Assembly: GCA_023954195.1 (NCBI GenBank) | Contig: JAMLIK010000001.1 | Location: forward strand, 868,001-932,000 | Source of the DNA: Xanthobacteraceae bacterium | GTDB taxonomy: Bacteria > Pseudomonadota > Alphaproteobacteria > Rhizobiales > Xanthobacteraceae | Reading direction: 5' to 3' | Length of the DNA stretch: 64,000 nt | In this document: one piece after another, positions 1 through 64,000 of the stretch | How the letters are laid out: each line of letters begins with the position of its first letter | How positions within the stretch are numbered: the first letter of the stretch is position 1 | Notes under the pieces: generated by a model | Told to the model about the DNA's origin: nothing | Seen by the model: only the letters and a program-made list of their open reading frames with translations | The model's database searches: none | Program-made: the position numbers and the translations under genes

Positions 1-2022
1 CAGTTCGGCCTCGCCAACCTCAAACCGGTCGAATCGCCCAGCGTCACCCTCACCTTTCCCGACGGCGCCCGCCGCGACTTCACCAAGGGCGTCACCGGCC
101 TCGATGTCGCCAAGGGCATCTCGCCGTCGCTCGCCAAGCGCACCGTGGCGATGGCGCTCGACGGCGTCGTGGCGGACCTTGCCGATCCCATCACTCAGGA
201 CGCCCGAATCGAATTGATCGGCCGCGACGATCCCCGCGCGCTGGAATTGATCCGCCACGATTGCGCGCACGTGCTGGCCGAAGCCGTGCAGACGCTGTGG
301 CCGGGCACTCAGGTCACCATCGGCCCGGTGATCGAGAACGGATTTTATTACGACTTCTTCCGCAACGAGCCGTTCACGCTGGACGACTTCGCCGCCATCG
401 AGAAGAAGATGCGCGAGATCATCGCGCGCGACAGGCCGTTCACCAAGGACGTCTGGGATCGCGAAAAGACCAAGCAGGTGTTCCGCGATAAGGGCGAGAA
501 CTTCAAGGTCGAACTGGTCGACGCCATTCCCGGCGATGAGCCGATCAAGATCTACTACCAGGGCGACTGGTTCGATCTGTGTCGCGGCCCGCATATGACC
601 TCGACCGGCAAGATCGGTAATGCGTTCAAGCTGATGAAGGTGGCGGGCGCGTATTGGCGCGGCGACAGCAACAATCCGATGCTGACCCGCATCTACGGCA
701 CCGCCTTCGCCAAGCAGGACGAACTGGATGCCTATCTGAAGCAGATCGTGGAAGCCGAGAAGCGCGACCATCGCAAGCTCGGCCGCGAACTGGATCTGTT
801 TCATTTCCAGGAGGAAGGGCCCGGCGTCGTGTTCTGGCACGCCAAGGGCTGGACGCTGTTTCAGACGCTGGTGGCCTACATGCGCCGCCGCCTCGCCGGC
901 GACTACGACGAGGTCAACGCGCCGCAAATCCTCGACAAGGCGCTGTGGGAAACCTCGGGCCACTGGAACTGGTATCGCGAGAACATGTTCGCCGCCCAGT
1001 CCGCCGGCGACGACGCCGAGGACAAGCGCTGGTTCGTGCTCAAGCCGATGAACTGCCCCGGCCACGTGCAGATTTTCAAGCATGGCCTGAAAAGCTATCG
1101 CGACCTGCCGCTGCGGATCGCCGAGTTCGGCGTCGTGCATCGCTATGAGCCGTCCGGCGCGATGCACGGCCTGATGCGCGTGCGCGGCTTCACGCAGGAC
1201 GACGCGCACGTCTTCTGCACCGAGGAGCAACTCGCCGAGGAATGCCTGAAGATCAACGAACTGATCCTGTCGACCTATTCGGATTTCGGTTTCGGCGACA
1301 TCGTGGTGAAGCTCTCGACGCGGCCGGAGAAGCGCGTCGGCAGCGACGAGAGCTGGGATCACGCCGAGCGGGTGATGGCGACCGTGCTGCGCGAGATCGA
1401 GAGCCAATCGGGCGGCCGCATCAAGACCGCGATCAATCCGGGCGAAGGCGCGTTCTACGGGCCGAAGTTCGAATACGTGCTGCGCGACGCCATCGGCCGC
1501 GACTGGCAGTGCGGCACCACGCAGGTCGATCTCAACCTGCCGGGGCTGTTCGGCGCGTTCTACATCGACGCCGACGGCTCGAAGAAAGTCCCGATCATGG
1601 TGCATCGCGCGATCTGCGGCTCGATGGAGCGCTTCACCGGCATTTTGATCGAGCATTTCGCCGGGCATTTTCCGCTGTGGCTCGCGCCGGTGCAGGCGGT
1701 GGTGACCACCATCACCTCGGAAGGCGATGAGTACGCAAAGCAGGTTGCCGCCGCCGCGAAGCGCGCGGGCCTGCGCGTCGAACTCGATTTGCGCAACGAG
1801 AAGATCAACTACAAGGTGCGCGAACATTCGCTCGCCAAGATTCCGGCGCTGCTGGTGGTCGGCAAGAAGGAGGCCGAAACCGGTTCGGTCTCGATCCGCC
1901 GCCTCGGCCACGAGGGTCAGACCGTGCTGCCGCTTCAGGATGCGCTGGCGGCCCTGGTCGAGGAAGCGACGCCCCCGGACGTCAAGCGCGTTCGCGCCGC
2001 GGATGCGGCCCACGGCGGTTAG
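1..2022 (+). CDS. thrS: Threonyl-tRNA synthetase, 5' partial
   Basis: Charges tRNA-Thr with threonine in the cytoplasm. The frame is open from base 1 with no start, and the first in-window ATG (145) lies inside the protein. The upstream residues ([12 protein letters not shown], then [14 protein letters not shown]) are the N-terminal TGS domain, so the true start is outside the window. In order follow the second additional (editing) domain with [10 protein letters not shown] and FDLCRGPH, the class II catalytic core with motif 2 around MNCPGH, the zinc-site region ([10 protein letters not shown]) and motif 3 ([11 protein letters not shown]), then the anticodon-binding domain ([13 protein letters not shown]). 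Length and motifs match a normal housekeeping ThrRS; nothing looks broken. Confidence 0.97.
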
Positions 2023-2118
2023 ATTGCATCGAAGCCGCGCGGCCCGCCCTTGCGCCAGGCTGCGCGGGCTTTACATCCGTGGCAAGACCTTCCCACGACC
2101 AGAGAGACGTCCCCAAAA

Positions 2119-2682
2119 ATGTCCGGCCCGATCGATTTCCTGAAAACCCGCCGCTCGGTGAAGCCGCGCGACATGCGCGGCGATGCGCCCAGCGCGGGCG
2201 AACTCGAAACCATTCTGACCGTCGGCGCCCGCGTGCCCGATCACGGCAAGCTCGCGCCATGGCGCTTCATCGTCTTTGAGGGCGAGGCCCGCGCGCGCGC
2301 CGGCGACATCATCGCCGGCATTTTCGTCAAGCGGAATCCGGATGCCTCGGCCGACGACGTTGCGCGCGCGCACGAAAGCCTGACCGAGGCGCCGCTGGTG
2401 ATCGCGGTGGTCAGTTCGCCCAAGCCGCACCCCAAGGTGCCGGCCTGGGAGCAGCAACTCTCGGCCGGCGCCAGCGCGCTCAACATCGTCACCGCCGCGA
2501 CCGCGCTCGGTTACGGCGCCAACTGGCTGACCGGCTGGTTCGCCTATGATCGCGAGGTGCTCACGGCGCTCGGTCTTGCGGCCGACGAACAACTCGCGGG
2601 CTTCGTTCACATCGGCAAGTCGGAGAAAGCCAGCGAGGATCGTCCCCGGCCGGCGCTGGCGGATATCGTGACGAAGTTCTAG
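2119..2682 (+). CDS. Nitroreductase family protein
   Basis: FMN-dependent NAD(P)H oxidoreductase of the small nitroreductase (YdjA-like) family, 187 aa, cytoplasmic; the substrate cannot be told from sequence. The N-terminal DFLKTRRSVKPRDM is the family's FMN-phosphate-binding RRS region, and ARVPDHGKLAPWRF matches the second flavin-contact segment. ALNIVTAATALGYGANWLTG is the conserved helix and glycine turn. The ATG at 2119 begins at the family's usual N terminus (MSGPIDF); an in-frame upstream start at 2050 would add unrelated residues. It follows thrS by about 100 bp and converges with the next gene across a palindromic repeat. Confidence 0.88.
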   Translation: MSGPIDFLKTRRSVKPRDMRGDAPSAGELETILTVGARVPDHGKLAPWRFIVFEGEARARAGDIIAGIFVKRNPDASADDVARAHESLTEAPLVIAVVSSPKPHPKVPAWEQQLSAGASALNIVTAATALGYGANWLTGWFAYDREVLTALGLAADEQLAGFVHIGKSEKASEDRPRPALADIVTKF

Positions 2683-2704
2683 AACGAGTTCGATTAGACG
2701 GATC

Positions 2705-2789
2705 GTCATGCGCGGGCTTGACCCGCGCATCCATCAAAAGGAAGAGTCGGTTCAAAAAGATGGATCGCCGGGTCAAGCTCGGCGATGAC
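2705..2789. repeat. Palindromic extragenic repeat between convergent genes
   Basis: Two 31-bp arms (2705-2735 and 2759-2789) are imperfect inverted copies of each other: GTCATGCGCGGGCTTGACCC on the left and its complement-like GGGTCAAGCTCGGCGATGAC on the right, separated by 23 bp. This sequence style (CGGGCTTGACCCG next to a TCATGC element) is the scattered intergenic palindrome familiar from Bradyrhizobium and Rhodopseudomonas genomes. It lies between convergent stops and could fold into a transcript-stabilising or terminating hairpin. Confidence 0.8.
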
Positions 2790-2803
2790 AGCTTGGGGAG
2801 ATG

Positions 2804-3865
2804 CTATCGCGCCAGCACCTCGACCTCGCCGTCGACGCCGTTGACGACCTTGAAGGACTGCTCGAACACCTTGCCTTCGTTCTTGGCGATGGCGCGATAT
2901 TCGCCTTCCGCCAGGATCATGCGCGGAAACGCGCCGATCGATTCCTTGACGACGTCGCCGCCCGGCGTGATTACCGACCACGAGGTATTAGCCAGCGCCT
3001 CGCCGCCTTTCTCGCCGACCAGCTTGAGCGTGATGACGGCGGCGCGATGCGTGACCGTGGTGTCGGTCAATTTGCCGGCCAGCACCCGGATATCGGAGCG
3101 CACGACGGAGTTGGCGTCGCCGTAGTTCGAAATAATGTTGTAGGTGCCTTCGGGCAGGATCACCACGTCGCCCGGCGTCCCGTTGGTCACCACCGCCGGG
3201 CTCTCGCCGCCGGAGTCGAACTGGCTGCCCTTGTGGATGCTGAAGGAGATCTGGTTCGCCGGAATTTTCGAGGTGCCGACGCGCCCCTCGATGCGCAGGC
3301 CGCCCGCCGGCAACAGGAACGATTCGCGGTCGGTGTCGGAATGCAGCGTGACGGCGCGCGCGGCGGTGACCAGGCCGAACGCCACATGCACGATGTAGTG
3401 CCCCGGCGGCAGGGCGATGTTCGGCGTCGCGCCGCGGTCCTCGCGGATCAGCTTGAACGCGCCGGTCTCGTCCGGCTTGTCGGAAAAGATCCGCCATATC
3501 AGCCCGCCGTTGATGACCGGCAGGTCGCTGCCGTAACGGGCCGTCAGCGCCAGCACCGCATGGTTCGGGGCGGGGGCGACGGAGGGGGCCGCCGATGGCG
3601 GCGGCGGAGCGATGGCGGCCGCCGGAGGCTGGGTGAGCGCCGCCGGCAACGGCGGTCCGGCCGCCGGGCCCGACGGCGGCGCCAGGCTGATCGCCGGCGA
3701 GCCGGGCGCTTCGGGAATGGCGGCGGGCGGCACGGGCGGCGGGCGGTCGGTGAACAATTGCGCCGCCGCGGGCGCGGCGAAGGCGAGCAGCCACAGGCAG
3801 GCGAGAACGCACGCCCACCCCGCGCCCGCTCCGCGCTTTTCGCTATTGCCGCCGCCGAATGTCAT
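2804..3865 (-). CDS. Secreted proline/alanine-rich conserved protein
   Basis: About 353 aa, function not known. Residues 1-37 form a signal peptide (basic GGGNSEKR, hydrophobic ACVLACLWLLAFA, then PAAAQ as the cleavage region). A low-complexity Pro/Ala linker follows (about residues 38-100), then a globular C-terminal half with repeated beta-rich segments (GLIWRIFSDK, ALPPGHYIVHVAFG, ILPEGTYNIISNYG, LAEGEYRAIAKNEG). These look like tandem Ig- or carboxypeptidase-regulatory-like folds. It is probably periplasmic. The start is uncertain: ATG 3865 gives a clean signal peptide, TTG 3901 would add 12 residues. It is divergent from the patatin gene. Confidence 0.75.
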   Translation of the reverse strand: MTFGGGNSEKRGAGAGWACVLACLWLLAFAAPAAAQLFTDRPPPVPPAAIPEAPGSPAISLAPPSGPAAGPPLPAALTQPPAAAIAPPPPSAAPSVAPAPNHAVLALTARYGSDLPVINGGLIWRIFSDKPDETGAFKLIREDRGATPNIALPPGHYIVHVAFGLVTAARAVTLHSDTDRESFLLPAGGLRIEGRVGTSKIPANQISFSIHKGSQFDSGGESPAVVTNGTPGDVVILPEGTYNIISNYGDANSVVRSDIRVLAGKLTDTTVTHRAAVITLKLVGEKGGEALANTSWSVITPGGDVVKESIGAFPRMILAEGEYRAIAKNEGKVFEQSFKVVNGVDGEVEVLAR

Positions 3866-4023
3866 CGTGCTGGTTTTTGACTTAAAACGCGGCGAATTCA
3901 AGCCTTGCGATCGAACCGCCCCCGCCAGTCATGAGCCTGCGGCGGATCTGCAAGTCGCCACGCCGGATCGCTGGCCTTTTCGGTCCAGCCGGATTATTTC
4001 CGGATTGTCATCTTGAGAGTCCC
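3866..4023. promoter_or_regulatory. Divergent intergenic region
   Basis: About 160 bp between the divergently transcribed secreted-protein and patatin genes. It must hold both promoters. AT-rich stretches (TTTTTGACTTAAAA near 3875-3888; GGATTATTTCCGGATTGTC near 3990-4010) are candidates, but no hexamer pair with correct spacing stands out. Confidence 0.4.
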
Positions 4024-5064
4024 ATGGGGAAAACATCGAACAACGGCAACGGCCGCGCCAAGGTCGGCATCGGCCCGGTGCGGCGGCCGATCGTCGGCCT
4101 CGCGCTCGGCGGCGGCGCGGCGCGCGGCTTCGCCCATATCGGCATTCTGCGCACGCTGCTCGCCCACGGCATCATCCCCGACGTCGTCGTCGGCACCTCG
4201 ATCGGCGCGGTGGTCGGCGGCGCCTATGCGGCCGGCCACCTCGACGGGCTGGAGGAATGGGCGCGCGGGCTGCTGCCGCGCAACATTCTCGGCTATCTCG
4301 ATATCAAGCTGAACGGGTCCGGCCTGATCGGCGGCGACAAGCTGGCGGCGCAACTGGAGGCGGCGCTCGGCGACATGCTGATCGAGCAGTTGCCGATGAA
4401 ATTCGCCTCGGTGGCGACCGAAGTCCGCACCGGTCACGAGGTCTGGCTCACCCACGGCCGCCTTGTCGATGCGATCCGGGCGTCGTTCGCCCTGCCGGGA
4501 ATCTTCGCACCGTTCCTGGTCGGCGACCGCTGGCTGGTCGACGGCGCGCTGGTCAACCCGGTGCCGGTTTCGACGGCGCGCGCGCTCGGCGCCGAAATCG
4601 TCATCGCGGTCAATCTCTCGACCGACGTCTTCGGCCACGCCATCACCATTTTCTCGCATGGCGCCGGCCTCGATCCGTCGCCGCCCATCGAGAACGACGC
4701 ACCGCCGCCGAGGCACGGCATCGGCCGGTTTTTCTCATCGCCCGAACGCACGGTGAAGCGCGAGTTCTTCGGCGGCGGCGGCCGTCCCGGCATTTCCACG
4801 GTGATGATCGATGCGTTCAACATCATGCAGGACCGCATCACGCGCGCCCGCCTCGCCGGCGACCCTCCGGATCTCCTGATCGCGCCGCGCGTCGGCAAGA
4901 TCGGCTGGTTCGAATTTCATCGCGCCGACGAAACCATCGCCCACGGCGCGCGCGCCGCCGAGCGGGCGATCGAGGACATTCGGGAGGCGATCGACATGGT
5001 CGTCCCCGCCACGCCGACGACCGCAGCCGATATCGCGCGCGAATCCGAGGCCGAACGCGAATAG
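4024..5064 (+). CDS. Patatin-like phospholipase family protein
   Basis: Serine acyl hydrolase of the bacterial RssA/YchK patatin-like family, 346 aa, expected to act on lipids at the inner membrane or in the cytoplasm. The oxyanion-hole glycine motif LALGGGAARGFAHIG is at about residues 26-40. The nucleophile elbow GTSIG follows, and the catalytic aspartate lies in VDGALVNPVPVS, completing the Ser-Asp dyad. The C-terminal third, after DPSPPIEND, is a variable extension. ATG 4024 was chosen because the additional upstream residues from 3931 are basic and unlike the family. An alternating GC palindrome lies directly after its stop. Confidence 0.9.
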   Translation: MGKTSNNGNGRAKVGIGPVRRPIVGLALGGGAARGFAHIGILRTLLAHGIIPDVVVGTSIGAVVGGAYAAGHLDGLEEWARGLLPRNILGYLDIKLNGSGLIGGDKLAAQLEAALGDMLIEQLPMKFASVATEVRTGHEVWLTHGRLVDAIRASFALPGIFAPFLVGDRWLVDGALVNPVPVSTARALGAEIVIAVNLSTDVFGHAITIFSHGAGLDPSPPIENDAPPPRHGIGRFFSSPERTVKREFFGGGGRPGISTVMIDAFNIMQDRITRARLAGDPPDLLIAPRVGKIGWFEFHRADETIAHGARAAERAIEDIREAIDMVVPATPTTAADIARESEAERE

Positions 5065-5084
5065 CGCCGCCGCTTCCGGCGGCG
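5065..5084. terminator. Hairpin between convergent genes
   Basis: An 8-bp perfect stem (CGCCGCCG, loop CTTC, CGGCGGCG) lies directly after the patatin stop at 5064 and before the stop of the convergent CBS gene at 5103. Its position suits a bidirectional terminator, although there is no U-tract. Confidence 0.5.
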
Positions 5085-5102
5085 GACGTGCCGCGCGCGG
5101 GC

Positions 5103-5531
5103 TCAGGCCGTCTTGATGTAGTCCTGGAGCGCCTCCTGCTCGCGCTCGAACTCCATGACGCGCCACTTGACCACGTCGCCGATCGAAATCAGGCCGACGA
5201 GCCTGTCGCCATCCATCACCGGCAAATGTCGGAATTTGCCTATGGTCATGCGTTCCATGATTTCCGCGACGGTGTCCTTCTCGCCGCAGCCGACCACCTT
5301 GCGCGTCATGACGTCCCGCACCGGCTCGGCGAGCGCGCCCGCGCCGCGCTCGCCGAGCACGCGCACGACGTCACGTTCCGACAGGATACCCTCGATCCGC
5401 TGATCCTTGATGACCAGCACGGCGCCGATGCGCCGTTCCGCAAGCAGCCTGACGGCGTCCGACAGCTTCAGTTCGGGCTCGACGCTCACGATGTGATGAC
5501 CCTTGGAAGCAAGAATAGAGCGCACGGTCAT
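5103..5531 (-). CDS. Two-CBS-domain protein
   Basis: A 142-aa cytoplasmic protein built from two consecutive CBS domains, which as a pair bind adenine nucleotides and act as an energy or ionic sensor. CBS1 is about residues 7-60 (LSDAVRLLAERRIGAVLVI, then GILSERDVVRVL) and CBS2 about 70-130 (DTVAEIMERMTIGKFRHLPVMDG, then GLISIGDVVKW). No effector domain is attached, so it probably acts on a partner or on metabolism. The start is well supported: GGGAGG lies just upstream of ATG 5531. A longer frame upstream is only the antisense of the rhomboid gene. Confidence 0.9.
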   Translation of the reverse strand: MTVRSILASKGHHIVSVEPELKLSDAVRLLAERRIGAVLVIKDQRIEGILSERDVVRVLGERGAGALAEPVRDVMTRKVVGCGEKDTVAEIMERMTIGKFRHLPVMDGDRLVGLISIGDVVKWRVMEFEREQEALQDYIKTA

Positions 5532-5770
5532 AGTCGCCTCCCAAAAAGCGATCGCGTGGCGCGAGACAACGCGATCTCGACCTTGTTCGCCCTCAGGCAA
5601 CCCGCGAGCGTCAGCTTTGTTCGCGCGCATGCGACCAACGGACACGCTACGTCCGCGTGTCCGTATGGACCGACACCATTGCAAGTGGCGCCCCGCGCCC
5701 GCCTGAGTGCGACAGGATGATGAATGAAACCACGCCCCCTCGCAAGCAAGGGCGTCGATTGGCCGCGATG

Positions 5771-6532
5771 TTACTTCGGCATCGGCGGGGCCGCGATCCG
5801 GTCGCCGCGGCGCGGCACCGGATCGAACAGGGAGAACAGCAGCAGGCCCGCGAAGAAGCCGCCGATATGCGCCTGCCAGGCGACCGAAACGCCCTCGGTT
5901 CCGATCCCGATGGAGCCGACGCCGAAGACGATGTTGACGCCGAACCAGACCGCCAGGAACCCGACCACCCGCGAATCGCGCAAGGCGCGCCACAACGGCT
6001 GCGCGGGGACCATGGCGGCCGCGTCGGCGTCGCCGCGCGCGAACGACAGAAATCCGCCGCGCACGAAGGCGAAGCGAATGGCCGCGGCCATCGCGCCGGA
6101 AACCGACGCCGAGGCGCCGATCATCGGCGCAAGCGCATGGGCGTGGGTCACCAGATGCGCCAGCGCTCCGGCGGCCGCCGTCACAGCCATGAACAGGAAA
6201 AACCGGATCGCGCCGAACCGCCTCGCCACCGCGCTGCCGAACGGCAGCAGCCAGAGGATGTTGAACAGGATGTGGGGCAGATTGGCGTGCAGCAGCGAAT
6301 AGGTCAGGAAAGTCCAGACCTTGGCCCCCGCCCCGCCAGCGATGGGAATAGCCAGCAGCGAGGTGTCGTAGCGCTTGGGGATGAAGCTGAAGACCTCCAG
6401 CACCCAATAATCCCACGCCTCTGGCAGCACCAAGGTCCGCACCACATGGATCGCGATCAACAGCCCGACATAGGCGGTCAACGCGCCGGGAAGCGTCAGG
6501 ATCGGTTCGCGCGGAGGCTGACGGGAGTCCAA
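5771..6532 (-). CDS. Rhomboid family intramembrane serine protease
   Basis: Integral inner-membrane protease cleaving within transmembrane helices, about 253 aa. Hydrophobic helices include ALTAYVGLLIAIHVV, the WTFLTYSLLHANLPHILFNILWLLPFG region (HxxxN, TM2) and RFFLFMAVTAAAGALAHLV. The catalytic Ser lies in the GASASVSGAMAA turn (GxSG-like) and the His in AWQAHIGGFFAGLLLF. Start uncertain: TTG 6532 (MDSRQPPREP) fits the family; ATG 6661, 10 bp from the prophage core, would add Arg/Pro-rich residues. In the uninterrupted chromosome the attB terminator hairpin lies just upstream, so prophage insertion rebuilt this gene's upstream region. Confidence 0.85.
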   Translation of the reverse strand: MDSRQPPREPILTLPGALTAYVGLLIAIHVVRTLVLPEAWDYWVLEVFSFIPKRYDTSLLAIPIAGGAGAKVWTFLTYSLLHANLPHILFNILWLLPFGSAVARRFGAIRFFLFMAVTAAAGALAHLVTHAHALAPMIGASASVSGAMAAAIRFAFVRGGFLSFARGDADAAAMVPAQPLWRALRDSRVVGFLAVWFGVNIVFGVGSIGIGTEGVSVAWQAHIGGFFAGLLLFSLFDPVPRRGDRIAAPPMPK

Positions 6533-6671
6533 GGTCGGATGCCTAAAATCGTGCTCAAGCGAGCGATGGGCCCCAATAGGCGGCTTGGAACGCCGGCGCA
6601 AGCCCGCACGTGAGGGATGATCGCGCCTCGGCGGAACGCAAGCCGCCGGCGCGGCATTCAAGTGCGGATCG

Positions 6672-6697
6672 AAATGAAAAAGGCAGGGCCTGAGAAA
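6672..6697. other. attL core
   Basis: Left copy of the 26-bp core shared with attR (inner part GGCAGGGCCTGAGAAA). The left flank is host sequence just upstream of the rhomboid gene and the right flank is phage. The half-hairpin here cannot fold as it does at attR, because the complementary arm now lies 54.7 kb away. Confidence 0.92.
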
Positions 6698-6736
6698 AGT
6701 AACCTAAATGTGTGATTTCAATCACTTATGAGAAAA

Positions 6737-6791
6737 GTGGTAGCAAAACCGTTCTTTGATTTAAAAGGAGAATTTTCGACACTGCTACCAC
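6737..6791. promoter_or_regulatory. Inverted GTGGTAGCA / TGCTACCAC motifs, probable arm-type sites
   Basis: GTGGTAGCA (6737-6745) and its reverse complement TGCTACCAC (6783-6791) flank an AT-rich stretch 40-95 bp inside attL. The same inverted pair occurs inside attR at 61304-61313 and 61323-61332. Sites repeated at both prophage ends in this arrangement are what arm-binding sites of a tyrosine integrase or its excisionase look like. The protein bound is inferred. Confidence 0.7.
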
Positions 6792-6841
6792 CCACGGAGG
6801 GCAGGTGACCGGCCGGGCGTTCCGATTGTAACAATCCGTGA

Positions 6842-7063
6842 TTGGACCCACGCTTTACAGCGCGGGTCGTCGCCTGCGACGACGACGGGCTCCCGTTGCC
6901 AGAGGAGCGGCCGGCCGACGTTGTATCAGGCGTCACCTATTCGTCGGGCGATGCCGTGCTGTGCGAGATCGAGTGGATCGAGCCGGTGGCGCCGGGCGAG
7001 GTCGTCAAATGGCTCGAAGCGGCAGCCGACGCGATCGATGCAATGGATGAGGCCGGACTGTGA
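6842..7063 (+). CDS. Small acidic phage protein
   Basis: Unrecognised 73-aa acidic protein between attL and the lysis genes. It is rich in Asp, Glu and Ala (VACDDDGLPLPEER, AADAIDAMDEAGL). The TTG at 6842 is the first possible start, because a stop codon (TGA 6839-6841) directly precedes it in frame. Codon usage resembles the phage genes. Being the only plus-strand gene at this end, it may be expressed independently of the late operon. Its small size and unusual start keep confidence moderate. Confidence 0.5.
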   Translation: MDPRFTARVVACDDDGLPLPEERPADVVSGVTYSSGDAVLCEIEWIEPVAPGEVVKWLEAAADAIDAMDEAGL

Positions 7064-7109
7064 GCGGCGGTGCCAGATCGGCGGTTCGGGGCATTACACC
7101 TCGTTTGGT

Positions 7110-7418
7110 TTATCTCAGGCGGGATTCGTCGCGGATCAATTCGAGCGCAACCTTGCAAGCCATCAGGCTCGCCTCGATCTTTTCCAATATCGCGGTCTGC
7201 CGCCTCATATGCTCCGCCATCTCGGCAACATCATCGATCAGGTCATGAGCCGGCGCGATCAACAACCATTGCGGGACGGTATCCGGCCTCGCACCGCTGT
7301 CCCGCTGCCCCCGCGTCGCCGTGGCGTAAATGCCGTACATGACGATCAAAAGTACGGCCACTTGAAGGATCGGAAACGGGCCTGTGAAACTAAACGCCTC
7401 TTTAGCCAAACCGTCCAT
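7110..7418 (-). CDS. Small membrane protein of the lysis region
   Basis: 102 aa, with one transmembrane helix at about residues 14-34 (PFPILQVAVLLIVMYGIYATA) followed by a hydrophilic, partly helical tail (HDLIDDVAEMAEHMRRQTAILEKIEASLMACKV). This N-out or N-in single-TM plus coiled-coil layout is seen in phage lysis and spanin-like accessory proteins. GAGGGA precedes ATG 7418 and the gene overlaps the preceding one by 17 bp. It is the last gene of the late operon. Exact role unknown. Confidence 0.7.
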   Translation of the reverse strand: MDGLAKEAFSFTGPFPILQVAVLLIVMYGIYATATRGQRDSGARPDTVPQWLLIAPAHDLIDDVAEMAEHMRRQTAILEKIEASLMACKVALELIRDESRLR

Positions 7419-7836
7419 GACGATCCCTCATCGCGAATGCCCGGTAGATCGAAATCAATTCGACCCATGTCATGACGAAATAGACCGGCGCACCTAGCGA
7501 TGTGAGATCATCCGGCGAAACGGCAATGAGGCTGAGAAACATTTGGGACCAGATCAACGCTCCTGCGCCTGACCCGATCGACCGGAGCCACGGCCCGTAT
7601 GTCGGCCAGTGTCCGTTGGCCGCCAGCGCGGTAATTCTCACAAAACCGACCGTGATGAAAAACCACGCGATGAAGTCCCCGGAGACATACTGAATCAGCC
7701 CATTCAGCGCGCGATAGTCGGACGGCACAGGCGCGGCGATGATCTGGATGCCGAGCCCGACCATGATCCATGCTGCGGCGGCTTCGGATATTCGGTTATT
7801 GAAATGGTGTACGATGCCGCGCAGGGAGCATGTCAT
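7402..7836 (-). CDS. Multi-pass membrane protein of the lysis region
   Basis: 144 aa with about three to four predicted helices (AAAAWIMVGLGIQIIAAPV, FIAWFFITVGFVRITALAA, GALIWSQMFLSLIAV, LGAPVYFVMTWVELISIYRAFAM). Unknown family. ATG 7836 overlaps the holin stop as ATGA and has GGGAGGTGG upstream, so the longer upstream frame is rejected. Placement beside the holin and endolysin suggests a second holin or an antiholin, but this is inference from context. Confidence 0.75.
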   Translation of the reverse strand: MTCSLRGIVHHFNNRISEAAAAWIMVGLGIQIIAAPVPSDYRALNGLIQYVSGDFIAWFFITVGFVRITALAANGHWPTYGPWLRSIGSGAGALIWSQMFLSLIAVSPDDLTSLGAPVYFVMTWVELISIYRAFAMRDRHGRFG

Positions 7837-8213
7837 TTGCGCCACCTCCCAATGATTGCCTCGCCCGCCTTGCCGATGAACAGCGACCCGACAATCGCTC
7901 CCATCCAATCCGAGAGCGGCGGCGGCAGGGCGGCAATCGTCCACGTCTGCGGAAAGACGCAGCCCTTGCACCACAACACGCTGTAAATGCAGACGGCGGC
8001 GAACCAGAGCCCAGCGGGGATCAGAAACAGCAGCGGGAACCACCATCCTCTGCCCGTCAGTATCGAAACCTGTGCGGCCATATAACTTTCGACGGCGCGC
8101 GTCTTGATATCCTCACGCTTCGTCTCGTTGTCGATGCTGGTGTCGATCGTCTTGAAGATGCGATCCAGCGGCCCGGATGTCAGCCATCCGAGGATGGTGG
8201 CAAGGAGCGTCAT
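7833..8213 (-). CDS. Probable 3TM-type holin
   Basis: 126 aa; forms the inner-membrane lesion that releases endolysin. Residues 1-25 hold a short hydrophobic segment (TLLATILGWLTSG), followed by an acidic/basic helix (DRIFKTIDTSIDNETKREDIKTRAVESYMAAQ). Then comes WWFPLLFLIPAGLWFAAVCIYSVL and a last segment around SDWMGAIVGSLFIGKAGEAIIG. This arrangement resembles the GTA/phage 3TM holin family of Rhizobiales and Rhodobacterales. ATG 8213 was chosen over 8222 because it overlaps the upstream stop as ATGA, the junction used throughout this operon. Confidence 0.75.
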   Translation of the reverse strand: MTLLATILGWLTSGPLDRIFKTIDTSIDNETKREDIKTRAVESYMAAQVSILTGRGWWFPLLFLIPAGLWFAAVCIYSVLWCKGCVFPQTWTIAALPPPLSDWMGAIVGSLFIGKAGEAIIGRWRK

Positions 8214-8401
8214 GTCCGCCATCCATGTCGCTTCGCCAGCATATAGCTGCCCTCGACCAGCGCCATGAGCACACAACCGACCACGGCCGCGACATCAGGA
8301 TCGTTGGCGACCATGTCGGCCACGGATTGCGGGAGCAGCGCCTTGAGCGCCAGATATCCGGCGATGTACCGGACCAAAATTCGAGCAATGGGGCCGATCA
8401 T
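8210..8401 (-). CDS. Small hydrophobic lysis-region protein
   Basis: 63 aa. Hydrophobic segments are IARILVRYIAGYLALKALL and AAVVGCVLMALVEGSYMLA, so probably two transmembrane helices. It lies between the spanin-like gene and the holin, joined to both by ATGA overlaps. Function unknown; holin partner or antiholin is possible. Confidence 0.65.
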   Translation of the reverse strand: MIGPIARILVRYIAGYLALKALLPQSVADMVANDPDVAAVVGCVLMALVEGSYMLAKRHGWRT

Positions 8402-8571
8402 TTGCCAAGCCCCCGAATCTTGTTCTCAAGATCGAGCGCCTTGGCCCGCAGGGCGCGGGCCTCGGTTTCGAGACCGTTCACCAACACCTTGACACGCGGC
8501 CAGGTGTAGATCGAGGCCACGTAACCACCGACCAGCAGCAGCAAGTCACCGATAAGAACAGCGGTAGTCAT
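8398..8571 (-). CDS. Small membrane/coiled-coil protein (possible i-spanin)
   Basis: 57 aa. An N-terminal transmembrane helix (AVLIGDLLLLVGGYVASIY) is followed by a charged helix (VNGLETEARALRAKALDLENKIRGLGK). This is the topology of a short inner-membrane spanin or an Rz-like protein, although no overlapping o-spanin was seen. ATG 8571 overlaps the endolysin stop as ATGA, so the extra 16 upstream residues are not used. Confidence 0.6.
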   Translation of the reverse strand: MTTAVLIGDLLLLVGGYVASIYTWPRVKVLVNGLETEARALRAKALDLENKIRGLGK

Positions 8572-9383
8572 TTTGAGCCTCCGAACAGCTTTGCGATGGC
8601 CGAGAAAAATGCCGCCCATTTGGACGGCTCGTTGTTGGCCTGCGGTGTAGGCGCTGGAATGGGCTCAGGTGGCCCAGTCGTGGCCGCTGGCGCGTTATTT
8701 TGTTTGAATGGTGCATCCGCCACGGCACCGAACTCCGCGCCCTGTAGCACCTTCGTAATGCGCGCCAGTTGCGCTTGCCGTTCCGAGAGGCCGTTGGTGC
8801 CACCATTCCACGCCTTGACGCAGCCGACAAAGTTACCGGCATCGGCATATTTGTTCATCGCCTTCCAGTCCCAGAACGCGGCGGCGATGTCGGGTTGAAG
8901 CGCATGGTTACAGGCGAGATCGGGAGCAGAAACAAGGTCTACACCAATTCGCTTGCCGATCTCGGCGTAGCCATCCCTGCCGGTGACCTGGGGACCGCCA
9001 CGGCCGATATAGCGCGAGCCGTCCGAGGTGCCGGGCCGGTTGCCCATCCGGTTGCCGTAGATGTCGTCAAATGCCTTCAGTTGCCAGCCCGGCGCGTTGC
9101 CGTATTTCCCCCGCACGGCGGCGGCATTGGCAAAACGGTTGGGCCAGACCGCCGCCATCCTATCCGCCGTGTAGTTGATGTTCTCGGTCAGATTCCTGAT
9201 CGTGAACCCGCCCGTCTCGGCATGCAGATTGGCGAAGCAATAGGCCAGCCGCTGCCGCGATCCGTTGAGCCCGACAGCCGTCAACACGCCTTGCTTTTCA
9301 ACGAAGGCCCCGAGAATTGTATCAGGCGCACTTGGGAACACCGCGCGCATCGTCGCCAGCGAAAGGCGAATGCCATCCGACAT
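8568..9383 (-). CDS. Endolysin, GH19 chitinase/lysozyme fold
   Basis: 271-aa peptidoglycan hydrolase that degrades the wall at the end of the lytic cycle. The GH19-like catalytic region covers about residues 5-205: FANLHAETGGFTIRNLTENINY contains the catalytic Glu after His, followed by YIGRGGPQVTGRDGYAEIGKRIGVDL and AFWDWKAMNKYADAGNF. A Pro/Ala-rich linker and a short C-terminal hydrophobic amphipathic tail (KWAAFFSAIAKLFGGSK) follow; the tail may aid membrane contact. No signal peptide, so it depends on the holin. ATG 9383 (MSDGIRLSL) is the family-like start; longer frames add unrelated residues. Confidence 0.88.
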   Translation of the reverse strand: MSDGIRLSLATMRAVFPSAPDTILGAFVEKQGVLTAVGLNGSRQRLAYCFANLHAETGGFTIRNLTENINYTADRMAAVWPNRFANAAAVRGKYGNAPGWQLKAFDDIYGNRMGNRPGTSDGSRYIGRGGPQVTGRDGYAEIGKRIGVDLVSAPDLACNHALQPDIAAAFWDWKAMNKYADAGNFVGCVKAWNGGTNGLSERQAQLARITKVLQGAEFGAVADAPFKQNNAPAATTGPPEPIPAPTPQANNEPSKWAAFFSAIAKLFGGSK

Positions 9384-9454
9384 GGGTCTCGCTCCCGAAA
9401 GATGGGCTGATTGACGGGTTGTCGCTTGATTGGTTGAGAGGCCGGCCCACGCGC

Positions 9455-9769
9455 CTACGCAAACACCCGCACCGGCGTCAGCGGCGTCTCTCCGAACACA
9501 AGATGGCCGGGATGATCCCACGCGCCGATCAGACCCGGAAGCGTGTCATCGAGTGCATCGATGTTGACGTTGAGGTGATAGCCTGCGACCGGCTCCATCA
9601 CCTCAACGTCCTCGCCAGAAACGGGATCGGTGACAAATTCACCGGTGCCGCGCCGGACCGGAAACGGCCCATCGACGCGGGATCGGTCCCAATCCTCGCC
9701 GTTGTGAAACTGCGGCAGCGCCGCTACGGCAGCGGACTCGTCGTCAAAGCGGAATGCGTGAGTAATCAT
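9455..9769 (-). CDS. Phage protein following the tail fibre
   Basis: 104 aa, unrecognised. It has no membrane segment and is rich in Asp, Pro and Val (YHLNVNIDALDDTLPGLIGAWD). It overlaps the tail-fibre stop as ATGA, so it is probably co-translated with the fibre. Small genes in this position are often fibre chaperones or adhesin-linked proteins, but nothing in the sequence proves it. Confidence 0.7.
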   Translation of the reverse strand: MITHAFRFDDESAAVAALPQFHNGEDWDRSRVDGPFPVRRGTGEFVTDPVSGEDVEVMEPVAGYHLNVNIDALDDTLPGLIGAWDHPGHLVFGETPLTPVRVFA

Positions 9770-11655
9770 GCTGCGAGCGCCTGTAGTTGTGTGTTGGTGA
9801 GCAAAGCCGGAAACTCAGTGTTCTGTTTAATAGTCCCGTTCCAGCGCAAACCGGTGCTGGTGTTACCTAGTCTCTCATAAGTGAGACCTGTGGGCATGGC
9901 CGACGTGGTGTCGGTCACCACCGCCGCACCGTTGAGAGATGCGGCCCAATTGTTGCCAGCGGCGCGGAGCGCCACCTTAAACTCGGTGTTTTCGGCCACG
10001 ATGCCAATTGTTAAATTCGCAGTTGTCACACCGCCAACGACCGCGACAAGAACGATACTGCCTGTGTACAGCCGGGCGACGTAGATGCGATTGTTCGACG
10101 TCCCATCGTCCACCTGCCAGAGCACTTCCGTGCCGCTTGGTATTGGATAACGGCGCGGAAGTGCAATGAACGCCTTCGAGAATGCCGCAGGGATCGCGCG
10201 GGTGAAAATGCAATCTTCAGCAGCGCGCGTCGCTTGAGCAGGGCTTCCGACCGGCGGCAGGATGAGCGATGTTGCGGCCGTGTTTTTTTCGAGCGATTGG
10301 CCGCCGACGAACAACGTGAAATCGACTGTCTGACCCGATGTGAGCGTGCTGTAATAATAGGGCTGCACATAGGCCGCCGATGCGTCTGTGCACGTCCGCG
10401 TGTGTGTCATTCGTGTCAACGTCGGCGATGGCGTGTATGACGTGTAGCTGCCCGCGAGATATCCACCACCCGTCGCCCGCTCGTCTAGCGACAGTCGGAA
10501 ACTTGGGCTCGTGCCCGCAACCAACATCGCGTAGACGCTTGTGGTAAAAGTGTCGTTCTGAGCCGCCGTTATTGCGGTCGATGGCTCAAACGCCATATTG
10601 ATCGACCCAGACGCCGCTGCAGTCCCATAAAACCGCACATAGAATCCAGGAACCCCGCTTTCTTTTCCGGTTCCAGTCACCTGTTGGCTGATACCGGATG
10701 GCATCGCTATATTCATGTACGTCGGAGCGGTTCCCGGTGATCCCACAACCGCGCCCTCGCAGCGCGGATTCCGAACCAGATTTGTCCCGGTAGACTCGAT
10801 CCCCATTCCGCGATCAGTGATGCGCGGCGCGCCGGCCGCGAACTCGGTCAGATTGCCGGCACTACTCATCGCTGTGCCGGCTGAAGCACGCGTGAAGACG
10901 CCGCTGGTGGCCGCCAGAAAGGCGGAAAAATACGACGTGACGATCTTGTCGCGCAAGAAATATGTGTTGTCGGTGAAGCGCTGAAACAGCGACGGCCGAT
11001 CCGGCACCAGCAACGCACGCCAATCGTCGAGCTGGTTACGATAGCGCTCCAGCGCGAATGTCGCCGGATCGGTCGCGACCCCCTGCAAGGTCACCGCGCC
11101 AAGCGTGAAGATATTCCAATCGGCCGCCGTGTTCGTCGCACCGGTCGCGGCGGTCGCGGTCGCGACCAGGGACGTGCCGCTATAGGATTTGACGATCATC
11201 GTCATGTTGCGCGCAGTAGGATTAGCCGCCGACGCCGCGAAGATTTGCGTGCCCGGGATAAATCCCTTGCCGGATTGAATGGTGAAGGTGAAATCGCCGC
11301 TCGCCGCGATGGTCAACGACGTGGTCGACGTCGCCTTGAGCGCGGCGATCTGGGCGGCGGCGGCGACCGCGTTGGTTTCGGAGGTCGCGGCGTTCGTCGC
11401 GGAGGTGCCGGCCGCGGTTTGCGACACGGCGGCGGCGGCGGCGGCGGTATCCGCGCCGCTCTTGCTGGTCGCGGCGGCGGTGGCCTGCGTCGTCGCGGTG
11501 CTGGCCGCATTGACCGACGTAGTCTTGTTGGTCTCCACCTGACCCGCCACCGTCGCCACATCGCCGATAATCGCCGGAAACGCGACGGCGTAGCCGTATG
11601 GCGAGAAATCGCTGTTCTGGTAGGTATTGCCGTTAATAGTAACTGGCCAGCCCAT
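9766..11655 (-). CDS. Tail fibre / host-recognition protein
   Basis: 629 aa structural protein at the end of the tail module. The N terminus (TINGNTYQNSDFSPYGY) is a short attachment region. Residues about 35-115 are an Ala/Thr/Ser/Asn-rich heptad-like stretch (NAASTATTQATAAATSKSGA) typical of trimeric fibre shafts. The C-terminal half is Gly/Ser/Thr-rich and beta-structured; RIYVARLYTGSIVLVAVVGG and WAASLNGAAVVTDTT resemble a concanavalin/LamG-like receptor-binding fold. The host receptor is unknown. It begins one base after the preceding stop. Confidence 0.82.
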   Translation of the reverse strand: MGWPVTINGNTYQNSDFSPYGYAVAFPAIIGDVATVAGQVETNKTTSVNAASTATTQATAAATSKSGADTAAAAAAVSQTAAGTSATNAATSETNAVAAAAQIAALKATSTTSLTIAASGDFTFTIQSGKGFIPGTQIFAASAANPTARNMTMIVKSYSGTSLVATATAATGATNTAADWNIFTLGAVTLQGVATDPATFALERYRNQLDDWRALLVPDRPSLFQRFTDNTYFLRDKIVTSYFSAFLAATSGVFTRASAGTAMSSAGNLTEFAAGAPRITDRGMGIESTGTNLVRNPRCEGAVVGSPGTAPTYMNIAMPSGISQQVTGTGKESGVPGFYVRFYGTAAASGSINMAFEPSTAITAAQNDTFTTSVYAMLVAGTSPSFRLSLDERATGGGYLAGSYTSYTPSPTLTRMTHTRTCTDASAAYVQPYYYSTLTSGQTVDFTLFVGGQSLEKNTAATSLILPPVGSPAQATRAAEDCIFTRAIPAAFSKAFIALPRRYPIPSGTEVLWQVDDGTSNNRIYVARLYTGSIVLVAVVGGVTTANLTIGIVAENTEFKVALRAAGNNWAASLNGAAVVTDTTSAMPTGLTYERLGNTSTGLRWNGTIKQNTEFPALLTNTQLQALAA

Positions 11656-11656
11656 G

Positions 11657-12517
11657 TTAGATTAGCTCCTCGATTGTGAGACCGCCGCCGTATTGATAGC
11701 CCTCGGACGATCGCTGGTGTGAAATCGCCGGAAGTTCGGGCAAGGTGCCGTAGATAGTCCGACGCAGGACCATGGACGCATTGTCGTCCGGGTCATAGAC
11801 CACGATGCAGTTGCCGGTTTTGCCGAGCGTGCGATGAAGGTCGTAGATCACGCCCATCGCCTCGGATTCGCTCAGCGCGCCGAAACTGCATTGCAGCTTG
11901 CGCCGCAGCGGTTTCTTGTCGCTGTAGAGTTGCATTCCGACCGAGCGACTTTGTTTGCTCTCGTCGACAAAGGATAGTTGCGCGCCCCAATCAATGTTGA
12001 CTTGCGGGACGAACGCATCCCCGGCCATGAAGCGGCCGAGTTGCACATATCCGTCCGGATTGCTGGTGTCGGAGATATCGACAAACACGTAGCGGCCAAA
12101 CACCGCCTCCGGGTGTTTGTAATAGGTGACGCGGCCGCCCGGCGTGACGCTGAAGTCCTCGATGCCGGTCCACGGGAAGCCGCCCCATGGCAGCGACCCG
12201 AACACGATTGAAGGCGGGACGGCGGGAATGGTGCTGTCGAGGCCGGGCGACGACCCGTCGCTGTTCATCGAGACCCGAAACCGCACCGTGGCGGTATCGG
12301 TGTTGTTGGTGTTGATCAGCGCGAACATCGACACCGGCCGGACGAGGCCGAGATCCACCTTGAACTTCGTATTCGCCGTGGTCGCGTTGGTCGAGCGCGC
12401 CACCTGTTGCGGCTGCTGGGTTTTGAGGTTGTCCAGCGGCAGCGATGGCGACCAGCTTCCGCCGCTATAGGTGCCGGCGTCCGACCAACGCGGCGTCAAG
12501 AGATGCATGTTTGCCAT
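11657..12517 (-). CDS. Tail-tip/baseplate-associated phage protein
   Basis: 286 aa. The middle (SIVFGSLPWGGFPWTGIEDFSV, then YYKHPEAVFGRYVFVDISDTS) is a beta-sandwich-like segment resembling galactose-binding or F5/8-type modules of tail-tip proteins. The C terminus (FGALSESEAMGVIYDLHRTLGKTGNCIVVYDP) resembles a distal-tail/hub associated domain. ATG 12517 shares its A with the preceding stop (TGATG), so translation is coupled to the upstream gene. Placement between the hub and the fibre supports a tail-tip role. Exact family not certain. Confidence 0.75.
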   Translation of the reverse strand: MANMHLLTPRWSDAGTYSGGSWSPSLPLDNLKTQQPQQVARSTNATTANTKFKVDLGLVRPVSMFALINTNNTDTATVRFRVSMNSDGSSPGLDSTIPAVPPSIVFGSLPWGGFPWTGIEDFSVTPGGRVTYYKHPEAVFGRYVFVDISDTSNPDGYVQLGRFMAGDAFVPQVNIDWGAQLSFVDESKQSRSVGMQLYSDKKPLRRKLQCSFGALSESEAMGVIYDLHRTLGKTGNCIVVYDPDDNASMVLRRTIYGTLPELPAISHQRSSEGYQYGGGLTIEELI

Positions 12518-14244
12518 CAGCCCCACACCCCAAGCCGCACCTGATAGTCGGTCAGGTCTTCGTCCAGATCAAGCACGACGAGATTGACACCTCCGTCGAG
12601 ACCGTAACGGTTATGCATGATGGCGACCGTGTCTCCGTTGTTCAGCGCCAGCGGCTGCACTTTGAGATCGACATTGAAATAACCGCGCGGCACGCCCATC
12701 AACGCCAGCAACCGGGTAGCCTCGGCCGCCGCATCGTCGGCATCGTCGAAGATCGATTCCATCTCGATCGGGTCCGACAGCGGAAAGGCGGTCTGGATCG
12801 CGGCGTCGCTGGCGCTCGTCTGTCGCCATTCGTTGGTCAAAAAGGTCTTGTCGCCATCGGCGGCGGTGCCGTCGATATCCTTGAGGTTCGCGGGCGCGTA
12901 ATTGCGCCGGTATTTGACGACAACCTCGAAAGCGGGGTCCTGCACGTCGCCCCGGTCGATATCGAGAATCTGATAAGTCGCGTAGCTGGCCGTTGGTGAG
13001 GCTGGCGCGTCGACCCGGCCGGCGGTAAACGAGCCGTCCCGCTTGAAGCCGTAATAACAGGACGCGCCATCGGTGATGGCGTCGAGGATATCGAGGCCGT
13101 TGCCGCCCTGGTCGATCCAATGGCCGACCGTCGCCGGTTGCAGCGTGTTGAGCGCCGTGAGCGCGGCCGTGTCGATATTGGTGACGCCGTAGCCGTCGAC
13201 GATCGCTTTCATGATACCGGCCACGGTGCCCCACGGACTGATGATCCAGTCATCGTCGGTGCCCGAGCCAGCCGCCTCAGTCACCTCAATTGCGAGCGAG
13301 GTGCCGGAATAGCCGGTGACCTTGCCATCCATCCAGACCGCATTCATCGCACCGGCCGACGCTACGCGGACCATCGCGCCGATCGGAAGCGGCTGGCCGG
13401 CCGCCACCGTGAAGGTCTTGCTGCCGGTCCCAACGGTCACCGAACTGCTTGAGGTGACGCTGAGATAGCGCTTGCCGATCACGTCGGCGGTGACCGGCCC
13501 GACATAATCGCCGCCGAGGGTGACGACGCCGGTGGCGCAGTCGACGGTCCATTGTCCCGGCGTCGGCGCGGCCGCGACGAAATCCAATGGCACGCCGCGA
13601 TCAAGCACCCGCAGCACGCCGACGATCGGCCCGTCGCCAACCGCGAAGATATGCTGGCCGGTGTCCGGCCCGAGATAGACCGGCTCGACATTGCGGCAGA
13701 CCCCGAGCGCGATCGGCTTGCGCCGGTCGGCGAGATCGGCCGCGCCCTCGCCACCGCCGGTCCCGGCGAACTTGAGCGGCTGAATCTCGCGGTCGAACAG
13801 GTATTGCAGATCGCGCAGGTTGATGGTGATCTCCGCGTCGCCGTAGGCGATCCCCTGCGCGGTGCCGTCGAAGATCAGGCCGTAGTCCGCCATGGTGAAA
13901 TCCGGGCCGCCGAGCCACACCCGCACCCGCCGTCCCGACCAGGCCAGCCCCGCCAGCCCATCGAGCACGCCATCGTCATTGTTGAGCTTGATCGCGCCCG
14001 CGCCGGGGATCGAGCGGCCGGAGACCTTGCCGTTAGAAAACAGGGATCGCTTGAATTCCAGCGCCTCTTTCAGTCGGCCGTCAAAATAGGTGTTCGGCGG
14101 CGTGTCGCCGGGCTCCGTGACGAAGCCGTGGCTCGAAAAATAGTGCGGCACCGTGGATGCGAGCGCGAGATCGTAGGGCTCCGCGATGCATAGGAATCGC
14201 TTTTCAGACTCAAAGTTGCCGAGCAGGTCGGTGAATTTGGACAT
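12517..14244 (-). CDS. Tail tip/hub structural protein
   Basis: 575 aa, beta-rich. The N terminus (MSKFTDLLGNFESEKRFLCIAEPYDLALAST) is followed by a globular region (GRRVRVWLGGPDFTMADYGLIFDGTAQGI) and repeated Gly/Thr/Val strands. In siphoviruses of Rhizobiales and in gene-transfer agents, a protein of this size and position forms the distal tail or hub. A second in-frame start (GTG 14247) is possible. It follows the small CPWCG gene and is coupled to the next tail-tip gene. Confidence 0.75.
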   Translation of the reverse strand: MSKFTDLLGNFESEKRFLCIAEPYDLALASTVPHYFSSHGFVTEPGDTPPNTYFDGRLKEALEFKRSLFSNGKVSGRSIPGAGAIKLNNDDGVLDGLAGLAWSGRRVRVWLGGPDFTMADYGLIFDGTAQGIAYGDAEITINLRDLQYLFDREIQPLKFAGTGGGEGAADLADRRKPIALGVCRNVEPVYLGPDTGQHIFAVGDGPIVGVLRVLDRGVPLDFVAAAPTPGQWTVDCATGVVTLGGDYVGPVTADVIGKRYLSVTSSSSVTVGTGSKTFTVAAGQPLPIGAMVRVASAGAMNAVWMDGKVTGYSGTSLAIEVTEAAGSGTDDDWIISPWGTVAGIMKAIVDGYGVTNIDTAALTALNTLQPATVGHWIDQGGNGLDILDAITDGASCYYGFKRDGSFTAGRVDAPASPTASYATYQILDIDRGDVQDPAFEVVVKYRRNYAPANLKDIDGTAADGDKTFLTNEWRQTSASDAAIQTAFPLSDPIEMESIFDDADDAAAEATRLLALMGVPRGYFNVDLKVQPLALNNGDTVAIMHNRYGLDGGVNLVVLDLDEDLTDYQVRLGVWG

Positions 14245-14250
14245 CACGAC

Positions 14251-14430
14251 TTATCGCTGGTGGTCAGTTTGCCGGGGCTCACCAGCCGAGCACGCTGGCG
14301 GCTCGTCGCTCTTGATTGGCCCGCACCACGGGCAATCAGCCGGCCGAAGCGTGCCTGTGGCGACGCAGGCCAGCGCGGCGATCACCCACGGGAAACGCTT
14401 GACGTAGGCGTAATGATCGAGGTCGCTCAT
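14251..14430 (-). CDS. Small CPWCG protein after the tape measure
   Basis: 59 aa, previously easy to miss. Its ATG (14430) overlaps the tape-measure stop as ATGA. Residues about 13-29 are hydrophobic (FPWVIAALACVATGTL), followed by a CPWCG pair and a further Cys. The CxxC pair could bind zinc or be a redox site. The reading frame is kept open between two coupled structural genes, which argues that it is real. It may be a tail-assembly or tail-tip chaperone; no family recognised. Confidence 0.65.
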   Translation of the reverse strand: MSDLDHYAYVKRFPWVIAALACVATGTLRPADCPWCGPIKSDEPPACSAGEPRQTDHQR

Positions 14431-17400
14431 TGTTTTCCCCTCCCCGCCGCACCCGCGATCGCGCGCGACTGGCGGCGTTCCTGCTTGCTCATCTCGCCGG
14501 TCTGCTCCCGAACCTCGCCGGCCGTGCGCGCGTGGCCGTCGGCGTTGATGCGGTTGCCGTCCGCCAGGAGCGCCGCCACGGTGCGGCGCAGCTCACGCAC
14601 CTCGTCGCGCAGGGCGCGGATATCGCCGTTGTCGTTGCCGGCGGCAACCGGCCACGCGAATGTGGGCGACGGCATCGAGGCCAGCGTCGGCATCATCGGC
14701 ATGCGCGGCAGTTGGCCTGTCTCGTTAAACTGCGGCAGCCACGACTTGTTGGCCTGCGCGACGTCGCGGCGGACGACATATTCGCCCGGCATCCCCAGCG
14801 TCTTGCCGTCAGCCAACGGCACGCTGTCGGCGCCCGGAACGCCACCGGTGATCCAGCCGCCGGAGGCGAGCGCGCCGGTGTAGTGCGGCAACATCTTGGC
14901 ATTTGAATTCACGTGCACCAAAGCGTAGGTATTGCTCGCGGTCGCATAGGTGTTGGCGACGATCTTATTCAACGCCTGATTCATCGTGTTCCAGCCGGTG
15001 TAAGCATACTCCGTGCTATCGCCAACCACACGCGTGATCGGCGATTGAGACACCGATGTTCCAAGTTGCCAGTTCAGCAGGTCCAATTGATCTTTCGATG
15101 TTTGGAGGATCCCGTTCTGCGTGCTGGTCAACGTGTTGATCGAGTTCAGCCAGCTCTTGGCGCTATCGAGCAGGCTGTTGGCCGCACTGGATAGGGTGTT
15201 GGCGGAGGTCTGCAAGGTATTCGACGCGGTGATCAGGCTGTTCGTGGTCGTCGTCGCGGTATAGGTGTTCTGCGTCGCCGTCGAGGTGGCGTCCGTCGCC
15301 GCCTTGATCAGATCGAGGCGCGAGATCGAGCCCGAATTGTCGGTGTCGAGCCGGGTGAACATATCCCGCAACGCCGACACGCTCGCCATGCCGGCAAGCG
15401 CCGACTGCATTTCGGCAAGATCGATCGACTGGCTGGTATTGGTGTCGATCTTATTAAAATAGGTCGAGAGCGCCGAGGCGATGGCGGCGGCGTTGCCGGA
15501 ATCGATCGCCGGTTTGAGGGCGGCCTGCAACAATTCGAGCTGGGAGACGATGCCGTTTTTGTTGGCGTCGAGCGCGGTGTAAAGGGTCTGCAATTTCGAA
15601 TCCGTCGCGAGGCCGGCCGGGAAGCCGGCGACGAACTGCGCATAGGTCAGCCCCGTCGCGCCGCTGTTCAAGAATGCGCTGGCGATCAGCGACGGGCTGT
15701 TGGCGGCGATGCCGGCGGCAAGGCTCGACGACATCGCATTGACCGCCGCCGTGGTGGCCTGCACCGCCGTCAGCACGTCCCGCGTCGCCTGCACGACGGG
15801 ATCGGTCGTTGCCTGCACCGCCGGCAGGTTGAGAAGCTGCGACGTGATCTGATTGAGCACTGTCTGATACCCGGACGCGGAACCGTACATTGCTTGCGCG
15901 GCCTGCCGGTAGTTTTCGGCATCCTGCGAGATTTTCGATTGGGCGTCGGCGTCGCCGGTCTGGGCCAGCGCCAGCGTGGTGTTGTAGGCCGCGCTCGCGG
16001 CGTTAAGCCGCTGCGCCGGCGACAGCGACGACTGCGCGCCGACCAGCAGGCCGTTGACGTAATCGGTGATCGATTTCGCCGAGGAATTGAGCGCGTCCTG
16101 CTGCTTTTTCAGCGCGTCGGCCTGCTCTTGCGCGGCCTGCGCCAGCGCCGCGCTGGATTCGGTGACGACGTTGGCGAGGGTCGGGAATTGCTTCGTGAAA
16201 TCGGAAAACGCATCCCCGATCAGGCCGGCGTCATCGACGATCTTTTGAGCCTCGGCCGTAAACACCGCCGCCACCAAAGCCTGATCGACGCCGAGTTGTT
16301 TCGCGTCGTTGAGATCGCTCTGGTACTGCTTCAGCAGGCTCGCGGTGTCGTTGAGGTAGGATTTGCCCTGCGCCGCGTTGAGGCGCACCGTCAGGTCGTC
16401 GGTGAACTTGGCCGCGAATTGCTGCATCGCAGCCGCAACGCCGAATTGAATGGTATTCGCCGCATCGGCCGCCGACATCCCGAGGTCCGTCAGCGACGAC
16501 TGCAACTGCACGGCCTTGCCCTGCAAGGTCAGGATTGCTGCGGTCACGTCCGAATAGGTCGGCGCAATGCCGAGCAACGTGGCGAGATAGTCACGCGCGG
16601 CCTTGGTCGCCTGCTCGATCTGGCTCTCACCGCCGCCAGCGACCAGCGGCTTATGACCGGCCGCCGCCGCGATCGGGTCATTGGCATAGGAAATCCGGAT
16701 GTCGTCGATGAACTGCTTGAGCTGCGTCGCAACCTGCTTGATGTTGTCGGCGCCGGTCGCGAACGGCGAGGCCGGGCCGAAGCCATCGTTAATCGCATCC
16801 AGCATGCCCTGAAACGACTGCCTGAAGGCAGCCGTGTCACGCCAAATCTTGTTGTTGTACGCGTCGGTCGCCAAATCCACCGACGCCTGATCGTGCGCCT
16901 TCTGCGCCTGCTCGATAAACGTGCGCACCTGCGTCGTCATTTGCGCGAACGTCTGGGAGAGCTCTCCCTGTGCGCCCGTGGACATCTGCGTCAGAAACGC
17001 CTGGAACGCCGGTGCTGATTTTTCCCATTCGGCGCGAGCTTTCCGGAGTTGATCGGTCTTGCCGAGAAAACCACCGAAGGCTCCGGCCAGTCCGCCGACA
17101 ACCGCGCCCACCGGCCCGAACTGCGCTCCTGCGAGCGCTCCGCTCAAAGCCCCCATGGCGGGATCGCCGGACTTGTAACCATTCAAGCCCGACCCGATCG
17201 TACTCATCGCGCCAGCGCCAGACGCGAGGTCTTGACTGCCGAACACCTTCGAGAAATCGCCAGAGCCCAGCGCATCGAACAGGCGATTAAGCGTGCCGCT
17301 GGCCAGTTTGGTGGCGAGGCCACCAAAGGCGCTGGTCAACTCCTCGACGCCGAGCTTGCCACTGGCAAGGCCGCTGGCGAGGCTCGAAAAAGCCTCTCGG

Positions 17401-19487
17401 GTGGCGTCGTTCAGTTGCTTCGTCGCATCGGCAACGCGCATCAATTGCGCCGTCGCGCTGTCGCCGTATTCCTTCCAGTGGTCTTTGCCGTAAATCTGGT
17501 AGTTGAGTTGCGCGATCTGCAATTCGACGCCGGACAGGCCGGAGGTCTGGAGATCAAATGCGGCCTTGGCCGCTGCCTTCTGCTCGGCATACGCCTGAGC
17601 CACCCGCTCGGCCTCGACCTTGAGCTTGGCAAACTTTTGCGTCTGCTCGTCGGTGATCTTGCCGCCATTGGCTTGCACGGCCGCAGCTTCCGCCGCTTCG
17701 ACGCGCAACCGCGCATGCGCGCCGACACTCAGTCCGATCGCAGAGGTATTCGCCTTCTGGGCTTCGATCTGGCGCGTCACGCTGTTGATCGCACGATCGA
17801 CGGCGTCGGTTGCATCCTCGTGCTTTTTCTTCTGATCGTCGATGTTTTTCGACGTGTCCTTAATGACGGCGTTGTAGACCGCGTTTGTCTGCGCGGCGGC
17901 GGCCGTCACCGCATTAGCGTTTTTCAGACCCGCCGCCAGCCGATCGACGGCAGCGGCGCGGGCATCCGTTCCCTTCGCCATCTCAGCGGGATCGCTGGTG
18001 ATACCGTGTTGCTTTTCCGCCGCCGCGCGGCTTTCGGGCGTCGTCGTGTTCCTGATAAACCAGTCACCGACCGTATTCGCACCTTGCTGGATCAAGCCCC
18101 AGAATGCCATCAGGTCATGCAGATCGGTCTTGCCGATCGCAATCGCCAGATTTGTCGCCCCGTCGACCGCCAGCGCGATTTGCTCGACGATGGCAACCCA
18201 CGCCTCTTGCATCTTAACGCCGGCGGCGGTGAGCAGGTCCTGAATCGGGTGCCAACGCTGTTCGAGGATGGCGACGGCCGCCTCATATCGTCGCTGCAAA
18301 TCCAGCGCGCGACCGATATCAGCGTCCGAAACAAGTTGCGTGTCGCTCAGCTTGTCGGCCGACGCTTGGAGATTGTGCAGATACTCCGAATCTTGCCGCA
18401 GCCGCGCCGTGATCTCCGGGCCAAATGCTGTCCCGGCGATATCCAACGCGGCAAGCCGCTGCCCTTTCTGCATCGCCTCGTCGATCAGCCTGACGATGGC
18501 GCGAAAGCGCTCCTCGGTCGTGTTCGCCAGCGCATAGGCGGTCACACCGCCATTCTCACCGAAGTTTCCGGCCTTGAGGTGCTGATCGATCCGCTGTTGC
18601 AGGTCGCTGCCGCCGAGCTTTTCCGTCGCCGCCTCATTGAGGCGCTTGAGCGCGGCGGTCAGCGTATCGACCGGAATTTTTGCGTCCTGCGCCGCCTTGG
18701 TGAGTTTCTGGAAAAACGACGTTGACAGATCAACGGCCGCCGCCTTTTCCGCAATCTGCCGATATTCGTCGAGCTTCTTCCCGCCCAGCTCCCACGCCTC
18801 GCCGACCATCTTGATCGCGTCGTAAACCAGCATGGCGGTGCCGAGCAGCCGCAGCGCCGGCAACAGCCGGCCGAGGATCGACCCGGCAACGCCGGCGATG
18901 GTCGGATTCCACGCCGCCATCGCCGCGCCGACAGTCGCAACCTGTCCCGCGAGCGGCGTCAACGCCGTGGAACTACGCGCCGCGATCGCACTGAGCTCCA
19001 CGAGTCCCCTGCCCGCGAGATTGGTGCCGCGCACCGCGCCGGTGGCGGCGGCCTCGATCGCAGTCGTGGATGCGGCGAGCGCCGGGCCGACCAGACTATT
19101 CACCAGCCCACGGAACTTCGGCGACACGAGATAGGCCGCCTCCCCCGCCGATTTGACGTGATTGGCCCATTCGGCCCACTTCAGACCGTCCTCGCTGATC
19201 GAGCGGTGATTGTCATTGGCCGCCTGCGTCGACGCGGCGAGCGTGCTGACGTTGGCCAGCATCAGGCGGTTGTATTCGGCCTGTTGACGGTTCATCAGTT
19301 CATATTGCCGCTGCAACGAGGCCATGCGCGATTCAAAAGCACCCGACTGACGCTCGGCGCTCGTCGCCTGCTTCGCGGTCGCTTCATAGGCCGCGCCCAT
19401 CGCATTGAGCTGACCGGTCGCGCGATCGGCACCATTGCTGGTGACCTCGACACGCAACCGCCGCACTGCTTCCTGCACCGTTGCCAC
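14427..19487 (-). CDS. Tail tape measure protein with C-terminal EF-hand loops
   Basis: 1686 aa; sets tail length and is ejected during infection. At about 0.15 nm per residue it predicts a tail near 250 nm. The N-terminal third is coiled-coil (SLQRQYELMNRQQAEYNRLML) with a hydrophobic stretch near 195-230 and a Gly/Ala membrane-like stretch near 780-810. About residues 1300-1395 hold three EF-hand-like loops: DANKNGIVSQLE, DTNTSQSIDLAE and DTDNSGSISRLD, with acidic or polar residues at 1, 3, 5, 9 and 12. Low-complexity Ser/Thr/Asn heptads follow. GTG 19487 is the start. See finding on calcium binding. Confidence 0.93.
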   Translation of the reverse strand: MATVQEAVRRLRVEVTSNGADRATGQLNAMGAAYEATAKQATSAERQSGAFESRMASLQRQYELMNRQQAEYNRLMLANVSTLAASTQAANDNHRSISEDGLKWAEWANHVKSAGEAAYLVSPKFRGLVNSLVGPALAASTTAIEAAATGAVRGTNLAGRGLVELSAIAARSSTALTPLAGQVATVGAAMAAWNPTIAGVAGSILGRLLPALRLLGTAMLVYDAIKMVGEAWELGGKKLDEYRQIAEKAAAVDLSTSFFQKLTKAAQDAKIPVDTLTAALKRLNEAATEKLGGSDLQQRIDQHLKAGNFGENGGVTAYALANTTEERFRAIVRLIDEAMQKGQRLAALDIAGTAFGPEITARLRQDSEYLHNLQASADKLSDTQLVSDADIGRALDLQRRYEAAVAILEQRWHPIQDLLTAAGVKMQEAWVAIVEQIALAVDGATNLAIAIGKTDLHDLMAFWGLIQQGANTVGDWFIRNTTTPESRAAAEKQHGITSDPAEMAKGTDARAAAVDRLAAGLKNANAVTAAAAQTNAVYNAVIKDTSKNIDDQKKKHEDATDAVDRAINSVTRQIEAQKANTSAIGLSVGAHARLRVEAAEAAAVQANGGKITDEQTQKFAKLKVEAERVAQAYAEQKAAAKAAFDLQTSGLSGVELQIAQLNYQIYGKDHWKEYGDSATAQLMRVADATKQLNDATREAFSSLASGLASGKLGVEELTSAFGGLATKLASGTLNRLFDALGSGDFSKVFGSQDLASGAGAMSTIGSGLNGYKSGDPAMGALSGALAGAQFGPVGAVVGGLAGAFGGFLGKTDQLRKARAEWEKSAPAFQAFLTQMSTGAQGELSQTFAQMTTQVRTFIEQAQKAHDQASVDLATDAYNNKIWRDTAAFRQSFQGMLDAINDGFGPASPFATGADNIKQVATQLKQFIDDIRISYANDPIAAAAGHKPLVAGGGESQIEQATKAARDYLATLLGIAPTYSDVTAAILTLQGKAVQLQSSLTDLGMSAADAANTIQFGVAAAMQQFAAKFTDDLTVRLNAAQGKSYLNDTASLLKQYQSDLNDAKQLGVDQALVAAVFTAEAQKIVDDAGLIGDAFSDFTKQFPTLANVVTESSAALAQAAQEQADALKKQQDALNSSAKSITDYVNGLLVGAQSSLSPAQRLNAASAAYNTTLALAQTGDADAQSKISQDAENYRQAAQAMYGSASGYQTVLNQITSQLLNLPAVQATTDPVVQATRDVLTAVQATTAAVNAMSSSLAAGIAANSPSLIASAFLNSGATGLTYAQFVAGFPAGLATDSKLQTLYTALDANKNGIVSQLELLQAALKPAIDSGNAAAIASALSTYFNKIDTNTSQSIDLAEMQSALAGMASVSALRDMFTRLDTDNSGSISRLDLIKAATDATSTATQNTYTATTTTNSLITASNTLQTSANTLSSAANSLLDSAKSWLNSINTLTSTQNGILQTSKDQLDLLNWQLGTSVSQSPITRVVGDSTEYAYTGWNTMNQALNKIVANTYATASNTYALVHVNSNAKMLPHYTGALASGGWITGGVPGADSVPLADGKTLGMPGEYVVRRDVAQANKSWLPQFNETGQLPRMPMMPTLASMPSPTFAWPVAAGNDNGDIRALRDEVRELRRTVAALLADGNRINADGHARTAGEVREQTGEMSKQERRQSRAIAGAAGRGKQ

Positions 19488-19488
19488 G

Positions 19489-20157
19489 TCAGTTCCTCAA
19501 GGTCACGATGATCGACGGCACGCGCAACTCGCGCTCCATCGCGTTCGCCGCCCGGCTCGCGGGACCGCGCACCGGCACATATTTCAGCAGCGCGCCGGCA
19601 AGCGGTGCGCGATAGGAAAACCGGATGTTGGCGACGTTGCCGAATCGCGCTTTCGCATCGTCGGCCGTGCGCTCGTAAATCCGGTTTGGAACCGACACGA
19701 CGAAGTCGCGGCCGGACTTCGTTTTCCCGATCTCGATTTTGTGCGCATATGGCACCGGATTGAGAAACACGTATTGGGCGGCCGGCGGGACATCGCCGCC
19801 GATCGGCACCTCGGCATCGTCAGCAAACAGCGTATGTGAATCCCGATACCGGCCCGAAACCACTGGAGATCGCTCTTGCAGGGTCCGGCCGATCCACGCC
19901 AACACGTCGCCGATCACCGCCCAATCGGCGACGATGACGCCGCCGTCCAGCTTGACGCTCGACAGAGGCGCTCCGAGCCGTCCATCGACGGATACCGATG
20001 GCGGCGGCACCCGGCCGAGAACGCGCCGGTTGGCCGCGTCGACCTCCGTGATCTCGGCGGCGGCGAATTGCGCCACCGCCGCGCGCACCGCAGCCGACGA
20101 CATGTCGGAGACGATGCTGGCCGCGTCAAATGCGTCGAAGGTCGACTTGATCGTCAT
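19489..20157 (-). CDS. Phage tail structural protein upstream of the tape measure
   Basis: 222 aa, cytoplasmic, no membrane segment. N terminus MTIKSTFDAFDAASIVSDMSSAAVRA. The later part (SYRAPLAGALLKYVPVRGP) is Arg-rich. ATG 20157 overlaps the stop of the frameshifted chaperone product as ATGA, so it is translationally coupled to it. Genes here in other siphoviruses encode minor tail or tail-completion proteins; no family identity is claimed. Confidence 0.7.
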   Translation of the reverse strand: MTIKSTFDAFDAASIVSDMSSAAVRAAVAQFAAAEITEVDAANRRVLGRVPPPSVSVDGRLGAPLSSVKLDGGVIVADWAVIGDVLAWIGRTLQERSPVVSGRYRDSHTLFADDAEVPIGGDVPPAAQYVFLNPVPYAHKIEIGKTKSGRDFVVSVPNRIYERTADDAKARFGNVANIRFSYRAPLAGALLKYVPVRGPASRAANAMERELRVPSIIVTLRN

Positions 20158-20986
20158 TTGCGCTTGCTTTTCTCGGTCTTTTGCCGCTCGGCGTCGGCTT
20201 CCGATTGCACGACAGCACGGATATGGCCGAGCCGGATCATCGCCCGCGCCTCCCACGGCTCAACATCGACCCGCATCCGGTCGCACCAAGCCGTGAGCCC
20301 TTCCCATGTGGCGACGGGCGGTCCCATGCCGCCTGATGCCATGCCGAACGCAAACTCCTGAAACCATCCCCACAAATATGTGAGGCATGTCGGACATTCG
20401 GGGCCGGCTGTCGTAACGACAGCCGGACCCGGCTTTTTGCCGAGTTTTGCAAAGACGGAAGCCGCGACATCCGCGTGCTCCGCCTCAGAACCGCCCGCGC
20501 CTAGCTGGCGGCTGCTTCGGAAGGCGTGCTCGGCGAAGTCGTAGAGGTCTTCGCAGAGCGCTTGATAAAATTTGCGGCGTTATTCGCAGCCGTCCACGGC
20601 TGCATAAACAGCCATCCCATATTCGGCGCGCCGTAAAGCTCAGCCGCGTTTTCCTCGGTGCACGGCACGTTCAGCGGCGCGCGCGTTTCGGGATCGACGA
20701 GATACCAGCCCTTGGTCAGCCGCGCGCACTTGGCGATATTCTGCTCAAGCTGATCATCGTCCTCGATCATTCCATTCCGGCTCTTGCGCGCCTTGCGGAA
20801 CATGACCGCACGCTGCTCTTTGTCGAAAGCGCGGCCGACATCGCCATCAGCGGCAAGCACGTCGATATAGGCGGCCTTGCCGCTCTTGTCGCGGAGCACC
20901 ACGTCGGTGACAGCGTCGATGATTTCGACGCGGTAGGTTTCGACAGCGACGGCGGTCGCCGTGAGCGATCCGAATTTATTCGTCAT
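20154..20986 (-). CDS. Tail assembly chaperone -1 frameshift fusion (gpGT-like)
   Basis: Predicted fusion of about 277 aa made by -1 ribosomal frameshifting, as in lambda gpG-gpT. The first 140 codons are read in the frame of the 20501-20986 chaperone. Slippage on A AAT TTT (minus strand 20573-20567) then continues in the -1 frame to the stop at 20154. The -1 frame reads through the zero-frame TAG and gives convincing protein (QALCEDLYDFAEHAF, then CPTCLTYLWGWFQEF, then LTAWCDRMRVDVEPWEARAM). The zero-frame tail is low complexity (KTSTTSPSTPSEAAAS). The fusion would chaperone the tape measure in the cytoplasm. Confidence 0.78.
20501..20986 (-). CDS. Tail assembly chaperone (gpG-like), zero-frame product
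   Basis: 161 aa; short, abundant partner of the tail chaperone. Domain: MTNKFGSLTATAVAVETYRVEIID, KAAYIDVLAADGDVGRAF, then the conserved-looking helical region NAANFIKRSAK before a Ser/Thr/Pro tail. AAGGA lies upstream of ATG 20986. The tail tube gene is immediately upstream and the tape measure is downstream, which is the standard place for this pair. Frameshifted extension is described separately. Confidence 0.8.
   Translation of the reverse strand: MTNKFGSLTATAVAVETYRVEIIDAVTDVVLRDKSGKAAYIDVLAADGDVGRAFDKEQRAVMFRKARKSRNGMIEDDDQLEQNIAKCARLTKGWYLVDPETRAPLNVPCTEENAAELYGAPNMGWLFMQPWTAANNAANFIKRSAKTSTTSPSTPSEAAAS
20567..20573 (-). promoter_or_regulatory. Predicted -1 slippery heptamer A AAT TTT
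   Basis: On the coding strand the zero-frame codons are AAT TTT (20572-20567), preceded by an A, fitting X XXY YYZ. The zero frame closes at TAG 24 codons downstream, while the -1 frame is open from here to 20154. Confidence 0.78.
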
Positions 20987-21040
20987 AGGATTTTTCCTTG
21001 GCGGAGGTGGAGCGGGACCGCCCGCCAGCGGCCCCGTCCC

Positions 21041-21054
21041 GATTTGCGCAAATC
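21041..21054. repeat. 14-bp perfect palindrome in the tail-gene spacer
   Basis: GATTTGCGCAAATC is a perfect palindrome in the 117-bp gap between the tail tube stop and the chaperone start. It may be an internal regulatory or processing element for the high-level tail-tube transcript, or chance. Confidence 0.4.
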
Positions 21055-21103
21055 ACCCGGCCATGCAGCCGAGTGGGGTTCCCCGTAGCGGCGGGGATTC
21101 GTG

Positions 21104-22360
21104 TTACGCCGCGATCGTTGTATCCACAATCATCATGGTGGTGGACTGCACCCCCGGCGTGCTGCCGAAATAGCGCCCCGCTTCGAACTGACACTGGATC
21201 GCCTTCGCCTTGTTGACGTCGCTCTCCGAGTTTGAGTTGATCTTGATGCGCGGCAGGAAGAACACGTTCGCCGGCGCATTCGCCGCATTCGATGCCGGCA
21301 GATAGGCCAGCAGGCTCAACTCCGTTTCGTTGTCGAAGGCGCTGAGCACCACGCCATCTGTCAGGAACACGGTGAAATCACCATTCACCACGGCCTCGCC
21401 GAGCAGGATGCCCTGCACGAGCCCTTTCGGATTGATCCCCTTCGCGGCCTCGGCCTGCAAATCCACCTTGATGTTGAGACCGGTGATGACGCCGATGGTA
21501 TTGCCGCCCAGCATCAGCAGCCCTTGCATCGACGTCGGAATATCCGTGGTGGTCTCAACCGTCGGCGCGGTGAAAAACGGCGCGGAGCCGCCGGTCAAGG
21601 TCTGGCGGTTGCGGCCGAGAATGTTGAAATTCAAGCCGACGTTGGCATTGACGCCGACCGACAGATCGAAGCCGCTGACGCGGTTTTCGGTGTAAAGCCG
21701 CGACAGCCCGACATCCGCGTTGTAGACCTCAAGCGCCAGCTTGTAGTCGGTGCGGCCGGTCGCCGGCATGATCAGCGATTTGCCGAGGCTGGCCATATTC
21801 CACGAACCGGTGTCGGCCGATGCCTGCGCCGGCGAAGGATAGACGCTGATGGTCTTGTTGCCGGTGCCGCCAATCGCCGTGATCAGATAGTTGACGTTGT
21901 TGTTGGCGGTGACAGTGAGGCCGGTGAAATTCAGCACTTGCCCGACGCGATAGCCCTTGGCCACGGCGTCGCCGCTGCCGAGCGTGATGGTGCCGAGTGT
22001 CGCATCAAACGCCAGGCTGGTGAAATCGGTTTTCGTCGCCGTCACCGCCGCCGTCCACGAGCTGCGCAGCGCCGCGGCAAACAGATCGGCATGGGTGCCG
22101 GGGCTCAGAAAGCCGTTGATGGTACCGGACACAGTTCGGCTGCCGTGCTTGCCCATCGGCTGCTGAGCATCCTGCCGCTTTTCGTTCGGACGATAGCTGT
22201 CCTTCGCAAGCGACAGATTATGCGACACGTGGCGCAGGATTTGTCCGCCAGACGCGCCGGGGGCGGTCGACGTGACCGGCTCCGTGGTCGCATCGATCGC
22301 GGCGGATGCGTAAAGCTTATAAGACAGTCGTTCGGTGACGGACTCTGCAAGGCCGGCCAT
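21104..22360 (-). CDS. Major tail tube protein
   Basis: 418 aa, repeated subunit of the tail tube. The N terminus (MAGLAESVTERLSYKLYASAAIDATTEP) is followed by SGGQILRHVSHNLSLAKDSYRPNEKRQDAQQ. The C-terminal half is beta-rich (TGLNIKVDLQAEAAKGINPKG, LPRIKINSNSESDVNKAKAIQCQFEAGRYFGS). FTGLTVTANNNVNYLITAIG repeats suggest an inserted Ig-like beta-sandwich. ATG 22360 has AGGAGA upstream; a longer frame from 22405 is not needed. Position next to the chaperone pair supports the assignment. Confidence 0.82.
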   Translation of the reverse strand: MAGLAESVTERLSYKLYASAAIDATTEPVTSTAPGASGGQILRHVSHNLSLAKDSYRPNEKRQDAQQPMGKHGSRTVSGTINGFLSPGTHADLFAAALRSSWTAAVTATKTDFTSLAFDATLGTITLGSGDAVAKGYRVGQVLNFTGLTVTANNNVNYLITAIGGTGNKTISVYPSPAQASADTGSWNMASLGKSLIMPATGRTDYKLALEVYNADVGLSRLYTENRVSGFDLSVGVNANVGLNFNILGRNRQTLTGGSAPFFTAPTVETTTDIPTSMQGLLMLGGNTIGVITGLNIKVDLQAEAAKGINPKGLVQGILLGEAVVNGDFTVFLTDGVVLSAFDNETELSLLAYLPASNAANAPANVFFLPRIKINSNSESDVNKAKAIQCQFEAGRYFGSTPGVQSTTMMIVDTTIAA

Positions 22361-22460
22361 GGCAAGTTCTCCTATGTGGGTTTGATTTTCAGATGCACAG
22401 CTCACCCCACATCGAGATCCGATGCAGGGTGGCGAAACGCCGAAAAGTGGGTGTTACCCG

Positions 22461-23402
22461 TTATTTTTGCTGTTCGCGAACCAGTGCGGCAATCGTCTCT
22501 AGCCGATCGACAAATTCGGCAAGAACGGTCAGGCTTGAGTTTCCGCTGGGAATTGGGCCGACTATTTCATTCAACAGCGACCGCCATTTTCCAGTCAGCA
22601 TTCTCCGGCGCTTACCAAGCTCTTTCCGTTTGACCAACAAGCCTTCTCGATATTGGTCATTAAGCCAAAGGTCACGTTTCGAGCGCGACTGCTTCGCTCG
22701 ATAATCGGCCGATGAGTGCCAGACGGCAGCCATACTTTCACTCATTCGCTCGCGCTTGTCCGGAGAGCACAGCGTCTCTCGTAACGATGCTGATATCTTC
22801 TCTTTTTGCTGAGGCGAGATGCCGCGCAGAGCTCTACTGCGGAGTTCATTCGTTCTCCACGCGTCGTCGCTCCATAGCTCCTTCATTCGCCTCCGCAAGA
22901 TTGTCTTGGCGTGAGTTCGGGATACCTCCTTCTTATTTGGAGATGCTGACCCCTTCATGCTCTCACAAAGCGCCGCACGTTTCTGCGGATCGGCCCACCT
23001 TTTTGCCATCGCTACGGATTGCTTTGATCTCACACTCGGGGATGGATCAGCGACTCCATCCCCGCCCTTTGTCAAATTGAGAAGAAGACCATTCCCGATA
23101 TCTACGCGCCCTAACCTATCGATCAATTCTACTTCGCGATCCGCCGCACTCATCCAATCGTCATGCCAACTATCGAACTCGTAGCCGACTCCGAGGCCGC
23201 GCTCCCAGATCGCGCGTATCGTCTCAATCTTCGGGGATGTGGCCGTTGTTCTGGCCTCTTTTTCGTGCATGCGTATGCGGCGGCCTCGTCCGCACCCAAC
23301 ATAGAAGGGCTCGCCTGTCGGCCGCGTCAGTATGTAGACATAGAATTTTAATGGATTCTCTTTGATATCCCTCAAACAGGCTTGTAACGTTCGCCCAGCC
23401 AT
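22461..23402 (-). CDS. GIY-YIG homing endonuclease
   Basis: 313 aa. The N-terminal GIY-YIG catalytic domain (about residues 15-95) has FYVYIL, PFYVGCGRGRRIRMHEKEA, and ELIDRLG. The rest is a basic DNA-binding region with short repeats (SKQSVAMAKRW, SGSASPNKKEVSRTHAK, REGLLVKRKELGKRRRML) like NUMOD-type modules. It is a free-standing selfish gene between the head-tail completion and tail tube genes. It is not expected to help virion assembly. Confidence 0.85.
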   Translation of the reverse strand: MAGRTLQACLRDIKENPLKFYVYILTRPTGEPFYVGCGRGRRIRMHEKEARTTATSPKIETIRAIWERGLGVGYEFDSWHDDWMSAADREVELIDRLGRVDIGNGLLLNLTKGGDGVADPSPSVRSKQSVAMAKRWADPQKRAALCESMKGSASPNKKEVSRTHAKTILRRRMKELWSDDAWRTNELRSRALRGISPQQKEKISASLRETLCSPDKRERMSESMAAVWHSSADYRAKQSRSKRDLWLNDQYREGLLVKRKELGKRRRMLTGKWRSLLNEIVGPIPSGNSSLTVLAEFVDRLETIAALVREQQK

Positions 23403-23474
23403 ATTCGCGCTCCTACGCGTATGTGGTTAGGGCCGGCCCTATGCGTCAACATGGGGTCGGCCCGCTCAATTTGG

Positions 23475-24005
23475 TCACCCAATCAAATCAAACGTGAATG
23501 CTATACCAACTCCAGCCCAAAAGTAATTGCCGGCTTCGTTATCCATGCCGGGTACCGCGATTTCCGAACCCGGCCCGCCCGGATAGACCGTCGCGCTGTC
23601 GACGGTGACGCCGTTGTCGCGGTAAGCACGAAACAGGCTCGCGAAGTGCTCGGCGAAGTCGGTCGCGACCCGCTGGCCCCAGCCATTAGGGACAAACACA
23701 AGAATGTCCGCCTCGGCCGGGTTGCGATGCCGGTTCGCGCCGCGCCCGCCGCCGATTTCAATCACATCCGAGCGCTGCGCGGTGAACACGGTGTAGACAA
23801 ACGGCGCCGGCTGATCCGGCAGCGGCGGGCCGAACTCGCCGAACCAGCGATAGACCAGCGGCGCATGCGGCGGCCGGCCGGTCCACGGCAGTTCGCCCCA
23901 CGGCAGCGCGCCGAAATCGATCTCATCCGGGATGCGCGGATCGAGCGGTACATTCGCCTCCATCACCGATCGGATGACGTCATAAGCCTCGGACGCTGTG
24001 GTCAT
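23475..24005 (-). CDS. Tail terminator/completion protein
   Basis: 176 aa. PWGELPWTGRPPHAPLVYRWFGEF and ERTATFTLFVFVPNG-like beta strands (DILVFVPNGWGQRVATDFAEHFASLFRAY) match the small alpha/beta fold of tail terminator (gpU/DUF4128-like) proteins, which cap the tail and join it to the head. Its start shares an A with the stop of the preceding joining protein (TGATG). A homing endonuclease gene separates it from the tail tube gene. Confidence 0.7.
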   Translation of the reverse strand: MTTASEAYDVIRSVMEANVPLDPRIPDEIDFGALPWGELPWTGRPPHAPLVYRWFGEFGPPLPDQPAPFVYTVFTAQRSDVIEIGGGRGANRHRNPAEADILVFVPNGWGQRVATDFAEHFASLFRAYRDNGVTVDSATVYPGGPGSEIAVPGMDNEAGNYFWAGVGIAFTFDLIG

Positions 24006-24409
24006 CAGCCCACCGCATGGATCTCGATTGCGATCAACCGGCCTTCCGGCATTCGCTTCATGACGTGCTTGATGGCGCTTTCCTTGCCAAAGCGCGTCCT
24101 GCCCTCTTTCATGGGTGGCGTCGCATCTCGAACATCGAACCCGGTGAAGCCGGTTACCAGCTTGTCCGTCATCATGATCGGCAACATTGGCCCGAGCGTA
24201 TCGACCAGACAGATCGCCGTCAGATCGCCTTGCGCGATGGACCCGACCAGTTCTTTCGATTCAAAGTAGCGCACGTATGCTCGCGTGAGCGTATCCACAC
24301 CCTGATTGTTCGGGCCCGCAGCGCCGCTGTACCGCCGGATCGCGATCCACTGTCCCGACTTCGCGATCTTGCTCCGATATTGACTGAGCAACTGATCGGC
24401 GCGGCTCAC
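24005..24409 (-). CDS. Head-tail joining protein
   Basis: 134 aa, N-terminal helix (MSRADQLLSQYRSKIAKSGQWIAIRR) and beta-rich remainder (SIAQGDLTAICLVDTL, RLIAIEIHAVG). Its size and place between the connector and terminator suit a head-tail joining protein that closes the portal vertex. GTG 24409 overlaps the previous stop (GTGA). Confidence 0.65.
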   Translation of the reverse strand: MSRADQLLSQYRSKIAKSGQWIAIRRYSGAAGPNNQGVDTLTRAYVRYFESKELVGSIAQGDLTAICLVDTLGPMLPIMMTDKLVTGFTGFDVRDATPPMKEGRTRFGKESAIKHVMKRMPEGRLIAIEIHAVG

Positions 24410-25029
24410 GAAAACACCCGATACGTCGACAGTAGAGCCTTCACAGCCGCATCAATGGCAGCGCCGGCGTTGCCACCGACAACGTAGTTGGTCGAGCCGA
24501 TCCCATCCTCGGCCTCCTGGCTGACGAACAGATTGCGCTCCGACATCGAGCGCAGATGACTGACCATCAGGGCGATCGCGGAGCGGATGGGCTCCGGCAC
24601 ATCGCTGCCGTCCGGGCCATAACCGGCCGTAAAAGTGATCTCGACGGCGTCGTCACGCTGCGCGGTGCCCGGCCATGACGTGACGGCGACCAGCTCGGGC
24701 CGCGCGCCACCAATCTCCCGGTAGTCAACCGGATCAACCGTCTGCAATGCGCCTGTCCCGTCATAGTATTTGACCGAGTCCACCGAGATCAGCGGCGGCA
24801 GCGGAATGCGGATCGGCTCGCAGGGAAAGCCGGCAAGCAACAACTTCCATTTCTGCGTGTTGAGCGCCCGGCCCAACCACCCGTCTTGCCCGTCGATAGT
24901 TTGACGCGCCGCCTTGACGAATGACTCCATAGCGGCGTCGGCCATTTCCGCGCCGATGCCGAGCCGAGATTTTGCCTCGGCGGCGGTGAGAGGTTCAACC
25001 GCCGGCGGAGTGACGAGGATCAAGCGCAT
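24406..25029 (-). CDS. Head-tail connector (gp6-like)
   Basis: 207 aa. LVTPPAVEPLTAAEAKSRLGIG is the characteristic start of phage connector (gp6/DNA packaging) proteins, followed by the helical dodecamer core (AAMESFVKAARQTIDGQDGWLGRALNTQKW) and EITFTAGYGPDGSDVPEPIRSAIALMVSHLRSM. It binds below the portal and closes the capsid after packaging. Standard position after the portal and before the joining protein. Confidence 0.85.
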   Translation of the reverse strand: MRLILVTPPAVEPLTAAEAKSRLGIGAEMADAAMESFVKAARQTIDGQDGWLGRALNTQKWKLLLAGFPCEPIRIPLPPLISVDSVKYYDGTGALQTVDPVDYREIGGARPELVAVTSWPGTAQRDDAVEITFTAGYGPDGSDVPEPIRSAIALMVSHLRSMSERNLFVSQEAEDGIGSTNYVVGGNAGAAIDAAVKALLSTYRVFS

Positions 25030-25036
25030 CGCACCC

Positions 25037-26200
25037 TCATCGCGCCAGCTTCGCCAAGATGGGGTAGAAATCGCATACGACCCGCGATCCGTCCGCGCTC
25101 TCGATCGTCAGCACGCCCTCGTCGTCGACTTCCATCGACGCAATCGTGGGGCCATTGGCACCGCGGTCGCCCTTGGGCCCCGGCAGTCCACGCTCGCCCT
25201 GCTGACCGCGCCTGCCCTGAGAGGCGATCATCTGCCAGCCATCACCTGGGCAAGGGCCCGGCTCATCGCGCCTGGCGACGAAGGCGGCTCCGTTCAGCGC
25301 CACAACGTCGAGCGCGCGATAGTCGGATACGGTGTCCAGCCACGTCCCGCGAATCCGGAAGGATCGACCATCCTGACCGTCGGCACCGTCCTTGCCCGCG
25401 ACGCCGTCCACTCCGCGCTGCGCGATGCAGCGCCAGTCGTCATGCGGCGGCTGCCGGCCCGTATCGCATAGCGCCTGGTATGATCCGCCGTCGAAGGCCA
25501 CCACGTCGCCTTCGTAATACACCCTATCCTCCCAGGCTTTGACGATCGGAAGCTTACCCGGAGGGCCCTCGGGGCCGGGCGCGCCGTCCTTCGGAAGCGG
25601 CAGCGCGGCGACTGCGGCCGCCACCATGTCTCGAATAACCTCTGGATCGGCATCGCAGCCCGCCGGGGCGGGCGGCAGCGCGGCCACGGCAGTGCGCACC
25701 ATCTCGGCCACAACGGCGGGATCAGCGTCCTTGCCGGCCGGTGCCGGCGGCAGCGCGGCCACGGCAGCAACCACAGCCTCGTCAACCATCCGAGCTACAA
25801 CGTCCATATCGACGCTTTCGCCCTGCGGTCCACGCTCGCCTTGCGGTCCACGCTCACCAGTCTCTCCGGCTGGAGCAGCAGGGATGCCAGCAACCGCGGT
25901 CGCGACGATCTCCGTCACCATTGACCGGATGGCATCCATATCAGCCGCAGCGCCCGGTTCCCCCTTTGGGCCTTGCGGCCCACGCTCGCCATCCTTGATG
26001 GCCGCGAGACGATCCGAAAGCTCACGCTGCAAGCTGCGCACGCCGGCCGTAAGCGCGTCGAGTTCGGCAAGCCGCGCACGGTGCTCCGCGTCCCTCAGTT
26101 CGCGCTCATGCTTGGCGTCACGATGCAGGCCAGCGACGGCGCGAGCAACCGCCGCCGCCGCCGCGTCAGTGAACGACGCGAGAGATTTCTGCTGCGACAT
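25037..26200 (-). CDS. Collagen-like virion fibre with carbohydrate-binding-like modules
   Basis: 387 aa. Residues about 10-68 are an Ala/Arg coiled coil. Short Gly-X-Y collagen-like runs follow (GERGPQGPKGEPG, GETGERGPQGERGPQGES) with repeated helical VVAALPPAPAGKDADP segments. Two modules resembling small chitin-binding (CBM5/12-like) folds occur near 217-255 (WEDRVYYEGDVVAFDGGSYQ) and 281-325 (WLDTVSDYRALDVVALNGAAF). A further collagen-like run and a short C-terminal beta domain follow. ATG 26200 (MSQQKSL) starts after the portal stop region with 35 bp overlap. It is probably a head fibre that decorates the capsid. Confidence 0.8.
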   Translation of the reverse strand: MSQQKSLASFTDAAAAAVARAVAGLHRDAKHERELRDAEHRARLAELDALTAGVRSLQRELSDRLAAIKDGERGPQGPKGEPGAAADMDAIRSMVTEIVATAVAGIPAAPAGETGERGPQGERGPQGESVDMDVVARMVDEAVVAAVAALPPAPAGKDADPAVVAEMVRTAVAALPPAPAGCDADPEVIRDMVAAAVAALPLPKDGAPGPEGPPGKLPIVKAWEDRVYYEGDVVAFDGGSYQALCDTGRQPPHDDWRCIAQRGVDGVAGKDGADGQDGRSFRIRGTWLDTVSDYRALDVVALNGAAFVARRDEPGPCPGDGWQMIASQGRRGQQGERGLPGPKGDRGANGPTIASMEVDDEGVLTIESADGSRVVCDFYPILAKLAR

Positions 26201-27548
26201 GCTGTTCGATCTGCCGTTCGTAAAACGCGAAATCGCGACTCGCATCATCGTTTGCCGCGTCGTCTTGCTTCTCGCTGTCGGACGACTCGTCAGTCTCCGT
26301 CTTCGCCGCTTGCGGCTGCACCTTTCCGACAAGGCTAAGCGGAATGTCTTGCATCTGAGCGAGAAGTTGATCTCCGCCCTCCTTCTTCGGGAGGTCGAAA
26401 TAGCCGCGCGCCTCGTTTGCCGTGAAGACTCGACGCGTGCCGTTCGAAAAAGCGTCCACCATTTCTTTGAAAGACGAGCGCATCAGCGATTTTGTGTCGA
26501 ACTCGACGTACTCATCGGGGACGCCTCTCAGCCTGAAAAGCAGACCAAACGCTTCCTCGATGTGATTGAGGCAAAATCCGAGCCCGGATGCTCGCCACGA
26601 CGCCATCAGCGCCTCGGTTGATGAAAACGGCGTGCCACCAACACCGAGAACTTGCGGCGGAATGCGAAATGCCAACGCGACATTCAAGTCCGTCATTTTC
26701 AGCATCTCGGCGAGCTGACCGTCGTTGGCCTTGGTCTCGATCGGCCTTGCCTTGATGCCCCACGCCAAGATCGGCGTGTTGCCCGCGTTCTCGCCAGTAG
26801 TCTGCGCGACCCACGCCTCACGCAATTCATTCATCTGCGCCGGCGTCAATTTCTGATCCGTCTCCAGCAGAAACGACGGCCGAGACTGGTTGATGTAATA
26901 GGTCGTCTGACTGTTCAACGCCGCGCCGGCAAGCGCGAGATCCAGCGTCGTCGCCAGGATCGGGCTCTCGCCCTTCAGCGGATGTCGCGGAGTATGCAGT
27001 TTGACGTGCAGAACATCGCGCGCCGGGATCGGCAACGAGAAATCAAACCGTCGCTCCGCAATTTCATTTCCCGAAAGGTAGTAAAAAATCGAGCCGTCCT
27101 CTCCGATCACCGGCTGGCCGTTCCGCATCAGATGAATCTCAGCGATCTCATTGCGACTGTTGCGGATCGCCACCGCGAAGCCCTCGCCGCGCGAATAGAG
27201 GTGCCGCGTCAGGTTCAGCAGAAAATCCGAGATCGACTGATAGTCGTTCGGCCGCCGCAAGATGCGGCTGAGGTCTGAGGTTGAGACACGCTCACGCCCG
27301 CCGTCGTCGGTCGCCCGCCAATGGTCACCGGGACACATCGCAGCGGTTTGAGCGTAAGCCGAGATGCACGCCTCGACCATCGCGCTGCCTTCACCGAAAG
27401 GCTGGGCGTTAAATCCAAGCTGCCACCAGTTCATAAATTTGCCAGCCTTGGCCGAAAGCCATCCGCCATCGACAGCGTAAGGGCCGGGGCGGTATGAGCC
27501 TTCTGTCGCCTTCTCTTTCGATCCGAACAGGCGCGCCCAAAGACCCAT
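26166..27548 (-). CDS. Portal protein, HK97 family
   Basis: 460 aa; the dodecameric ring through which DNA enters and leaves the head. MGLWARLFGSKEKATEG, AYAQTAAMCPGDHWR, LLNLTRHLYSRGEGFAVAIRNSRN, HVKLHTPRHPLKGESPILA, VQTTYYINQ-like stretches and LNVALAFRIPPQVLG are typical portal segments. The C-terminal acid-rich tail (DESSDSEKQDDAANDDASRD) is a common portal ending. It follows the capsid and is followed by the collagen-like fibre. Confidence 0.9.
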   Translation of the reverse strand: MGLWARLFGSKEKATEGSYRPGPYAVDGGWLSAKAGKFMNWWQLGFNAQPFGEGSAMVEACISAYAQTAAMCPGDHWRATDDGGRERVSTSDLSRILRRPNDYQSISDFLLNLTRHLYSRGEGFAVAIRNSRNEIAEIHLMRNGQPVIGEDGSIFYYLSGNEIAERRFDFSLPIPARDVLHVKLHTPRHPLKGESPILATTLDLALAGAALNSQTTYYINQSRPSFLLETDQKLTPAQMNELREAWVAQTTGENAGNTPILAWGIKARPIETKANDGQLAEMLKMTDLNVALAFRIPPQVLGVGGTPFSSTEALMASWRASGLGFCLNHIEEAFGLLFRLRGVPDEYVEFDTKSLMRSSFKEMVDAFSNGTRRVFTANEARGYFDLPKKEGGDQLLAQMQDIPLSLVGKVQPQAAKTETDESSDSEKQDDAANDDASRDFAFYERQIEQHVAAEISRVVH

Positions 27549-27549
27549 G

Positions 27550-27774
27550 TTACTTGGCCTTGGCTTCGCGCGTCTTGTAGGCCGGTTTGTTGTCTTCCGG
27601 CTTCAGATCCTTGCCCCGCACATTATCGAGATCGACGCTGCGGCTGCTTGGTGTCTGACCGCGCATCGCCACCGCCACGCCATCGCTGTGTCGAAGCGTG
27701 CCGGCGGCATCAGGCCCGACCTCCGCCGGATCGACGACGCGGCCATCCTCAAGCACATACCAGGTCGCACGCAT
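27550..27774 (-). CDS. Small phage protein between portal and decoration protein
   Basis: 74 aa, basic/acidic, MRATWYVLEDGRVVDPAEVG at the N terminus. No family recognised. AGGAGG lies 5 bases upstream of ATG 27774, so that start is preferred over the alternative GTG at 27780. It precedes the portal by one base. Confidence 0.65.
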   Translation of the reverse strand: MRATWYVLEDGRVVDPAEVGPDAAGTLRHSDGVAVAMRGQTPSSRSVDLDNVRGKDLKPEDNKPAYKTREAKAK

Positions 27775-27796
27775 CAGCACCTCCTATCGTCAAGAG

Positions 27797-27819
27797 CCGG
27801 GGCGGGTTCGCCGCCCCGG
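27797..27819 (-). terminator. Hairpin after the decoration-protein gene
   Basis: A 9-bp perfect stem (CCGGGGCGG with complementary CCGCCCCGG, 5-base loop) lies 8 bases past the stop at 27827 on the minus strand. There is no U-tract, so it may be an attenuator or RNA-stability hairpin inside the head operon. Confidence 0.5.
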
Positions 27820-27826
27820 TTCGACA

Positions 27827-28198
27827 TCAGTCCTCAACGACGATCTGGAATTGACCGCTCTTGGCGTTGCCGCCCTGGGCAAGAGCGATTTTCACTCGAT
27901 CGCGGCTGAGACGGATGAGATCATTGACGCCCGTGCCGGAAGCCGCATAGAGCGCGGCAACACCCGCATTCGAATGAGTACCAGCGCGCGGGTAGCACGA
28001 CTTCGAGGCGTTGACGTCGTTCTCGGTCCAGATGCCTTCGCCGGTAGCCTCGGCGGTGATCGTAAAATCAACACCGGCCGCATAGTCGGTCTTGATGTAG
28101 TGGATGGCGCAGATCTTTCCGCTCAGGAAAGGCGAGTACGCGGTAGCGGTGCCATCCGCCGCCGTAACAACGTTCAGAGTAAATCGACGAGTTCCCAT
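27827..28198 (-). CDS. Head decoration-like protein
   Basis: 123 aa small beta-rich protein (TLNVVTAADGTATAYSPFLSG, VDFTITAEATGEGIWTEND). Placement directly after the capsid and its size suggest a head decoration or vertex protein. GGAGG lies about 9 bases upstream of ATG 28198. Confidence 0.65.
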   Translation of the reverse strand: MGTRRFTLNVVTAADGTATAYSPFLSGKICAIHYIKTDYAAGVDFTITAEATGEGIWTENDVNASKSCYPRAGTHSNAGVAALYAASGTGVNDLIRLSRDRVKIALAQGGNAKSGQFQIVVED

Positions 28199-28239
28199 GG
28201 CTTAAAGCCTCCAGTGCTGGGGTGTTTCGGGGAAATAGT

Positions 28240-28261
28240 GAGAGGGGCTAGCGCCCCTCTC
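28240..28261 (-). terminator. Hairpin downstream of the major capsid gene
   Basis: A 9-bp perfect stem (GAGAGGGGC, loop TAGC, GCCCCTCTC) lies about 10 bases after the capsid stop. A hairpin here often regulates transcript level past the most abundant virion gene. The U-tract is poor. Confidence 0.55.
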
Positions 28262-28270
28262 GAATTGTGA

Positions 28271-30199
28271 TCACCAAGAGGTGCCGTCGATCCAGTTCAC
28301 CATCCCCGAACGAACCATCTTCCAGGACACGTCCATGACCATGCGGACGCCCATGGAGTCGGTCTGGAAGAACGAGCGCACGGGATTGGCGGTCGTCGGG
28401 CCGGTGGCGCTGACGATTTCCGCCGGCGTGGCAGCCTCCATGTGGATCGTCGCCTGATTGCTGACCTCGAAGTCAGGCGCATCGCCGGACGCCGTGGCGA
28501 AATCCGTATTGCGGATCGCGATCAGACGGCCAGCCGGCACGTTGGTCGATTCGACGATGTTCAGTCGGCGGGTGAGCGGTTCCGACCAGCCGAACTCGCC
28601 AGCAGCGCCGGGACCCGGCATCATCGATAGCGCGAGGCCCTGGGCCGGGTTCATCAACACCGTGATGTTGTCGCCAGCATTAGCCGCGTAGAAAGGCGCC
28701 AGCAGCGCCTTCAGATCGGCCACGACCGCCTGATAGTCCCCGCCTCCGTAGCCACTGGCAACCGCAGCGACGCCGTTGAGCAGACCGGCCGGCCTGGCAG
28801 TGGTCTCCGCCACGTTGTCGAGGAGGGCCGCATCGAGCACCGCGGCGGTATCGTCGATGATCGCACGGCGCACGAGCTGTTCGAGATTCGGCGTGCTGCG
28901 CTTTGCCGCTTCGCGTGAGAACGGAATGATCACGCCGAGCTTCCGCGCGGTCATCGTGGTGGAGGCCGTGGTGATGCGACCGACGCGCATCGGCGCGCCT
29001 TCTGCGAAGAACGAACCGTTCGCGCCGCCAGCCGTCAGGCTCGGGATGTAGGCGGTGCCGGCAGCGTCGAACGAAAGGCTCATGCCCTTCTCCCGCAGGA
29101 GCGGATAGACCGACTTGGCACGCAGCGCGTCGATAAGCGCGGCATACGAGGTCTGCTGCAACTCCGCAGCAAAGCCGACCGTTCCAGTCGTCCCGAGCGG
29201 AGCGGCCGCCTTCGAAAGAGCCTCGACCGCCTCATTGCCCGGATAGCGCTCGCTCAGGATCGAGTCGATGGACTTCTCGCTCCACAGCGCACAGCTTCGC
29301 ACCACGGCGGAACGAACCAGCAGATCCAGGCCATTCACTTCGCGTTGAGGGAAACCAAGCGGCCGACGCGCGATCGCGGGAGCGGCCACATCGGCAGCAC
29401 GGGTCGCATTGACGCCGATCTTCTTCTCGGTCGCCTTGAGAGCGGCAAGCCCGCGTTCTTCGATCTCGATCTGAGAGTTGAGTTCTTCGACGGCGTCGAC
29501 GTCCAGAGTTTCGGCCGACGTCAGTTCGACGAGCCGATCCTTGCTCGCGGTCAAGGCGCTCTGCGCATCCTCGATGCGCTGGGAAAGGGTTTTCATGAGT
29601 TCTGATCCTTTGGGGGGCGACCGGCGGACCACTCGGGTGAGCGCCGGGTTCGCGGAGGTGACGTCGGCATGCTCGCCGGTTGCAGACACATCCCGTCGCC
29701 TCGTGTTGGCATGCTCGCCAAAGGCTAGGGAGATGGTTTCAGGTGATAGATTGAGCGACTTCGCCAAGGCGATCGCCGCGGGATTCGCGGGCACAGAGAC
29801 GAGGGACGTCTCAAGCAGCTCCTGTTTCGTATAACGCTGACCGCTGTAGGGCTTGTCTTTGTCGATCGGCTCCGATTCGAGCGGGCGGAAGCCGACCGAT
29901 ACGGCGCGCAAAATCCCCTGCTCAACCAGACTGATCAGTTCGTCGATGCGCTCGCTTGTGCCACGCGCGGCAAAGTTAAGCTTCGCAATCAGCTTCTTGC
30001 CTTCGACACGAATATTGGACCAGGTCCCGATCGGAAAAGAACTCGAATGGCCGAACAGCGCGATGGGGTTCTTCTTGAAGTTCGTCAGCACCCAACCGTT
30101 CGGTTCGACGACGTCTCCATAACGATCGAGCGTCGCATCCGACAACACGAATTCCATATCCGCCGACTTCTCGGCGGAGACCTTATGAATGATGGTCAA
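28271..30199 (-). CDS. HK97-type prohead protease-major capsid fusion
   Basis: 642 aa. Residues 1-165 are the HK97 (U35) prohead protease with VSVGFRPLESEP, KQELLETSLVSVPANPAA and the catalytic histidine in GHSSSFPIG. Residues about 200-300 are the coiled-coil scaffold domain (MKTLSQRIEDAQSALTASKDRLVELT). Residues about 300-642 are the HK97 capsid fold (LLREKGMSLSFDAAGTAYIP, VSWKMVRSGMVNWIDGTSW). TTG 30199 has AAAGGA upstream. An internal ATG (29596) with AGGA 9 bases upstream could give a scaffold-capsid product without protease. It follows the terminase by 19 bp. Confidence 0.9.
   Translation of the reverse strand: MTIIHKVSAEKSADMEFVLSDATLDRYGDVVEPNGWVLTNFKKNPIALFGHSSSFPIGTWSNIRVEGKKLIAKLNFAARGTSERIDELISLVEQGILRAVSVGFRPLESEPIDKDKPYSGQRYTKQELLETSLVSVPANPAAIALAKSLNLSPETISLAFGEHANTRRRDVSATGEHADVTSANPALTRVVRRSPPKGSELMKTLSQRIEDAQSALTASKDRLVELTSAETLDVDAVEELNSQIEIEERGLAALKATEKKIGVNATRAADVAAPAIARRPLGFPQREVNGLDLLVRSAVVRSCALWSEKSIDSILSERYPGNEAVEALSKAAAPLGTTGTVGFAAELQQTSYAALIDALRAKSVYPLLREKGMSLSFDAAGTAYIPSLTAGGANGSFFAEGAPMRVGRITTASTTMTARKLGVIIPFSREAAKRSTPNLEQLVRRAIIDDTAAVLDAALLDNVAETTARPAGLLNGVAAVASGYGGGDYQAVVADLKALLAPFYAANAGDNITVLMNPAQGLALSMMPGPGAAGEFGWSEPLTRRLNIVESTNVPAGRLIAIRNTDFATASGDAPDFEVSNQATIHMEAATPAEIVSATGPTTANPVRSFFQTDSMGVRMVMDVSWKMVRSGMVNWIDGTSW
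29594..29607 (-). promoter_or_regulatory. Possible internal start within the protease-capsid gene
   Basis: AAAGGA precedes ATG 29596 (residue 202 of the fusion) by 9 bases, in frame. The new product would begin at the scaffold coiled coil (MKTLSQRIEDAQ), that is exactly at the domain boundary. This would allow excess capsid subunits over protease without frameshifting. Confidence 0.55.
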
Positions 30200-30218
30200 C
30201 TTCGGATTTCCTTTTTGC

Positions 30219-32087
30219 TCAACCGATCATGCCGGCGACTTCGAGCTTTGCGCCTTCATTCATAAGCGCTGCGCCAACGGCCATCGCGGTTGTCACAATG
30301 CCGTCGATGCGACCTCGCGACTTGGCTTTATCGAAGCAACGATTGCCCTGTCCGTCCGGGTCGATAATCGCATTTGCAGCACACATATATGTCACCGGCG
30401 AATTATCGACCGAGATCGTTCCGTTCAAAACGCGATCTTCCAGCCTCTCAATCGACGTTGGCATCGTCAGTTGCTTTTCTTCAAAGACGCGCCGCTTACC
30501 CTGATTGTGTCGCACCAGTTTAAGACCGTGGCCCTCCGGTTTCCCCGGCCCCTCATATTGCCAGACCGCAAAGCCAATTTGCTCGCATGCCGAAATGAAG
30601 TCCGCCATGCCAGCGGCGTCAAAGGCCAGGAACTCCACATCATGTTCGGCGCAAAGCCGGGCCACCTCGGCGGCGGCGAATGTCTTGTCGATCGTCTTCC
30701 CCGCAAGCGCCGTAAAATCCACACTTGGATCTTCGGCCCACTCCACATATTTGGCGACATCGCGGCGGGCCCGATCGGCGAGCCCATCCTGAACCGTCCA
30801 GTACCAGGTCTTGACGAAAAGATGCTCAAGATCGCCGGTCTCACTGCAATCGGGCCGCTTCCAGCACGCCGATAACGCTGTGAGGTCGTTCTTTTTCGAC
30901 AAATCCAACGAGAGCCAACATTTCTCGCCCTTATGGTCTGCGGGATCGACGGGCACCTGTACGGCCGCCCACGGCTCTTCCTCCATCCAGAAATTGGCAA
31001 CGCCAACCGGAATGCCGAAGTACAGGCGCTTGACTGACATTGCGGTCGACATGCGCTCGCGCGCCGTGTTGACTTCGCCCCGGATGTTTTCAATGGGGAA
31101 CGTAATGTTCAGCGCCGGCAGCGCCTTGACCCAACACTCCTCATTGTCAAAAACCTTGTCGTGGTCCGCCTTGTCGACGCGAGCGATGAACGAGAACGCC
31201 TCGTCGTCAACGAACTCGTTGCGCGCCACACGTTGGTAAAATTCTGAATACTCCGTACCGACTATCTGTGTCGACGCCGGCGTGTTGGTGCCCAACAACA
31301 TGAGCGCATCGCCAGGCATCTTCGCGATGGCGCGCATCCACGTTTCGATGGAAGTATTGCTCTTGAACTCGTGAATTTCGTCCGCGCTTACCAGCGTCGG
31401 CTTGGGGCCCGAGATCGCCTCGCCGTTCGCCAGAGACTGAAATACCGAATTCGTACTTGGGTGTTCGATCTTGAATGCGTTGTCTAGGAAGCCTCGGATA
31501 ATGACCTCACCCAAGGATTCGAGCGTCTGATTGTCCTGCGGGTCGGTTCCTGGGATCGGCGCCCGACACATCGCGGCGGCATCCTTGAACAGCACATTGG
31601 CCGTCTGCTTGTCCTGCCCAATCGCATACACCTTCGCACGCGGGATTCCGTAGTATCCCATCATGTAGATGCCGATGGCCGCCATCAGCGGAGATTTTGC
31701 CTGCCCCTTCCCTGTTTCCAGCCAACCCGACCGGAAGCGCATACGTCCACTATCTTTGCGCCAGCCGAACAATGATCCGACGACGAACGTGTGCCACGGC
31801 AGCAGATTGAACGGTTCGCCGACCTTGGCGCCTTCGGTAATGGCGAGCACGCTCGGGAAGAACCCGAACGCATGCTCCGCGCGCTCCGGTGCCCAATATA
31901 GGCCGCGCTCCTTGCCATCGACCAGATCGCGCAGATGCCGCTCTGCCGCATACCGAACGAGTTCCCCTGAGACAATACGTCCATCCACAACATCACGCGC
32001 CCAGCGTGTCGTTGGGTCACTTGGGTACTGCCTTGAGGAAGCCGCCACCGATGATCGATGGCTTTTGCCTTTGGACTTTTCCGCCAT
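30219..32087 (-). CDS. Terminase large subunit
   Basis: 622 aa; DNA-packaging ATPase and nuclease that translocates DNA into the prohead. Walker A-like TGKGQAKSPL follows WLE. Walker B appears as PTLVSADEIHEFKSN. The C-terminal RNaseH-like nuclease has LSLDLSKKNDLTAL, VEFLAFDAAGMADFI and RGRIDGIVTTAMAVG. ATG 32087 overlaps the small subunit by 71 bp. Typical HK97-type order: HNH, TerS, TerL, capsid. Confidence 0.93.
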   Translation of the reverse strand: MAEKSKGKSHRSSVAASSRQYPSDPTTRWARDVVDGRIVSGELVRYAAERHLRDLVDGKERGLYWAPERAEHAFGFFPSVLAITEGAKVGEPFNLLPWHTFVVGSLFGWRKDSGRMRFRSGWLETGKGQAKSPLMAAIGIYMMGYYGIPRAKVYAIGQDKQTANVLFKDAAAMCRAPIPGTDPQDNQTLESLGEVIIRGFLDNAFKIEHPSTNSVFQSLANGEAISGPKPTLVSADEIHEFKSNTSIETWMRAIAKMPGDALMLLGTNTPASTQIVGTEYSEFYQRVARNEFVDDEAFSFIARVDKADHDKVFDNEECWVKALPALNITFPIENIRGEVNTARERMSTAMSVKRLYFGIPVGVANFWMEEEPWAAVQVPVDPADHKGEKCWLSLDLSKKNDLTALSACWKRPDCSETGDLEHLFVKTWYWTVQDGLADRARRDVAKYVEWAEDPSVDFTALAGKTIDKTFAAAEVARLCAEHDVEFLAFDAAGMADFISACEQIGFAVWQYEGPGKPEGHGLKLVRHNQGKRRVFEEKQLTMPTSIERLEDRVLNGTISVDNSPVTYMCAANAIIDPDGQGNRCFDKAKSRGRIDGIVTTAMAVGAALMNEGAKLEVAGMIG

Positions 32088-32523
32088 TGTTTCGTCGACG
32101 CGGCGTGATCGTCAGCTCCGCCTCGGCGGCCGACGCCATCGCATTCGCATCCTTCAGTACGGTGAACCACGGGTTGTAGGCCGGCTGCTTCTTTCCCTTG
32201 CGCGGAAACACCGCCCCCTCGTCCGCCACATGCCGCATCGCGATCTCGTAGAGGACATAGGCGTCAACGAGGCGCTTAACCTGCCGCTCATTCGCGTTCG
32301 CCAGCTTCTCCGAACTGCGAAGCTCACCGGTAATGATGCGCCATTGCCGCCGAGCCAAATCCTGATCCAGCTCGTCGGTGAATTGCGCCGCCCACTCCGG
32401 TTCGACCAAGCCGTCGACGACGGACAGTTCCACGCGCGGCGTCGGTGTGGTCATGACAGTCGGCGGGCGCGGCGTCACCTTCGGTTTTCGGCCTGCGCCC
32501 TCGCGTTTACCGCCCCTTGGCAT
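32017..32523 (-). CDS. Terminase small subunit (P27 family-like)
   Basis: 168 aa; binds the packaging site and recruits TerL. The N terminus MPRGGKREGAGRKPKV is the hallmark of the P27-like terminase small subunits. The central helical region (FTDELDQDLARRQWRIITGEL, LANANERQVKRLVDAYVLYEIAMRHVA) is the DNA-binding/oligomerisation core. ATG 32523 is preferred over TTG 32526. Confidence 0.88.
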   Translation of the reverse strand: MPRGGKREGAGRKPKVTPRPPTVMTTPTPRVELSVVDGLVEPEWAAQFTDELDQDLARRQWRIITGELRSSEKLANANERQVKRLVDAYVLYEIAMRHVADEGAVFPRKGKKQPAYNPWFTVLKDANAMASAAEAELTITPRRRNNGGKVQRQKPSIIGGGFLKAVPK

Positions 32524-32703
32524 CAACTTTGATTTCCAGGCTAATCAAACAACCAAAAATCGATAGCAGCATCAGAGGTATACATCTCACTCACTGGTTT
32601 GATTGCGATGGGGTGCCTTTGATTTTTGGTCCCAGTGCAAAGGCAGTCCCCACGCCGGTTGCCGCTCCCATTGCCCTGGATTTCTGCCTATCCCCCCATG
32701 GGG
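32524..32703. other. Gap between HNH and terminase genes, likely packaging site region
   Basis: 180 bp without a gene. It holds AT-rich tracts, GTATAC, and the palindrome CCCCATGGGG within CCCCCCATGGGG just past the HNH stop. In HNH-terminase phages the cos site commonly lies near here, so it is the best place to look for the cohesive-end site. No direct evidence of cutting can be read from sequence. Confidence 0.4.
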
Positions 32704-33081
32704 TTACCGGCGCGCATTCCATGGGTGGCCGGGGTCAAGCGGCCGACCACTGACGTCATTGCCGACAGCGTAGCCGCGAGCCTCCTCAGCCTGAATGATC
32801 CGATCGTGACAAGCCTTGCAGACCGACTCGTGGTTGGCGGGGTCGACGAATAGCGCCCAATCACCGTTATGCGGCCTGCGATGGTTTACCGTCGTCGCTG
32901 GGACGTCCTGTCCTTGCCGCAGATGCCGCTCGCAACGCGGCTGCCTGGCAAGCTGCTGCTGTCGGAGCCCCGTCTTGCCGCGCCATATCGCAAGATCATA
33001 GAGTGCCCGATGCGGCTTTTCCCGTCGACGCCGCGCGTCGTATTCGCGGTTACGCTCCCGACGATCGAGAGGCTTGGACAT
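32704..33081 (-). CDS. HNH endonuclease next to terminase
   Basis: 125 aa. Basic N terminus (DRRERNREYDARRRREKPHRALYD), then VNHRRPHNGDWALFVDPANHESVCKACHDRI, which has the HNH His and Asn and a CxxC pair. Phages of this type need an HNH nuclease with the terminase for cos cleavage, and this gene sits directly upstream of TerS, so that role is likely. It follows the previous gene with a TGA-ATG junction. Confidence 0.82.
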   Translation of the reverse strand: MSKPLDRRERNREYDARRRREKPHRALYDLAIWRGKTGLRQQQLARQPRCERHLRQGQDVPATTVNHRRPHNGDWALFVDPANHESVCKACHDRIIQAEEARGYAVGNDVSGRPLDPGHPWNARR

Positions 33082-33321
33082 TCAGCCTGCAATCTCGCAA
33101 TGCACCTGGCCGGCCACGCTCAGCGATTCCCGCATCGCAGCAACGCGGTGTTCGGCGTCGTCGAACGAGTAGGCCCAGACCTCGGAGCCCCATTCCTTGC
33201 CACCCATCTCGTAAGACAGGGCGAAGCGGTACATGGGTCGGCCGAACTGATCCTGTTGGATGTGGTCGGCGTCGGGCTGCTCGCGGGCGGCGCGGGCCTG
33301 GTCAAGGTTGATGACACTCAT
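33082..33321 (-). CDS. Small phage protein before the HNH gene
   Basis: 79 aa with no recognised domain. MSVINLDQARAAREQPDADH, then RFALSYEMGGKEWGSEVWAYSFDDAEHRVAAMRESL. It is soluble and acidic/basic in blocks, and conserved-looking in the Rhizobiales phage style. It stops immediately before the HNH gene. Confidence 0.6.
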   Translation of the reverse strand: MSVINLDQARAAREQPDADHIQQDQFGRPMYRFALSYEMGGKEWGSEVWAYSFDDAEHRVAAMRESLSVAGQVHCEIAG

Positions 33322-33401
33322 TCGGCCACCCTACCAGTTGAGCTATTCGGGCTGATTGCGGACATGAAAAAGCCGCGTCGAGTTTCCCCGCGCGGCGCAA
33401 A

Positions 33402-34136
33402 TCACTTGCCATTAGCAGAAGATTGGATCATCAACGGTCCCCTGTCAAGGCCCCGCTTTTGCGTCTCGATGATATCCCCAAATCGGCCAACCGATAACTC
33501 CGTTGCTGGCCCGGTCCAGCCTTCCGACGAAGCGCGAATATCATCCTCAACTTCCACCAACGCGCCGTTCCGTCGATAGGTCCTCGGCTGGTTGGGCACG
33601 ATCGGCGCACCCTCAAGTTTCCAAAGGCGCACAAGATCGTCCAATGCCTCGACCATGCGGCCGGACACGTACCCCTCGGCGCGCTTGCCGCTCAGCCCGC
33701 CGCCCGTCTGCGACCACTCCCCAGCAACATCCTCGACCCGCCGACCCTCGCCCACCAGCGAAACCAGCAGCCGCGACCCGATAGGGCCAAGCGCGCGCAT
33801 CACGCGCGACAATTCCAGCGAAGCTCGGATCAAACCATCCGATATCGGATCACCAGCGCCGCCGCCGTCCACCGGCTCCTTGGTTGTATCCATGGCCTGA
33901 TTGCGGCCGACGGCGGCCATTTCCCACAACTTCCGGAAACGATCACCGGCCTGCTTCTGCGAGGCGTCGATCCGGCCCCGGCTGTGCATGTGATCGATCG
34001 ACGATTCCCGCACGTTGACCTTGGCGACGTAGCGCTGCCCGGGCTCAAGCGGATCGTCAACCATGCGCTCGCCATGCTCGACACGACCCTCTGCGCCGCA
34101 GGACAGGTAAGGAACGCGTTTCTTTGATTTTGCCAT
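33402..34136 (-). CDS. DUF6456-like phage protein
   Basis: 244 aa from ATG 34136 (MAKSKKRVPYLS). A helical region DASQKQAGDRFRKLWEMAAVGRNQAM and SDGLIRASLELSRVMRALGPIGSRLLVSLVGEGRRVEDVAGEW resemble the DUF6456 family of alphaproteobacterial DNA-associated proteins. The tail (RTYRRNGALVEVEDDIRA) is beta-like. The family function is unknown. An alternative start lies at 34163. Confidence 0.6.
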   Translation of the reverse strand: MAKSKKRVPYLSCGAEGRVEHGERMVDDPLEPGQRYVAKVNVRESSIDHMHSRGRIDASQKQAGDRFRKLWEMAAVGRNQAMDTTKEPVDGGGAGDPISDGLIRASLELSRVMRALGPIGSRLLVSLVGEGRRVEDVAGEWSQTGGGLSGKRAEGYVSGRMVEALDDLVRLWKLEGAPIVPNQPRTYRRNGALVEVEDDIRASSEGWTGPATELSVGRFGDIIETQKRGLDRGPLMIQSSANGK

Positions 34137-34229
34137 ATCTCGCCGCCCCTCGTTTGCGTCCAATCAGTATCCAAACCGCTCTACGCCCCACAAATATCAA
34201 CTCCCGCGACCAGCGGATGCCGGGTGCGG

Positions 34230-34886
34230 TCATGCGTAGATATCCTCCACAGGATCATCCAGACCGGCCTTGCTGTCGGCTATCGCGTCGAGCGGGTCGT
34301 CCACGTTCCGGCGGACGGCGGTGATCGTCGCACCGGGAAACGTGCTCTTGACCTTCGCCAGTTCGGGATAGTTCGCCAGGATGCGTCCGATTTCCTCAAG
34401 CGTGTAGACCGTGACCTTGCGGCCTTCCGCGATGACGTGGTGCGCGCTGGCGTTGTCCGGCACGATGGCGATGACGTAGGCCGCGCGCGTCGGGTCATCG
34501 TCCGACAGCACGGGATCGACGGCGGCCACCTCCCACACATGGGGATGCAGCGGCTGCCTGCCGGCGGCGGTCGCCGCCTTGTCGAGCACCAGCCACGCCG
34601 TGGTCATGCGGTTCGCTTCGCGGCGGACCTGCTCAAGGTCGCCATGCCAGATCGCCTGGTTGAGCAGGTAGCGTTGCCGGTCGAACTTCTCGCGAAGCTC
34701 GGGGCCGACCAGCAGCCGTAATCGGTCAGCACCCCACTTCGCCTCCATCTCGGCCGCCGTCTCGTCCGCGCCATCGAGATACGCTCGCCCAGAGATGTAC
34801 GTGCCGTTCGACCGTGCCCATGAGCGCGAGTCGGACATGGGGCGGACTTCGGTTTCGCCGTGGATGAGCGGTTGAGGTTTCGCCAT
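34230..34886 (-). CDS. Conserved phage protein of unknown function
   Basis: 218 aa, soluble. No catalytic motif seen. Segments ELREKFDRQRYLLNQAIWHGDLEQVRREANRMTTAWLVLDKAA and VIAEGRKVTVYTLEEIGRILANYPELAKVK are helical and beta-alpha. It sits between replication and terminase modules and ends two bases before the start context of the 33402-34136 gene region. Confidence 0.6.
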   Translation of the reverse strand: MAKPQPLIHGETEVRPMSDSRSWARSNGTYISGRAYLDGADETAAEMEAKWGADRLRLLVGPELREKFDRQRYLLNQAIWHGDLEQVRREANRMTTAWLVLDKAATAAGRQPLHPHVWEVAAVDPVLSDDDPTRAAYVIAIVPDNASAHHVIAEGRKVTVYTLEEIGRILANYPELAKVKSTFPGATITAVRRNVDDPLDAIADSKAGLDDPVEDIYA

Positions 34887-34888
34887 GG

Positions 34889-35107
34889 TCAGACCCTCAC
34901 ACCAGGTCGCCTATGCGCCTCGCACCGCCGTTGCGGCTCGAATTTCTTCGCATGAAGCGGGCTTGTCGCCTCGAACTCACGGCCACAAACCGCGCATGTG
35001 GTCGACCACACTGCCAACGTCGTCTCGCGACCATTCCGCGTCATGTGCGGCCGCTCCGATACTTTGCGGTAGATTTGCTCACCGATAGTTCGCAATTCTG
35101 GGTTCAT
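34889..35107 (-). CDS. Small putative zinc-binding protein
   Basis: 72 aa. CAVCGREFEATSPLHAKKF, then RRCEAHRR gives a C-x2-C, x, C-x2-H arrangement typical of a small zinc ribbon, as in phage zinc-finger DNA-binding proteins. It follows the coiled-coil gene with the short spacing of this operon. Target unknown. Confidence 0.65.
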   Translation of the reverse strand: MNPELRTIGEQIYRKVSERPHMTRNGRETTLAVWSTTCAVCGREFEATSPLHAKKFEPQRRCEAHRRPGVRV

Positions 35108-35109
35108 GG

Positions 35110-35733
35110 TCAGCCCTTCGCTTTCTTGCGGTTGGCGCGTTCAATAGCGCGCTGGATGTGATCGATCTGGCGCTCGAGCGTCTTGATCTCGCCATGCAGG
35201 TCCTTGCGCTGGCTTTTCAGCGGACCCCACTTTTTCGAGATTGCATCCAGTCGCGTGAACAGCGGCGACCGCTCGCCTCGTCGACCAAGGTTCAGGACAA
35301 TGACGCCATCCCGCCTGTCATGGGTCGCCACGATGGCTTCGCGAATTTCCTGTTCCTTGACTCGAGCCGGTGCCAGCCTCGAATCCATCAGCGCCAGTTC
35401 CGACGCCTTCTCGGCCATGACCTCCCGGCACTCCCGCAGATCGTCGATCAGCGATTTTTCAGGTTTGGATTTTTGCCAAGAAACTCCCCGTGAAGGAGAA
35501 GGCTTGCGCCATTCCTGCGACGACGCAGGAGCGGAATGGAGCAATGGTGCGCCAGCGCCATTCTCCTTCAAGGGTTTCAGGAATAATGGCGCAGGGCGTT
35601 GCGCCATTCGTGCGCCATTCATTTTCAGCAATGGCGCAATATCGACGGGCTTCGAGGCGTCAAATTCCACGCTCACGCGCCGCCCATTTATGAGCGGAAC
35701 TTCCATGGTCACGATGAAGGGTTCGGGGGTCAT
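35110..35733 (-). CDS. Coiled-coil phage protein in the replication block
   Basis: 207 aa. N-terminal MTPEPFIVTMEVPLINGRRVSVEF is beta-rich. A Pro-rich linker (about residues 47-85) is followed by a long Lys/Arg/Glu helix (LRECREVMAEKASELALMDSRLAPARVKEQEIREAIV and LKSQRKDLHGEIKTLERQIDHIQRAIERANRKK). ATG 35733 overlaps the Prim-Pol/helicase stop as ATGA. Possible helicase loader or accessory factor by position only. Confidence 0.6.
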   Translation of the reverse strand: MTPEPFIVTMEVPLINGRRVSVEFDASKPVDIAPLLKMNGARMAQRPAPLFLKPLKENGAGAPLLHSAPASSQEWRKPSPSRGVSWQKSKPEKSLIDDLRECREVMAEKASELALMDSRLAPARVKEQEIREAIVATHDRRDGVIVLNLGRRGERSPLFTRLDAISKKWGPLKSQRKDLHGEIKTLERQIDHIQRAIERANRKKAKG

Positions 35734-37967
35734 TGCGGTGCCCTGTCAGGTCTATTGTTGAGGACCGAACGGGTAGCGGAGCGAGGCTTGCGAGCGACCG
35801 GATCGGTATACTCGTAGGTCTCAAGCACCTCGTTCTTGAGCCATTCCTTGATGAGAAACTTCGCGCGCTTTTCGTCGCAACCCAGCAACCGGACGATGAC
35901 GGTCCCTGCCCACCTGTCCTTGCTCGGACCACTGGCGGCCGCCGTATAAAACTGTCCTGTAGGCAACCCTGCGTCGTCTAATAAACCGCGATCGATCGTG
36001 TCCAGTATCTGGCCGATCGTGAACATGGAAACGCCATCGAGCATCCCGGGAGGCTCCCACGGAGCCAAAACACCCACCTCGTCACCCGGCACCAGTCCAT
36101 TGCCATTCTCGAGCTTAACCGTTCTCTTTTCAAACCATTTTGCCTGCCCTGTGATCAGGCTCAGATTCGCCTTGGCATCGTCGAACCGCACATACTTTGT
36201 CCGGTCCTCCGGCAAGACATTCATGGTCGACGCCTCGTCCTCCGTCATGGCGAACAGCGTCGAGATGATGCGCGCGGTGCCGATCAGCGCCCCGCCGCCA
36301 CGGCTGGCGTCGGCATCTCCCGCCATCCCGCCGGCATATTTCTTGGTGTGGTGCACCAGCATGACAGCCGCGCCGGTGCGCCGCGATACTTCACGCCACA
36401 GGATGCCAGCCCATTTGATCTCTGAATTGGAGTTTTCATCGCCTTCGAAGGTTTCAGCGAACGGGTCGACAAACGTGACCTCGATTCCGTTTTCGAGGAT
36501 GGTGTGCACCAGATCCTCGAGCAATGGCGTCCGCACCACGGTCCTTGTCTTGGAATCGGTTTTTGCGATGACGATGCTTTCGGGCGCTTCCGCCAGAAAA
36601 ACCCGTCCCTCGAGGTCGCGCTGCAACACGCCCATGATTTTTGCGGCCGCAAATAACCGCCGACGCATTTCGTCCATGTCGTCCTCGGCGTTGATCACGA
36701 GGACTTTCTTTGGCGCTCGCACGGTCCACCCGCCCCACTGCAAGCCGACAGCGGCCGCGATGGCGAGTTGGAGCGTCAACAGGCTCTTGCCGGACCCTGG
36801 AGGTGCGACAAGCACGCTCAGGTAGCGTTTCAACAGCAGGCCGGGGATGACCCAGTCTCGCGTCGGGATCACCGTCTCTGCAATCGGGAACGCCGACTGC
36901 AACGGAATTCCGGTGATCTCACGCGCTACAGCTTCGACAGGATTGGCTGCATTGGTCGCCTCCCGCCACTCATCCTTTACCAAAGGGCGCTGGGCGGCCT
37001 CCGCAATGTCGGTCGACCACTTGCTGACCGCGCGCCGCCACTTCTCAGCGAACAGCGTCGGGCCGCGTCCTTCCCGCTCGAGCTTGGCGGAATTGGTGTC
37101 GGCGCCGTTGAGGCGGCTTTTAACCTTCCGCTCGTAGACGGCATAGGCTTCACGCATTCGCGCTTGGCTCTCAGCCTCGCTCGGCGGGATCGGGCATTCG
37201 CGATACCAATTGACGATAGCGGCCCATATGAGGTCGCGCATGTAGTGGTCGCGACCGTCGACCCGCGAGCCAAAGGCGTCGAAATCGGCGTCAGGACTCG
37301 CTGTAGGCGTTACAGGCGCGACCGCGTTGTCTCTGTGCTGGTCGCCGCCGAACCGCTCCACAAGCTCGCTGACGGCTTGCAGAAGCCAATCCGGCGCGAT
37401 GGCTAATTCGCATTCCCATGGCGCGCAGCCGGGCTTCCACTGGTAGGACTGGCCGGAGATGTGCAGCGACGGCGGCAACACGGCAAATCCGCCCTGCCCG
37501 CGCACGTCGACGCCGATTGGCGTTTTGTTGGTTGGTGCGCGCCATCCGGCCGGCGCGATGAAGAATAGCTGTCGGCCGCCGCCGCCTGTCACTTGCTGGC
37601 AGGTTTCCGGCTCCATGCCGTTGTTGTGCTCTTGTAGGATGCCGTGCCACCAGCCCAGCGCGTCTGGCGTCTTGTATTCGTCGAGGTCGATGACGAAGGT
37701 GTTGCCGGATGCGCGGCCGGTCAGCAGGCCCATGTTGGTTCGGCGGCCATGCTCGCCTTGCGGCCCGTACCAGCGTTCGAATGTGGCGTCGGGCACTTGT
37801 GCCTCTTGCAGCGACTTCCAGTCGGCAAGCGCCGGGCGCTTCCAGTTCTGGCCGGATGACGGAAGGTGTGAAGGCACGACCTGCCAGCCGGCGGCGCGAT
37901 ACATCGCTGCCCAGTCGCCGGGTGCTGCCCAATCAGGTTCGAACGTCTCGAGGTGCCCCAACTTCAT
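35730..37967 (-). CDS. Prim-Pol/RepA-like primase-helicase
   Basis: 745-aa replication enzyme. Residues about 1-220 form a bifunctional primase/polymerase N-terminal domain, with TFVIDLDEYK (DxD-like) and VTGGGGRQLFFIAP, and GVDVRGQGGFAVLPPS. A linker follows, then a RepA/AAA_25-like ATPase with Walker A VAPPGSGKSLLTLQLA, KKVLVINAEDDMDE (Walker B), VTFVDPF and AAVMLVHHTKK (sensor). It would synthesise primers and unwind the fork. Very probably the phage's main replisome component with the DnaA-like and SSB-like proteins. Confidence 0.88.
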   Translation of the reverse strand: MKLGHLETFEPDWAAPGDWAAMYRAAGWQVVPSHLPSSGQNWKRPALADWKSLQEAQVPDATFERWYGPQGEHGRRTNMGLLTGRASGNTFVIDLDEYKTPDALGWWHGILQEHNNGMEPETCQQVTGGGGRQLFFIAPAGWRAPTNKTPIGVDVRGQGGFAVLPPSLHISGQSYQWKPGCAPWECELAIAPDWLLQAVSELVERFGGDQHRDNAVAPVTPTASPDADFDAFGSRVDGRDHYMRDLIWAAIVNWYRECPIPPSEAESQARMREAYAVYERKVKSRLNGADTNSAKLEREGRGPTLFAEKWRRAVSKWSTDIAEAAQRPLVKDEWREATNAANPVEAVAREITGIPLQSAFPIAETVIPTRDWVIPGLLLKRYLSVLVAPPGSGKSLLTLQLAIAAAVGLQWGGWTVRAPKKVLVINAEDDMDEMRRRLFAAAKIMGVLQRDLEGRVFLAEAPESIVIAKTDSKTRTVVRTPLLEDLVHTILENGIEVTFVDPFAETFEGDENSNSEIKWAGILWREVSRRTGAAVMLVHHTKKYAGGMAGDADASRGGGALIGTARIISTLFAMTEDEASTMNVLPEDRTKYVRFDDAKANLSLITGQAKWFEKRTVKLENGNGLVPGDEVGVLAPWEPPGMLDGVSMFTIGQILDTIDRGLLDDAGLPTGQFYTAAASGPSKDRWAGTVIVRLLGCDEKRAKFLIKEWLKNEVLETYEYTDPVARKPRSATRSVLNNRPDRAPQ

Positions 37968-38024
37968 TCTCTATCCGGTTCGCCATCTCCATCGGGATTA
38001 CGCAACGCAACACATACAAAGGCG

Positions 38025-38044
38025 GCCGGGGCCGTAGCCCCGGC
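38025..38044 (-). terminator. Strong hairpin between SSB-like and Prim-Pol genes
   Basis: GCCGGGGC, loop CGTA, GCCCCGGC is an 8-bp perfect stem in the 87-bp gap. With no long U-tract it is more likely an attenuator or stabilising stem than an efficient terminator. Confidence 0.45.
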
Positions 38045-38054
38045 GCTGTCAGCC

Positions 38055-38750
38055 TCAACCGAAGTCGTCGGCGTCGGCCATTTCAGGCTGTTTCGTCGCC
38101 GGCGCGCTCACCTGGGTTGATCCTGTCGACGGCGCGGCCGCAGCCGGTGCGGTCGATGGTGAAGCCGTTTGCGGTGCCCCGCCGCTCTTGGCGACGTGAA
38201 CAAGGTCGACCGGGCGCGGTGCCCAACCGGAGATTTCGAATACCGGCTGATAGTTGGTCGACTTCTTCTGACCGCTGCCGGACGTGATCGGGATGGTCGA
38301 CTTGAGCACGACGACGGGCAGCTTGCCGGGGTTGGCAGTCTTGCCGGCTTCGTAGGCGGTGTGGAGGTCGTCGACGCCCTTAAGGAACGATGCCGCGTTG
38401 CCCGAGATTTCCCGAATATCGCCGCCGCAGGACGAATGCAGCTTCATCATGATGCGCGCGCCCTGTTTGAAACCGGAATCCGCTGGCTTGTGGGGCATCG
38501 GATCGCCCAGCTTCACCAGCATGAACTCAGGAGCCGACCCGGCGCCGAACTTCATGTAGCCGACTTCAATGTTTTCGAGGTCGACAACCGCCTTGAAGGT
38601 CGACGTGATGTCGACGGCGTCATTGCTGTACTGGCCGTTGGTCTCCGAGCGGTCGTTACGAAAGATGCGACCGGCGCGGGAGTCGTATTTGACGAACGGG
38701 ATGATGTCGCCGCCACCAGAACCGGAGCCGTAATTCAAACCAAGTGCCAT
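38055..38750 (-). CDS. Probable single-stranded DNA-binding protein
   Basis: 231 aa. The N-terminal beta-rich region (MALGLNYGSGSGGGDIIPFVKYDSRAGRIFR, FKAVVDLENIEVGYMKFG) suggests an OB-like fold. A Pro/Ala/Ser/Thr linker (PQTASPSTAPAAAAPSTGS) leads to an acidic tip (EMADADDFG), the tail layout of SSB and T7 gp2.5. Position between the nuclease and the helicase supports an SSB role. The family call is inference. Confidence 0.65.
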   Translation of the reverse strand: MALGLNYGSGSGGGDIIPFVKYDSRAGRIFRNDRSETNGQYSNDAVDITSTFKAVVDLENIEVGYMKFGAGSAPEFMLVKLGDPMPHKPADSGFKQGARIMMKLHSSCGGDIREISGNAASFLKGVDDLHTAYEAGKTANPGKLPVVVLKSTIPITSGSGQKKSTNYQPVFEISGWAPRPVDLVHVAKSGGAPQTASPSTAPAAAAPSTGSTQVSAPATKQPEMADADDFG

Positions 38751-38776
38751 AACCGTTTTCCTTCCTCTTGCCGCGA

Positions 38777-39319
38777 TCAGGCCCGCAGCGTTGCCACTTG
38801 CTTTCCTCTTGGGCGAAGCCGCCCTTTGGAAAGACAATCTTGGATGTTCTCCTTCTGTGTTCCCGCGAAAAGATGTCCCGGGTTGACACAGGAGCGCATA
38901 TCGCACTTGTGGAGAACGCTAAGTTCGCCGGGCTCACAGACAAAGGCGGTGTAAGAGAGTCGTGACGCGGCAAGAGTTCGACCGCCAATAGCGGTCTTGC
39001 CGTAACCCTTTTTGTCGAGTGCCCCGAGCCAAAACCAGCAGCCGCTATTCGGTTCTGGGATTGATAAATTTTCAATGCGCCGGCGCGCGCTTTCTAAGCG
39101 CCAGATTGGGTCTAGTTTTCTGCGGGAAATTAGTGTCGCATTTTCGATACGAAGACAGCCGCACGATCGAATATGACCGCTGTTCAAGTCGCTCAGGCGG
39201 ATTGATTTTTTGTTTCCGCAATCGCATTGGCATAGCCATCGGGTCGGACGCTGTGATGTCATCCGCAATGCGGTTAGCCTGCCAAACTTGCACCCCGAAA
39301 CATTTTGAAATTTTGTCAT
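38777..39319 (-). CDS. HNH homing endonuclease
   Basis: 180 aa. The N-terminal zinc-binding module (CQCDCGNKKSIRLSDLNSGHIRSCGC) is followed by HNH: VLHKCDMRSCVNPGHLFAGTQKENIQDCLSKGR, with H, N and Cys positions of HNH_3-like phage endonucleases. It stands between the RecB-like nuclease and the SSB-like gene and looks like an insertion by a free-standing selfish gene. Confidence 0.85.
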   Translation of the reverse strand: MTKFQNVSGCKFGRLTALRMTSQRPTRWLCQCDCGNKKSIRLSDLNSGHIRSCGCLRIENATLISRRKLDPIWRLESARRRIENLSIPEPNSGCWFWLGALDKKGYGKTAIGGRTLAASRLSYTAFVCEPGELSVLHKCDMRSCVNPGHLFAGTQKENIQDCLSKGRLRPRGKQVATLRA

Positions 39320-40051
39320 TCAAATATTCCAGTGCTTGTAGGCTAGTTGCCGCGCGTTACCACCCCAATAAAACGATTCAACATCAGGACATGTAATCGA
39401 AGTGAAGAATTCCGGGTCGTTTGACATCGCGAGAAAGGCTTCACAGCGCAGTGCGATCTGATGCAGTGCATTCAGATGGTCGCGCGTGTTCTCAAGCTGA
39501 TACGTCGCGCGCTTCTTCGGAGTGACATATGCAAGCCGCGCATCCACGTTATCGCCAGTCTGTGTTGAATAGAGCGCGACTTGTCTGGCATGTGGAATTT
39601 TGATTGATGACGGCAGCGCGCCAGTCGTCTTGAGATCGACGACAATCCCGTGATGTTCCCAGCGATAGTCGAGATACCCGACAATCGGATATTTAAGCCC
39701 GTCCGGTTTCCACTCGACAAACTGCTGACAGTGGCTTGGGACACCATAGGGGCGCAATTCTTCTAACGCCGTTTTGACCATGGCCGGGATCGTGTCGCGA
39801 TATTCTTCGCGACGCTTGTCGCCAGACAGGGCGGTGATGGCGTCATACTTTTTGATTGCTACCGCATAACAGTCATCAAGCGGCTTTGTCGGGTCCATCA
39901 GCCCCGCTGTCACACCATCCTCAACTGCTGTGCCGCGATGTGCCGGCGCGCCAACAGGCTGGCGAATGCCCATGATGCGCTCAAGCACGAACATGCTAGG
40001 TGACGCACAAAACAGGTTGAGACTGCTCGGACTATGACGCTGGATTTTCAT
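39320..40051 (-). CDS. RecB-like PD-(D/E)XK nuclease
   Basis: 243 aa. The catalytic core reads YPIVGYLDYRWEHHGIVVDLKTTGALPSS, with D, D and K in the PD-(D/E)XK arrangement. QVALYSTQTGDNVDARLAYVTPKKRATYQL is the family's C-terminal QxxxY-like part. A phage recombination exonuclease (Cas4/lambda-exo-like) is likely. ATG 40051 overlaps the upstream resolvase stop as ATGA; residues from 40228 do not resemble the family. Confidence 0.85.
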   Translation of the reverse strand: MKIQRHSPSSLNLFCASPSMFVLERIMGIRQPVGAPAHRGTAVEDGVTAGLMDPTKPLDDCYAVAIKKYDAITALSGDKRREEYRDTIPAMVKTALEELRPYGVPSHCQQFVEWKPDGLKYPIVGYLDYRWEHHGIVVDLKTTGALPSSIKIPHARQVALYSTQTGDNVDARLAYVTPKKRATYQLENTRDHLNALHQIALRCEAFLAMSNDPEFFTSITCPDVESFYWGGNARQLAYKHWNI

Positions 40052-40530
40052 GCTGAGGTGCTCCACGGGAACAGGACTTCGAGGCCGTATTTGGCGATCA
40101 ATGCGGCGTCGGCGCGGTTGTGATCTTTCTTGCGCGCAAAGCTGGTGGAGCACGCCGGGAACAGTTGCAGCGCCTTGGCGCGGGACTCCTCCTTGTCGGC
40201 TTTCAAAAGATTGAAGCGCAACTTCCACTTCTTCGGCGTGACGTAGTGCAGCGGCACGTTATGCGAGCCGAGAACGCCAATGGCCTGACCGTAGGACTTG
40301 CCGAATTTGAAGGTGGACGCCACGCCCTGCCCCGGCATCGAGGCGACAAACTCGATCACGGCATAGGACGGCGCGTACTTGCGGATCAGCGCGGACAGCA
40401 GCGGCGCGCAAATGTCGCCATCGGCAACGGGCATATCCTCGATGGCAACGCGGTTCGGATCGTTCTGGAAGATGAAGGCCAGCGCGCCGGACAGTCCTGG
40501 GTCAACGCCGCAAATGCAACGATCAGCCAT
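40048..40530 (-). CDS. RuvC-like Holliday junction resolvase
   Basis: 160 aa. CGVDPGLSGALAFIF carries the first catalytic Asp, YAVIEFVASMPGQG the Glu, and KKDHNRADAALIAKYGL the final Asp pair. PGQGVASTFKFGKSYGQAIGVL matches the phage RuvC-like family. Branched DNA cleavage before packaging or during recombination. ATG 40530 overlaps the preceding stop by 8 bases. Confidence 0.88.
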   Translation of the reverse strand: MADRCICGVDPGLSGALAFIFQNDPNRVAIEDMPVADGDICAPLLSALIRKYAPSYAVIEFVASMPGQGVASTFKFGKSYGQAIGVLGSHNVPLHYVTPKKWKLRFNLLKADKEESRAKALQLFPACSTSFARKKDHNRADAALIAKYGLEVLFPWSTSA

Positions 40531-40723
40531 TCTCAACCTCGCCACCCCAAAGCGCCTTCACCCCATCCGCGCAAATCTTCGCCAGTTGCTGCGAAGTGAT
40601 CTCGACCCGCTCCAACGCCTGCCCGCGCGCCATGCCGAATTCTTCGAATGTCAGATTGAGGATAGGCTTGCCGTCTTGCACGGTCAGGAAGGCGAGTTTG
40701 GCGGTGCGGTCGGTCGTGATCAT
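40523..40723 (-). CDS. Small phage protein before the RuvC-like gene
   Basis: 66 aa. [20 protein letters not shown], then [35 protein letters not shown]. Unrecognised. It overlaps DnaA-like stop as ATGA and the RuvC-like start by 8 bases, so it is translationally coupled both sides. Confidence 0.6.
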
Positions 40724-41244
40724 TGGCCGATCTCCGCCCGTAGCGCGGCAATCGTCGCCCGAATGTTGTGCAGGTCTTGCTCGATCCAGCGTTCAATCTT
40801 GCGCACCGCGTGCAGCACCGTGGTGTGATCGCGGCCGCCGAACCTGCGGCCGATTTCCGGCAAGGTTCGCTTGCCGTCATGGATCAGATACATCGCGACC
40901 TGGCGCGGTAGCGTGTATTTCTTGCGGCGCGACTGGCCGATCAGGTCAAGGCGCGAAACGCCGAAATGCCTGGCAACCACTCGTTGAACATAGATGTAAT
41001 GACCGGGACCGTAGGTGATGACCGGCTCGTGGTCTGCTTCGGGCATCAATTGTTCAACAGCCGGCTTGGGTTCAGTTTCGACCATCGGCTGCGTCTTGAC
41101 GACGGCGGCCGCGGCGGCCGCAACGTGCCTGCCATCACCATGATGCTTGTGGAGCAATGCCAACAGCTTGTCGCAAGCCGCGATGTTGTGAGCGCGTTGC
41201 GACTCCGAGTAGTTAATGCTGTCAGGCGTTAGGTGGATGGTCAT
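40720..41244 (-). CDS. DnaA domain-IV-like protein
   Basis: 174 aa. The C-terminal half is the DnaA box-binding helix-turn-helix: [61 protein letters not shown], containing the RDHTTVLHA signature. There is no AAA+ ATPase module, and the first about 75 residues are low complexity. It could bind DnaA boxes in the phage origin or compete with the host DnaA. Confidence 0.88.
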
Positions 41245-41621
41245 TTCATCCTCGCAGTTCCGGAGCTATCCACAGCGCCAAACTCGCCAATGACGCGCTC
41301 AAGGCGATCAATTTCCGCGCAATAAAAATTCTCGTCCTGCGCACGCATTCCTCCGACGATGGCTCGATATTGATCTGCAAGTGCGGACGCCTCTTGACGG
41401 GCCGTGATAAGCTCGGCGGCTCGCCGGATATCGCGGGCTGCCCAGTGATCGGGGTCCGATATTTCTCCGTACCAGAGCGCCTTCACTGTCCTGAAAGTGA
41501 CTGTCGAAACTCGACGCGGAACCCGCGCCAACCAGCTTTCGCGGGTAGCTCCCCAGTCGCGCGGTCCTGCAACAATTGAGATTTCGCTACGCACGTTTTT
41601 TACTCCGGAAGACTTTTCCAT
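41241..41621 (-). CDS. Phage protein of unknown function
   Basis: 126 aa, soluble, no recognised fold. The middle has [36 protein letters not shown], then a helical C terminus ([16 protein letters not shown]). The stop overlaps the DnaA-like start as ATGA. A Trp-rich basic N terminus ([20 protein letters not shown]) hints at nucleic-acid contact, unproven. Confidence 0.6.
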
Positions 41622-41716
41622 TTTTCGGAATCTCCATGGTGTTCACTCGGACCATGGAGAAGGACCTCAACGACAACTCAACTTGGCAGACCCTCGCGGC
41701 GGCAACCGCGCGACTG

Positions 41717-42022
41717 CTACAGCGGCATGAACAGCAATACGAACACGGCGAAGGCGATCCCGACGCCCGTCGCGGATACGAGAAGGATAGCGGAGAGCAA
41801 AGCGGCAATATCGATCAGCGCCGCGCAGCAGGTGGATAGAAAGGGATGCACAGTCGTTTCTTCGCTGCGAGACTGTGCGACCGCAGGGCCATGCCGGATG
41901 GAGGATGCGGCACGAAGCTGAATTGCAGGATTGCGCGAAGCCCCCTCGCGCACGTCGAGACGCGAGGAGTCGGACGTTGCCCCGTAGGCTCCTCGCGTGC
42001 TCTTTTCGAATTGGATCAGCAT
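41717..42022 (-). CDS. Small membrane protein candidate
   Basis: 101 aa. The C terminus is a long hydrophobic stretch (LIDIAALLSAILLVSATGVG, then FAVFVLLFMPL), so one or two helices. ATG 42022 overlaps the methylase stop by 7 bases. The N-terminal half has weak coding look, and a plus-strand frame (41655-41840) competes. Moderately supported. Confidence 0.45.
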   Translation of the reverse strand: MLIQFEKSTRGAYGATSDSSRLDVREGASRNPAIQLRAASSIRHGPAVAQSRSEETTVHPFLSTCCAALIDIAALLSAILLVSATGVGIAFAVFVLLFMPL

Positions 42023-42606
42023 GACGGCACCTCATTGCCGTCGCGGCCTTCATAGAAAATCATCGGGGGAAACTGCGTCACACCGGCAGGCCGCCAGACA
42101 AACCAGGCGTGATCTTCCGTGCCTGTCGTGTCGCCGGGAAACCATTGAATGCGGTCAACGAGCGCGATCTTGAAAGCAAAGCGCGGATTGCGAGCGAACA
42201 GATCGGCGCGCGTCTTGCCGAAGTCGAACTTGGCGGTGAGCAGCAGCGCCACCCAGCCGTTACAGCGATCAAGCGCCAGCCGCGCGAACTTCACCGCGTC
42301 ACGATTGCCGCGTCCGTAGGGAGGATTCGTAATGATCGCGTCGTGCGACGGGTTTTTGTATGCGAAGCGCTTTTCAAGAAAATCCACGGTCGCATCGTGA
42401 CGACGATTGTAGACGGCAATATCCGACGTGACGACGTTAGCGCCCGCCTCGCTCAGCACATCGGCAATCGCATGATCGCCGGCCGCTGGCTCCCAAACTG
42501 TCATGCCGCCAACCGGCAGATGGCGAAGCAATGCGCGCGTGGCCCACGCTTCGGTCTGATACAGGTCATTGACCTGTCGAGCGAAGTTGGAAGCAACAAC
42601 TGTCAT
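42016..42606 (-). CDS. Adenine-specific DNA methylase (phage N-6)
   Basis: 196 aa. Motif I EPAAGDHAIADVLSEAG, motif IV NPPYGRGNRDA with NPPY catalytic tetrad, and WVALLLTAKFDFGKTRADLFAR fit an N6-adenine MTase, class with adenine specificity. DNA methylation could protect phage DNA from host restriction. ATG 42606 overlaps the preceding stop as ATGA. Confidence 0.88.
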   Translation of the reverse strand: MTVVASNFARQVNDLYQTEAWATRALLRHLPVGGMTVWEPAAGDHAIADVLSEAGANVVTSDIAVYNRRHDATVDFLEKRFAYKNPSHDAIITNPPYGRGNRDAVKFARLALDRCNGWVALLLTAKFDFGKTRADLFARNPRFAFKIALVDRIQWFPGDTTGTEDHAWFVWRPAGVTQFPPMIFYEGRDGNEVPSC

Positions 42607-43235
42607 GACGCCGCCCCTTCATGCGAGGGGGTGGGACTCTGCTTGCTGTAGAGCCTGTCGTATTGGCGTTTCCACTCTTGGTAACGAGGCCGAAGTTCTT
42701 CTTCGTACTGTTGAGGATTGGCTATGAAGGCATCCAACTTGGCGCGCTCATCAGCGGTGAGCATCCGAACCTCGGACGCGCGCACAACATCCTTAAGCGT
42801 GGTCGGGATGATCCGACCGTTATCAACACCGATCCGCTTGAGTGCGAAGCGAACGCGATGAAGAACGCTCATCTTTTGCCGGGTCTGGTCGTCCCAATTG
42901 GCCCCGCCACAACGGCCCTTGCGGATCGAACCAATGCGATGGCTAAGATTGATTGCGCGCTCGACCGGGACGCCGCTCTTGATCTTCCCGATTGCTTCGA
43001 TCAGCCTTGGCCCCGCGTGGAACCATTCGCGGTGCGAATGCAAATCAGCGAAGCATTCATGGATATTTCGTTCGAGCTGCTGGCCGCCTTCGACAGTCGC
43101 GACGATCTCAAGCGCGAATGGCGACCATGTGCTCAAGTTCGAGAGACGACCCAACGGCACGGACGAACAGCCAATCTTGATCGGCCCCGTCATACCTTCA
43201 GGCTTGATGAAGTAGATGTAGCTGGCCGCGCTCAT
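42603..43235 (-). CDS. T5orf172/MUG113-like GIY-YIG protein
   Basis: 210 aa. YIYFIKPEGMTGPIKIGCSSVPLGRLSNLS, then ALEIVATVEGGQQLERNIHECFADLHSHREWF match the T5orf172/MUG113 GIY-YIG-like domain (residues about 5-85). The C-terminal part is Arg/Lys-rich and helical. Such proteins are DNA-associated nicking-like nucleases or regulators; the target here is unknown. ATG 43235 is chosen because it overlaps the Cro-like stop as ATGA. Confidence 0.78.
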   Translation of the reverse strand: MSAASYIYFIKPEGMTGPIKIGCSSVPLGRLSNLSTWSPFALEIVATVEGGQQLERNIHECFADLHSHREWFHAGPRLIEAIGKIKSGVPVERAINLSHRIGSIRKGRCGGANWDDQTRQKMSVLHRVRFALKRIGVDNGRIIPTTLKDVVRASEVRMLTADERAKLDAFIANPQQYEEELRPRYQEWKRQYDRLYSKQSPTPSHEGAAS

Positions 43236-43474
43236 GCTGCCACCGTTGGCAACGGCCGGCTGATACCCGCAGGCCACTCCGCACTTTCGGGCCAATTGTC
43301 GGAAAACCACTGCATCGTGCGCTCGAACCGGCGAACTTGGATGTCCCTGCCCTGTTCAATTGCCGGAAGTCGCTTGGTGTCTCCGAGTGCCCGCCAGCTG
43401 ACCGTTGAAAGGTCGATGCCTTCCGCCCCGGCGTATGCTCTAGCAACACTTAGAAGCTGTTCGATGCTGTTCAT
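43232..43474 (-). CDS. Cro-like small regulator
   Basis: 80 aa. SIEQLLSVARAYAGAEGIDLSTVSWRALGDTKRL, then IQVRRFERTMQWFSDNWP. The N-terminal helices and the LSTVSWRALGD segment form a putative helix-turn-helix; small proteins like this are common in Rhizobiales phage switch regions. It is the first gene leftward from the switch, facing the S24 repressor, so Cro role is inferred. The promoter predicts a leaderless mRNA. Confidence 0.7.
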   Translation of the reverse strand: MNSIEQLLSVARAYAGAEGIDLSTVSWRALGDTKRLPAIEQGRDIQVRRFERTMQWFSDNWPESAEWPAGISRPLPTVAA

Positions 43475-43558
43475 ACCTTATCATCCGGTATTTTTACCGG
43501 ATAAGCAAGGGTAAAATTACCGGATGACTGCCGAATTGCATCAGGTCATCTTACCGGT
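43475..43558. promoter_or_regulatory. Divergent switch region with three operators
   Basis: 84 bp between cro-like and repressor genes. Operator O1 (43483-43502) is ATCCGGTA, spacer TTTT, TACCGGAT, a perfect inverted repeat. O2 (43506-43525) keeps TACCGGAT on the right. O3 (43540-43559) is ATCAGGTC, spacer, TACCGGTA and touches the repressor ATG. Minus-strand TTGCTT (43508-43503) and GATGAT (43485-43480) with 17-bp spacing put O1 in the leftward promoter's spacer. A weak rightward pair (ATGACT 43524-43529, CATCTT 43547-43552) would give a leaderless repressor mRNA. This is the classic two-way lysogeny switch layout. Confidence 0.8.
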
Positions 43559-44218
43559 ATGATTTTGAAAGACATTTTGGCCCGCATCGAGCAGCGGCTA
43601 CGGGCAACCGGCCTCTCGGCTGATGCCGCATCGAAAATGGCGGATAAGCCGGACGCCATTCGCAACATGCGCCGCGCCGTTAAGGCCGGGCGCGGCGGCG
43701 TCAATACGGGGACGGTCGAGGCGCTGGCAGGCGTGCTGGGGACCACCGCTGTCTGGCTCCTTAAAGCCGAAGGCGAGGAAACTTCCGCTGATTGGCGCTC
43801 GGAGGACGTCGCCCATTCAATAGAGAAGCCCCGCGCCCGAACCGTCCGCGTCAAAGGCTATGTCGGTGCCGGCGACGCGGCGCATTTCTACAAGGTTTCA
43901 GATGAGGCTTTCGAGGAAGTAGCTGCCCCGGACGGCGCGACCGACCAGACAGTAGCCGTCGAGATTCGCGGAACGAGCTGGGGCCGCTTTATGAATACCT
44001 GGCTGGTATTTTATGACGATGTTCGTTCGCCCATCACAGAGGACTTGCTGGGCCAGCCTTGCGTGATCGGGCTGGCGGATGACCGAATTCTCATCAAGGT
44101 CATCAAGCGGGATGGCAACGGCGGCTACCGGCTGGTTTCAAACAATCCGAACGAACCGGATATTGATCACGCCGAGATCGAATGGGCCGCCAAGGTCACG
44201 TCAATGAGGCCGAGATAG
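43559..44218 (+). CDS. CI-like S24 repressor
   Basis: 219 aa, cytoplasmic, keeps lytic genes off. N-terminal HTH DNA-binding domain (about 1-70: ILARIEQRLRATGLSADAASKMADKP, then NTGTVEALAGVLGTTAVWLLKAEGEE). A linker contains the Ala-Gly-type cleavage site in KGYVGAGDAAHF. C-terminal LexA-like S24 peptidase has the Ser in RGTSWGRFMN and the Lys in ILIKVIKRDGNGG. This supports RecA-induced self-cleavage. It heads a plus-strand operon ending at the terminator at 45777. O3 overlaps its start codon, so it is probably autoregulated. Confidence 0.9.
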   Translation: MILKDILARIEQRLRATGLSADAASKMADKPDAIRNMRRAVKAGRGGVNTGTVEALAGVLGTTAVWLLKAEGEETSADWRSEDVAHSIEKPRARTVRVKGYVGAGDAAHFYKVSDEAFEEVAAPDGATDQTVAVEIRGTSWGRFMNTWLVFYDDVRSPITEDLLGQPCVIGLADDRILIKVIKRDGNGGYRLVSNNPNEPDIDHAEIEWAAKVTSMRPR

Positions 44219-44220
44219 CG

Positions 44221-44808
44221 ATGATCAAGCAATGGATGGCCATCCTGTTTTGCGCTGCGCTGATTACAACCACCCTCCCCGCCTCCGCCGACGACGCGGC
44301 AACGATCGCCGCCGCCACCAAGCTCAACACCCTCCTATCCGAGACTTTCGATAAAACCGGGAAATTCCCGGCCGATGTGAAGCCGACATTCCATGCAACA
44401 GTTTTGAAGGCGCTGACGCTGATTCCGAATGACAGTCCGCAGCACGCCGACGCGGCGAAATTGCGCGCCGCATTTGAAGCGAGACAGCCCAAGATCAACA
44501 AGATCGGCCCGCTGAAATACGCCGCCGCAGAAAATCCCAAGATCAAGATCGGGCAACTCGATAAGTCATACGGGATGCTGAAAGGCCCGTTTATATTGGA
44601 GAACCCGAACACATTTCCGATTGCCGACGTCCAGGTGTCGTGCAGCGTCTACGCGAGCAGCGGAACCGCCATCAAGGAATATAACTTCACGGTTTACGAG
44701 GCCGTCCCGGCCAAGGACAAAAAACGCGTTACCGGATTCAACTTCGGGTTCTGGCCGGATCAGGGAAAGTCGATTTCCTGCAACACCGTTGGTTATCAAA
44801 AGCGGTGA
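44221..44808 (+). CDS. Secreted protein downstream of the repressor (moron candidate)
   Basis: 195 aa. Residues 1-24 are a signal peptide (IKQWMAILFCAALITTTLPASA). The mature part starts DDAATIAAATKLNTLLSETF and ends with an Ig-like beta-region (FPIADVQVSCSVYASSGTAIKEYNFTVYE) with two Cys. It begins three bases past the repressor stop, so it is expressed with the repressor in the lysogen. A lysogenic-conversion (moron) role is inferred from this position; no known toxin or immunity motif. Confidence 0.75.
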   Translation: MIKQWMAILFCAALITTTLPASADDAATIAAATKLNTLLSETFDKTGKFPADVKPTFHATVLKALTLIPNDSPQHADAAKLRAAFEARQPKINKIGPLKYAAAENPKIKIGQLDKSYGMLKGPFILENPNTFPIADVQVSCSVYASSGTAIKEYNFTVYEAVPAKDKKRVTGFNFGFWPDQGKSISCNTVGYQKR

Positions 44809-44832
44809 CCTAGCCGCTAGCACGGAGGGGGA

Positions 44833-45072
44833 ATGAGCGACAACCTCAAGGAGGCCGTCACTGGCAGCAATCTTCGTGATGTCGATATCGAGATCATGAA
44901 AATTCTTGCCGACATCATTGAGCAAGTGTCGGCGCTTCGGAAGGCGACGATAGACCTTCGAGAAATTCGAGCCGAAACCCACGTAAGACTTGAACAGCGG
45001 GAGCGCGCTATAAAAAAGAGATTCGAGTTGCTTGTCAGGTCGCTGGGGCCCAAAGACAATGGTCGATCCTGA
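44833..45072 (+). CDS. Coiled-coil protein of the repressor operon
   Basis: 79 aa. Helical and charged (DIEIMKILADIIEQVSALRKATIDLREIRAETHVRLEQRERAIKKRFEL). GGAGGGGG precedes ATG 44833. It overlaps the next gene. Unknown function; could pair with the XhlA-like protein. Confidence 0.65.
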   Translation: MSDNLKEAVTGSNLRDVDIEIMKILADIIEQVSALRKATIDLREIRAETHVRLEQRERAIKKRFELLVRSLGPKDNGRS

Positions 45073-45349
45073 TTTTAGCGCCCGTGATCATTGGCGGGCG
45101 GAACAAGAAAAGAGGCTTAGTGGCTTGCGCGCGGGCGGCGGCGGTGGCACATCTGGCGGTATGGAAGCGCGTGTAGCCAAATTAGAGGCCACCTTGGAAC
45201 ACATTGGGCGCGAGATGTCCGACATTAAGGTAGACGTTCGCACGCTCCGCGACAACGCCAGAACCGATTTCCGCGTTCTATTCGGCGCAATCATTGCCGT
45301 CGCGCTTGGTCTTGCCGGATTATTGGCCAAGGGCTTTCACTGGTTCTGA
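45059..45349 (+). CDS. XhlA-like membrane-anchored coiled-coil protein
   Basis: 96 aa. After a Gly-rich flexible segment, a coiled coil (MEARVAKLEATLEHIGREMSDIKVDVRTLRD) leads to one C-terminal transmembrane helix (VLFGAIIAVALGLAGLLAKG). This is the layout of haemolysin XhlA and similar phage proteins. In the lysogenic operon it may act in superinfection exclusion or membrane sensing; that is inference. Confidence 0.7.
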   Translation: MVDPDFSARDHWRAEQEKRLSGLRAGGGGGTSGGMEARVAKLEATLEHIGREMSDIKVDVRTLRDNARTDFRVLFGAIIAVALGLAGLLAKGFHWF

Positions 45350-45360
45350 CCCCGTCGGGG

Positions 45361-45495
45361 ATGTTCATGCCCGCCGATGATCCGCCACCGCCCCTAGATC
45401 CACTCGAATCCGTCGCCGCCTCCGAGCTCGTGACGTCGGCGATTGTCGCCTCGCTGATTCCGACGCTGGTGGATCGCGAGCGGTTCACTCCATAG
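45361..45495 (+). CDS. Very small protein of the repressor operon
   Basis: 44 aa (MFMPADDPPPPLDPLESVAA, then SAIVASLIPTLVD). Rich in Pro and acidic residues. CGGGG precedes ATG 45361. It fits between two operon genes in the same direction with little spacer, but no homology is claimed. Confidence 0.4.
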   Translation: MFMPADDPPPPLDPLESVAASELVTSAIVASLIPTLVDRERFTP

Positions 45496-45507
45496 GAGCC
45501 TCACCCC

Positions 45508-45774
45508 ATGGTCACCGAATCCCCCGCACCCATTCCCCTCGACCCCAAGGAAGCCCTGCGTCATGTCAGAACGCTGGCGCGAGCCGCGCTGGATAACGGC
45601 GAGGCAGACGTGGCCCAAGAGCATCTAAAGCTGATCCTGGCAATCGTAGACAAGGCGCTGCCGAGAAAACCATCGCGGAGATACCACCCTCCGCCAGAAG
45701 ACGAATACGGCGGCGGCGACATCGTATCGGTGGAGCGTGAACCATCAACGGATGACGATCGGCCTTTGGAATAG
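45508..45774 (+). CDS. Small phage protein ending the repressor operon
   Basis: 88 aa. VRTLARAALDNGEADVAQEHLKLILAIVDKAL is helical; the C terminus is Pro/Asp/Glu-rich (PPEDEYGGGD, EPSTDDDRPLE). No domain recognised. The stop is three bases before the rho-independent terminator stem. Confidence 0.6.
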   Translation: MVTESPAPIPLDPKEALRHVRTLARAALDNGEADVAQEHLKLILAIVDKALPRKPSRRYHPPPEDEYGGGDIVSVEREPSTDDDRPLE

Positions 45775-45776
45775 AA

Positions 45777-45796
45777 AACCCCGCCGGAGCGGGGTT
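45777..45796 (+). terminator. Terminator closing the repressor operon
   Basis: AACCCCGC, loop CGGA, GCGGGGTT is an 8-bp perfect stem right after the 88-aa gene, followed by an AT-rich tail with TTTTT at 45811. The convergent DUF5131 gene stops at 45870, so it may serve both strands. Confidence 0.8.
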
Positions 45797-45869
45797 AGCG
45801 ATTTTCACTCTTTTTGTGCATATCAAACAGCGATCCAAAGGCGGTCGGATTGGCCACAAAAATTGGCAA

Positions 45870-46616
45870 TCACATTCTCAAAGCCGGCATCTCATCGTAG
45901 GTGCGACCGCGCAACATGCGGCCAGCCGCCTTTTTGTTTTTCCCGCCCCATTGCTTGAAGAAAAACGCGGTATCGGCGCGACGACACATCGATTCGATTT
46001 CATCAACCCACGCCGGGTCCATGTATCGCGCCTTCGGTCCACTCTCGCCGCCGACGATTGCCCAGTGAATATTCTCGAGGCTGGCACCGGCCGCAGACCC
46101 GATCAGCGGCTCGAATGAGATAAATCGAATCGCCGCCGGTACGCGGCGCAACTCATCGATCCGGTGGAGCACACGACCATCCTCAACGCTTGTCCCGAGC
46201 CAAACATTCGGCAATTTCGGAAGTTCTGGCACGATCTCAACCATGCGATCCGGCCGCTTCGTTAGAATTTGATAGGTGTGACGCGGCGTTTCGGCCATGA
46301 CCTTCCAGACGCGCGCGATAAACTCCGCTGGCACATCCTGGTGAAACAGATCGGACATGGAGTTGACGAACACCCGCCGCGGCTTCGACCATTTCGCGGG
46401 AATCGACAGCGCCGCATCATCCAGTTTGATTTTGCCGGTCCACTTCGCGCGGCCACCGCTCTTGCGGGTTAGGCCTTTGTATTTTTCCTGCCCCATTGCA
46501 TCGAGGCGAGCAGCCATCCGCATGGCGTAGCAGTTCGTACAGCCGGCGGTCAGAATTGTGCATCCCGCGACCGGATTCCACGTCGCGTCGGTCCATTCGA
46601 TAGATGTTTCAGCCAT
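45870..46616 (-). CDS. Phage Gp37/Gp68 family (DUF5131), radical-SAM-like
   Basis: 248 aa. AGCTILTAGCTNCYAMRMAARL carries three Cys (C-x6-C-x2-C) suited to a radical-SAM-type iron-sulfur cluster. NSMSDLFHQDVPAEFIARVWKVMAETPRHTYQILTKRPDRM is the family signature. VWLGTSVEDGRVLHRIDELRRVPAAIRFISFEPLIG and WAIVGGESGPKARYMDP follow. Family substrates are unknown. It is the only minus-strand gene between the plus-strand blocks, so it has its own promoter and is probably an acquired cargo gene. Confidence 0.88.
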   Translation of the reverse strand: MAETSIEWTDATWNPVAGCTILTAGCTNCYAMRMAARLDAMGQEKYKGLTRKSGGRAKWTGKIKLDDAALSIPAKWSKPRRVFVNSMSDLFHQDVPAEFIARVWKVMAETPRHTYQILTKRPDRMVEIVPELPKLPNVWLGTSVEDGRVLHRIDELRRVPAAIRFISFEPLIGSAAGASLENIHWAIVGGESGPKARYMDPAWVDEIESMCRRADTAFFFKQWGGKNKKAAGRMLRGRTYDEMPALRM

Positions 46617-46777
46617 GACAATCCCCTAAGTCGCTGAATCTTAACGAAGATCGCTTAACAAGAAGCATGTTCTCATTTCGTTCTTATATCACATATCTAA
46701 GTATTTGATATTCTTAATATGACCCTATACGGTTATTGCCGCGCTCGTGGTATTCCAAGGCCAGATTCAAGCGTTTC

Positions 46778-46966
46778 TCAAAATCCATTGAGCCGATCCG
46801 GCGGCTCCCGGCGATCGGTCCAATCTGCTTTTTGGGCGGATGAAATCAACCGACGCCACGAAGCTTGCATCGCTTCTGTCGGCTGCAACAGCACGCGAAC
46901 CGAAACCACGGGCCAACTAGCCCGCTCAAGCTTCGACAAGATTTCGTTTCCACCGCGCTCTGTCAT
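46778..46966 (-). CDS. Small protein candidate
   Basis: 62 aa. MTERGGNEILSKLERASWPV, then SVRVLLQPTEAMQASWRRLI. GGGGAG precedes ATG 46966. Its composition is protein-like, but it is short and alone on its strand, and a rightward frame (46719-47018) overlaps it. Confidence 0.4.
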   Translation of the reverse strand: MTERGGNEILSKLERASWPVVSVRVLLQPTEAMQASWRRLISSAQKADWTDRREPPDRLNGF

Positions 46967-46982
46967 CGACTGCTTCTCCCCG

Positions 46983-47006
46983 CCCCGCCCCTCGCGGGGC
47001 TTTTTT
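46983..47006 (+). terminator. Rho-independent terminator
   Basis: GCCCC, TCGC, GGGGC stem (extendable to CCCCGC/GCGGGG) followed by six T at 47001-47006. On the plus strand it would stop transcripts before the ParB-like operon promoter, insulating it. Confidence 0.8.
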
Positions 47007-47048
47007 GTGCCTGCATGATAGAGCGCGATGCAGTATGGCGCAAGATTT

Positions 47049-47102
47049 TTCCGGTTTTTTTACCGCATCGCTATTGACCCGGTAATTTTACCGGTTCATA
47101 CT
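47049..47102 (+). promoter_or_regulatory. Repressor-controlled promoter of the right early operon
   Basis: Predicted -35 TTGACC (47074-47079), exactly 17 bp, -10 CATACT (47097-47102). Operator O5 (47077-47096: ACCCGGTA, ATTT, TACCGGTT) fills the spacer, and O4 (47049-47068: TTCCGGTT, TTTT, TACCGCAT) lies just upstream. Both match the switch operator consensus ATCCGGTA-N4-TACCGGAT in 13-14 of 16 arm positions. The -10/-35/operator geometry is the same as at the leftward promoter. So repressor binding should block this promoter in the lysogen. Confidence 0.82.
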
Positions 47103-47139
47103 GCCCCTCGACATCACCCCAACGATGGAGCCGGGCAAG

Positions 47140-48003
47140 ATGCAGGTCGCGGAAGTCAGTCGAGAGAAGAAGGCGGCCGGGAAGGGTCTCACTGGAAACG
47201 TTTCCAGTGAGAATTTGCCTCTCTCCAAAATCAAGGCCGACCACCGCGCCCAGCCGCGCGAAAACCTGATCACCGATGTTGTTCAGACTTACGCCGAGGC
47301 GATGCAGGATGGGGCGGTCTTCCCGCCGCTGATCGTGTTTCATGACGGCGACGACTATTGGCTCGCGGATGGCTTTCATCGTCGTTATGCAGCAACCAGC
47401 ATCGGGGCAACTGAATTTCCCTGCGATGTTCGTGACGGCAATCTGCGCGATGCCATCCTGTTTTCGTGTCAGGTCAACGCCGCTCACGGCTCACCGCGCA
47501 CGACAGAAGATAAGCGCCGCGCAGTAATGAAGCTGTTGCAGGACGACGAGTGGTCGCATTGGAGCGACCGCGAGATCGCCCGGCACGCCAAGGTAACTCA
47601 TCCGTTAGTCTCAAAGCTCCGCGCCGAGATCGCGCCCGCGCCGACCTCGCCTGATAAGCCGAAGGCAACTCGCACCTACAAGACCAAGCACGGCACCACG
47701 GCCACGATGAACACGACGGCGATTGGCGGGACAACGCCAACGGTAGCCGCTACCAAGCCAAAGGCAACTGCGCGGACCACGACGCCGGCCGACACCGCCA
47801 AGCCCGCGCCGTCTTCCGGCAAGACCGCGATCTGCGACCGCGTCCGCGAAGCGATCACCATCCTGTCCGGCCTGCCGCCGGCTCATGAGGTTGCCGAATA
47901 CTTCGCCGGCACCGACACGGCAATCATCATTTCGGAACGTCTCGCGCCGGCGGCCGAGTGGATCGCCGCATTCTCTGACGCATGGAGCGATGAACAATGC
48001 TGA
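47140..48003 (+). CDS. ParB/Srx-fold protein, first gene of the right early operon
   Basis: About 287 aa. Residues about 20-110 are a ParB/sulfiredoxin-like domain (LSKIKADHRAQPRENLITDVVQTYAEAMQDG, IVFHDGDDYWLADGFHRRYAATSIGA). An HTH-like region (DREIARHAKVTHPLVSKLRAEI) and a Thr/Lys/Pro-rich linker follow. The start at 47140 has GGAG nine bases upstream; ATG 47125 lacks a ribosome site in the short leader. A partition role is doubtful because no ParA is present; anti-restriction, nuclease or regulatory roles are possible. Confidence 0.78.
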   Translation: MQVAEVSREKKAAGKGLTGNVSSENLPLSKIKADHRAQPRENLITDVVQTYAEAMQDGAVFPPLIVFHDGDDYWLADGFHRRYAATSIGATEFPCDVRDGNLRDAILFSCQVNAAHGSPRTTEDKRRAVMKLLQDDEWSHWSDREIARHAKVTHPLVSKLRAEIAPAPTSPDKPKATRTYKTKHGTTATMNTTAIGGTTPTVAATKPKATARTTTPADTAKPAPSSGKTAICDRVREAITILSGLPPAHEVAEYFAGTDTAIIISERLAPAAEWIAAFSDAWSDEQC

Positions 48004-49091
48004 AGCTGTTTTCAAAGGCGGAAGAAATCGAAGCGCCGAAGATACTCAACACCAAGGTCGAGCCGCATCTTCGGATCATCAATGGCGCGCTGGATGAATG
48101 CGACACGTCGTCGGCCGGGATCATTCTCAACGGCCGCATCGACCCGGCGACGTTGCGTTTTCTCAAGGTCGATAGCAGCTATCAGCGCCCGCTTGCGATC
48201 CGCGCCGATATCTACAAGGCTTTGCAGGAAGGCAAGATCGTCCCGAATATCGAGATCGGGGTTCGCGGTCAGGACTTCGAAGCCGACGGCGACGACTATA
48301 TCATCCATTCGCCTTCCTACATCATCGACGGTTGGCAGCGCACCGGCAACGCGCTTCGCTTGCTCGAACTAATCCCGCATCACCCCTTGCGGCTTTTCGC
48401 AACGCTGCATTTCGGCACGGACGAACTCTGGGAGCGTCATCGCTTCACCGAGTTGAACAAGAACGTGAAGCGGATTTCTCCGAATCTTCACCTGCGAAAT
48501 ATGCGCGATAGCAACGACGCCATTCTGACGCTGTACGGCCTTTGCAACTCGGACCGCAGCTTCCCGCTGTTTCACAAGGTCTGCTGGTCGCAGAACATGC
48601 AGCCCGGTCACGTCATGACCGCGCTCGGTATGGCGAAGATTGCGCGTCGGGTACACGGCCACCGTATTTCAAACCTCGGCGTTGGCGCTGAACAACTGGC
48701 GGCATCCCTGGCTAAAATTCCATCGACCGTAACGCTCCCGACTTTCCGCCGGAATGTCACTGCGTTCTTCTCGATCATCGACGAATGCTGGCCGATCGGT
48801 GGCATTCAGTATCGGACAAGCGCACCACAGGTCAAAACCACGTTCCTGATGGAAGTCGCACGGATGCTTTCCGATCACGCGTCGTTCTGGGAGCACAACG
48901 ACAACACGCTTGTCGTTTCTACGGACGACAGGCGGAAGCTCGCCAAGTTCCCGATCAACGACCCGCAAGTCGTTCAACTCGCCGGCTCGGGCGGTCAATC
49001 GCGGAATATTCTCTACAAGCTCCTCGTCGATCACATGAACAGCGGCCGCCGCAACAACCGTCTCCGCTCTCGCCTCGAAAGAGACAAATAA
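47997..49091 (+). CDS. DGQHR/DndB-like domain protein
   Basis: 364 aa. YIIDGWQRTGNALRLLEL carries the DGQHR-type motif, with VDSSYQRPLAIRADIYKALQEGKIVPNIEI upstream and FTELNKNVKRISPNLH downstream, like DndB/DGQHR and ParB-fold proteins. It overlaps the ParB-like gene. Two related Srx/ParB-fold proteins in tandem suggest a working pair. Functions of this family in phages are not established. Confidence 0.75.
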   Translation: MLKLFSKAEEIEAPKILNTKVEPHLRIINGALDECDTSSAGIILNGRIDPATLRFLKVDSSYQRPLAIRADIYKALQEGKIVPNIEIGVRGQDFEADGDDYIIHSPSYIIDGWQRTGNALRLLELIPHHPLRLFATLHFGTDELWERHRFTELNKNVKRISPNLHLRNMRDSNDAILTLYGLCNSDRSFPLFHKVCWSQNMQPGHVMTALGMAKIARRVHGHRISNLGVGAEQLAASLAKIPSTVTLPTFRRNVTAFFSIIDECWPIGGIQYRTSAPQVKTTFLMEVARMLSDHASFWEHNDNTLVVSTDDRRKLAKFPINDPQVVQLAGSGGQSRNILYKLLVDHMNSGRRNNRLRSRLERDK

Positions 49092-49225
49092 TGTCCGGCC
49101 GCACCAAAGACTCCCTCTCCTACATCGCCTCAGAAGCAATCACTGCATTGATTGACGGCCTGAGCGTCGTTGCCGCTGGGGTGATGATTCTAATCATCTC
49201 CGCTGTTTGGCAAGGAATTATCTGA
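49091..49225 (+). CDS. Small membrane protein
   Basis: 44 aa. MSGRTKDSLSYIASEAITAL, then one transmembrane helix (LSVVAAGVMILIISAVWQGII). The ATG shares TAATG with the upstream stop. Possible toxin-like or regulatory micropeptide; no family. Confidence 0.55.
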   Translation: MSGRTKDSLSYIASEAITALIDGLSVVAAGVMILIISAVWQGII

Positions 49226-49272
49226 TGCCCGCAGCAACCGCGAAGCGCGCATTCTAGTCGGAGAGCCAAGCC

Positions 49273-49659
49273 ATGGGCTACTATTCACCGAACCCGCACT
49301 ACGCGCCGGATGACTTCAGCGACGAAGACGCCCGCCACGAGGCGGCGCTTGAGATTTCCGGCCGCTGGTTCAGCGATGCGACCAAGCCGCAGCATGCCCG
49401 GTATGTCGAGCGGATGGCGGCCATTCGTCCCTTTTCCGGTACCCCTGAATGGGATCGCGCACGAGAGGCCGCCACGAAGGAATTCAAGGACAGCACCGCC
49501 GCTGCCGCCGCTGCCGCCGCGCTCTGCAATGAAACCTACCGCGAAGTGCTCGCGACTGGCGAAATGTCCGACGCACTTTCCTACCGCTGGGACCTGTTGC
49601 TGGGCAACGAGGCGACACGGGTGGCCGCTGACGTGCTGGCAGCTGCGAGGGCCGCGTGA
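49273..49659 (+). CDS. Phage protein of unknown function
   Basis: 128 aa. MGYYSPNPHYAPDDFSDEDARHEAA-like Asp/Tyr-rich N terminus, an Ala/Glu helical core (REAATKEFKDSTAAAAAAAALCNETYREVL) and ADVLAAARAA at the end. Separated from the previous gene by 47 bp with an AGCC-containing weak SD. Overlaps the following tiny gene (GTGATG). Confidence 0.55.
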   Translation: MGYYSPNPHYAPDDFSDEDARHEAALEISGRWFSDATKPQHARYVERMAAIRPFSGTPEWDRAREAATKEFKDSTAAAAAAAALCNETYREVLATGEMSDALSYRWDLLLGNEATRVAADVLAAARAA

Positions 49660-49778
49660 TGACCAGCAAGGCAGGACATACGGCGGGGCGTGTCCCGCTC
49701 GCGGATGCGCCTGATCCACAAGAGCAATACGTCATCCGTGGCGCGCCCAATGGGGCAAAGTTGAGGGCGGTCACATGA
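49659..49778 (+). CDS. Very small protein
   Basis: 39 aa (MTSKAGHTAGRVPLADAPDP, then YVIRGAPNGAKLRAVT). It overlaps its neighbours on both sides (GATG and ATGA junctions), so it looks translated, but no homology is recognised. Confidence 0.45.
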   Translation: MTSKAGHTAGRVPLADAPDPQEQYVIRGAPNGAKLRAVT

Positions 49779-49984
49779 CCGGTCCCGACGCAATCGCCCT
49801 CGCCCGACATCAGCAAGAACGACAGTTCAACGTGGCCGGTGCCGATCTGCTTGAGGAAATCTACGGCCATCTTTCGGCTGTCCGGCCCGAGCTGATGGCG
49901 GATCGCATTGACGCCGAGCACATCGCAACCGCTTGCGCGCTGGCGAAAATCGCATGGCGGGCGCAACGGGCAACGGGGAGATGA
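49775..49984 (+). CDS. Small helical phage protein
   Basis: 69 aa. MTGPDAIALARHQQERQFNV, then ELMADRIDAEHIATACALAKIAWRAQRATGR. Helical and soluble. Stops three bases before the DUF6745 start. Unknown function. Confidence 0.6.
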   Translation: MTGPDAIALARHQQERQFNVAGADLLEEIYGHLSAVRPELMADRIDAEHIATACALAKIAWRAQRATGR

Positions 49985-49987
49985 CAC

Positions 49988-51220
49988 ATGGCTAAGATCG
50001 TTAGAACCAAATCCAAGGCGCTTGGCGGCATCACGCCGGAAGAAAAGGCTCGCATGGACGAACATGCGAAGCTCTGGATTTCGCGCGCGATGCGCACCGA
50101 TCCGATTGAGCCGGACAAGATCATCCCAGCAATTGAGGGGTTGTACCAGATCGCCGGTCTGAAGAAGCCGCGCGTTGTGATCGTGCCTTCGCCGTTGGTG
50201 ATGGCCTACGCTTATGGTGCCTCTGCTGCGATCTGGCATGCGCGGAAGAATCCGGGGAAAACCGACGCCGCCACCTACGCCGCCACCTACGCCGCCACCG
50301 ACGCCGCCACCTACGCCGCCACCTACGCCGCCACCTACGCCGCCACCTACGCCGCCACCGACGCCGCCACCTACGCCGCCACCTACGCCGCCACCGACGC
50401 CGCCACCTACGCCGCCACCTACGCCGCCACCGCCGCCGCCACCGACGCCGCCACCGACGCCGCCACCTACGCCGCCACCTACGCCGCCACCCGCGCCGCC
50501 ACCGACGACGCCACCGACGCTAAATTGGCCGCTCAGGCATGTTTCGACATGGCTGGACCGCTCGGCATCGAATGCGCCAAGCGCTGGTGGAACGTTTATC
50601 ACGGCGGCAACATGTGGGCCGGATACGATTGCTATATGACCTCTTGTCGCGACATTCTTGGCCTCGAACTCCGAGAGCACGCCGGATATGCATTTTGGGA
50701 GCAGGCTGCAATCCACGGGGGATTCCGCGTTATGCACGAGGAATTTTGCCTCGTGTCAGATTTTCCCGAAATCATCCGCAAAGATGAGGAAAATCGCCCT
50801 CACTGCGAAACGGGGCCTTCGCATCGCTGGCGTGACGGATGGTCGCTTTACCACTGGCATGGTGTCCGCATCCCCGCAGAATGGATCGAGGATCGCAAGA
50901 GCCTGACGCCTACAATCGCGCTTGGTCAGCAAAACATGGAGTTGCGCCGCGCCGCTTGTGAAATTCTCGGTTGGGCAAGCATCCTCAGCGATCTCAACGC
51001 AAAGACGATCGATCACGATGACGATCCTCAAATCGGTGATCTGGTCGAAGTGACGCTTCCCGACCTGCCGCAGCCAGCGAAGTTCCTCCGCGTCCGATGC
51101 GGCACAGGTCGCGAGTTCGCCATCGGCATCCCGCCACACATCAACAAGGCTCTCGACGCTCAGGCGTGGATTATCGGCCTTGATCCGAAAGATTTTCAAC
51201 GCCCCGAAGTGCGGGCTTAG
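49988..51220 (+). CDS. DUF6745 protein with an internal AATx repeat array
   Basis: 410 aa. The N-terminal part (KARMDEHAKLWISRAMRTDPIEPDKIIPAIEGLYQIAGL) and C-terminal part (HCETGPSHRWRDGWSLYHWHGVRIPAEWIE, and RRAACEILGWASILSDLNAK) match DUF6745. Between them, residues about 94-177 are 21 tandem AAT-Tyr/Asp units encoded by 12-bp repeats (50267-50518). The array replaces a normal linker and is likely variable in length by slippage. Function unknown. A longer frame on the opposite strand is an artefact of the repeat. Confidence 0.75.
   Translation: MAKIVRTKSKALGGITPEEKARMDEHAKLWISRAMRTDPIEPDKIIPAIEGLYQIAGLKKPRVVIVPSPLVMAYAYGASAAIWHARKNPGKTDAATYAATYAATDAATYAATYAATYAATYAATDAATYAATYAATDAATYAATYAATAAATDAATDAATYAATYAATRAATDDATDAKLAAQACFDMAGPLGIECAKRWWNVYHGGNMWAGYDCYMTSCRDILGLELREHAGYAFWEQAAIHGGFRVMHEEFCLVSDFPEIIRKDEENRPHCETGPSHRWRDGWSLYHWHGVRIPAEWIEDRKSLTPTIALGQQNMELRRAACEILGWASILSDLNAKTIDHDDDPQIGDLVEVTLPDLPQPAKFLRVRCGTGREFAIGIPPHINKALDAQAWIIGLDPKDFQRPEVRA
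50267..50518 (+). repeat. 21-unit 12-bp tandem repeat in the DUF6745 gene
   Basis: Units GCCGCCACCTAC or GCCGCCACCGAC (AATY/AATD), with single variants (GCC for TAC; CGC). Of 21 units, 20 begin GCCGCCACC. Because the unit is a multiple of three, slippage adds or removes four residues without frameshift. Confidence 0.95.
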
Positions 51221-51236
51221 CAAGGAGAAGACTAGA

Positions 51237-51608
51237 ATGAAATCGTTCCAGAAGATCGCCGCCCAAGGTGAAATCACAATCCGTCGCATTGGTGATGTGC
51301 CGACAAAATGCGGCACCGTTTCAGGCATCCCACTCACTCTTGAGCGTGGCAAGTTGATTATCGGCCATAGCGAAACCGGCCACCACCACGTGCTTGAGCG
51401 GGCGAGCGGCGCGGCTGTTACGGTTCTCGATCGCGCGCCGGAAGGAATGCGTATCCTTCACGCGATTCTGGCCGAACCGAATAAGCTGATACATGAGCGC
51501 GGCCACGACACTCATGAAACGATCGAGTTGCCGCCGGGCGAATACGAGTTCCGCATCGCCCGCGAATTCGATCACTACGCCGAACTGGCGCGGCAGTCGG
51601 CGGACTAG
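51237..51608 (+). CDS. Small protein paired with the DUF6745 gene
   Basis: 123 aa. MKSFQKIAAQGEITIRRIGD, then GHSETGHHHVLERASGAAVTVLDRA and a beta-rich C terminus. His-rich GHSETGHHHV could bind metal. AAGGAGAA precedes ATG 51237. Likely works with DUF6745 by position. Family unknown. Confidence 0.65.
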   Translation: MKSFQKIAAQGEITIRRIGDVPTKCGTVSGIPLTLERGKLIIGHSETGHHHVLERASGAAVTVLDRAPEGMRILHAILAEPNKLIHERGHDTHETIELPPGEYEFRIAREFDHYAELARQSAD

Positions 51609-51693
51609 CGATGACGGGCCGCATACATAGCGAGGCAGCTACATTCTGCCTCGTCTTTCTTCGCGCTCGACAAGCTCAGACGGAGGCGCTGGG

Positions 51694-52845
51694 GTGAATG
51701 GACGCGCTCTCTACATCGAAATCGACGAATACTGTCGAGCCTGGTTGCGAAACCTCATCGCCGCAGATCTCATCTGCCCCGGCGATGTCGTTGGAGACAT
51801 CCTTGACGTCCGACCGCGCGACCTCGATCGGTACAATCAGGTCCACGCCTTCGCCGGCATTGGCATCTGGTCAGGATCATTGCGAGACGCAGGAATCCGA
51901 GACAACGACTACGTCTGGACCGGATCGTGCCCATGCCAACCTTTCAGCGCGGCAGGCCAAAGAGGCGGGTTTGCTGACGAGCGGCACCTATGGCCCGCCT
52001 TCTTCCATCTCATCAAGGAGTGCCGCCCTCCAGTCGTTCTTGGCGAGCAAGTTGCAAGCCCGGATGGGCTTCAGTGGTTCGATCTTGTTTCGTCTGACCT
52101 GGAAGGAGCGGACTACGCCATCGGGGCGGCCGATCTGTGCGCTGCGGGCATCGCGGTGGCCGCAGGCGAAACGGAAGTCGGGCAACCGACTCTCGAATGG
52201 ATACGAAGGGCCGTTCAGTCTTGTCCTGATCCCTTTCTCGCCGCCGAGCTACGTGATTATGCCGAATGGTTTGACCGAGAGGCTGGTATCGGCCCTCCGC
52301 ACATCCGCCAACGGCTGTGCTGGATGGCCTACGCCGACCAAGGGCAACGCGGACGGTTCCCAGATCGCGAAGGATGCGAGCCCGACCGGGCGCCGGCCGG
52401 ACGGCAGCAAGGCGATGGTGAGCCTGAACCAGGTCGCGCAGTTGGCGGGATGGCCGACAGCGATGGCCGGTACGCCCGCGCGGAACGGCAACAACGAGGC
52501 TGGCAATACGGACAGCAGCCGCAAGACGGTATCGCTGGCGCATGGAGCCATCCCGATAGCCTCATGGGCAATACCGACGACGCGGGATCACAAGGACGGG
52601 GCGAGCGTCGGAACGGCGCCGATCAACGGCTTGCTGGGCCGACAAGTCTGGCTGGCTGGACCCGCGCCGACTGGATCATCTGCACAGACGGAAAAGCCAG
52701 GCCAATTGAACCCGGCACATTCCCGTTGGCTCATGGACAGTCCAACCGCGTGGGACGACTGCGCGCCTACGGCAACGCGATGCACCGGGCGAAAATCACG
52801 CAATTCATCCTCGCGGCGCAAGAAGCAATCGGAGCCCCGTCATGA
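51694..52845 (+). CDS. C5 cytosine DNA methyltransferase (Dcm-like)
   Basis: 383 aa. Motif [16 protein letters not shown], catalytic motif [21 protein letters not shown] with the Cys in PCQ, motif VI-like GEQVA, motif [15 protein letters not shown] and the C-terminal [18 protein letters not shown]. All core motifs are present in one open frame, so it should be active. GTG 51694 has GGAGG upstream. A second frame (51698-52855) overlaps it almost completely. Stop overlaps the next gene as ATGA. Probably protects phage DNA from restriction. Confidence 0.85.
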
Positions 52846-52855
52846 CGAATCCTGA
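51698..52855 (+). CDS. Overlapping +1-frame protein of the methylase locus
   Basis: 385 aa, open in the +1 frame over the whole methylase gene. It contains [64 protein letters not shown] and [11 protein letters not shown], motifs I recognise from a widespread family of phage proteins of unknown function often annotated near methylases. ATG 51698 is four bases after the methylase GTG and can share the same ribosome site. Conserved motifs in this frame argue for real coding rather than a chance shadow. Confidence 0.6.
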
Positions 52856-54248
52856 TCGCGAGGAACTGGTGAAGCCGCGCAAGCACTACTTCGTGCCGAG
52901 CGACGATGATTTCGATACGTGCGCACGCTGCGGTAATCACATTCGTAGCGACGTACATTGCTCGAACAAGGAGCGGCCGGAAACCGACGCCGAGTACATT
53001 GATCGGCTTGAATCCGCCCTCCGCCGTCTCGCCTCATCTGATGGCGGGGTGAAGGGCGAGCCTGTGCCTGTGGCGTGGCCGCGACCGGCGTCGCTCCATT
53101 GGCTCGGTGATCGAGAGGATGCCAACAAATCGCGACACGCTGCCGATATGCGCGGCTGTGTCATGTATTTTGATCGGCAAAGTGATTGCTTGCAATTCAT
53201 GCGCTTAATCGAAGTGGGGACCGCCCCTCCCGCAGCCGCCGGGATGCGAGAGGCGTTGAAATTCGCCCATTCGACAATGGAAAGCCTGCGTGTTGCGTTG
53301 AGAGACGATCCGGCTGTCCACGGCAGAGAGTGGATACCTCACGGAATTGCACTTAACTCCGCAATCCGGAAAGCGGACAATGCACTCGCAGACGCAGCCC
53401 TCACCGCGCCCGGCGCGACGACGAAATCTGACGGGGGCGGGGAAGATGCGCCAACCGACGCGCAACGCCAAGAGGCATTGCGTTTGCTGAGCGCAGAGGA
53501 CGGGCGGCAATCGAAACTTCATGATTTGCTCGAAACGATCCGCGAGCAAATTCGTACCGGGATTGAGCCGGAACACCGCCCCGAAGGTTTGTTCAAAAAT
53601 ATTCAAGACGCAGTCTACGCTATGCGCGGACGCACTCCGCTGATGAATGACGCGGCGATTACATGCGCCCTCTACACTGACCAATCAGATGGTTTTAAGC
53701 GTGGCCTCGATGCCGCCGCGTGTTGGCATGAATCAGAAGCAAGACACGCCAAGGCGATCTACTGCGAAATGGATCGATATTCGGAAGACCACGAAGAACG
53801 TGCCAGTTGGCGATCACATAAGGACAAGGAAGATCGCCACCTTTACTGCGCGCGAGTAATCCGAACAGTAGCTGGCCCGTCAGACCCCGACTGGGAGCAA
53901 GATCAAGCCGAGACGACGCGGATCAAGCCTTCATCCACCCGCAGCGAGGTAACAGCTTTGGCCGACATTGCGGAAGAGCGCCGCCGACAACGCGATGTCA
54001 AAGGTTGGACGGTCGAGCACGATGACGGCCATGCAACGGGCGAAATGGCCGGCGCCGCTGCATGCTATGCACTGAGCACAATCAAGCATTGGGCGAAAGA
54101 CCATGTCATCAAGTTGATCTGGCCGTGGGCCTCCGAATGGTGGAAGCCAAAAGATCACCGCCGCAACCTCGTTAAGGCCGGCGCTCTGATTGTTGCGGAG
54201 ATCGAGCGGCTCGATCGCCTCGACCAATTCGAGATCGGGAGGAAGTGA
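52842..54248 (+). CDS. Phage protein with C-terminal conserved helical domain
   Basis: 468 aa. The N terminus has zinc-like [14 protein letters not shown]. Charged helical middle. C-terminal [27 protein letters not shown], then [50 protein letters not shown] is a conserved phage domain of unknown activity, possibly MazG-like pyrophosphohydrolase related, unproven. ATG 52842 overlaps the methylase stop (ATGA). The C-terminal half likely defines the family. Confidence 0.65.
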
Positions 54249-54466
54249 TGCTCGGCAGACATCAATTTAGAGTTGGACAGCGTGTACGGCCTAGTCTTAG
54301 CGGGATTGAAGCCAACTTGTTTCCCGGCGCAAAGGCTGAGCGTGGCGGACTCGTAGTGAAAGTTGATCGCTACAACAGCCCGACAATTGTGTGGGATGGG
54401 ATGAAGACGCCCCACGGCTACCATCCAGATTTTATCGAGCCTGATCGACGGAGGAAGCGTCCATGA
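54248..54466 (+). CDS. Small SH3-like phage protein
   Basis: 72 aa. [20 protein letters not shown], then FPGAKAERGGLVVKVDRYNSPTIVWDG, a small beta-barrel/KOW-like pattern. Shares TGATG with the previous stop and ATGA with the next start. Unknown function. Confidence 0.6.
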   Translation: MLGRHQFRVGQRVRPSLSGIEANLFPGAKAERGGLVVKVDRYNSPTIVWDGMKTPHGYHPDFIEPDRRRKRP

Positions 54467-55038
54467 CCACACCGAAAGAAGCGCTGGAACAGATCATCGC
54501 AATTCCGAACCGGGACTACGGCTCTGATTGGGATGAGATTGAGGAAGCCAGAGAGATTGCCCGCAAGGCCCTCGCCTCTCTCGAAGGCGATGCGGTCGAG
54601 AGGGTGGAATTGCCATTCGCCCACGCGATCAATGACGTTCTGAACGCGATGGTTGACGCACAAGAGGAAATGACAACCACGAAGATATCGGCGCGGATAC
54701 TTAGCGACAGTACCGTTCGCGCCATCCTCGCAACGGGCCTTGTGCCTAACGAAGCGGCAAAATGCACTGAAATATCTACGCTCCGAATGGCGCTCGAAGA
54801 TGTGACGAGCGGCATTACTGCGGCTTGCGTCGAAGCGGAAATCAGGGCCGACGAGCGGGAGAAATGCGCGAAGGTGGCGCTTTCCGCAAACCGTCAATAC
54901 AAAACCGCCCAAGGGCAAGCCCATTCCGCCGTGGACGAGGGCGGAAGTTACAAGGAAGGTGGGAGCTTCTTTTCTACTGATGCAAATCTTCCGGACTTCG
55001 TCGCCGCCGCCATTCGGTCGAACGGGAGGGGTGAATGA
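54463..55038 (+). CDS. Helical phage protein
   Basis: 191 aa. IEEAREIARKALASLEGDAVERVELPFAHAINDVLNAMVDAQEEM, then ALEDVTSGITAACVEAEIRADEREKCAKVALS. Soluble and acidic. Coupled with neighbours by ATGA junctions. Unknown. Confidence 0.6.
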   Translation: MTTPKEALEQIIAIPNRDYGSDWDEIEEAREIARKALASLEGDAVERVELPFAHAINDVLNAMVDAQEEMTTTKISARILSDSTVRAILATGLVPNEAAKCTEISTLRMALEDVTSGITAACVEAEIRADEREKCAKVALSANRQYKTAQGQAHSAVDEGGSYKEGGSFFSTDANLPDFVAAAIRSNGRGE

Positions 55039-55286
55039 AGCTGACAGAGGCGCAGCGCGGTCTAATCATTGCAATGGGCTTTCGCTCAAACGCGCTGGCG
55101 AACGGCGACGAATACTCTCCGATGTGGTGGCTCGAAGGCGGCGATGCCGTTAAGGCCAACGTCGCAAAGTCACTCATCAATCGCAAAATGATCAGGCTGA
55201 CAAAACACGAAGGCGGGCAGCCCGGCATCTTGTTCTACACCGTCACCTCAGCTGGCCGCGCCGCGCTTAAGCGGGAGGGGAAGTAG
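55035..55286 (+). CDS. Small winged-helix-like phage protein
   Basis: 83 aa. MKLTEAQRGLIIAMGFRSNA, then NRKMIRLTKHEGGQPGILFYTVTSAGRAALKRE. The last part resembles the wing and recognition region of small phage transcription or DNA-binding proteins. Coupled to its neighbours. Confidence 0.6.
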   Translation: MKLTEAQRGLIIAMGFRSNALANGDEYSPMWWLEGGDAVKANVAKSLINRKMIRLTKHEGGQPGILFYTVTSAGRAALKREGK

Positions 55287-55502
55287 ATGTTTTTGTACAA
55301 TGACGATTTGGCGAAAGAGGCGGCCAAGGCGCGCTCTGATTTAACCATGTTCGCCGCCATTCAAGCGTTGTGCGAGCGCAGCCTGTTTTCTTCATACTCA
55401 TGCCGCGCCGAAGCGGAGATCGTTCGCATCTGCAAAATTGAACAAGCTAATTGTATTAAGCGGTACGACTCCGCGATTGACGAGCTTAGGAGCCGTACAT
55501 GA
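55287..55502 (+). CDS. Small phage protein
   Basis: 71 aa, helical (MFLYNDDLAKEAAKARSDLT, then IVRICKIEQANCIKRYDSAIDELRS). Starts one base after the preceding stop. GGGGAAG precedes. Unknown. Confidence 0.5.
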   Translation: MFLYNDDLAKEAAKARSDLTMFAAIQALCERSLFSSYSCRAEAEIVRICKIEQANCIKRYDSAIDELRSRT

Positions 55503-55879
55503 CCGATGACCTGGTGAGCCGGTTGCGCAACCTAGCGCCGGAAAGCGATGACATGCCGGCTACCCGTTCGGTAATGCTCGACGCGGCTGCCGAAATCGAG
55601 ATGTGGGCGGCTCAGGCTTTGAAGGAAGAGGATTGTCGGGAGATGTGGCGAGCCCGCGCTGACGCTGCCGAATCCGAACTCTCTGCCCTCCGCGCCCGTG
55701 TCCGGGAAGTCGTGGGGCCGTTTGCGATGTTAGAGGCAACCGGATGGACGGGTTCGTATTTTTCAGAGCCCGGGCATGATGGGGACAACGTGTCTATTCT
55801 GTATCATGCAGAGAGCCACACCACGGTCACTAGAGGCCATTTCCGCGCCGCCCGCCAACTGATGGAGGAAGTGAAATGA
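55499..55879 (+). CDS. Phage protein with central coiled coil
   Basis: 126 aa. VMLDAAAEIEMWAAQALKEE, DAAESELSALRARVREVVGPF coiled-coil, then a short beta region. ATGA coupling at both ends. Unknown. Confidence 0.55.
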   Translation: MTDDLVSRLRNLAPESDDMPATRSVMLDAAAEIEMWAAQALKEEDCREMWRARADAAESELSALRARVREVVGPFAMLEATGWTGSYFSEPGHDGDNVSILYHAESHTTVTRGHFRAARQLMEEVK

Positions 55880-56097
55880 CGGATTTCGAAACGTTACGCA
55901 GCAATAAAGCCATTGTCGCGCACCGTCAGATTAACTGCGACATGGGCGGCGCTACTGTTCAATGCGTCATTCTTGCTGATGGTTTCATCGTGGAATGCGG
56001 CTCTGACGGGCATGCACAGAAACGCGCCGACCTCCTCGCAGAAGCAGTCAACTGCTTCGGAGCCGAGTGCTTTGCCTTCACGCGGAGAAAGCCATGA
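55876..56097 (+). CDS. Small phage protein
   Basis: 73 aa. Beta-rich core (IVAHRQINCDMGGATVQCVIL, and FIVECGSDGHAQKRADLLAEAV). It resembles small phage DNA-metabolism partners but no family recognised. Confidence 0.5.
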   Translation: MTDFETLRSNKAIVAHRQINCDMGGATVQCVILADGFIVECGSDGHAQKRADLLAEAVNCFGAECFAFTRRKP

Positions 56098-56492
56098 CCC
56101 AACTTTCCCCCACTGCGCTGGAAGCGGCTGCGAAGGCGATTGCTGAGCATAATGGCGATGACATTGACACGGTGCCGACAAGTAAAAGCCACTGGAATGC
56201 AGAGGCCGGACATTTCGGCGGACGGTTTCGCACCGTCAACGAACCTTTCCGTTCGGACTACGAAGAACAGGCCACCGCCGCGATCACGGCCTACCTGGAA
56301 GCGCGCAGAACGGAAGGGTTTGTGGAGGTGCCGGTTGAGCCAACAGTGGAGATGACAGAAGCGGCTCTCCATTGCCACGCCGTGAATAGTCCGTTCGAAT
56401 CGCCGTTCGGGCCGGGCGGATCGTTTGCATCCTACTACCGCGTCATGATCGCAGCAGCGCAGAACGGAGGGGTAAGTGATGACTTGGGTTAA
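56094..56492 (+). CDS. Phage protein of unknown function
   Basis: 132 aa from ATG 56094 (MTQLSPTALEAAAKAIAEHN). Segments RSDYEEQATAAITAYLEARRTEGFVEVPVEPTVEM and YYRVMIAAAQNGG. ATG overlaps the prior stop as ATGA; residues from 56067 are rejected. Confidence 0.55.
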   Translation: MTQLSPTALEAAAKAIAEHNGDDIDTVPTSKSHWNAEAGHFGGRFRTVNEPFRSDYEEQATAAITAYLEARRTEGFVEVPVEPTVEMTEAALHCHAVNSPFESPFGPGGSFASYYRVMIAAAQNGGVSDDLG

Positions 56493-56703
56493 CGCTACCA
56501 TCCCGACAGCAATGGAAATCCGTGAAGAACAGCGCGCGGATTCCTTGGAAAAGGAACGCGACTTCTGGCTCAAGAAGGCAGAGCAGCTTCAACGTGAGCT
56601 TGAGAATATTTGGGATCACGCGCGCGAAGCCGGCCGCATCGAATTGCACCATCGCCGCGAAAAGCTGGTGCTAGTCACGGAGCCCACCGATGCAAGTAAC
56701 TGA
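56479..56703 (+). CDS. Coiled-coil phage protein
   Basis: 74 aa. Charged coiled-coil (REEQRADSLEKERDFWLKKAEQLQRELENIWDHAREAGRIE). ATG 56479 follows GTG 56476 region. Coupled to neighbours. Unknown. Confidence 0.5.
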   Translation: MTWVNATIPTAMEIREEQRADSLEKERDFWLKKAEQLQRELENIWDHAREAGRIELHHRREKLVLVTEPTDASN

Positions 56704-56893
56704 CGCGATGGTCGCGAAGGCGCTCCCCTACGTCTACTTCTGGAATCGGATGGGCCGGAAGGGCCAGCGTTGCGCGGTACTCGCTCGCGGCAAGATGAAT
56801 AGCTGCCTCGTCAAATTCGCGGATGGCTTCACAGCGATCACTAGCCGAAATGCAATCAGGAGGGCAGAATCCTCCCCCGAGGCTGTCAGATGA
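56690..56893 (+). CDS. Small beta-barrel-like phage protein
   Basis: 67 aa. MQVTDAMVAKALPYVYFWNR, then QRCAVLARGKMNSCLVKFADGFTAITSRNAIRRA. Likely a small OB/KOW-like nucleic-acid binding protein by strand pattern; unproven. Overlaps the HNH start. Confidence 0.5.
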   Translation: MQVTDAMVAKALPYVYFWNRMGRKGQRCAVLARGKMNSCLVKFADGFTAITSRNAIRRAESSPEAVR

Positions 56894-57405
56894 GCAGGAC
56901 AGCAGCCCGCCTTACCCAGGTAGAGGTCGAGAGACTTCGCGATCTTTTGCGCTACGATCCAGATAGCGGCGAATTTACGTGGTGCGTTGCCCGAGGAAAC
57001 CTTCGAGCCGGCTGCGAAGCCGGGACCAAAAACACGAGAGGCTATATCGTGATAAAAGTGGACCGTCGCAGCTATGGCGCTCACCGCCTCGCGTGGCTTT
57101 ATATGACCGGTTCTATGCCGCCGGATGAGATCGATCACATCGATATGGACAGATCCAACAATCGGTGGAGCAATCTTCGGGCGGCAACAACCTCCCAGAA
57201 CCAAGCCAACCGCAAGAAGTTATCGAACAATGCCTCTGGCATCAAAGGGGTAAGTTGGCACAAGCGAGTACAGAAGTGGCAAGTCCGCGCAATGAAAAAC
57301 GGTCGCCACTACTCGCTTGGATACACATCCAGTCTTGCTGAAGCAAAGTCTCTCTATGAGAACGCCGCGCAAACACTATTCGGCTCGTATGCTCGGGTTG
57401 ATTAA
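56890..57405 (+). CDS. HNH-AP2 homing endonuclease
   Basis: 171 aa. HNH part: AHRLAWLYMTGSMPPDEIDHIDMDRSNNRWSNLR with H, N and H positions, then DNA-binding AP2-like region KGVSWHKRVQKWQVRAMKNGRHYSLGYTSSLAEAKSLYENA. Typical free-standing phage homing endonuclease. It occupies the operon just before the integrase-linked gene. Confidence 0.85.
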   Translation: MSRTAARLTQVEVERLRDLLRYDPDSGEFTWCVARGNLRAGCEAGTKNTRGYIVIKVDRRSYGAHRLAWLYMTGSMPPDEIDHIDMDRSNNRWSNLRAATTSQNQANRKKLSNNASGIKGVSWHKRVQKWQVRAMKNGRHYSLGYTSSLAEAKSLYENAAQTLFGSYARVD

Positions 57406-57408
57406 ACC

Positions 57409-57594
57409 ATGTCACGCCGCCCTGCCACCGTTATACAAGCAGACATTGCCCGCGCGATCCGTGCGGCAAAGCAGACTGGCGCGGGCTGCGTTGAGATTCT
57501 GCCGGACGGGTCGATCAGGATCAGTCTTTCCCCGACATCCACAGAAACCCACAGGGCCAGGAAGGTTGAAGATCGCGAGGAGATCATCCTTTGA
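57409..57594 (+). CDS. Small integrase-linked protein
   Basis: 61 aa. MSRRPATVIQADIARAIRAA, then GCVEILPDGSIRISLSP. I recognise this type of small protein as lying directly upstream of tyrosine integrases in Rhizobiales prophages, sometimes coupled to them. It may be excision-related. Its stop codon overlaps the 8-bp target duplication of the IS element (TTGATGAT 57591-57598). Confidence 0.7.
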   Translation: MSRRPATVIQADIARAIRAAKQTGAGCVEILPDGSIRISLSPTSTETHRARKVEDREEIIL

Positions 57595-57598
57595 TGAT
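57591..57598 (+). repeat. Left target-site duplication of the IS1595 element
   Basis: TTGATGAT, repeated exactly at 60268-60275 on the far side of the element. Confidence 0.9.
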
Positions 57599-57670
57599 CG
57601 GAATAAGTAGTTATGGGCTTGACCATGAATTCGGACCCGTATAAGGTTCATGGTATAGAAAGGACGCGCC

Positions 57671-58546
57671 ATGAACCTGCTCACGATATTCTCCAAGTTT
57701 CCGGATCAAGAAGCCTGCATTGAGTATCTTGAGAGGGTGCGTTGGGCTGATGACGCGCACTGCCCGCATTGCGGGTCCGATTCCGTTGCTCGCAAGGAAG
57801 ATGCTGGCCGTGTCGGGCGTTGGAACTGTCATGCTTGCAATTCCAGCTTCAACGTCTTGTCCGGGACAATTTTCGAGAAGACCCGCATCCCTTTGCAGAA
57901 GTGGTTCCTAGCCATTGGCTTAATCGTGAACGCGAAAAAGAGCCTTTCCAGCTTCCAACTCGCACGCGATCTGGACATGAACCAAAAGTCCGCTTGGTAC
58001 ATGCAGCAGCGTATCCGTGCTGCGATGCTCACCAAAGAGGGGGAGCTTTTGCAGGGGATCATTGAAGCCGATGAAACCTATGTCGGCGGAAAGCCGCGCA
58101 AGGGAAATCGTCGCGATGACGACACGCCCGGGCCTCGTGGGCGCGCGACCAAGAAGGTGCCTGTTGTCGGTGCAATCGAGCGCGGCGGGCGTGTTGTCGC
58201 GCGCGTTGCCGACGACCTGACGGGTAAAGGCCTCCTTCGTTTTCTGCGTAGTGTTGCCGATCCGAACGGCTCAATCCTCATGACCGATGAACTGTCGGCG
58301 TACAATGAGGCAGGAAAGGTCTTCCGCCGTTCGGTTATCAATCATCGCCGCGCCTATGCGGAGGGTCAGACGCACACCAATTCAATCGAGGGCTTTTGGT
58401 CGCTTTTGAAGCGTGCTTGGTATGGCTCGCACCACCACTATTCCAAGAGCTACATGCCCCTGTTCGTGGGCGAAGCGTGCTGGAAATACAATCAGCGCCG
58501 GAGCGCAGACCCCTTTGCCGAGTTCATGAAGGACTGCTTTGCATGA
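57671..58546 (+). CDS. ISXO2/IS1595-like transposase
   Basis: 291 aa. N-terminal zinc ribbon (HCPHCGSDSVARKEDAGRVGRWNCHAC). DDE-type catalytic domain: EADETYVGGKPRKGNRR (first D/E), ILMTDELSAYNEAG (second D), and THTNSIEGFWSLLKRAWYG (Asn/Glu). GKPRKGNR is typical for IS1595 family. AAGGA precedes ATG 57671. Full length and with no frameshift, so probably active. Confidence 0.93.
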   Translation: MNLLTIFSKFPDQEACIEYLERVRWADDAHCPHCGSDSVARKEDAGRVGRWNCHACNSSFNVLSGTIFEKTRIPLQKWFLAIGLIVNAKKSLSSFQLARDLDMNQKSAWYMQQRIRAAMLTKEGELLQGIIEADETYVGGKPRKGNRRDDDTPGPRGRATKKVPVVGAIERGGRVVARVADDLTGKGLLRFLRSVADPNGSILMTDELSAYNEAGKVFRRSVINHRRAYAEGQTHTNSIEGFWSLLKRAWYGSHHHYSKSYMPLFVGEACWKYNQRRSADPFAEFMKDCFA

Positions 58547-60237
58547 CAAAGTGGGTCAATCAACTTCTATACGGCGACTGCCTTTCTCTCATGCGCGAAA
58601 TGCCAATGGGCTACGTGGATTTGGTCTACTTGGACCCTCCCTTCAACTCCAACCGCGACTACGCGGCGATCTATGAGGACGAGACCGGTCGCCCTCTCCC
58701 TGAGCAAATCGAGGCATTCAACGATCTGTGGGAGCTTTCGCCGGAGAGGGTCGAAGCGATCAAGATGATGCCGGTGCTAATGCGGGAAGCGGGGGTTCCT
58801 GACGAGGTTGCTGAACTCTGGCGTCATTGGATGCAGGCGCTTCGAAATGCTCAGCCTAGGCTACTTTCGTATCTCTCCTACATGACGGAACGGCTTTTGC
58901 CGCTCCGGTCGATCGTAAAGCCGACCGGTTCGATTTACCTTCATTGTGATCCCACCGCCTCGCACTACATCAAGGCAATGATGGACAGCATCTTTGGCCA
59001 TCAAAACTTCCGAAACGAGATTATCTGGAAGCGCACCTTTGCACATGGCGGCGCGACTCGTTGGGGAGACATTCACGATGTAATCCTATTTTACACGCGG
59101 TCTGACAAATACACTTGGAATAAGGTTCTTCAGGCGCACGACCCAAACTACATAGATACCAAATACCGATTTGTTGATGAGCGAGGACGCTATCGCCTCG
59201 TGGTTTTGACCGGCCCAGGGAAGACGAAGGGCGCGTCTGGTCAGGCGTGGCGCGGCTACAACCCCTCGGATGGAGGCCGACATTGGGCGGTGCCAAAGCG
59301 CGCGATTGACGCGTTGCGCGAGGAAGGCGTCGAGATTCCGCCCGATCTGCACGATCAGCTGGAATTGCTTTACCAGCACAGCTTTATCCGTTTTCCTGAG
59401 CGGGGGCGCGGGGGCGGCCCCGGCGTTCCTGAGTTCAAGCTGTACCTCGAAAAGGGCCAGCCGATTCAGGACATCATTACGGACATTCCACCAATCAACT
59501 CACAGGCGAAGGAACGGCTCGGCTACCCGACGCAGAAGCCGGTTGCGCTTCTTGAGCGCATCATCAAAGCCTCGACCAATGAGGGGGATCGCGTACTAGA
59601 CCCCTTCTGTGGGTGCGCGACTACCATTGAGGCTGCACACGAACTCAAGCGGGAATGGATCGGGATCGACATTGCGATTCACGCCATTAAGCGCGTTGCG
59701 AAGGTGCGGCTTGAAGATCGTCTCGGACTAAGGGAAGGGGTTGATTTCGTCGTCAAAGGCATCCCCGGGTCGCTCGAAGGCGCGAAAGACCTTTGGCAAT
59801 CCGACAAACACCAGTTCCAGAAATGGGCAATTGAACAGGTGGATGGCTTCGTTACAACCAAGAAGACAGACGATGGTGGGATTGACGGGCGCATCTATTT
59901 CTCTCTGCCCGGACAGAGTGAACTTGAGAGCATGGTGATTGAGGTCAAGGGCGGGAAGAACGTTAGTAAGGAGGTGGTCAGGAGCCTGAGGGGAGTACTG
60001 GATCGCGACCAAGCCAAAATGGCCGGGCTCATCATCATGGAAGATATGGGCAGCCGAAAGACAAAGAACTTCCTGAGCGAGTTCGCAGACCTCGGGATGC
60101 TCGACGTTAATGGCGTCAAATATCCGAGGATGCAGCTTCTAACAGTCAGCGACATTCTCGCGGGACAAAGGTTCCTTACGCCCACAGTCGCCAAGGCTCG
60201 CATGATGTCCCAGCCATCGCTTCCATTCGGGCGCTGA
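58543..60237 (+). CDS. DNA methyltransferase with C-terminal Mrr-like nuclease domain (IS passenger)
   Basis: 564 aa. Catalytic DPPF in VYLDPPFNSNRDY at about residue 32. SAM-binding motif I DPFCGCATTIEAA near 352, after the catalytic motif, so a beta-class amino-MTase (N6A or N4C). C-terminal 420-510 has DDGGIDGRIYF and MVIEVKGGKN, a D-x(n)-ExK Mrr-like core. It starts inside the transposase stop (ATGA). It could be a one-polypeptide restriction-modification or methylation-targeting enzyme. Two functions in one protein are inferred from domains, not shown. Confidence 0.83.
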   Translation: MTKWVNQLLYGDCLSLMREMPMGYVDLVYLDPPFNSNRDYAAIYEDETGRPLPEQIEAFNDLWELSPERVEAIKMMPVLMREAGVPDEVAELWRHWMQALRNAQPRLLSYLSYMTERLLPLRSIVKPTGSIYLHCDPTASHYIKAMMDSIFGHQNFRNEIIWKRTFAHGGATRWGDIHDVILFYTRSDKYTWNKVLQAHDPNYIDTKYRFVDERGRYRLVVLTGPGKTKGASGQAWRGYNPSDGGRHWAVPKRAIDALREEGVEIPPDLHDQLELLYQHSFIRFPERGRGGGPGVPEFKLYLEKGQPIQDIITDIPPINSQAKERLGYPTQKPVALLERIIKASTNEGDRVLDPFCGCATTIEAAHELKREWIGIDIAIHAIKRVAKVRLEDRLGLREGVDFVVKGIPGSLEGAKDLWQSDKHQFQKWAIEQVDGFVTTKKTDDGGIDGRIYFSLPGQSELESMVIEVKGGKNVSKEVVRSLRGVLDRDQAKMAGLIIMEDMGSRKTKNFLSEFADLGMLDVNGVKYPRMQLLTVSDILAGQRFLTPTVAKARMMSQPSLPFGR

Positions 60238-60245
60238 ATGATGAT

Positions 60246-60267
60246 AAGCCCATAACTACTTATTCCG
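60246..60267 (-). repeat. Right terminal inverted repeat of the IS1595 element
   Basis: Perfect 22-bp inverse match to 57599-57620. Confidence 0.95.
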
Positions 60268-60275
60268 TTGATGAT
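60268..60275 (+). repeat. Right target-site duplication
   Basis: TTGATGAT, same as 57591-57598. The duplicated bases form the start context of the integrase gene, so the original junction read TTTGATGATCGACATG. Confidence 0.9.
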
Positions 60276-61371
60276 CGACATGCCGAATGAGCGTCCGAGA
60301 TACCTTCAAAAGCAGATTACCCGTCACGGCAAGGTGGCGTGGTACGTCAGGGTGGGACGCGGCAAGAAGACACGGATTTACGGCAAATACGGATCCGACG
60401 AGTTCAAAGACAACTATGACGCCGCAATCTCTGGTCAGCCCCGCGCAAAGAAGGGGGCGAAGCCCGACACACTTGAATGGCTGATCAATCTGCATCGGAA
60501 GTCGGAATATTGGAGCGGCCTCGCAGCATCCACGCGAGTGCAGCGCGAGCGGATCTATCGACAAGTACTCAAGACGGCCGGAAACAAACCTGTCGTCTAC
60601 ATCGACAAACAAGCAATTTTGAAGGGCAAGGAACGACGCAAGGGCACGCCGTCTGAGGCTCGCCATTTCATCGACGCCATGCGATCGCTGTTCAGGTGGG
60701 CGCTGGATTCCGATCTCGTGACGGCCGACCCGACCGCTGGCATCAAGACGGTGAAGCCGGACAAGGCCGGCATCAAGCCGTGGACCGATGAGGATATCGC
60801 GAAGTTTGAAAAACGATGGCCTCGCGGAACTCGCGAGCGCGTTATGTTCGACATATTCGTCTATACCGGCTTGCGGATCGGGGATGCGGCCGTGCTCGGC
60901 AAACAGCACGTCAAAAATGGCCTCATCGCCATTGACACCGAAAAGACCGGCATGAGGGTGACCATTCCGATGCTGGCTCCGCTCGCAGCCACACTAAAGG
61001 CCGGACCGACTGGCGATCTGACTTACATCGCGACCGAGGCTGGGCGCGGGATGCTCAAAACGAGCGTCGGCAACGCCTTCAGAAGTGCCGCCCGCGCGGC
61101 CGGCGTGAACAAGTCACCACACGGCATCCGGAAGGCCGCAGCGACCCACGCTGCCGACAACGGCGCGACCGAGGCTGAGTTGGAAGCGATTTTCGGCTGG
61201 CGTGGCGGCGCTATGGCCTCTCACTACACCCGCGAGGCGAATCGAAAGAAGCTTGCCAAGGGTGCAATCTCGAAGTTGGCGCGGGGAAAAAACAGAACTT
61301 CCATGCTACCACCTGACGATGTGGTGGTAGCATCAAGCGAAAAATGTAAGCAAAGTCAGAGGCGAAAATGA
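60271..61371 (+). CDS. Tyrosine recombinase (prophage integrase)
   Basis: About 366 aa. Core-binding N-terminal part to about residue 170; catalytic domain: Arg in YTGLRIGDAA, HGIRKAAATHA (His-x-x-Arg), FGWRGGAMASHYTRE (Tyr nucleophile). Start ATG 60271; the IS lies directly upstream and no good ribosome site remains. The stop codon (TGA 61369-61371) lies inside the attR core, and arm-type motifs at 61304-61332 are inside the coding sequence. It is the last gene of the plus early operon. Confidence 0.92.
   Translation: MIDMPNERPRYLQKQITRHGKVAWYVRVGRGKKTRIYGKYGSDEFKDNYDAAISGQPRAKKGAKPDTLEWLINLHRKSEYWSGLAASTRVQRERIYRQVLKTAGNKPVVYIDKQAILKGKERRKGTPSEARHFIDAMRSLFRWALDSDLVTADPTAGIKTVKPDKAGIKPWTDEDIAKFEKRWPRGTRERVMFDIFVYTGLRIGDAAVLGKQHVKNGLIAIDTEKTGMRVTIPMLAPLAATLKAGPTGDLTYIATEAGRGMLKTSVGNAFRSAARAAGVNKSPHGIRKAAATHAADNGATEAELEAIFGWRGGAMASHYTREANRKKLAKGAISKLARGKNRTSMLPPDDVVVASSEKCKQSQRRK
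61304..61332. promoter_or_regulatory. Arm-type inverted motif pair near attR
   Basis: TGCTACCACC (61304-61313) and GGTGGTAGCA (61323-61332) are exact inverse copies and match the pair near attL. They lie in the integrase C-terminal coding region (SMLPPDDVVVASS). Confidence 0.75.
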
Positions 61372-61391
61372 AAAAGGCAGGGCCTGAGAAA
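61366..61391. other. attR core
   Basis: Right 26-bp copy of the core. Here the complementary arm follows, so the hairpin is restored on the host side. Integrase stop lies in the first six bases of the core. Confidence 0.92.
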
Positions 61392-61401
61392 CCCTGCCTT
61401 T
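61373..61401 (-). terminator. Host terminator hairpin serving as attB
   Basis: Minus strand: AAAGGCAGGG, 9-base loop, CCCTGCCTTT, then TTC-rich tail. A 10-bp perfect stem, followed by TTTTTC. It would end a host minus-strand transcript. Prophage insertion replaced the bases just past the stem with phage sequence but kept the core, so termination should survive. Confidence 0.8.
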
Positions 61402-61832
61402 CCACCTGCGCCAGCCCTGTCGCGCGGGGGTTTCCACATCGCCCCGCGCCACCGCCGATCTTCGTTCTCAGCCACCCTGCCGGAATTGCCCGCGCCAGCC
61501 CTTGGAGAAGCCGGCGACAGTCCAAATCCGGAATGTCTTGCAACTCTTGGAGTGAGGTCATCCTACCGGGATTTTCGGGGAGTGGAAGCCAATCCTTAAT
61601 TCATCGTTAACGGCCCTGCCCGGCGGGCCGGCAGGTCGCGTTGGCCGCCAGTGGTTACCGCCGTCTTAAGATCCATGGTTAATTTAACCTTACCGGCACA
61701 AAGTCCGGATAACTCCCTCTTAGGGCATGGACGCTGCATGGCCTCCCCTGCGACAACAAAAAGGGAGCCAGCGGTGCATGAGGACGGGACAACCCTGTCC
61801 CATTGGGGGCGACCGCGGGTCAGGTCCGAGTT
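61402..61832. other. Host intergenic region right of attR
   Basis: About 430 bp. A minus-strand frame (61561 down to attR) reads QELQDIPDLDCRRLLQG... and in the uninterrupted chromosome would end in attL-side bases (FFISIRT), so it would differ only in its last residues. It may be a small protein, or a small RNA whose terminator is attB. A short hairpin (GGACAACCCTGTCC) lies before the PAS gene. Nothing else is supported. Confidence 0.45.
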
Positions 61833-62390
61833 ATGAAACATCCAGCAAGCCGTGATTTTTTCGCCTATTGGGATGAAAAGCGCGGCGTCAACGCAGCCCC
61901 GGACCGCAGCCAGCTCGAACCCGGCCCGGTGCGCGAACTGCTCGGCGATATCTTCGTGCTGTCCTACGATCCCAATGCCGGATATCCGTTCCGAGTGGCG
62001 GGAACCAGGGTCTGCGCCCTGCTCGGCGGCGACCTCAAGGGGCAGGAATTCGCCGGCCTGTTCGAACCGGCAAGCCGCGCCGAGATCGAGGACATCCTTG
62101 GCGCCGTCACCGCGGACAAGCTCGCCGCCGTCGCCGGTGTCGCCGCCCGCACCCCGGAGGGGCGATCCGTTCCGCTCGAATTGCTGCTGCTGCCGTTCGA
62201 CACCCGCGCCCACACCCCGATCAGCCTGACCGGGCTGCTGGTGCCGTTCGCCGACGGCGACCATGCGCTGAGCGGCCTGACCCTGACGTCGTGGCGCTAC
62301 ATGGGCCACGCCCCGATGCGCTTCGCGCCGCGCGTGCTGCGGAAACTGGCGCTGGCGCGCGGCCTGATGGTCTACGAGGGCCTGATCTAA
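61833..62390 (+). CDS. PAS_5 domain protein
   Basis: 185 aa. MKHPASRDFFAYWDEKRGVN, then REL LGDIFVLSYDP (PAS core), VAGTRVCALLGGDLKGQEFAGLFEP, LLLPFDTRAHTPISLTGLLVPF. This matches the alphaproteobacterial PAS_5 family, a sensor domain without effector. ATG 61833 is used; a longer TTG start is unlikely. Host gene. Confidence 0.88.
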   Translation: MKHPASRDFFAYWDEKRGVNAAPDRSQLEPGPVRELLGDIFVLSYDPNAGYPFRVAGTRVCALLGGDLKGQEFAGLFEPASRAEIEDILGAVTADKLAAVAGVAARTPEGRSVPLELLLLPFDTRAHTPISLTGLLVPFADGDHALSGLTLTSWRYMGHAPMRFAPRVLRKLALARGLMVYEGLI

Positions 62391-62509
62391 CAGGCTGTTG
62401 AAAATGGCTCCGTGCCCCGGTCAGCGGCTCGCGGGCGTAACGCGGCGTTAACCCTAAACGCCGTAGGGTTGGGTTCTGCCCGTGACCCGGCCCACCGGTG
62501 CAATTCAAC

Positions 62510-63124
62510 ATGGCTTTCGCGCAAAAACAATCCAAGCATCCGCTTCCCCAGGAGCGACGGCGCTTCCAGCGGGTGAAGGTTCACCTGCTCGGCCGCTACA
62601 TGCTGCCGGACCGGCGCGAATATCCGTGCCAGGTAATCAACATGTCGCCCGGCGGCGTGGCGATGCTGGCGCCGGGCATCGGCAAGGTCGGCGACCGCGT
62701 GATCGCCTATCTCGATCACATCGGTCGGGTCGAGGGCAAAATCACCCGCATCATCGACAACGGCTTCGCGATGAGCGTCGGCGCGACGCCGCGCAAGCGC
62801 GACAAGCTGGCCTCGCAACTGACCTGGCTCGCCAACCGCGATATCCTCAACCTGCCCGAGGATCGCCGGCACGATCGCATCACGCCGCGCAATCCCATCG
62901 CCACCCTCTCGGTGGAGGGCGGCCAGCGCATGACCTGCCGCATCATCGACCTGTCGCGGTCGGGCGCGGCGATCGCCTCCGAATATCAGCCGCCGGTCGG
63001 GGCGATGGTTTCGCTCGGTCGGGTGCAGGCCAGGGTTGTCCGTCATCTCGACGAAGGCTGCGCGCTCGAATTCCTTCACGAGCAGCCGATCGAAACTCTG
63101 GAAGACAGCGTCACCGCCCGGTAA
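62510..63124 (+). CDS. Double PilZ-domain protein
   Basis: 204 aa. PilZ1: RRRFQRVKVHLLGRYMLPDRREYPCQVINMSPGG, with RxxxR and SxxG c-di-GMP motif. PilZ2: RRHDRITPRNPIATL, then CRIIDLSRSGAAI. Expected to bind c-di-GMP and control surface or motility functions. Host gene, 119 bp after the PAS protein. ATG 62510 chosen over GTG 62498. Confidence 0.88.
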   Translation: MAFAQKQSKHPLPQERRRFQRVKVHLLGRYMLPDRREYPCQVINMSPGGVAMLAPGIGKVGDRVIAYLDHIGRVEGKITRIIDNGFAMSVGATPRKRDKLASQLTWLANRDILNLPEDRRHDRITPRNPIATLSVEGGQRMTCRIIDLSRSGAAIASEYQPPVGAMVSLGRVQARVVRHLDEGCALEFLHEQPIETLEDSVTAR

Positions 63125-63455
63125 ACGCGCGGACCTTCCCTTTTCCCCTCCATCGGGGCTTCCGAACCTCCGCCTGCCGTCCGGCGGGCGGCTGAAACCG
63201 CCATTTCACGCCCCCACCCGCGTTAACGCGCCAGTCGATTCCGGTCGCGCGAACGCGAATTTGCGGCGTTTGGCCGGTTAATCGATAAAATTTGAATCAA
63301 ATGCCGATCTGTAAAATTTGATGCAAATTCGATTCAAGTATTCGGAGAATTTTCGAAAGTATTGATCTGCATTCATCTCAATTGTACTTTAGCGACTTAG
63401 CCGCGCTGCAAATCCTTTGTGCGAATAGTGGTCCCAACAAGAAACGGGGGCCACA
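63125..63455. promoter_or_regulatory. AT-rich upstream region of the BTLCP gene
   Basis: 330 bp. AT-rich part 63240-63420 contains ATTTGA-A-TCAAAT (63290-63302) and repeats of AAAATTTGA. Likely promoter and operator for the following gene. No motif of a known regulator is certain. Confidence 0.5.
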
Positions 63456-64000
63456 ATGTTTAAATTCGGACAGGGGAAAGGACTGGCGATCATCGCCGTT
63501 CTGTTTGGGCTGATGACCGCCGCGCACGCCGGCAACGCACACGTGCAATATGCAAGCACTCAATATGCAAGCCTTGGCGACGTCGCCCGCGCACCGATCG
63601 GCTGGGTCGAATTCTGCGCCGAAAATCCGAGCCAATGCCGGGGCGGCGCGACGCAAGCCCGCGATATCGTGATGACGCAGACCGCCTGGAAGGACCTGCT
63701 GCGGGTCAATCGTTGGGTCAACGACACCGTCAAGCCGATGACCGACATGGAGCATTGGGGCCTCGTCGAGAAGTGGTCGCTGCCGACCGACGGCTACGGC
63801 GATTGCGAGGACTATGTCCTGCTCAAGCGCAAGATGCTGATCGATGCCGGCTGGCCGCGCGAGGCGCTGCTAATCACCGTGGTGCGCGACAAGAAGGGCG
63901 ACGGCCACGCCGTGCTCACGGTGAAATCCAACAAAGGCGAGTTCATTCTCGACAACCAGAACGAGGATGTCGTCGCCTGGACCGAGACCGGCTACCGCTT
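63456..64000 (+). CDS. BTLCP transglutaminase-like cysteine peptidase, 3' partial
   Basis: 181 codons in the window; the gene continues past the end. Residues 1-25 are a signal peptide (KGLAIIAVLFGLMTAAHAG). ARAPIGWVEFCAENPSQCRG, then YGDCEDYVLLKRKMLIDAGWP (Cys of triad), KKGDGHAVLTVKS (His) and EFILDNQN (Asp) match the DUF920/BTLCP family. In proteobacteria such enzymes process surface adhesins in c-di-GMP pathways, interesting beside a PilZ protein. ATG 63456 preceded by CGGGGGCC. Confidence 0.92.
   Translation, partial: MFKFGQGKGLAIIAVLFGLMTAAHAGNAHVQYASTQYASLGDVARAPIGWVEFCAENPSQCRGGATQARDIVMTQTAWKDLLRVNRWVNDTVKPMTDMEHWGLVEKWSLPTDGYGDCEDYVLLKRKMLIDAGWPREALLITVVRDKKGDGHAVLTVKSNKGEFILDNQNEDVVAWTETGYR

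Follow-up and report, generated by a model that had tools for sequence, protein, structure and literature searches.

The window, a stretch of 64,000 nucleotides from contig JAMLIK010000001.1 of a Xanthobacteraceae bacterium, contains a complete insertion element of 2,669 bp in which the gene for an IS1595-family transposase is followed by a passenger gene encoding a methyltransferase-nuclease fusion (Table 1). The initial annotation had given 58543-60237 as the extent of the whole element; these coordinates are correct for the passenger gene, whereas the element runs from 57599 to 60267. The perfect terminal repeats and the ATGA coupling of the two genes described there were both recovered, the 22-bp ends being identical and flanked by an 8-bp duplication, the usual length for the IS1595 family. 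The combination of an exact 8-bp duplication with a 22-bp terminal repeat was tested against chance at 27 other loci with 20 shuffles each, the window standing outside this test; L004, L032 and L036 matched at 20-22 of 22 positions and L142 at 16 of 22, none of them giving a match in their own shuffles, and at a threshold of 14 of 22 a match arose in six of the 540 shuffles. Matches at L015 (14/22) and L044 (15/22) in the repeat scan were taken as chance.

Table 1. Features of the element and of its insertion site (positions in the window)
Feature	Position	Strand	Remarks
61-aa phage ORF (phrog_29970), left of insertion	57409-57594	+	Homologues in L150 and L153
Target-site duplication, left copy	57591-57598	.	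TTGATGAT, 8 bp, direct sequence
Left terminal inverted repeat	57599-57620	+	CGGAATAAGTAGTTATGGGCTT; matches right end 22/22; element start 57599
IS1595-family transposase, 291 aa	57671-58546	+	Zinc ribbon PF12760 and DDE PF12762
Stop-start overlap of transposase and passenger, ATGA	58543-58546	+	Same ATGA at other loci (see text)
Passenger, 564-aa methyltransferase-nuclease fusion	58543-60237	+	Intact ORF, inside element ends
Methylase N-terminal core, aa 1-150	58543-58992	+	Motif IV DPPF, aa 31-34 (58633-58644)
Target recognition region, aa 151-330	58993-59532	+	Mosaic; little conserved among IS-borne relatives
Methylase C-terminal core, aa 331-397	59533-59733	+	Motif I DPFCGC, aa 353-358 (59599-59616)
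Mrr-like PD-(D/E)xK nuclease domain, aa 398-550	59734-60192	+	Pfam, alignment, model
D448	59884-59886	+	Nuclease residue
E467	59941-59943	+	Nuclease residue
K469	59947-59949	+	Nuclease residue
Right terminal inverted repeat	60246-60267	-	22 bp, perfect; element end 60267
Target-site duplication, right copy	60268-60275	.	TTGATGAT, 8 bp
Prophage tyrosine integrase ORF, right of insertion	60268-61371	+	In-frame ATG at 60271

The element lies inside a prophage that includes a repressor at 43559 (phrog_4), a Holliday-junction resolvase, a ParB-like protein and, directly after the element, the integrase. In L150 and L153, which are homologous uninterrupted sites other than the empty site of the same strain, a homologue of the 61-aa ORF overlaps the integrase start directly (integrases 48-56% identical), so the element sits at the ORF-integrase junction; the target duplication preserves the stop of the 61-aa ORF and a start for the integrase. 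The neighbourhood of the phage integrase is a possible hotspot for passenger homologues. The same prophage has a phage DNA methyltransferase at 51694-52845 (phrog_363; C5 type by eye), and a 410-aa ORF at 49988-51220 of the window carries a long Ala-Thr-Tyr/Asp repeat tract that is open in other frames too, as Pro-Thr and Gly-Val repeats. In Streptomyces phage RedBear (L165) and Mycobacterium phage Amgine (L166), homologues of the passenger are likewise located close to the integrase.

Regarding the encoded proteins, the transposase matches PF12762 (E 2e-33) and the NCBIfam IS1595 equivalog domain NF033547 (180.7 bits, cut-off 75), both above cut-off, which bears out the earlier family assignment. 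In the passenger, PF01555 (N6_N4_Mtase, E 1e-41, above cut-off), PF04471 (Mrr_cat, aa 433-502, 24.2 bits, cut-off 21) and the motifs agree with the prediction of a beta-class DPPF methylase and an Mrr-like ExK domain in one protein. The beta class follows from the order DPPF, recognition region, DPFCGC; matches to the methylase half include CcrM, M.BceJIV, RsrI and Type III Mod proteins, and the methylase motifs, D448 and K469 are all kept in an alignment of five sequences. For a model of the isolated C-terminal domain (pLDDT 80), the only Foldseek matches in the PDB below 1e-3 were AspBHI and MspJI (E 2e-4 and 4e-4), a weak structural match (TMq 0.56-0.58, rmsd 9-10) to modification-dependent enzymes that, unlike the window protein, have no methylase. 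The full-length model has low confidence across most of the recognition region, which is therefore given no structural reading. The residues D448-E467-K469 and the alpha-beta fold of the C-terminal model are those of a PD-(D/E)xK nuclease, and methylase and nuclease share a single chain as in Type IIC/IIG enzymes, but instead of the order usual there (N-terminal nuclease, gamma-class NPPY methylase) the protein has the beta order and a C-terminal nuclease.

The pair of transposase and passenger was found with related ends at eight further loci, four of them with matching 8-bp duplications: L004 (23-bp repeats, TTTTGGAT) and, with both ends found, L032 (ATTTTTTT), L036 (TTTCACCA) and L034 (AAACATTA). 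L035 has both ends without a matching duplication, and is 99.95% identical to L034 over 2,174 bp; the two share one genome (G593), and both genes are broken in each copy. L162 has both ends with flanks that do not match (ATTTGTTT / TTTGGGAA), L006 has the left end only, a frameshifted transposase and a contig ending within the open passenger frame, and L164 has the left end only, its contig ending inside the passenger. The same ATGA overlap is present in L004, L006, L032, L036, L066, L118, L162 and L164. The L162 element also holds a third ORF of 111 aa (L162:3971-4306) touching the passenger end, and its left end lies a few bases from an apparent tRNA 3' end (by eye). Copies at different sites point to transposition, and the mobility proposed in the initial annotation is borne out by the duplications elsewhere, the two copies in G593 and a transposase-less cassette, L142; the case it had named against itself, homologues always outside IS ends, does not apply, since several homologues lie inside ends. 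Judged by its sequence, the locus is a bounded, once-mobile element with a transposase and an ATGA-coupled fusion of a predicted beta-class methylase and PD-(D/E)xK nuclease.

The window's genome carries a single copy of this transposase, besides two distant IS1595 transposases at other places (30-33% identity), and a single passenger at E<=1e-60. Of the 385 genomes in the class sample, four including its own had the transposase at E<=1e-90, and in all four the passenger adjoined one copy or more; an extra, related transposase copy in this sample, L033, has no passenger match. The passenger was found at E<=1e-80 in at least 12 of the 385 genomes, a lower bound because the search, which scored at most three candidates per genome, missed the G613 copy. 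It lies beside this transposase in three of these 12 (G000, G573 and G593), G593 also having a passenger-type gene beside a different IS1595 transposase (L066). In the other nine an IS1595 transposase is adjacent in none; the closest approach is at L043, where a distant one lies about 1.8 kb off. The order sample had the transposase at E<=1e-60 in three of 239 genomes including its own, the other two being distant (43% identity) and without such a passenger in their flanks by eye, and the phylum-wide sample at E<=1e-80 in one of 398, its own only. Plasmids contained no transposase match at E 1e-60, and viral contigs gave 0 matches to the terminal-repeat pattern, relatives with slightly different ends being found there by protein. 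The transposases of the window, L004, L032, L036 and the solo L033 form one 100/100 clade among the 38 rows of a tree from which L006, L034, L162 and L164 were left out.

Regarding passengers separated from the transposase, L142 (viral contig) has an intact passenger, 74% identical to that of the window, without a transposase; its left end CGGAACTAGTAGTTATG abuts the start codon, its right end is CGGAATTAGTAATTATGGGCTT, and the duplication AAATGGAG is present on both sides. L160 retains a 38-residue transposase remnant and the right end beside an open passenger frame, L156 the right end on a contig beginning just upstream of the gene, and in L144 (viral contig) a related transposase is represented by its first 36 residues alone. 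For many homologues, located on plasmids, chromosomes and viral contigs, the flanks examined contain no IS1595 transposase, and ends sought at L143, L005, L063, L064, L007, L062 and L015 were in no case convincing. Since the passengers of L142, L006 and L160 outlast an intact transposase, this gene can be retained for a benefit of its own. The passenger tree requires four changes in IS carriage (three forced), or six (four forced) when relics are counted, and the transposases form one clade; IS carriage may thus have had a single origin, with later release and loss, or passengers may have been exchanged.

Investigation of other IS1595 transposases revealed PF12762 in 25 of 114 class genomes, with 55 matches; the 40 regions examined, without three own copies and 12 partial matches, gave 33 full-length rows, of which two are the same gene in overlapping regions and four are from G322. 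Under a lenient rule a same-strand ORF stands at the transposase end in 14 of the 33 rows, an ATGA overlap is present in five (L100, L110, L117, L118 and L129), and among the downstream ORFs scanned methylases were recognised in two, L118 (N6_N4; SPPY by eye) and L129 (D12). These two transposases (L118:1303-3116, L129:2564-4314) are ATGA-coupled to their methylases, and a nuclease domain was found in neither. An IS1595 transposase of G593 (L066:3095-5505) is ATGA-coupled to a beta-class methylase with a C-terminal HNH domain, of which the viral contigs contain no relatives. In the window's own genome, L037:1505-5412 (G000:C3:336000-350000) has an IS1595 transposase overlapping by 22 bp a 978-aa MmeI-type gene with five MmeI Pfam domains, and L037:7505-12552 a second IS1595 transposase with a 167-aa downstream ORF, adjacent to an Eco57I-like enzyme of 1063 aa that is divergent. 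Elsewhere the ORF following an IS1595 transposase is Bro-N (L100) or RhuM (L145), both by Pfam, or KilA-N-like (by eye) at L102-L105, four copies in one genome. Taken together, the survey, L066 and the MmeI-type gene of the own genome place several unrelated DNA methylases behind IS1595 transposases. Ends were looked for at the methylase-carrying loci L066, L037A, L037B, L118 and L129 and not found, so these are only suggested as elements; among such loci ends were found for the Mrr group only, and the transposases of L118, L129, L066 and L037 belong to clades other than that group.

Regarding the nuclease active site, all 36 Mrr-type rows compared keep D448 and K469, and position 467 is E in 11, S in 24 and Q in one, the canonical E of ExK being limited to one clade; a family nuclease lacking all catalytic residues, which the initial annotation had named as the finding that would speak against it, is thus not what the rows contain. 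The rows include the partial proteins L016, L041 and L061 and leave out L065, L066, L069, L008 and L009 (HNH-like C-termini), the nuclease-less second ORF of L007, and L164, which ends before the motif. SxK is found in sister lineages, including the IS-borne L036 and L162. On the helix that follows the K strand, residue 481 is D or E in 24 of the 25 rows without E467 and in four of the 11 ExK rows (Fisher p 0.0003, uncorrected for kinship, the ExK rows being close kin), and this retention of an acid on the next helix suggests that the active site has been relocated where E467 was lost. SxK with a helix acid occurs in Cfr10I/NgoMIV. Catalytic residues recruited from elsewhere are described for the restriction enzymes EcoRII and BspD6I (PMC4081073). 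The nuclease domain is evidently under purifying selection, with pN of 0.13 against pS of 0.82 in L004/L143 and 0.16 against 0.76 in window/L142, most dN/dS values being undefined because pS is near saturation. Mrr_cat is above the Pfam cut-off in the window and L142 and below it in L004, L006, L032, L036 and L143, and PF22722 ("inactive restriction endonuclease") is above cut-off in L005 and below it in the window protein.

Such scores for an inactive nuclease, the SxK form of the wider family, the annotation of phage relatives simply as methylases, and the nuclease-less methylases of L118 (N6_N4) and L129 (D12), which are also ATGA-coupled to other IS1595 transposases, would agree with a passenger that only marks DNA, its methylase being active in anti-restriction or in epigenetic marking on behalf of a mobile element and its Mrr-like domain being DNA-binding or a vestigial nuclease. 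This reading is nevertheless rather unlikely in view of the invariant D448 and K469, the complete ExK of the window clade, the acidic residue 481 of the other rows and the purifying selection on the nuclease domain. It is further weakened by L066 (Pfam) and by L065 and L069 (by eye), where a methylase of this type carries an HNH domain in place of Mrr, which is what an importance of DNA cleavage would predict. A Type IV enzyme that cuts at the methyl mark it sets itself was judged unlikely, as this would be suicidal in a fusion with a methylase.

Co-divergence of the two genes was tested with six pairs (window, L004, L032, L036, L162 and L164), using rounded identities and an incomplete C-terminus for L164. 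Transposase identity followed that of the methylase/nuclease core (rho 0.92; 2 of 720 permutations as high), and for the recognition region rho was 0.05 (240 of 720 as high). L162 and L164 are 86% identical in the transposase, 91% in the core and 39% in the recognition region, and window and L142 share 56-96% in core bins and 30% at aa 241-300. The window and the transposon-free Shinella enzyme L005 are 80-93% identical per 30-residue bin in the recognition region and 23-76% in other bins; there pS is 0.85 and pN 0.10, so the shared recognition region appears to be old and kept. L004 and L143 show no swap, their match of 85-96% continuing through the recognition region. These comparisons establish exchange of the predicted recognition domain among passenger relatives, and the DNA sequence recognised has probably changed between related elements.

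Within a clade the ends stay alike while the recognition domain changes; a passenger role limited to marking the element's own ends was rejected for this reason. The same difference counts against the proposal that the passenger, by methylating or cutting DNA, controls or promotes the transposition of the element that carries it, which would account for the translational coupling and the co-divergence with the transposase but is quite improbable, because the passenger persists without the transposase (L142, L160 and standalone copies), the L033 transposase exists without the passenger, and unrelated passengers are found coupled to other transposases of the IS1595 family. A mere adjacency of genes, or repeats arisen by chance, without any mobile unit, for which the single copy in the window's genome might speak, is refuted by the 22-bp perfect repeats with their 8-bp duplication, the same architecture elsewhere with its own duplications and the uninterrupted homologous ORF-integrase pairs in related phage regions, and retains practically no credibility.

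The locus is therefore best read, with fair though incomplete confidence, as an IS1595 tIS that spreads, as its passenger, a Type IIC-like restriction-modification enzyme made of one chain and unusual in its domain order. The initial annotation is confirmed on the anatomy of the locus and borne out for the most part in its interpretation. Mobility and long-term pairing of transposase and passenger are strongly supported by the sequence comparisons, with six elements as the basis for co-divergence, and restriction activity of the passenger is likely. The methylase half would methylate adenine at a motif set by the recognition domain, and the Mrr-like half would cut DNA without the methylase's mark. 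Coupling to the transposase may keep expression low, so that the enzyme would methylate before it is able to cut and a naive host would survive arrival of the element. The element and its prophage or plasmid would benefit by being retained, since cells losing them would be restricted, and further by the exclusion of competing phages; a swap of the recognition domain might let the element compete where another specificity is resident.

Regarding known systems, the IS1595 family was reportedly defined by Siguier 2009, and tISCpe8 is said to carry a lincomycin resistance passenger. That passengers occur in this family, as the initial annotation had stated, is documented by the concept of the transporter IS (tIS) and its IS1595-type examples (PMC3129680, PMC5704250). 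The window element resembles IS1595 tIS such as tISCpe8 in its transposase domains and in a passenger within one pair of ends, but differs from known tIS, in a comparison outside the passenger list of Siguier 2009, by a methylase-nuclease fusion that co-diverges with the transposase. Restriction-modification genes of PluTI and of Rhizobium leguminosarum VF39SM are reportedly linked to the movement of IS or mobile elements. PaeR7I travelled together with neighbouring IS copies, and IS repeats flank several restriction-modification complexes (PMC3031569). The window gene is like the PaeR7I, PluTI and VF39SM systems in this tie to IS movement; unlike PaeR7I, it lies inside a single IS and overlaps the transposase gene. 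L142 is, like the mobile insertion cassettes (MIC) described in PMC3129680, a gene between IS ends without a transposase, but has IS1595-type ends, a methylase-nuclease cargo and a start codon right behind the left end.

Like the Type IIC/IIG enzymes (MmeI, Eco57I; BtgZI), the passenger is one chain in which a methylase and a PD-(D/E)xK nuclease share the recognition domain. Most of these enzymes have an N-terminal nuclease and a gamma-class methylase, and BtgZI an alpha-class methylase and a C-terminal QxK nuclease (PMC4081073), whereas in the window enzyme a beta-class methylase comes first and an ExK/SxK Mrr-like nuclease last, a layout absent from those in the accessible parts of this Type II review. 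The "DNA methylase" of Streptomyces and Mycobacterium phages, including RedBear and Amgine, is the same protein with both its domains, matched in 28 records at E<=1e-40 and with an identity of 36-42% for the 20 matches listed, the RedBear and Amgine copies differing from the window in being SxK-form phage genes near an integrase with no transposase annotated. A literature search of titles and abstract beginnings, excluding Siguier 2009 and most subscription journals, found no report of an IS1595 methylase-nuclease passenger, and the combination is not reported in the available portions of PMC5704250, PMC3129680, PMC4081073, PMC3031569, PMC12561309, PMC7986276, PMC3942029, PMC8101967, PMC9296519, PMC7285500, PMC12707154, PMC6361761 and PMC7371123.

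A wider proposal, put forward tentatively and with more doubt than confidence, is that this IS1595 lineage has made one-gene restriction-modification part of its life cycle. Transposase and core would form one selfish unit over deep divergence, with the recognition domain swapped like a cassette, the active site rewired between ExK and SxK-plus-helix-acid, and the enzyme released as transposase-less cassettes into phages and plasmids. Restriction-modification genes move, often by a vehicle that is unclear; in the present case two overlapping genes between defined ends are both vehicle and cargo, and they occur in complete, decayed, transposase-less and standalone stages. The pair would allow direct study of whether a transposon or prophage is stabilised by restriction-modification, of the safe establishment of a single-chain enzyme in a naive cell and of the swapping of specificities. 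If the proposal is true, the transposon would act on prophages as an addiction element and would also give rise to new restriction-modification enzymes of the single-chain kind.
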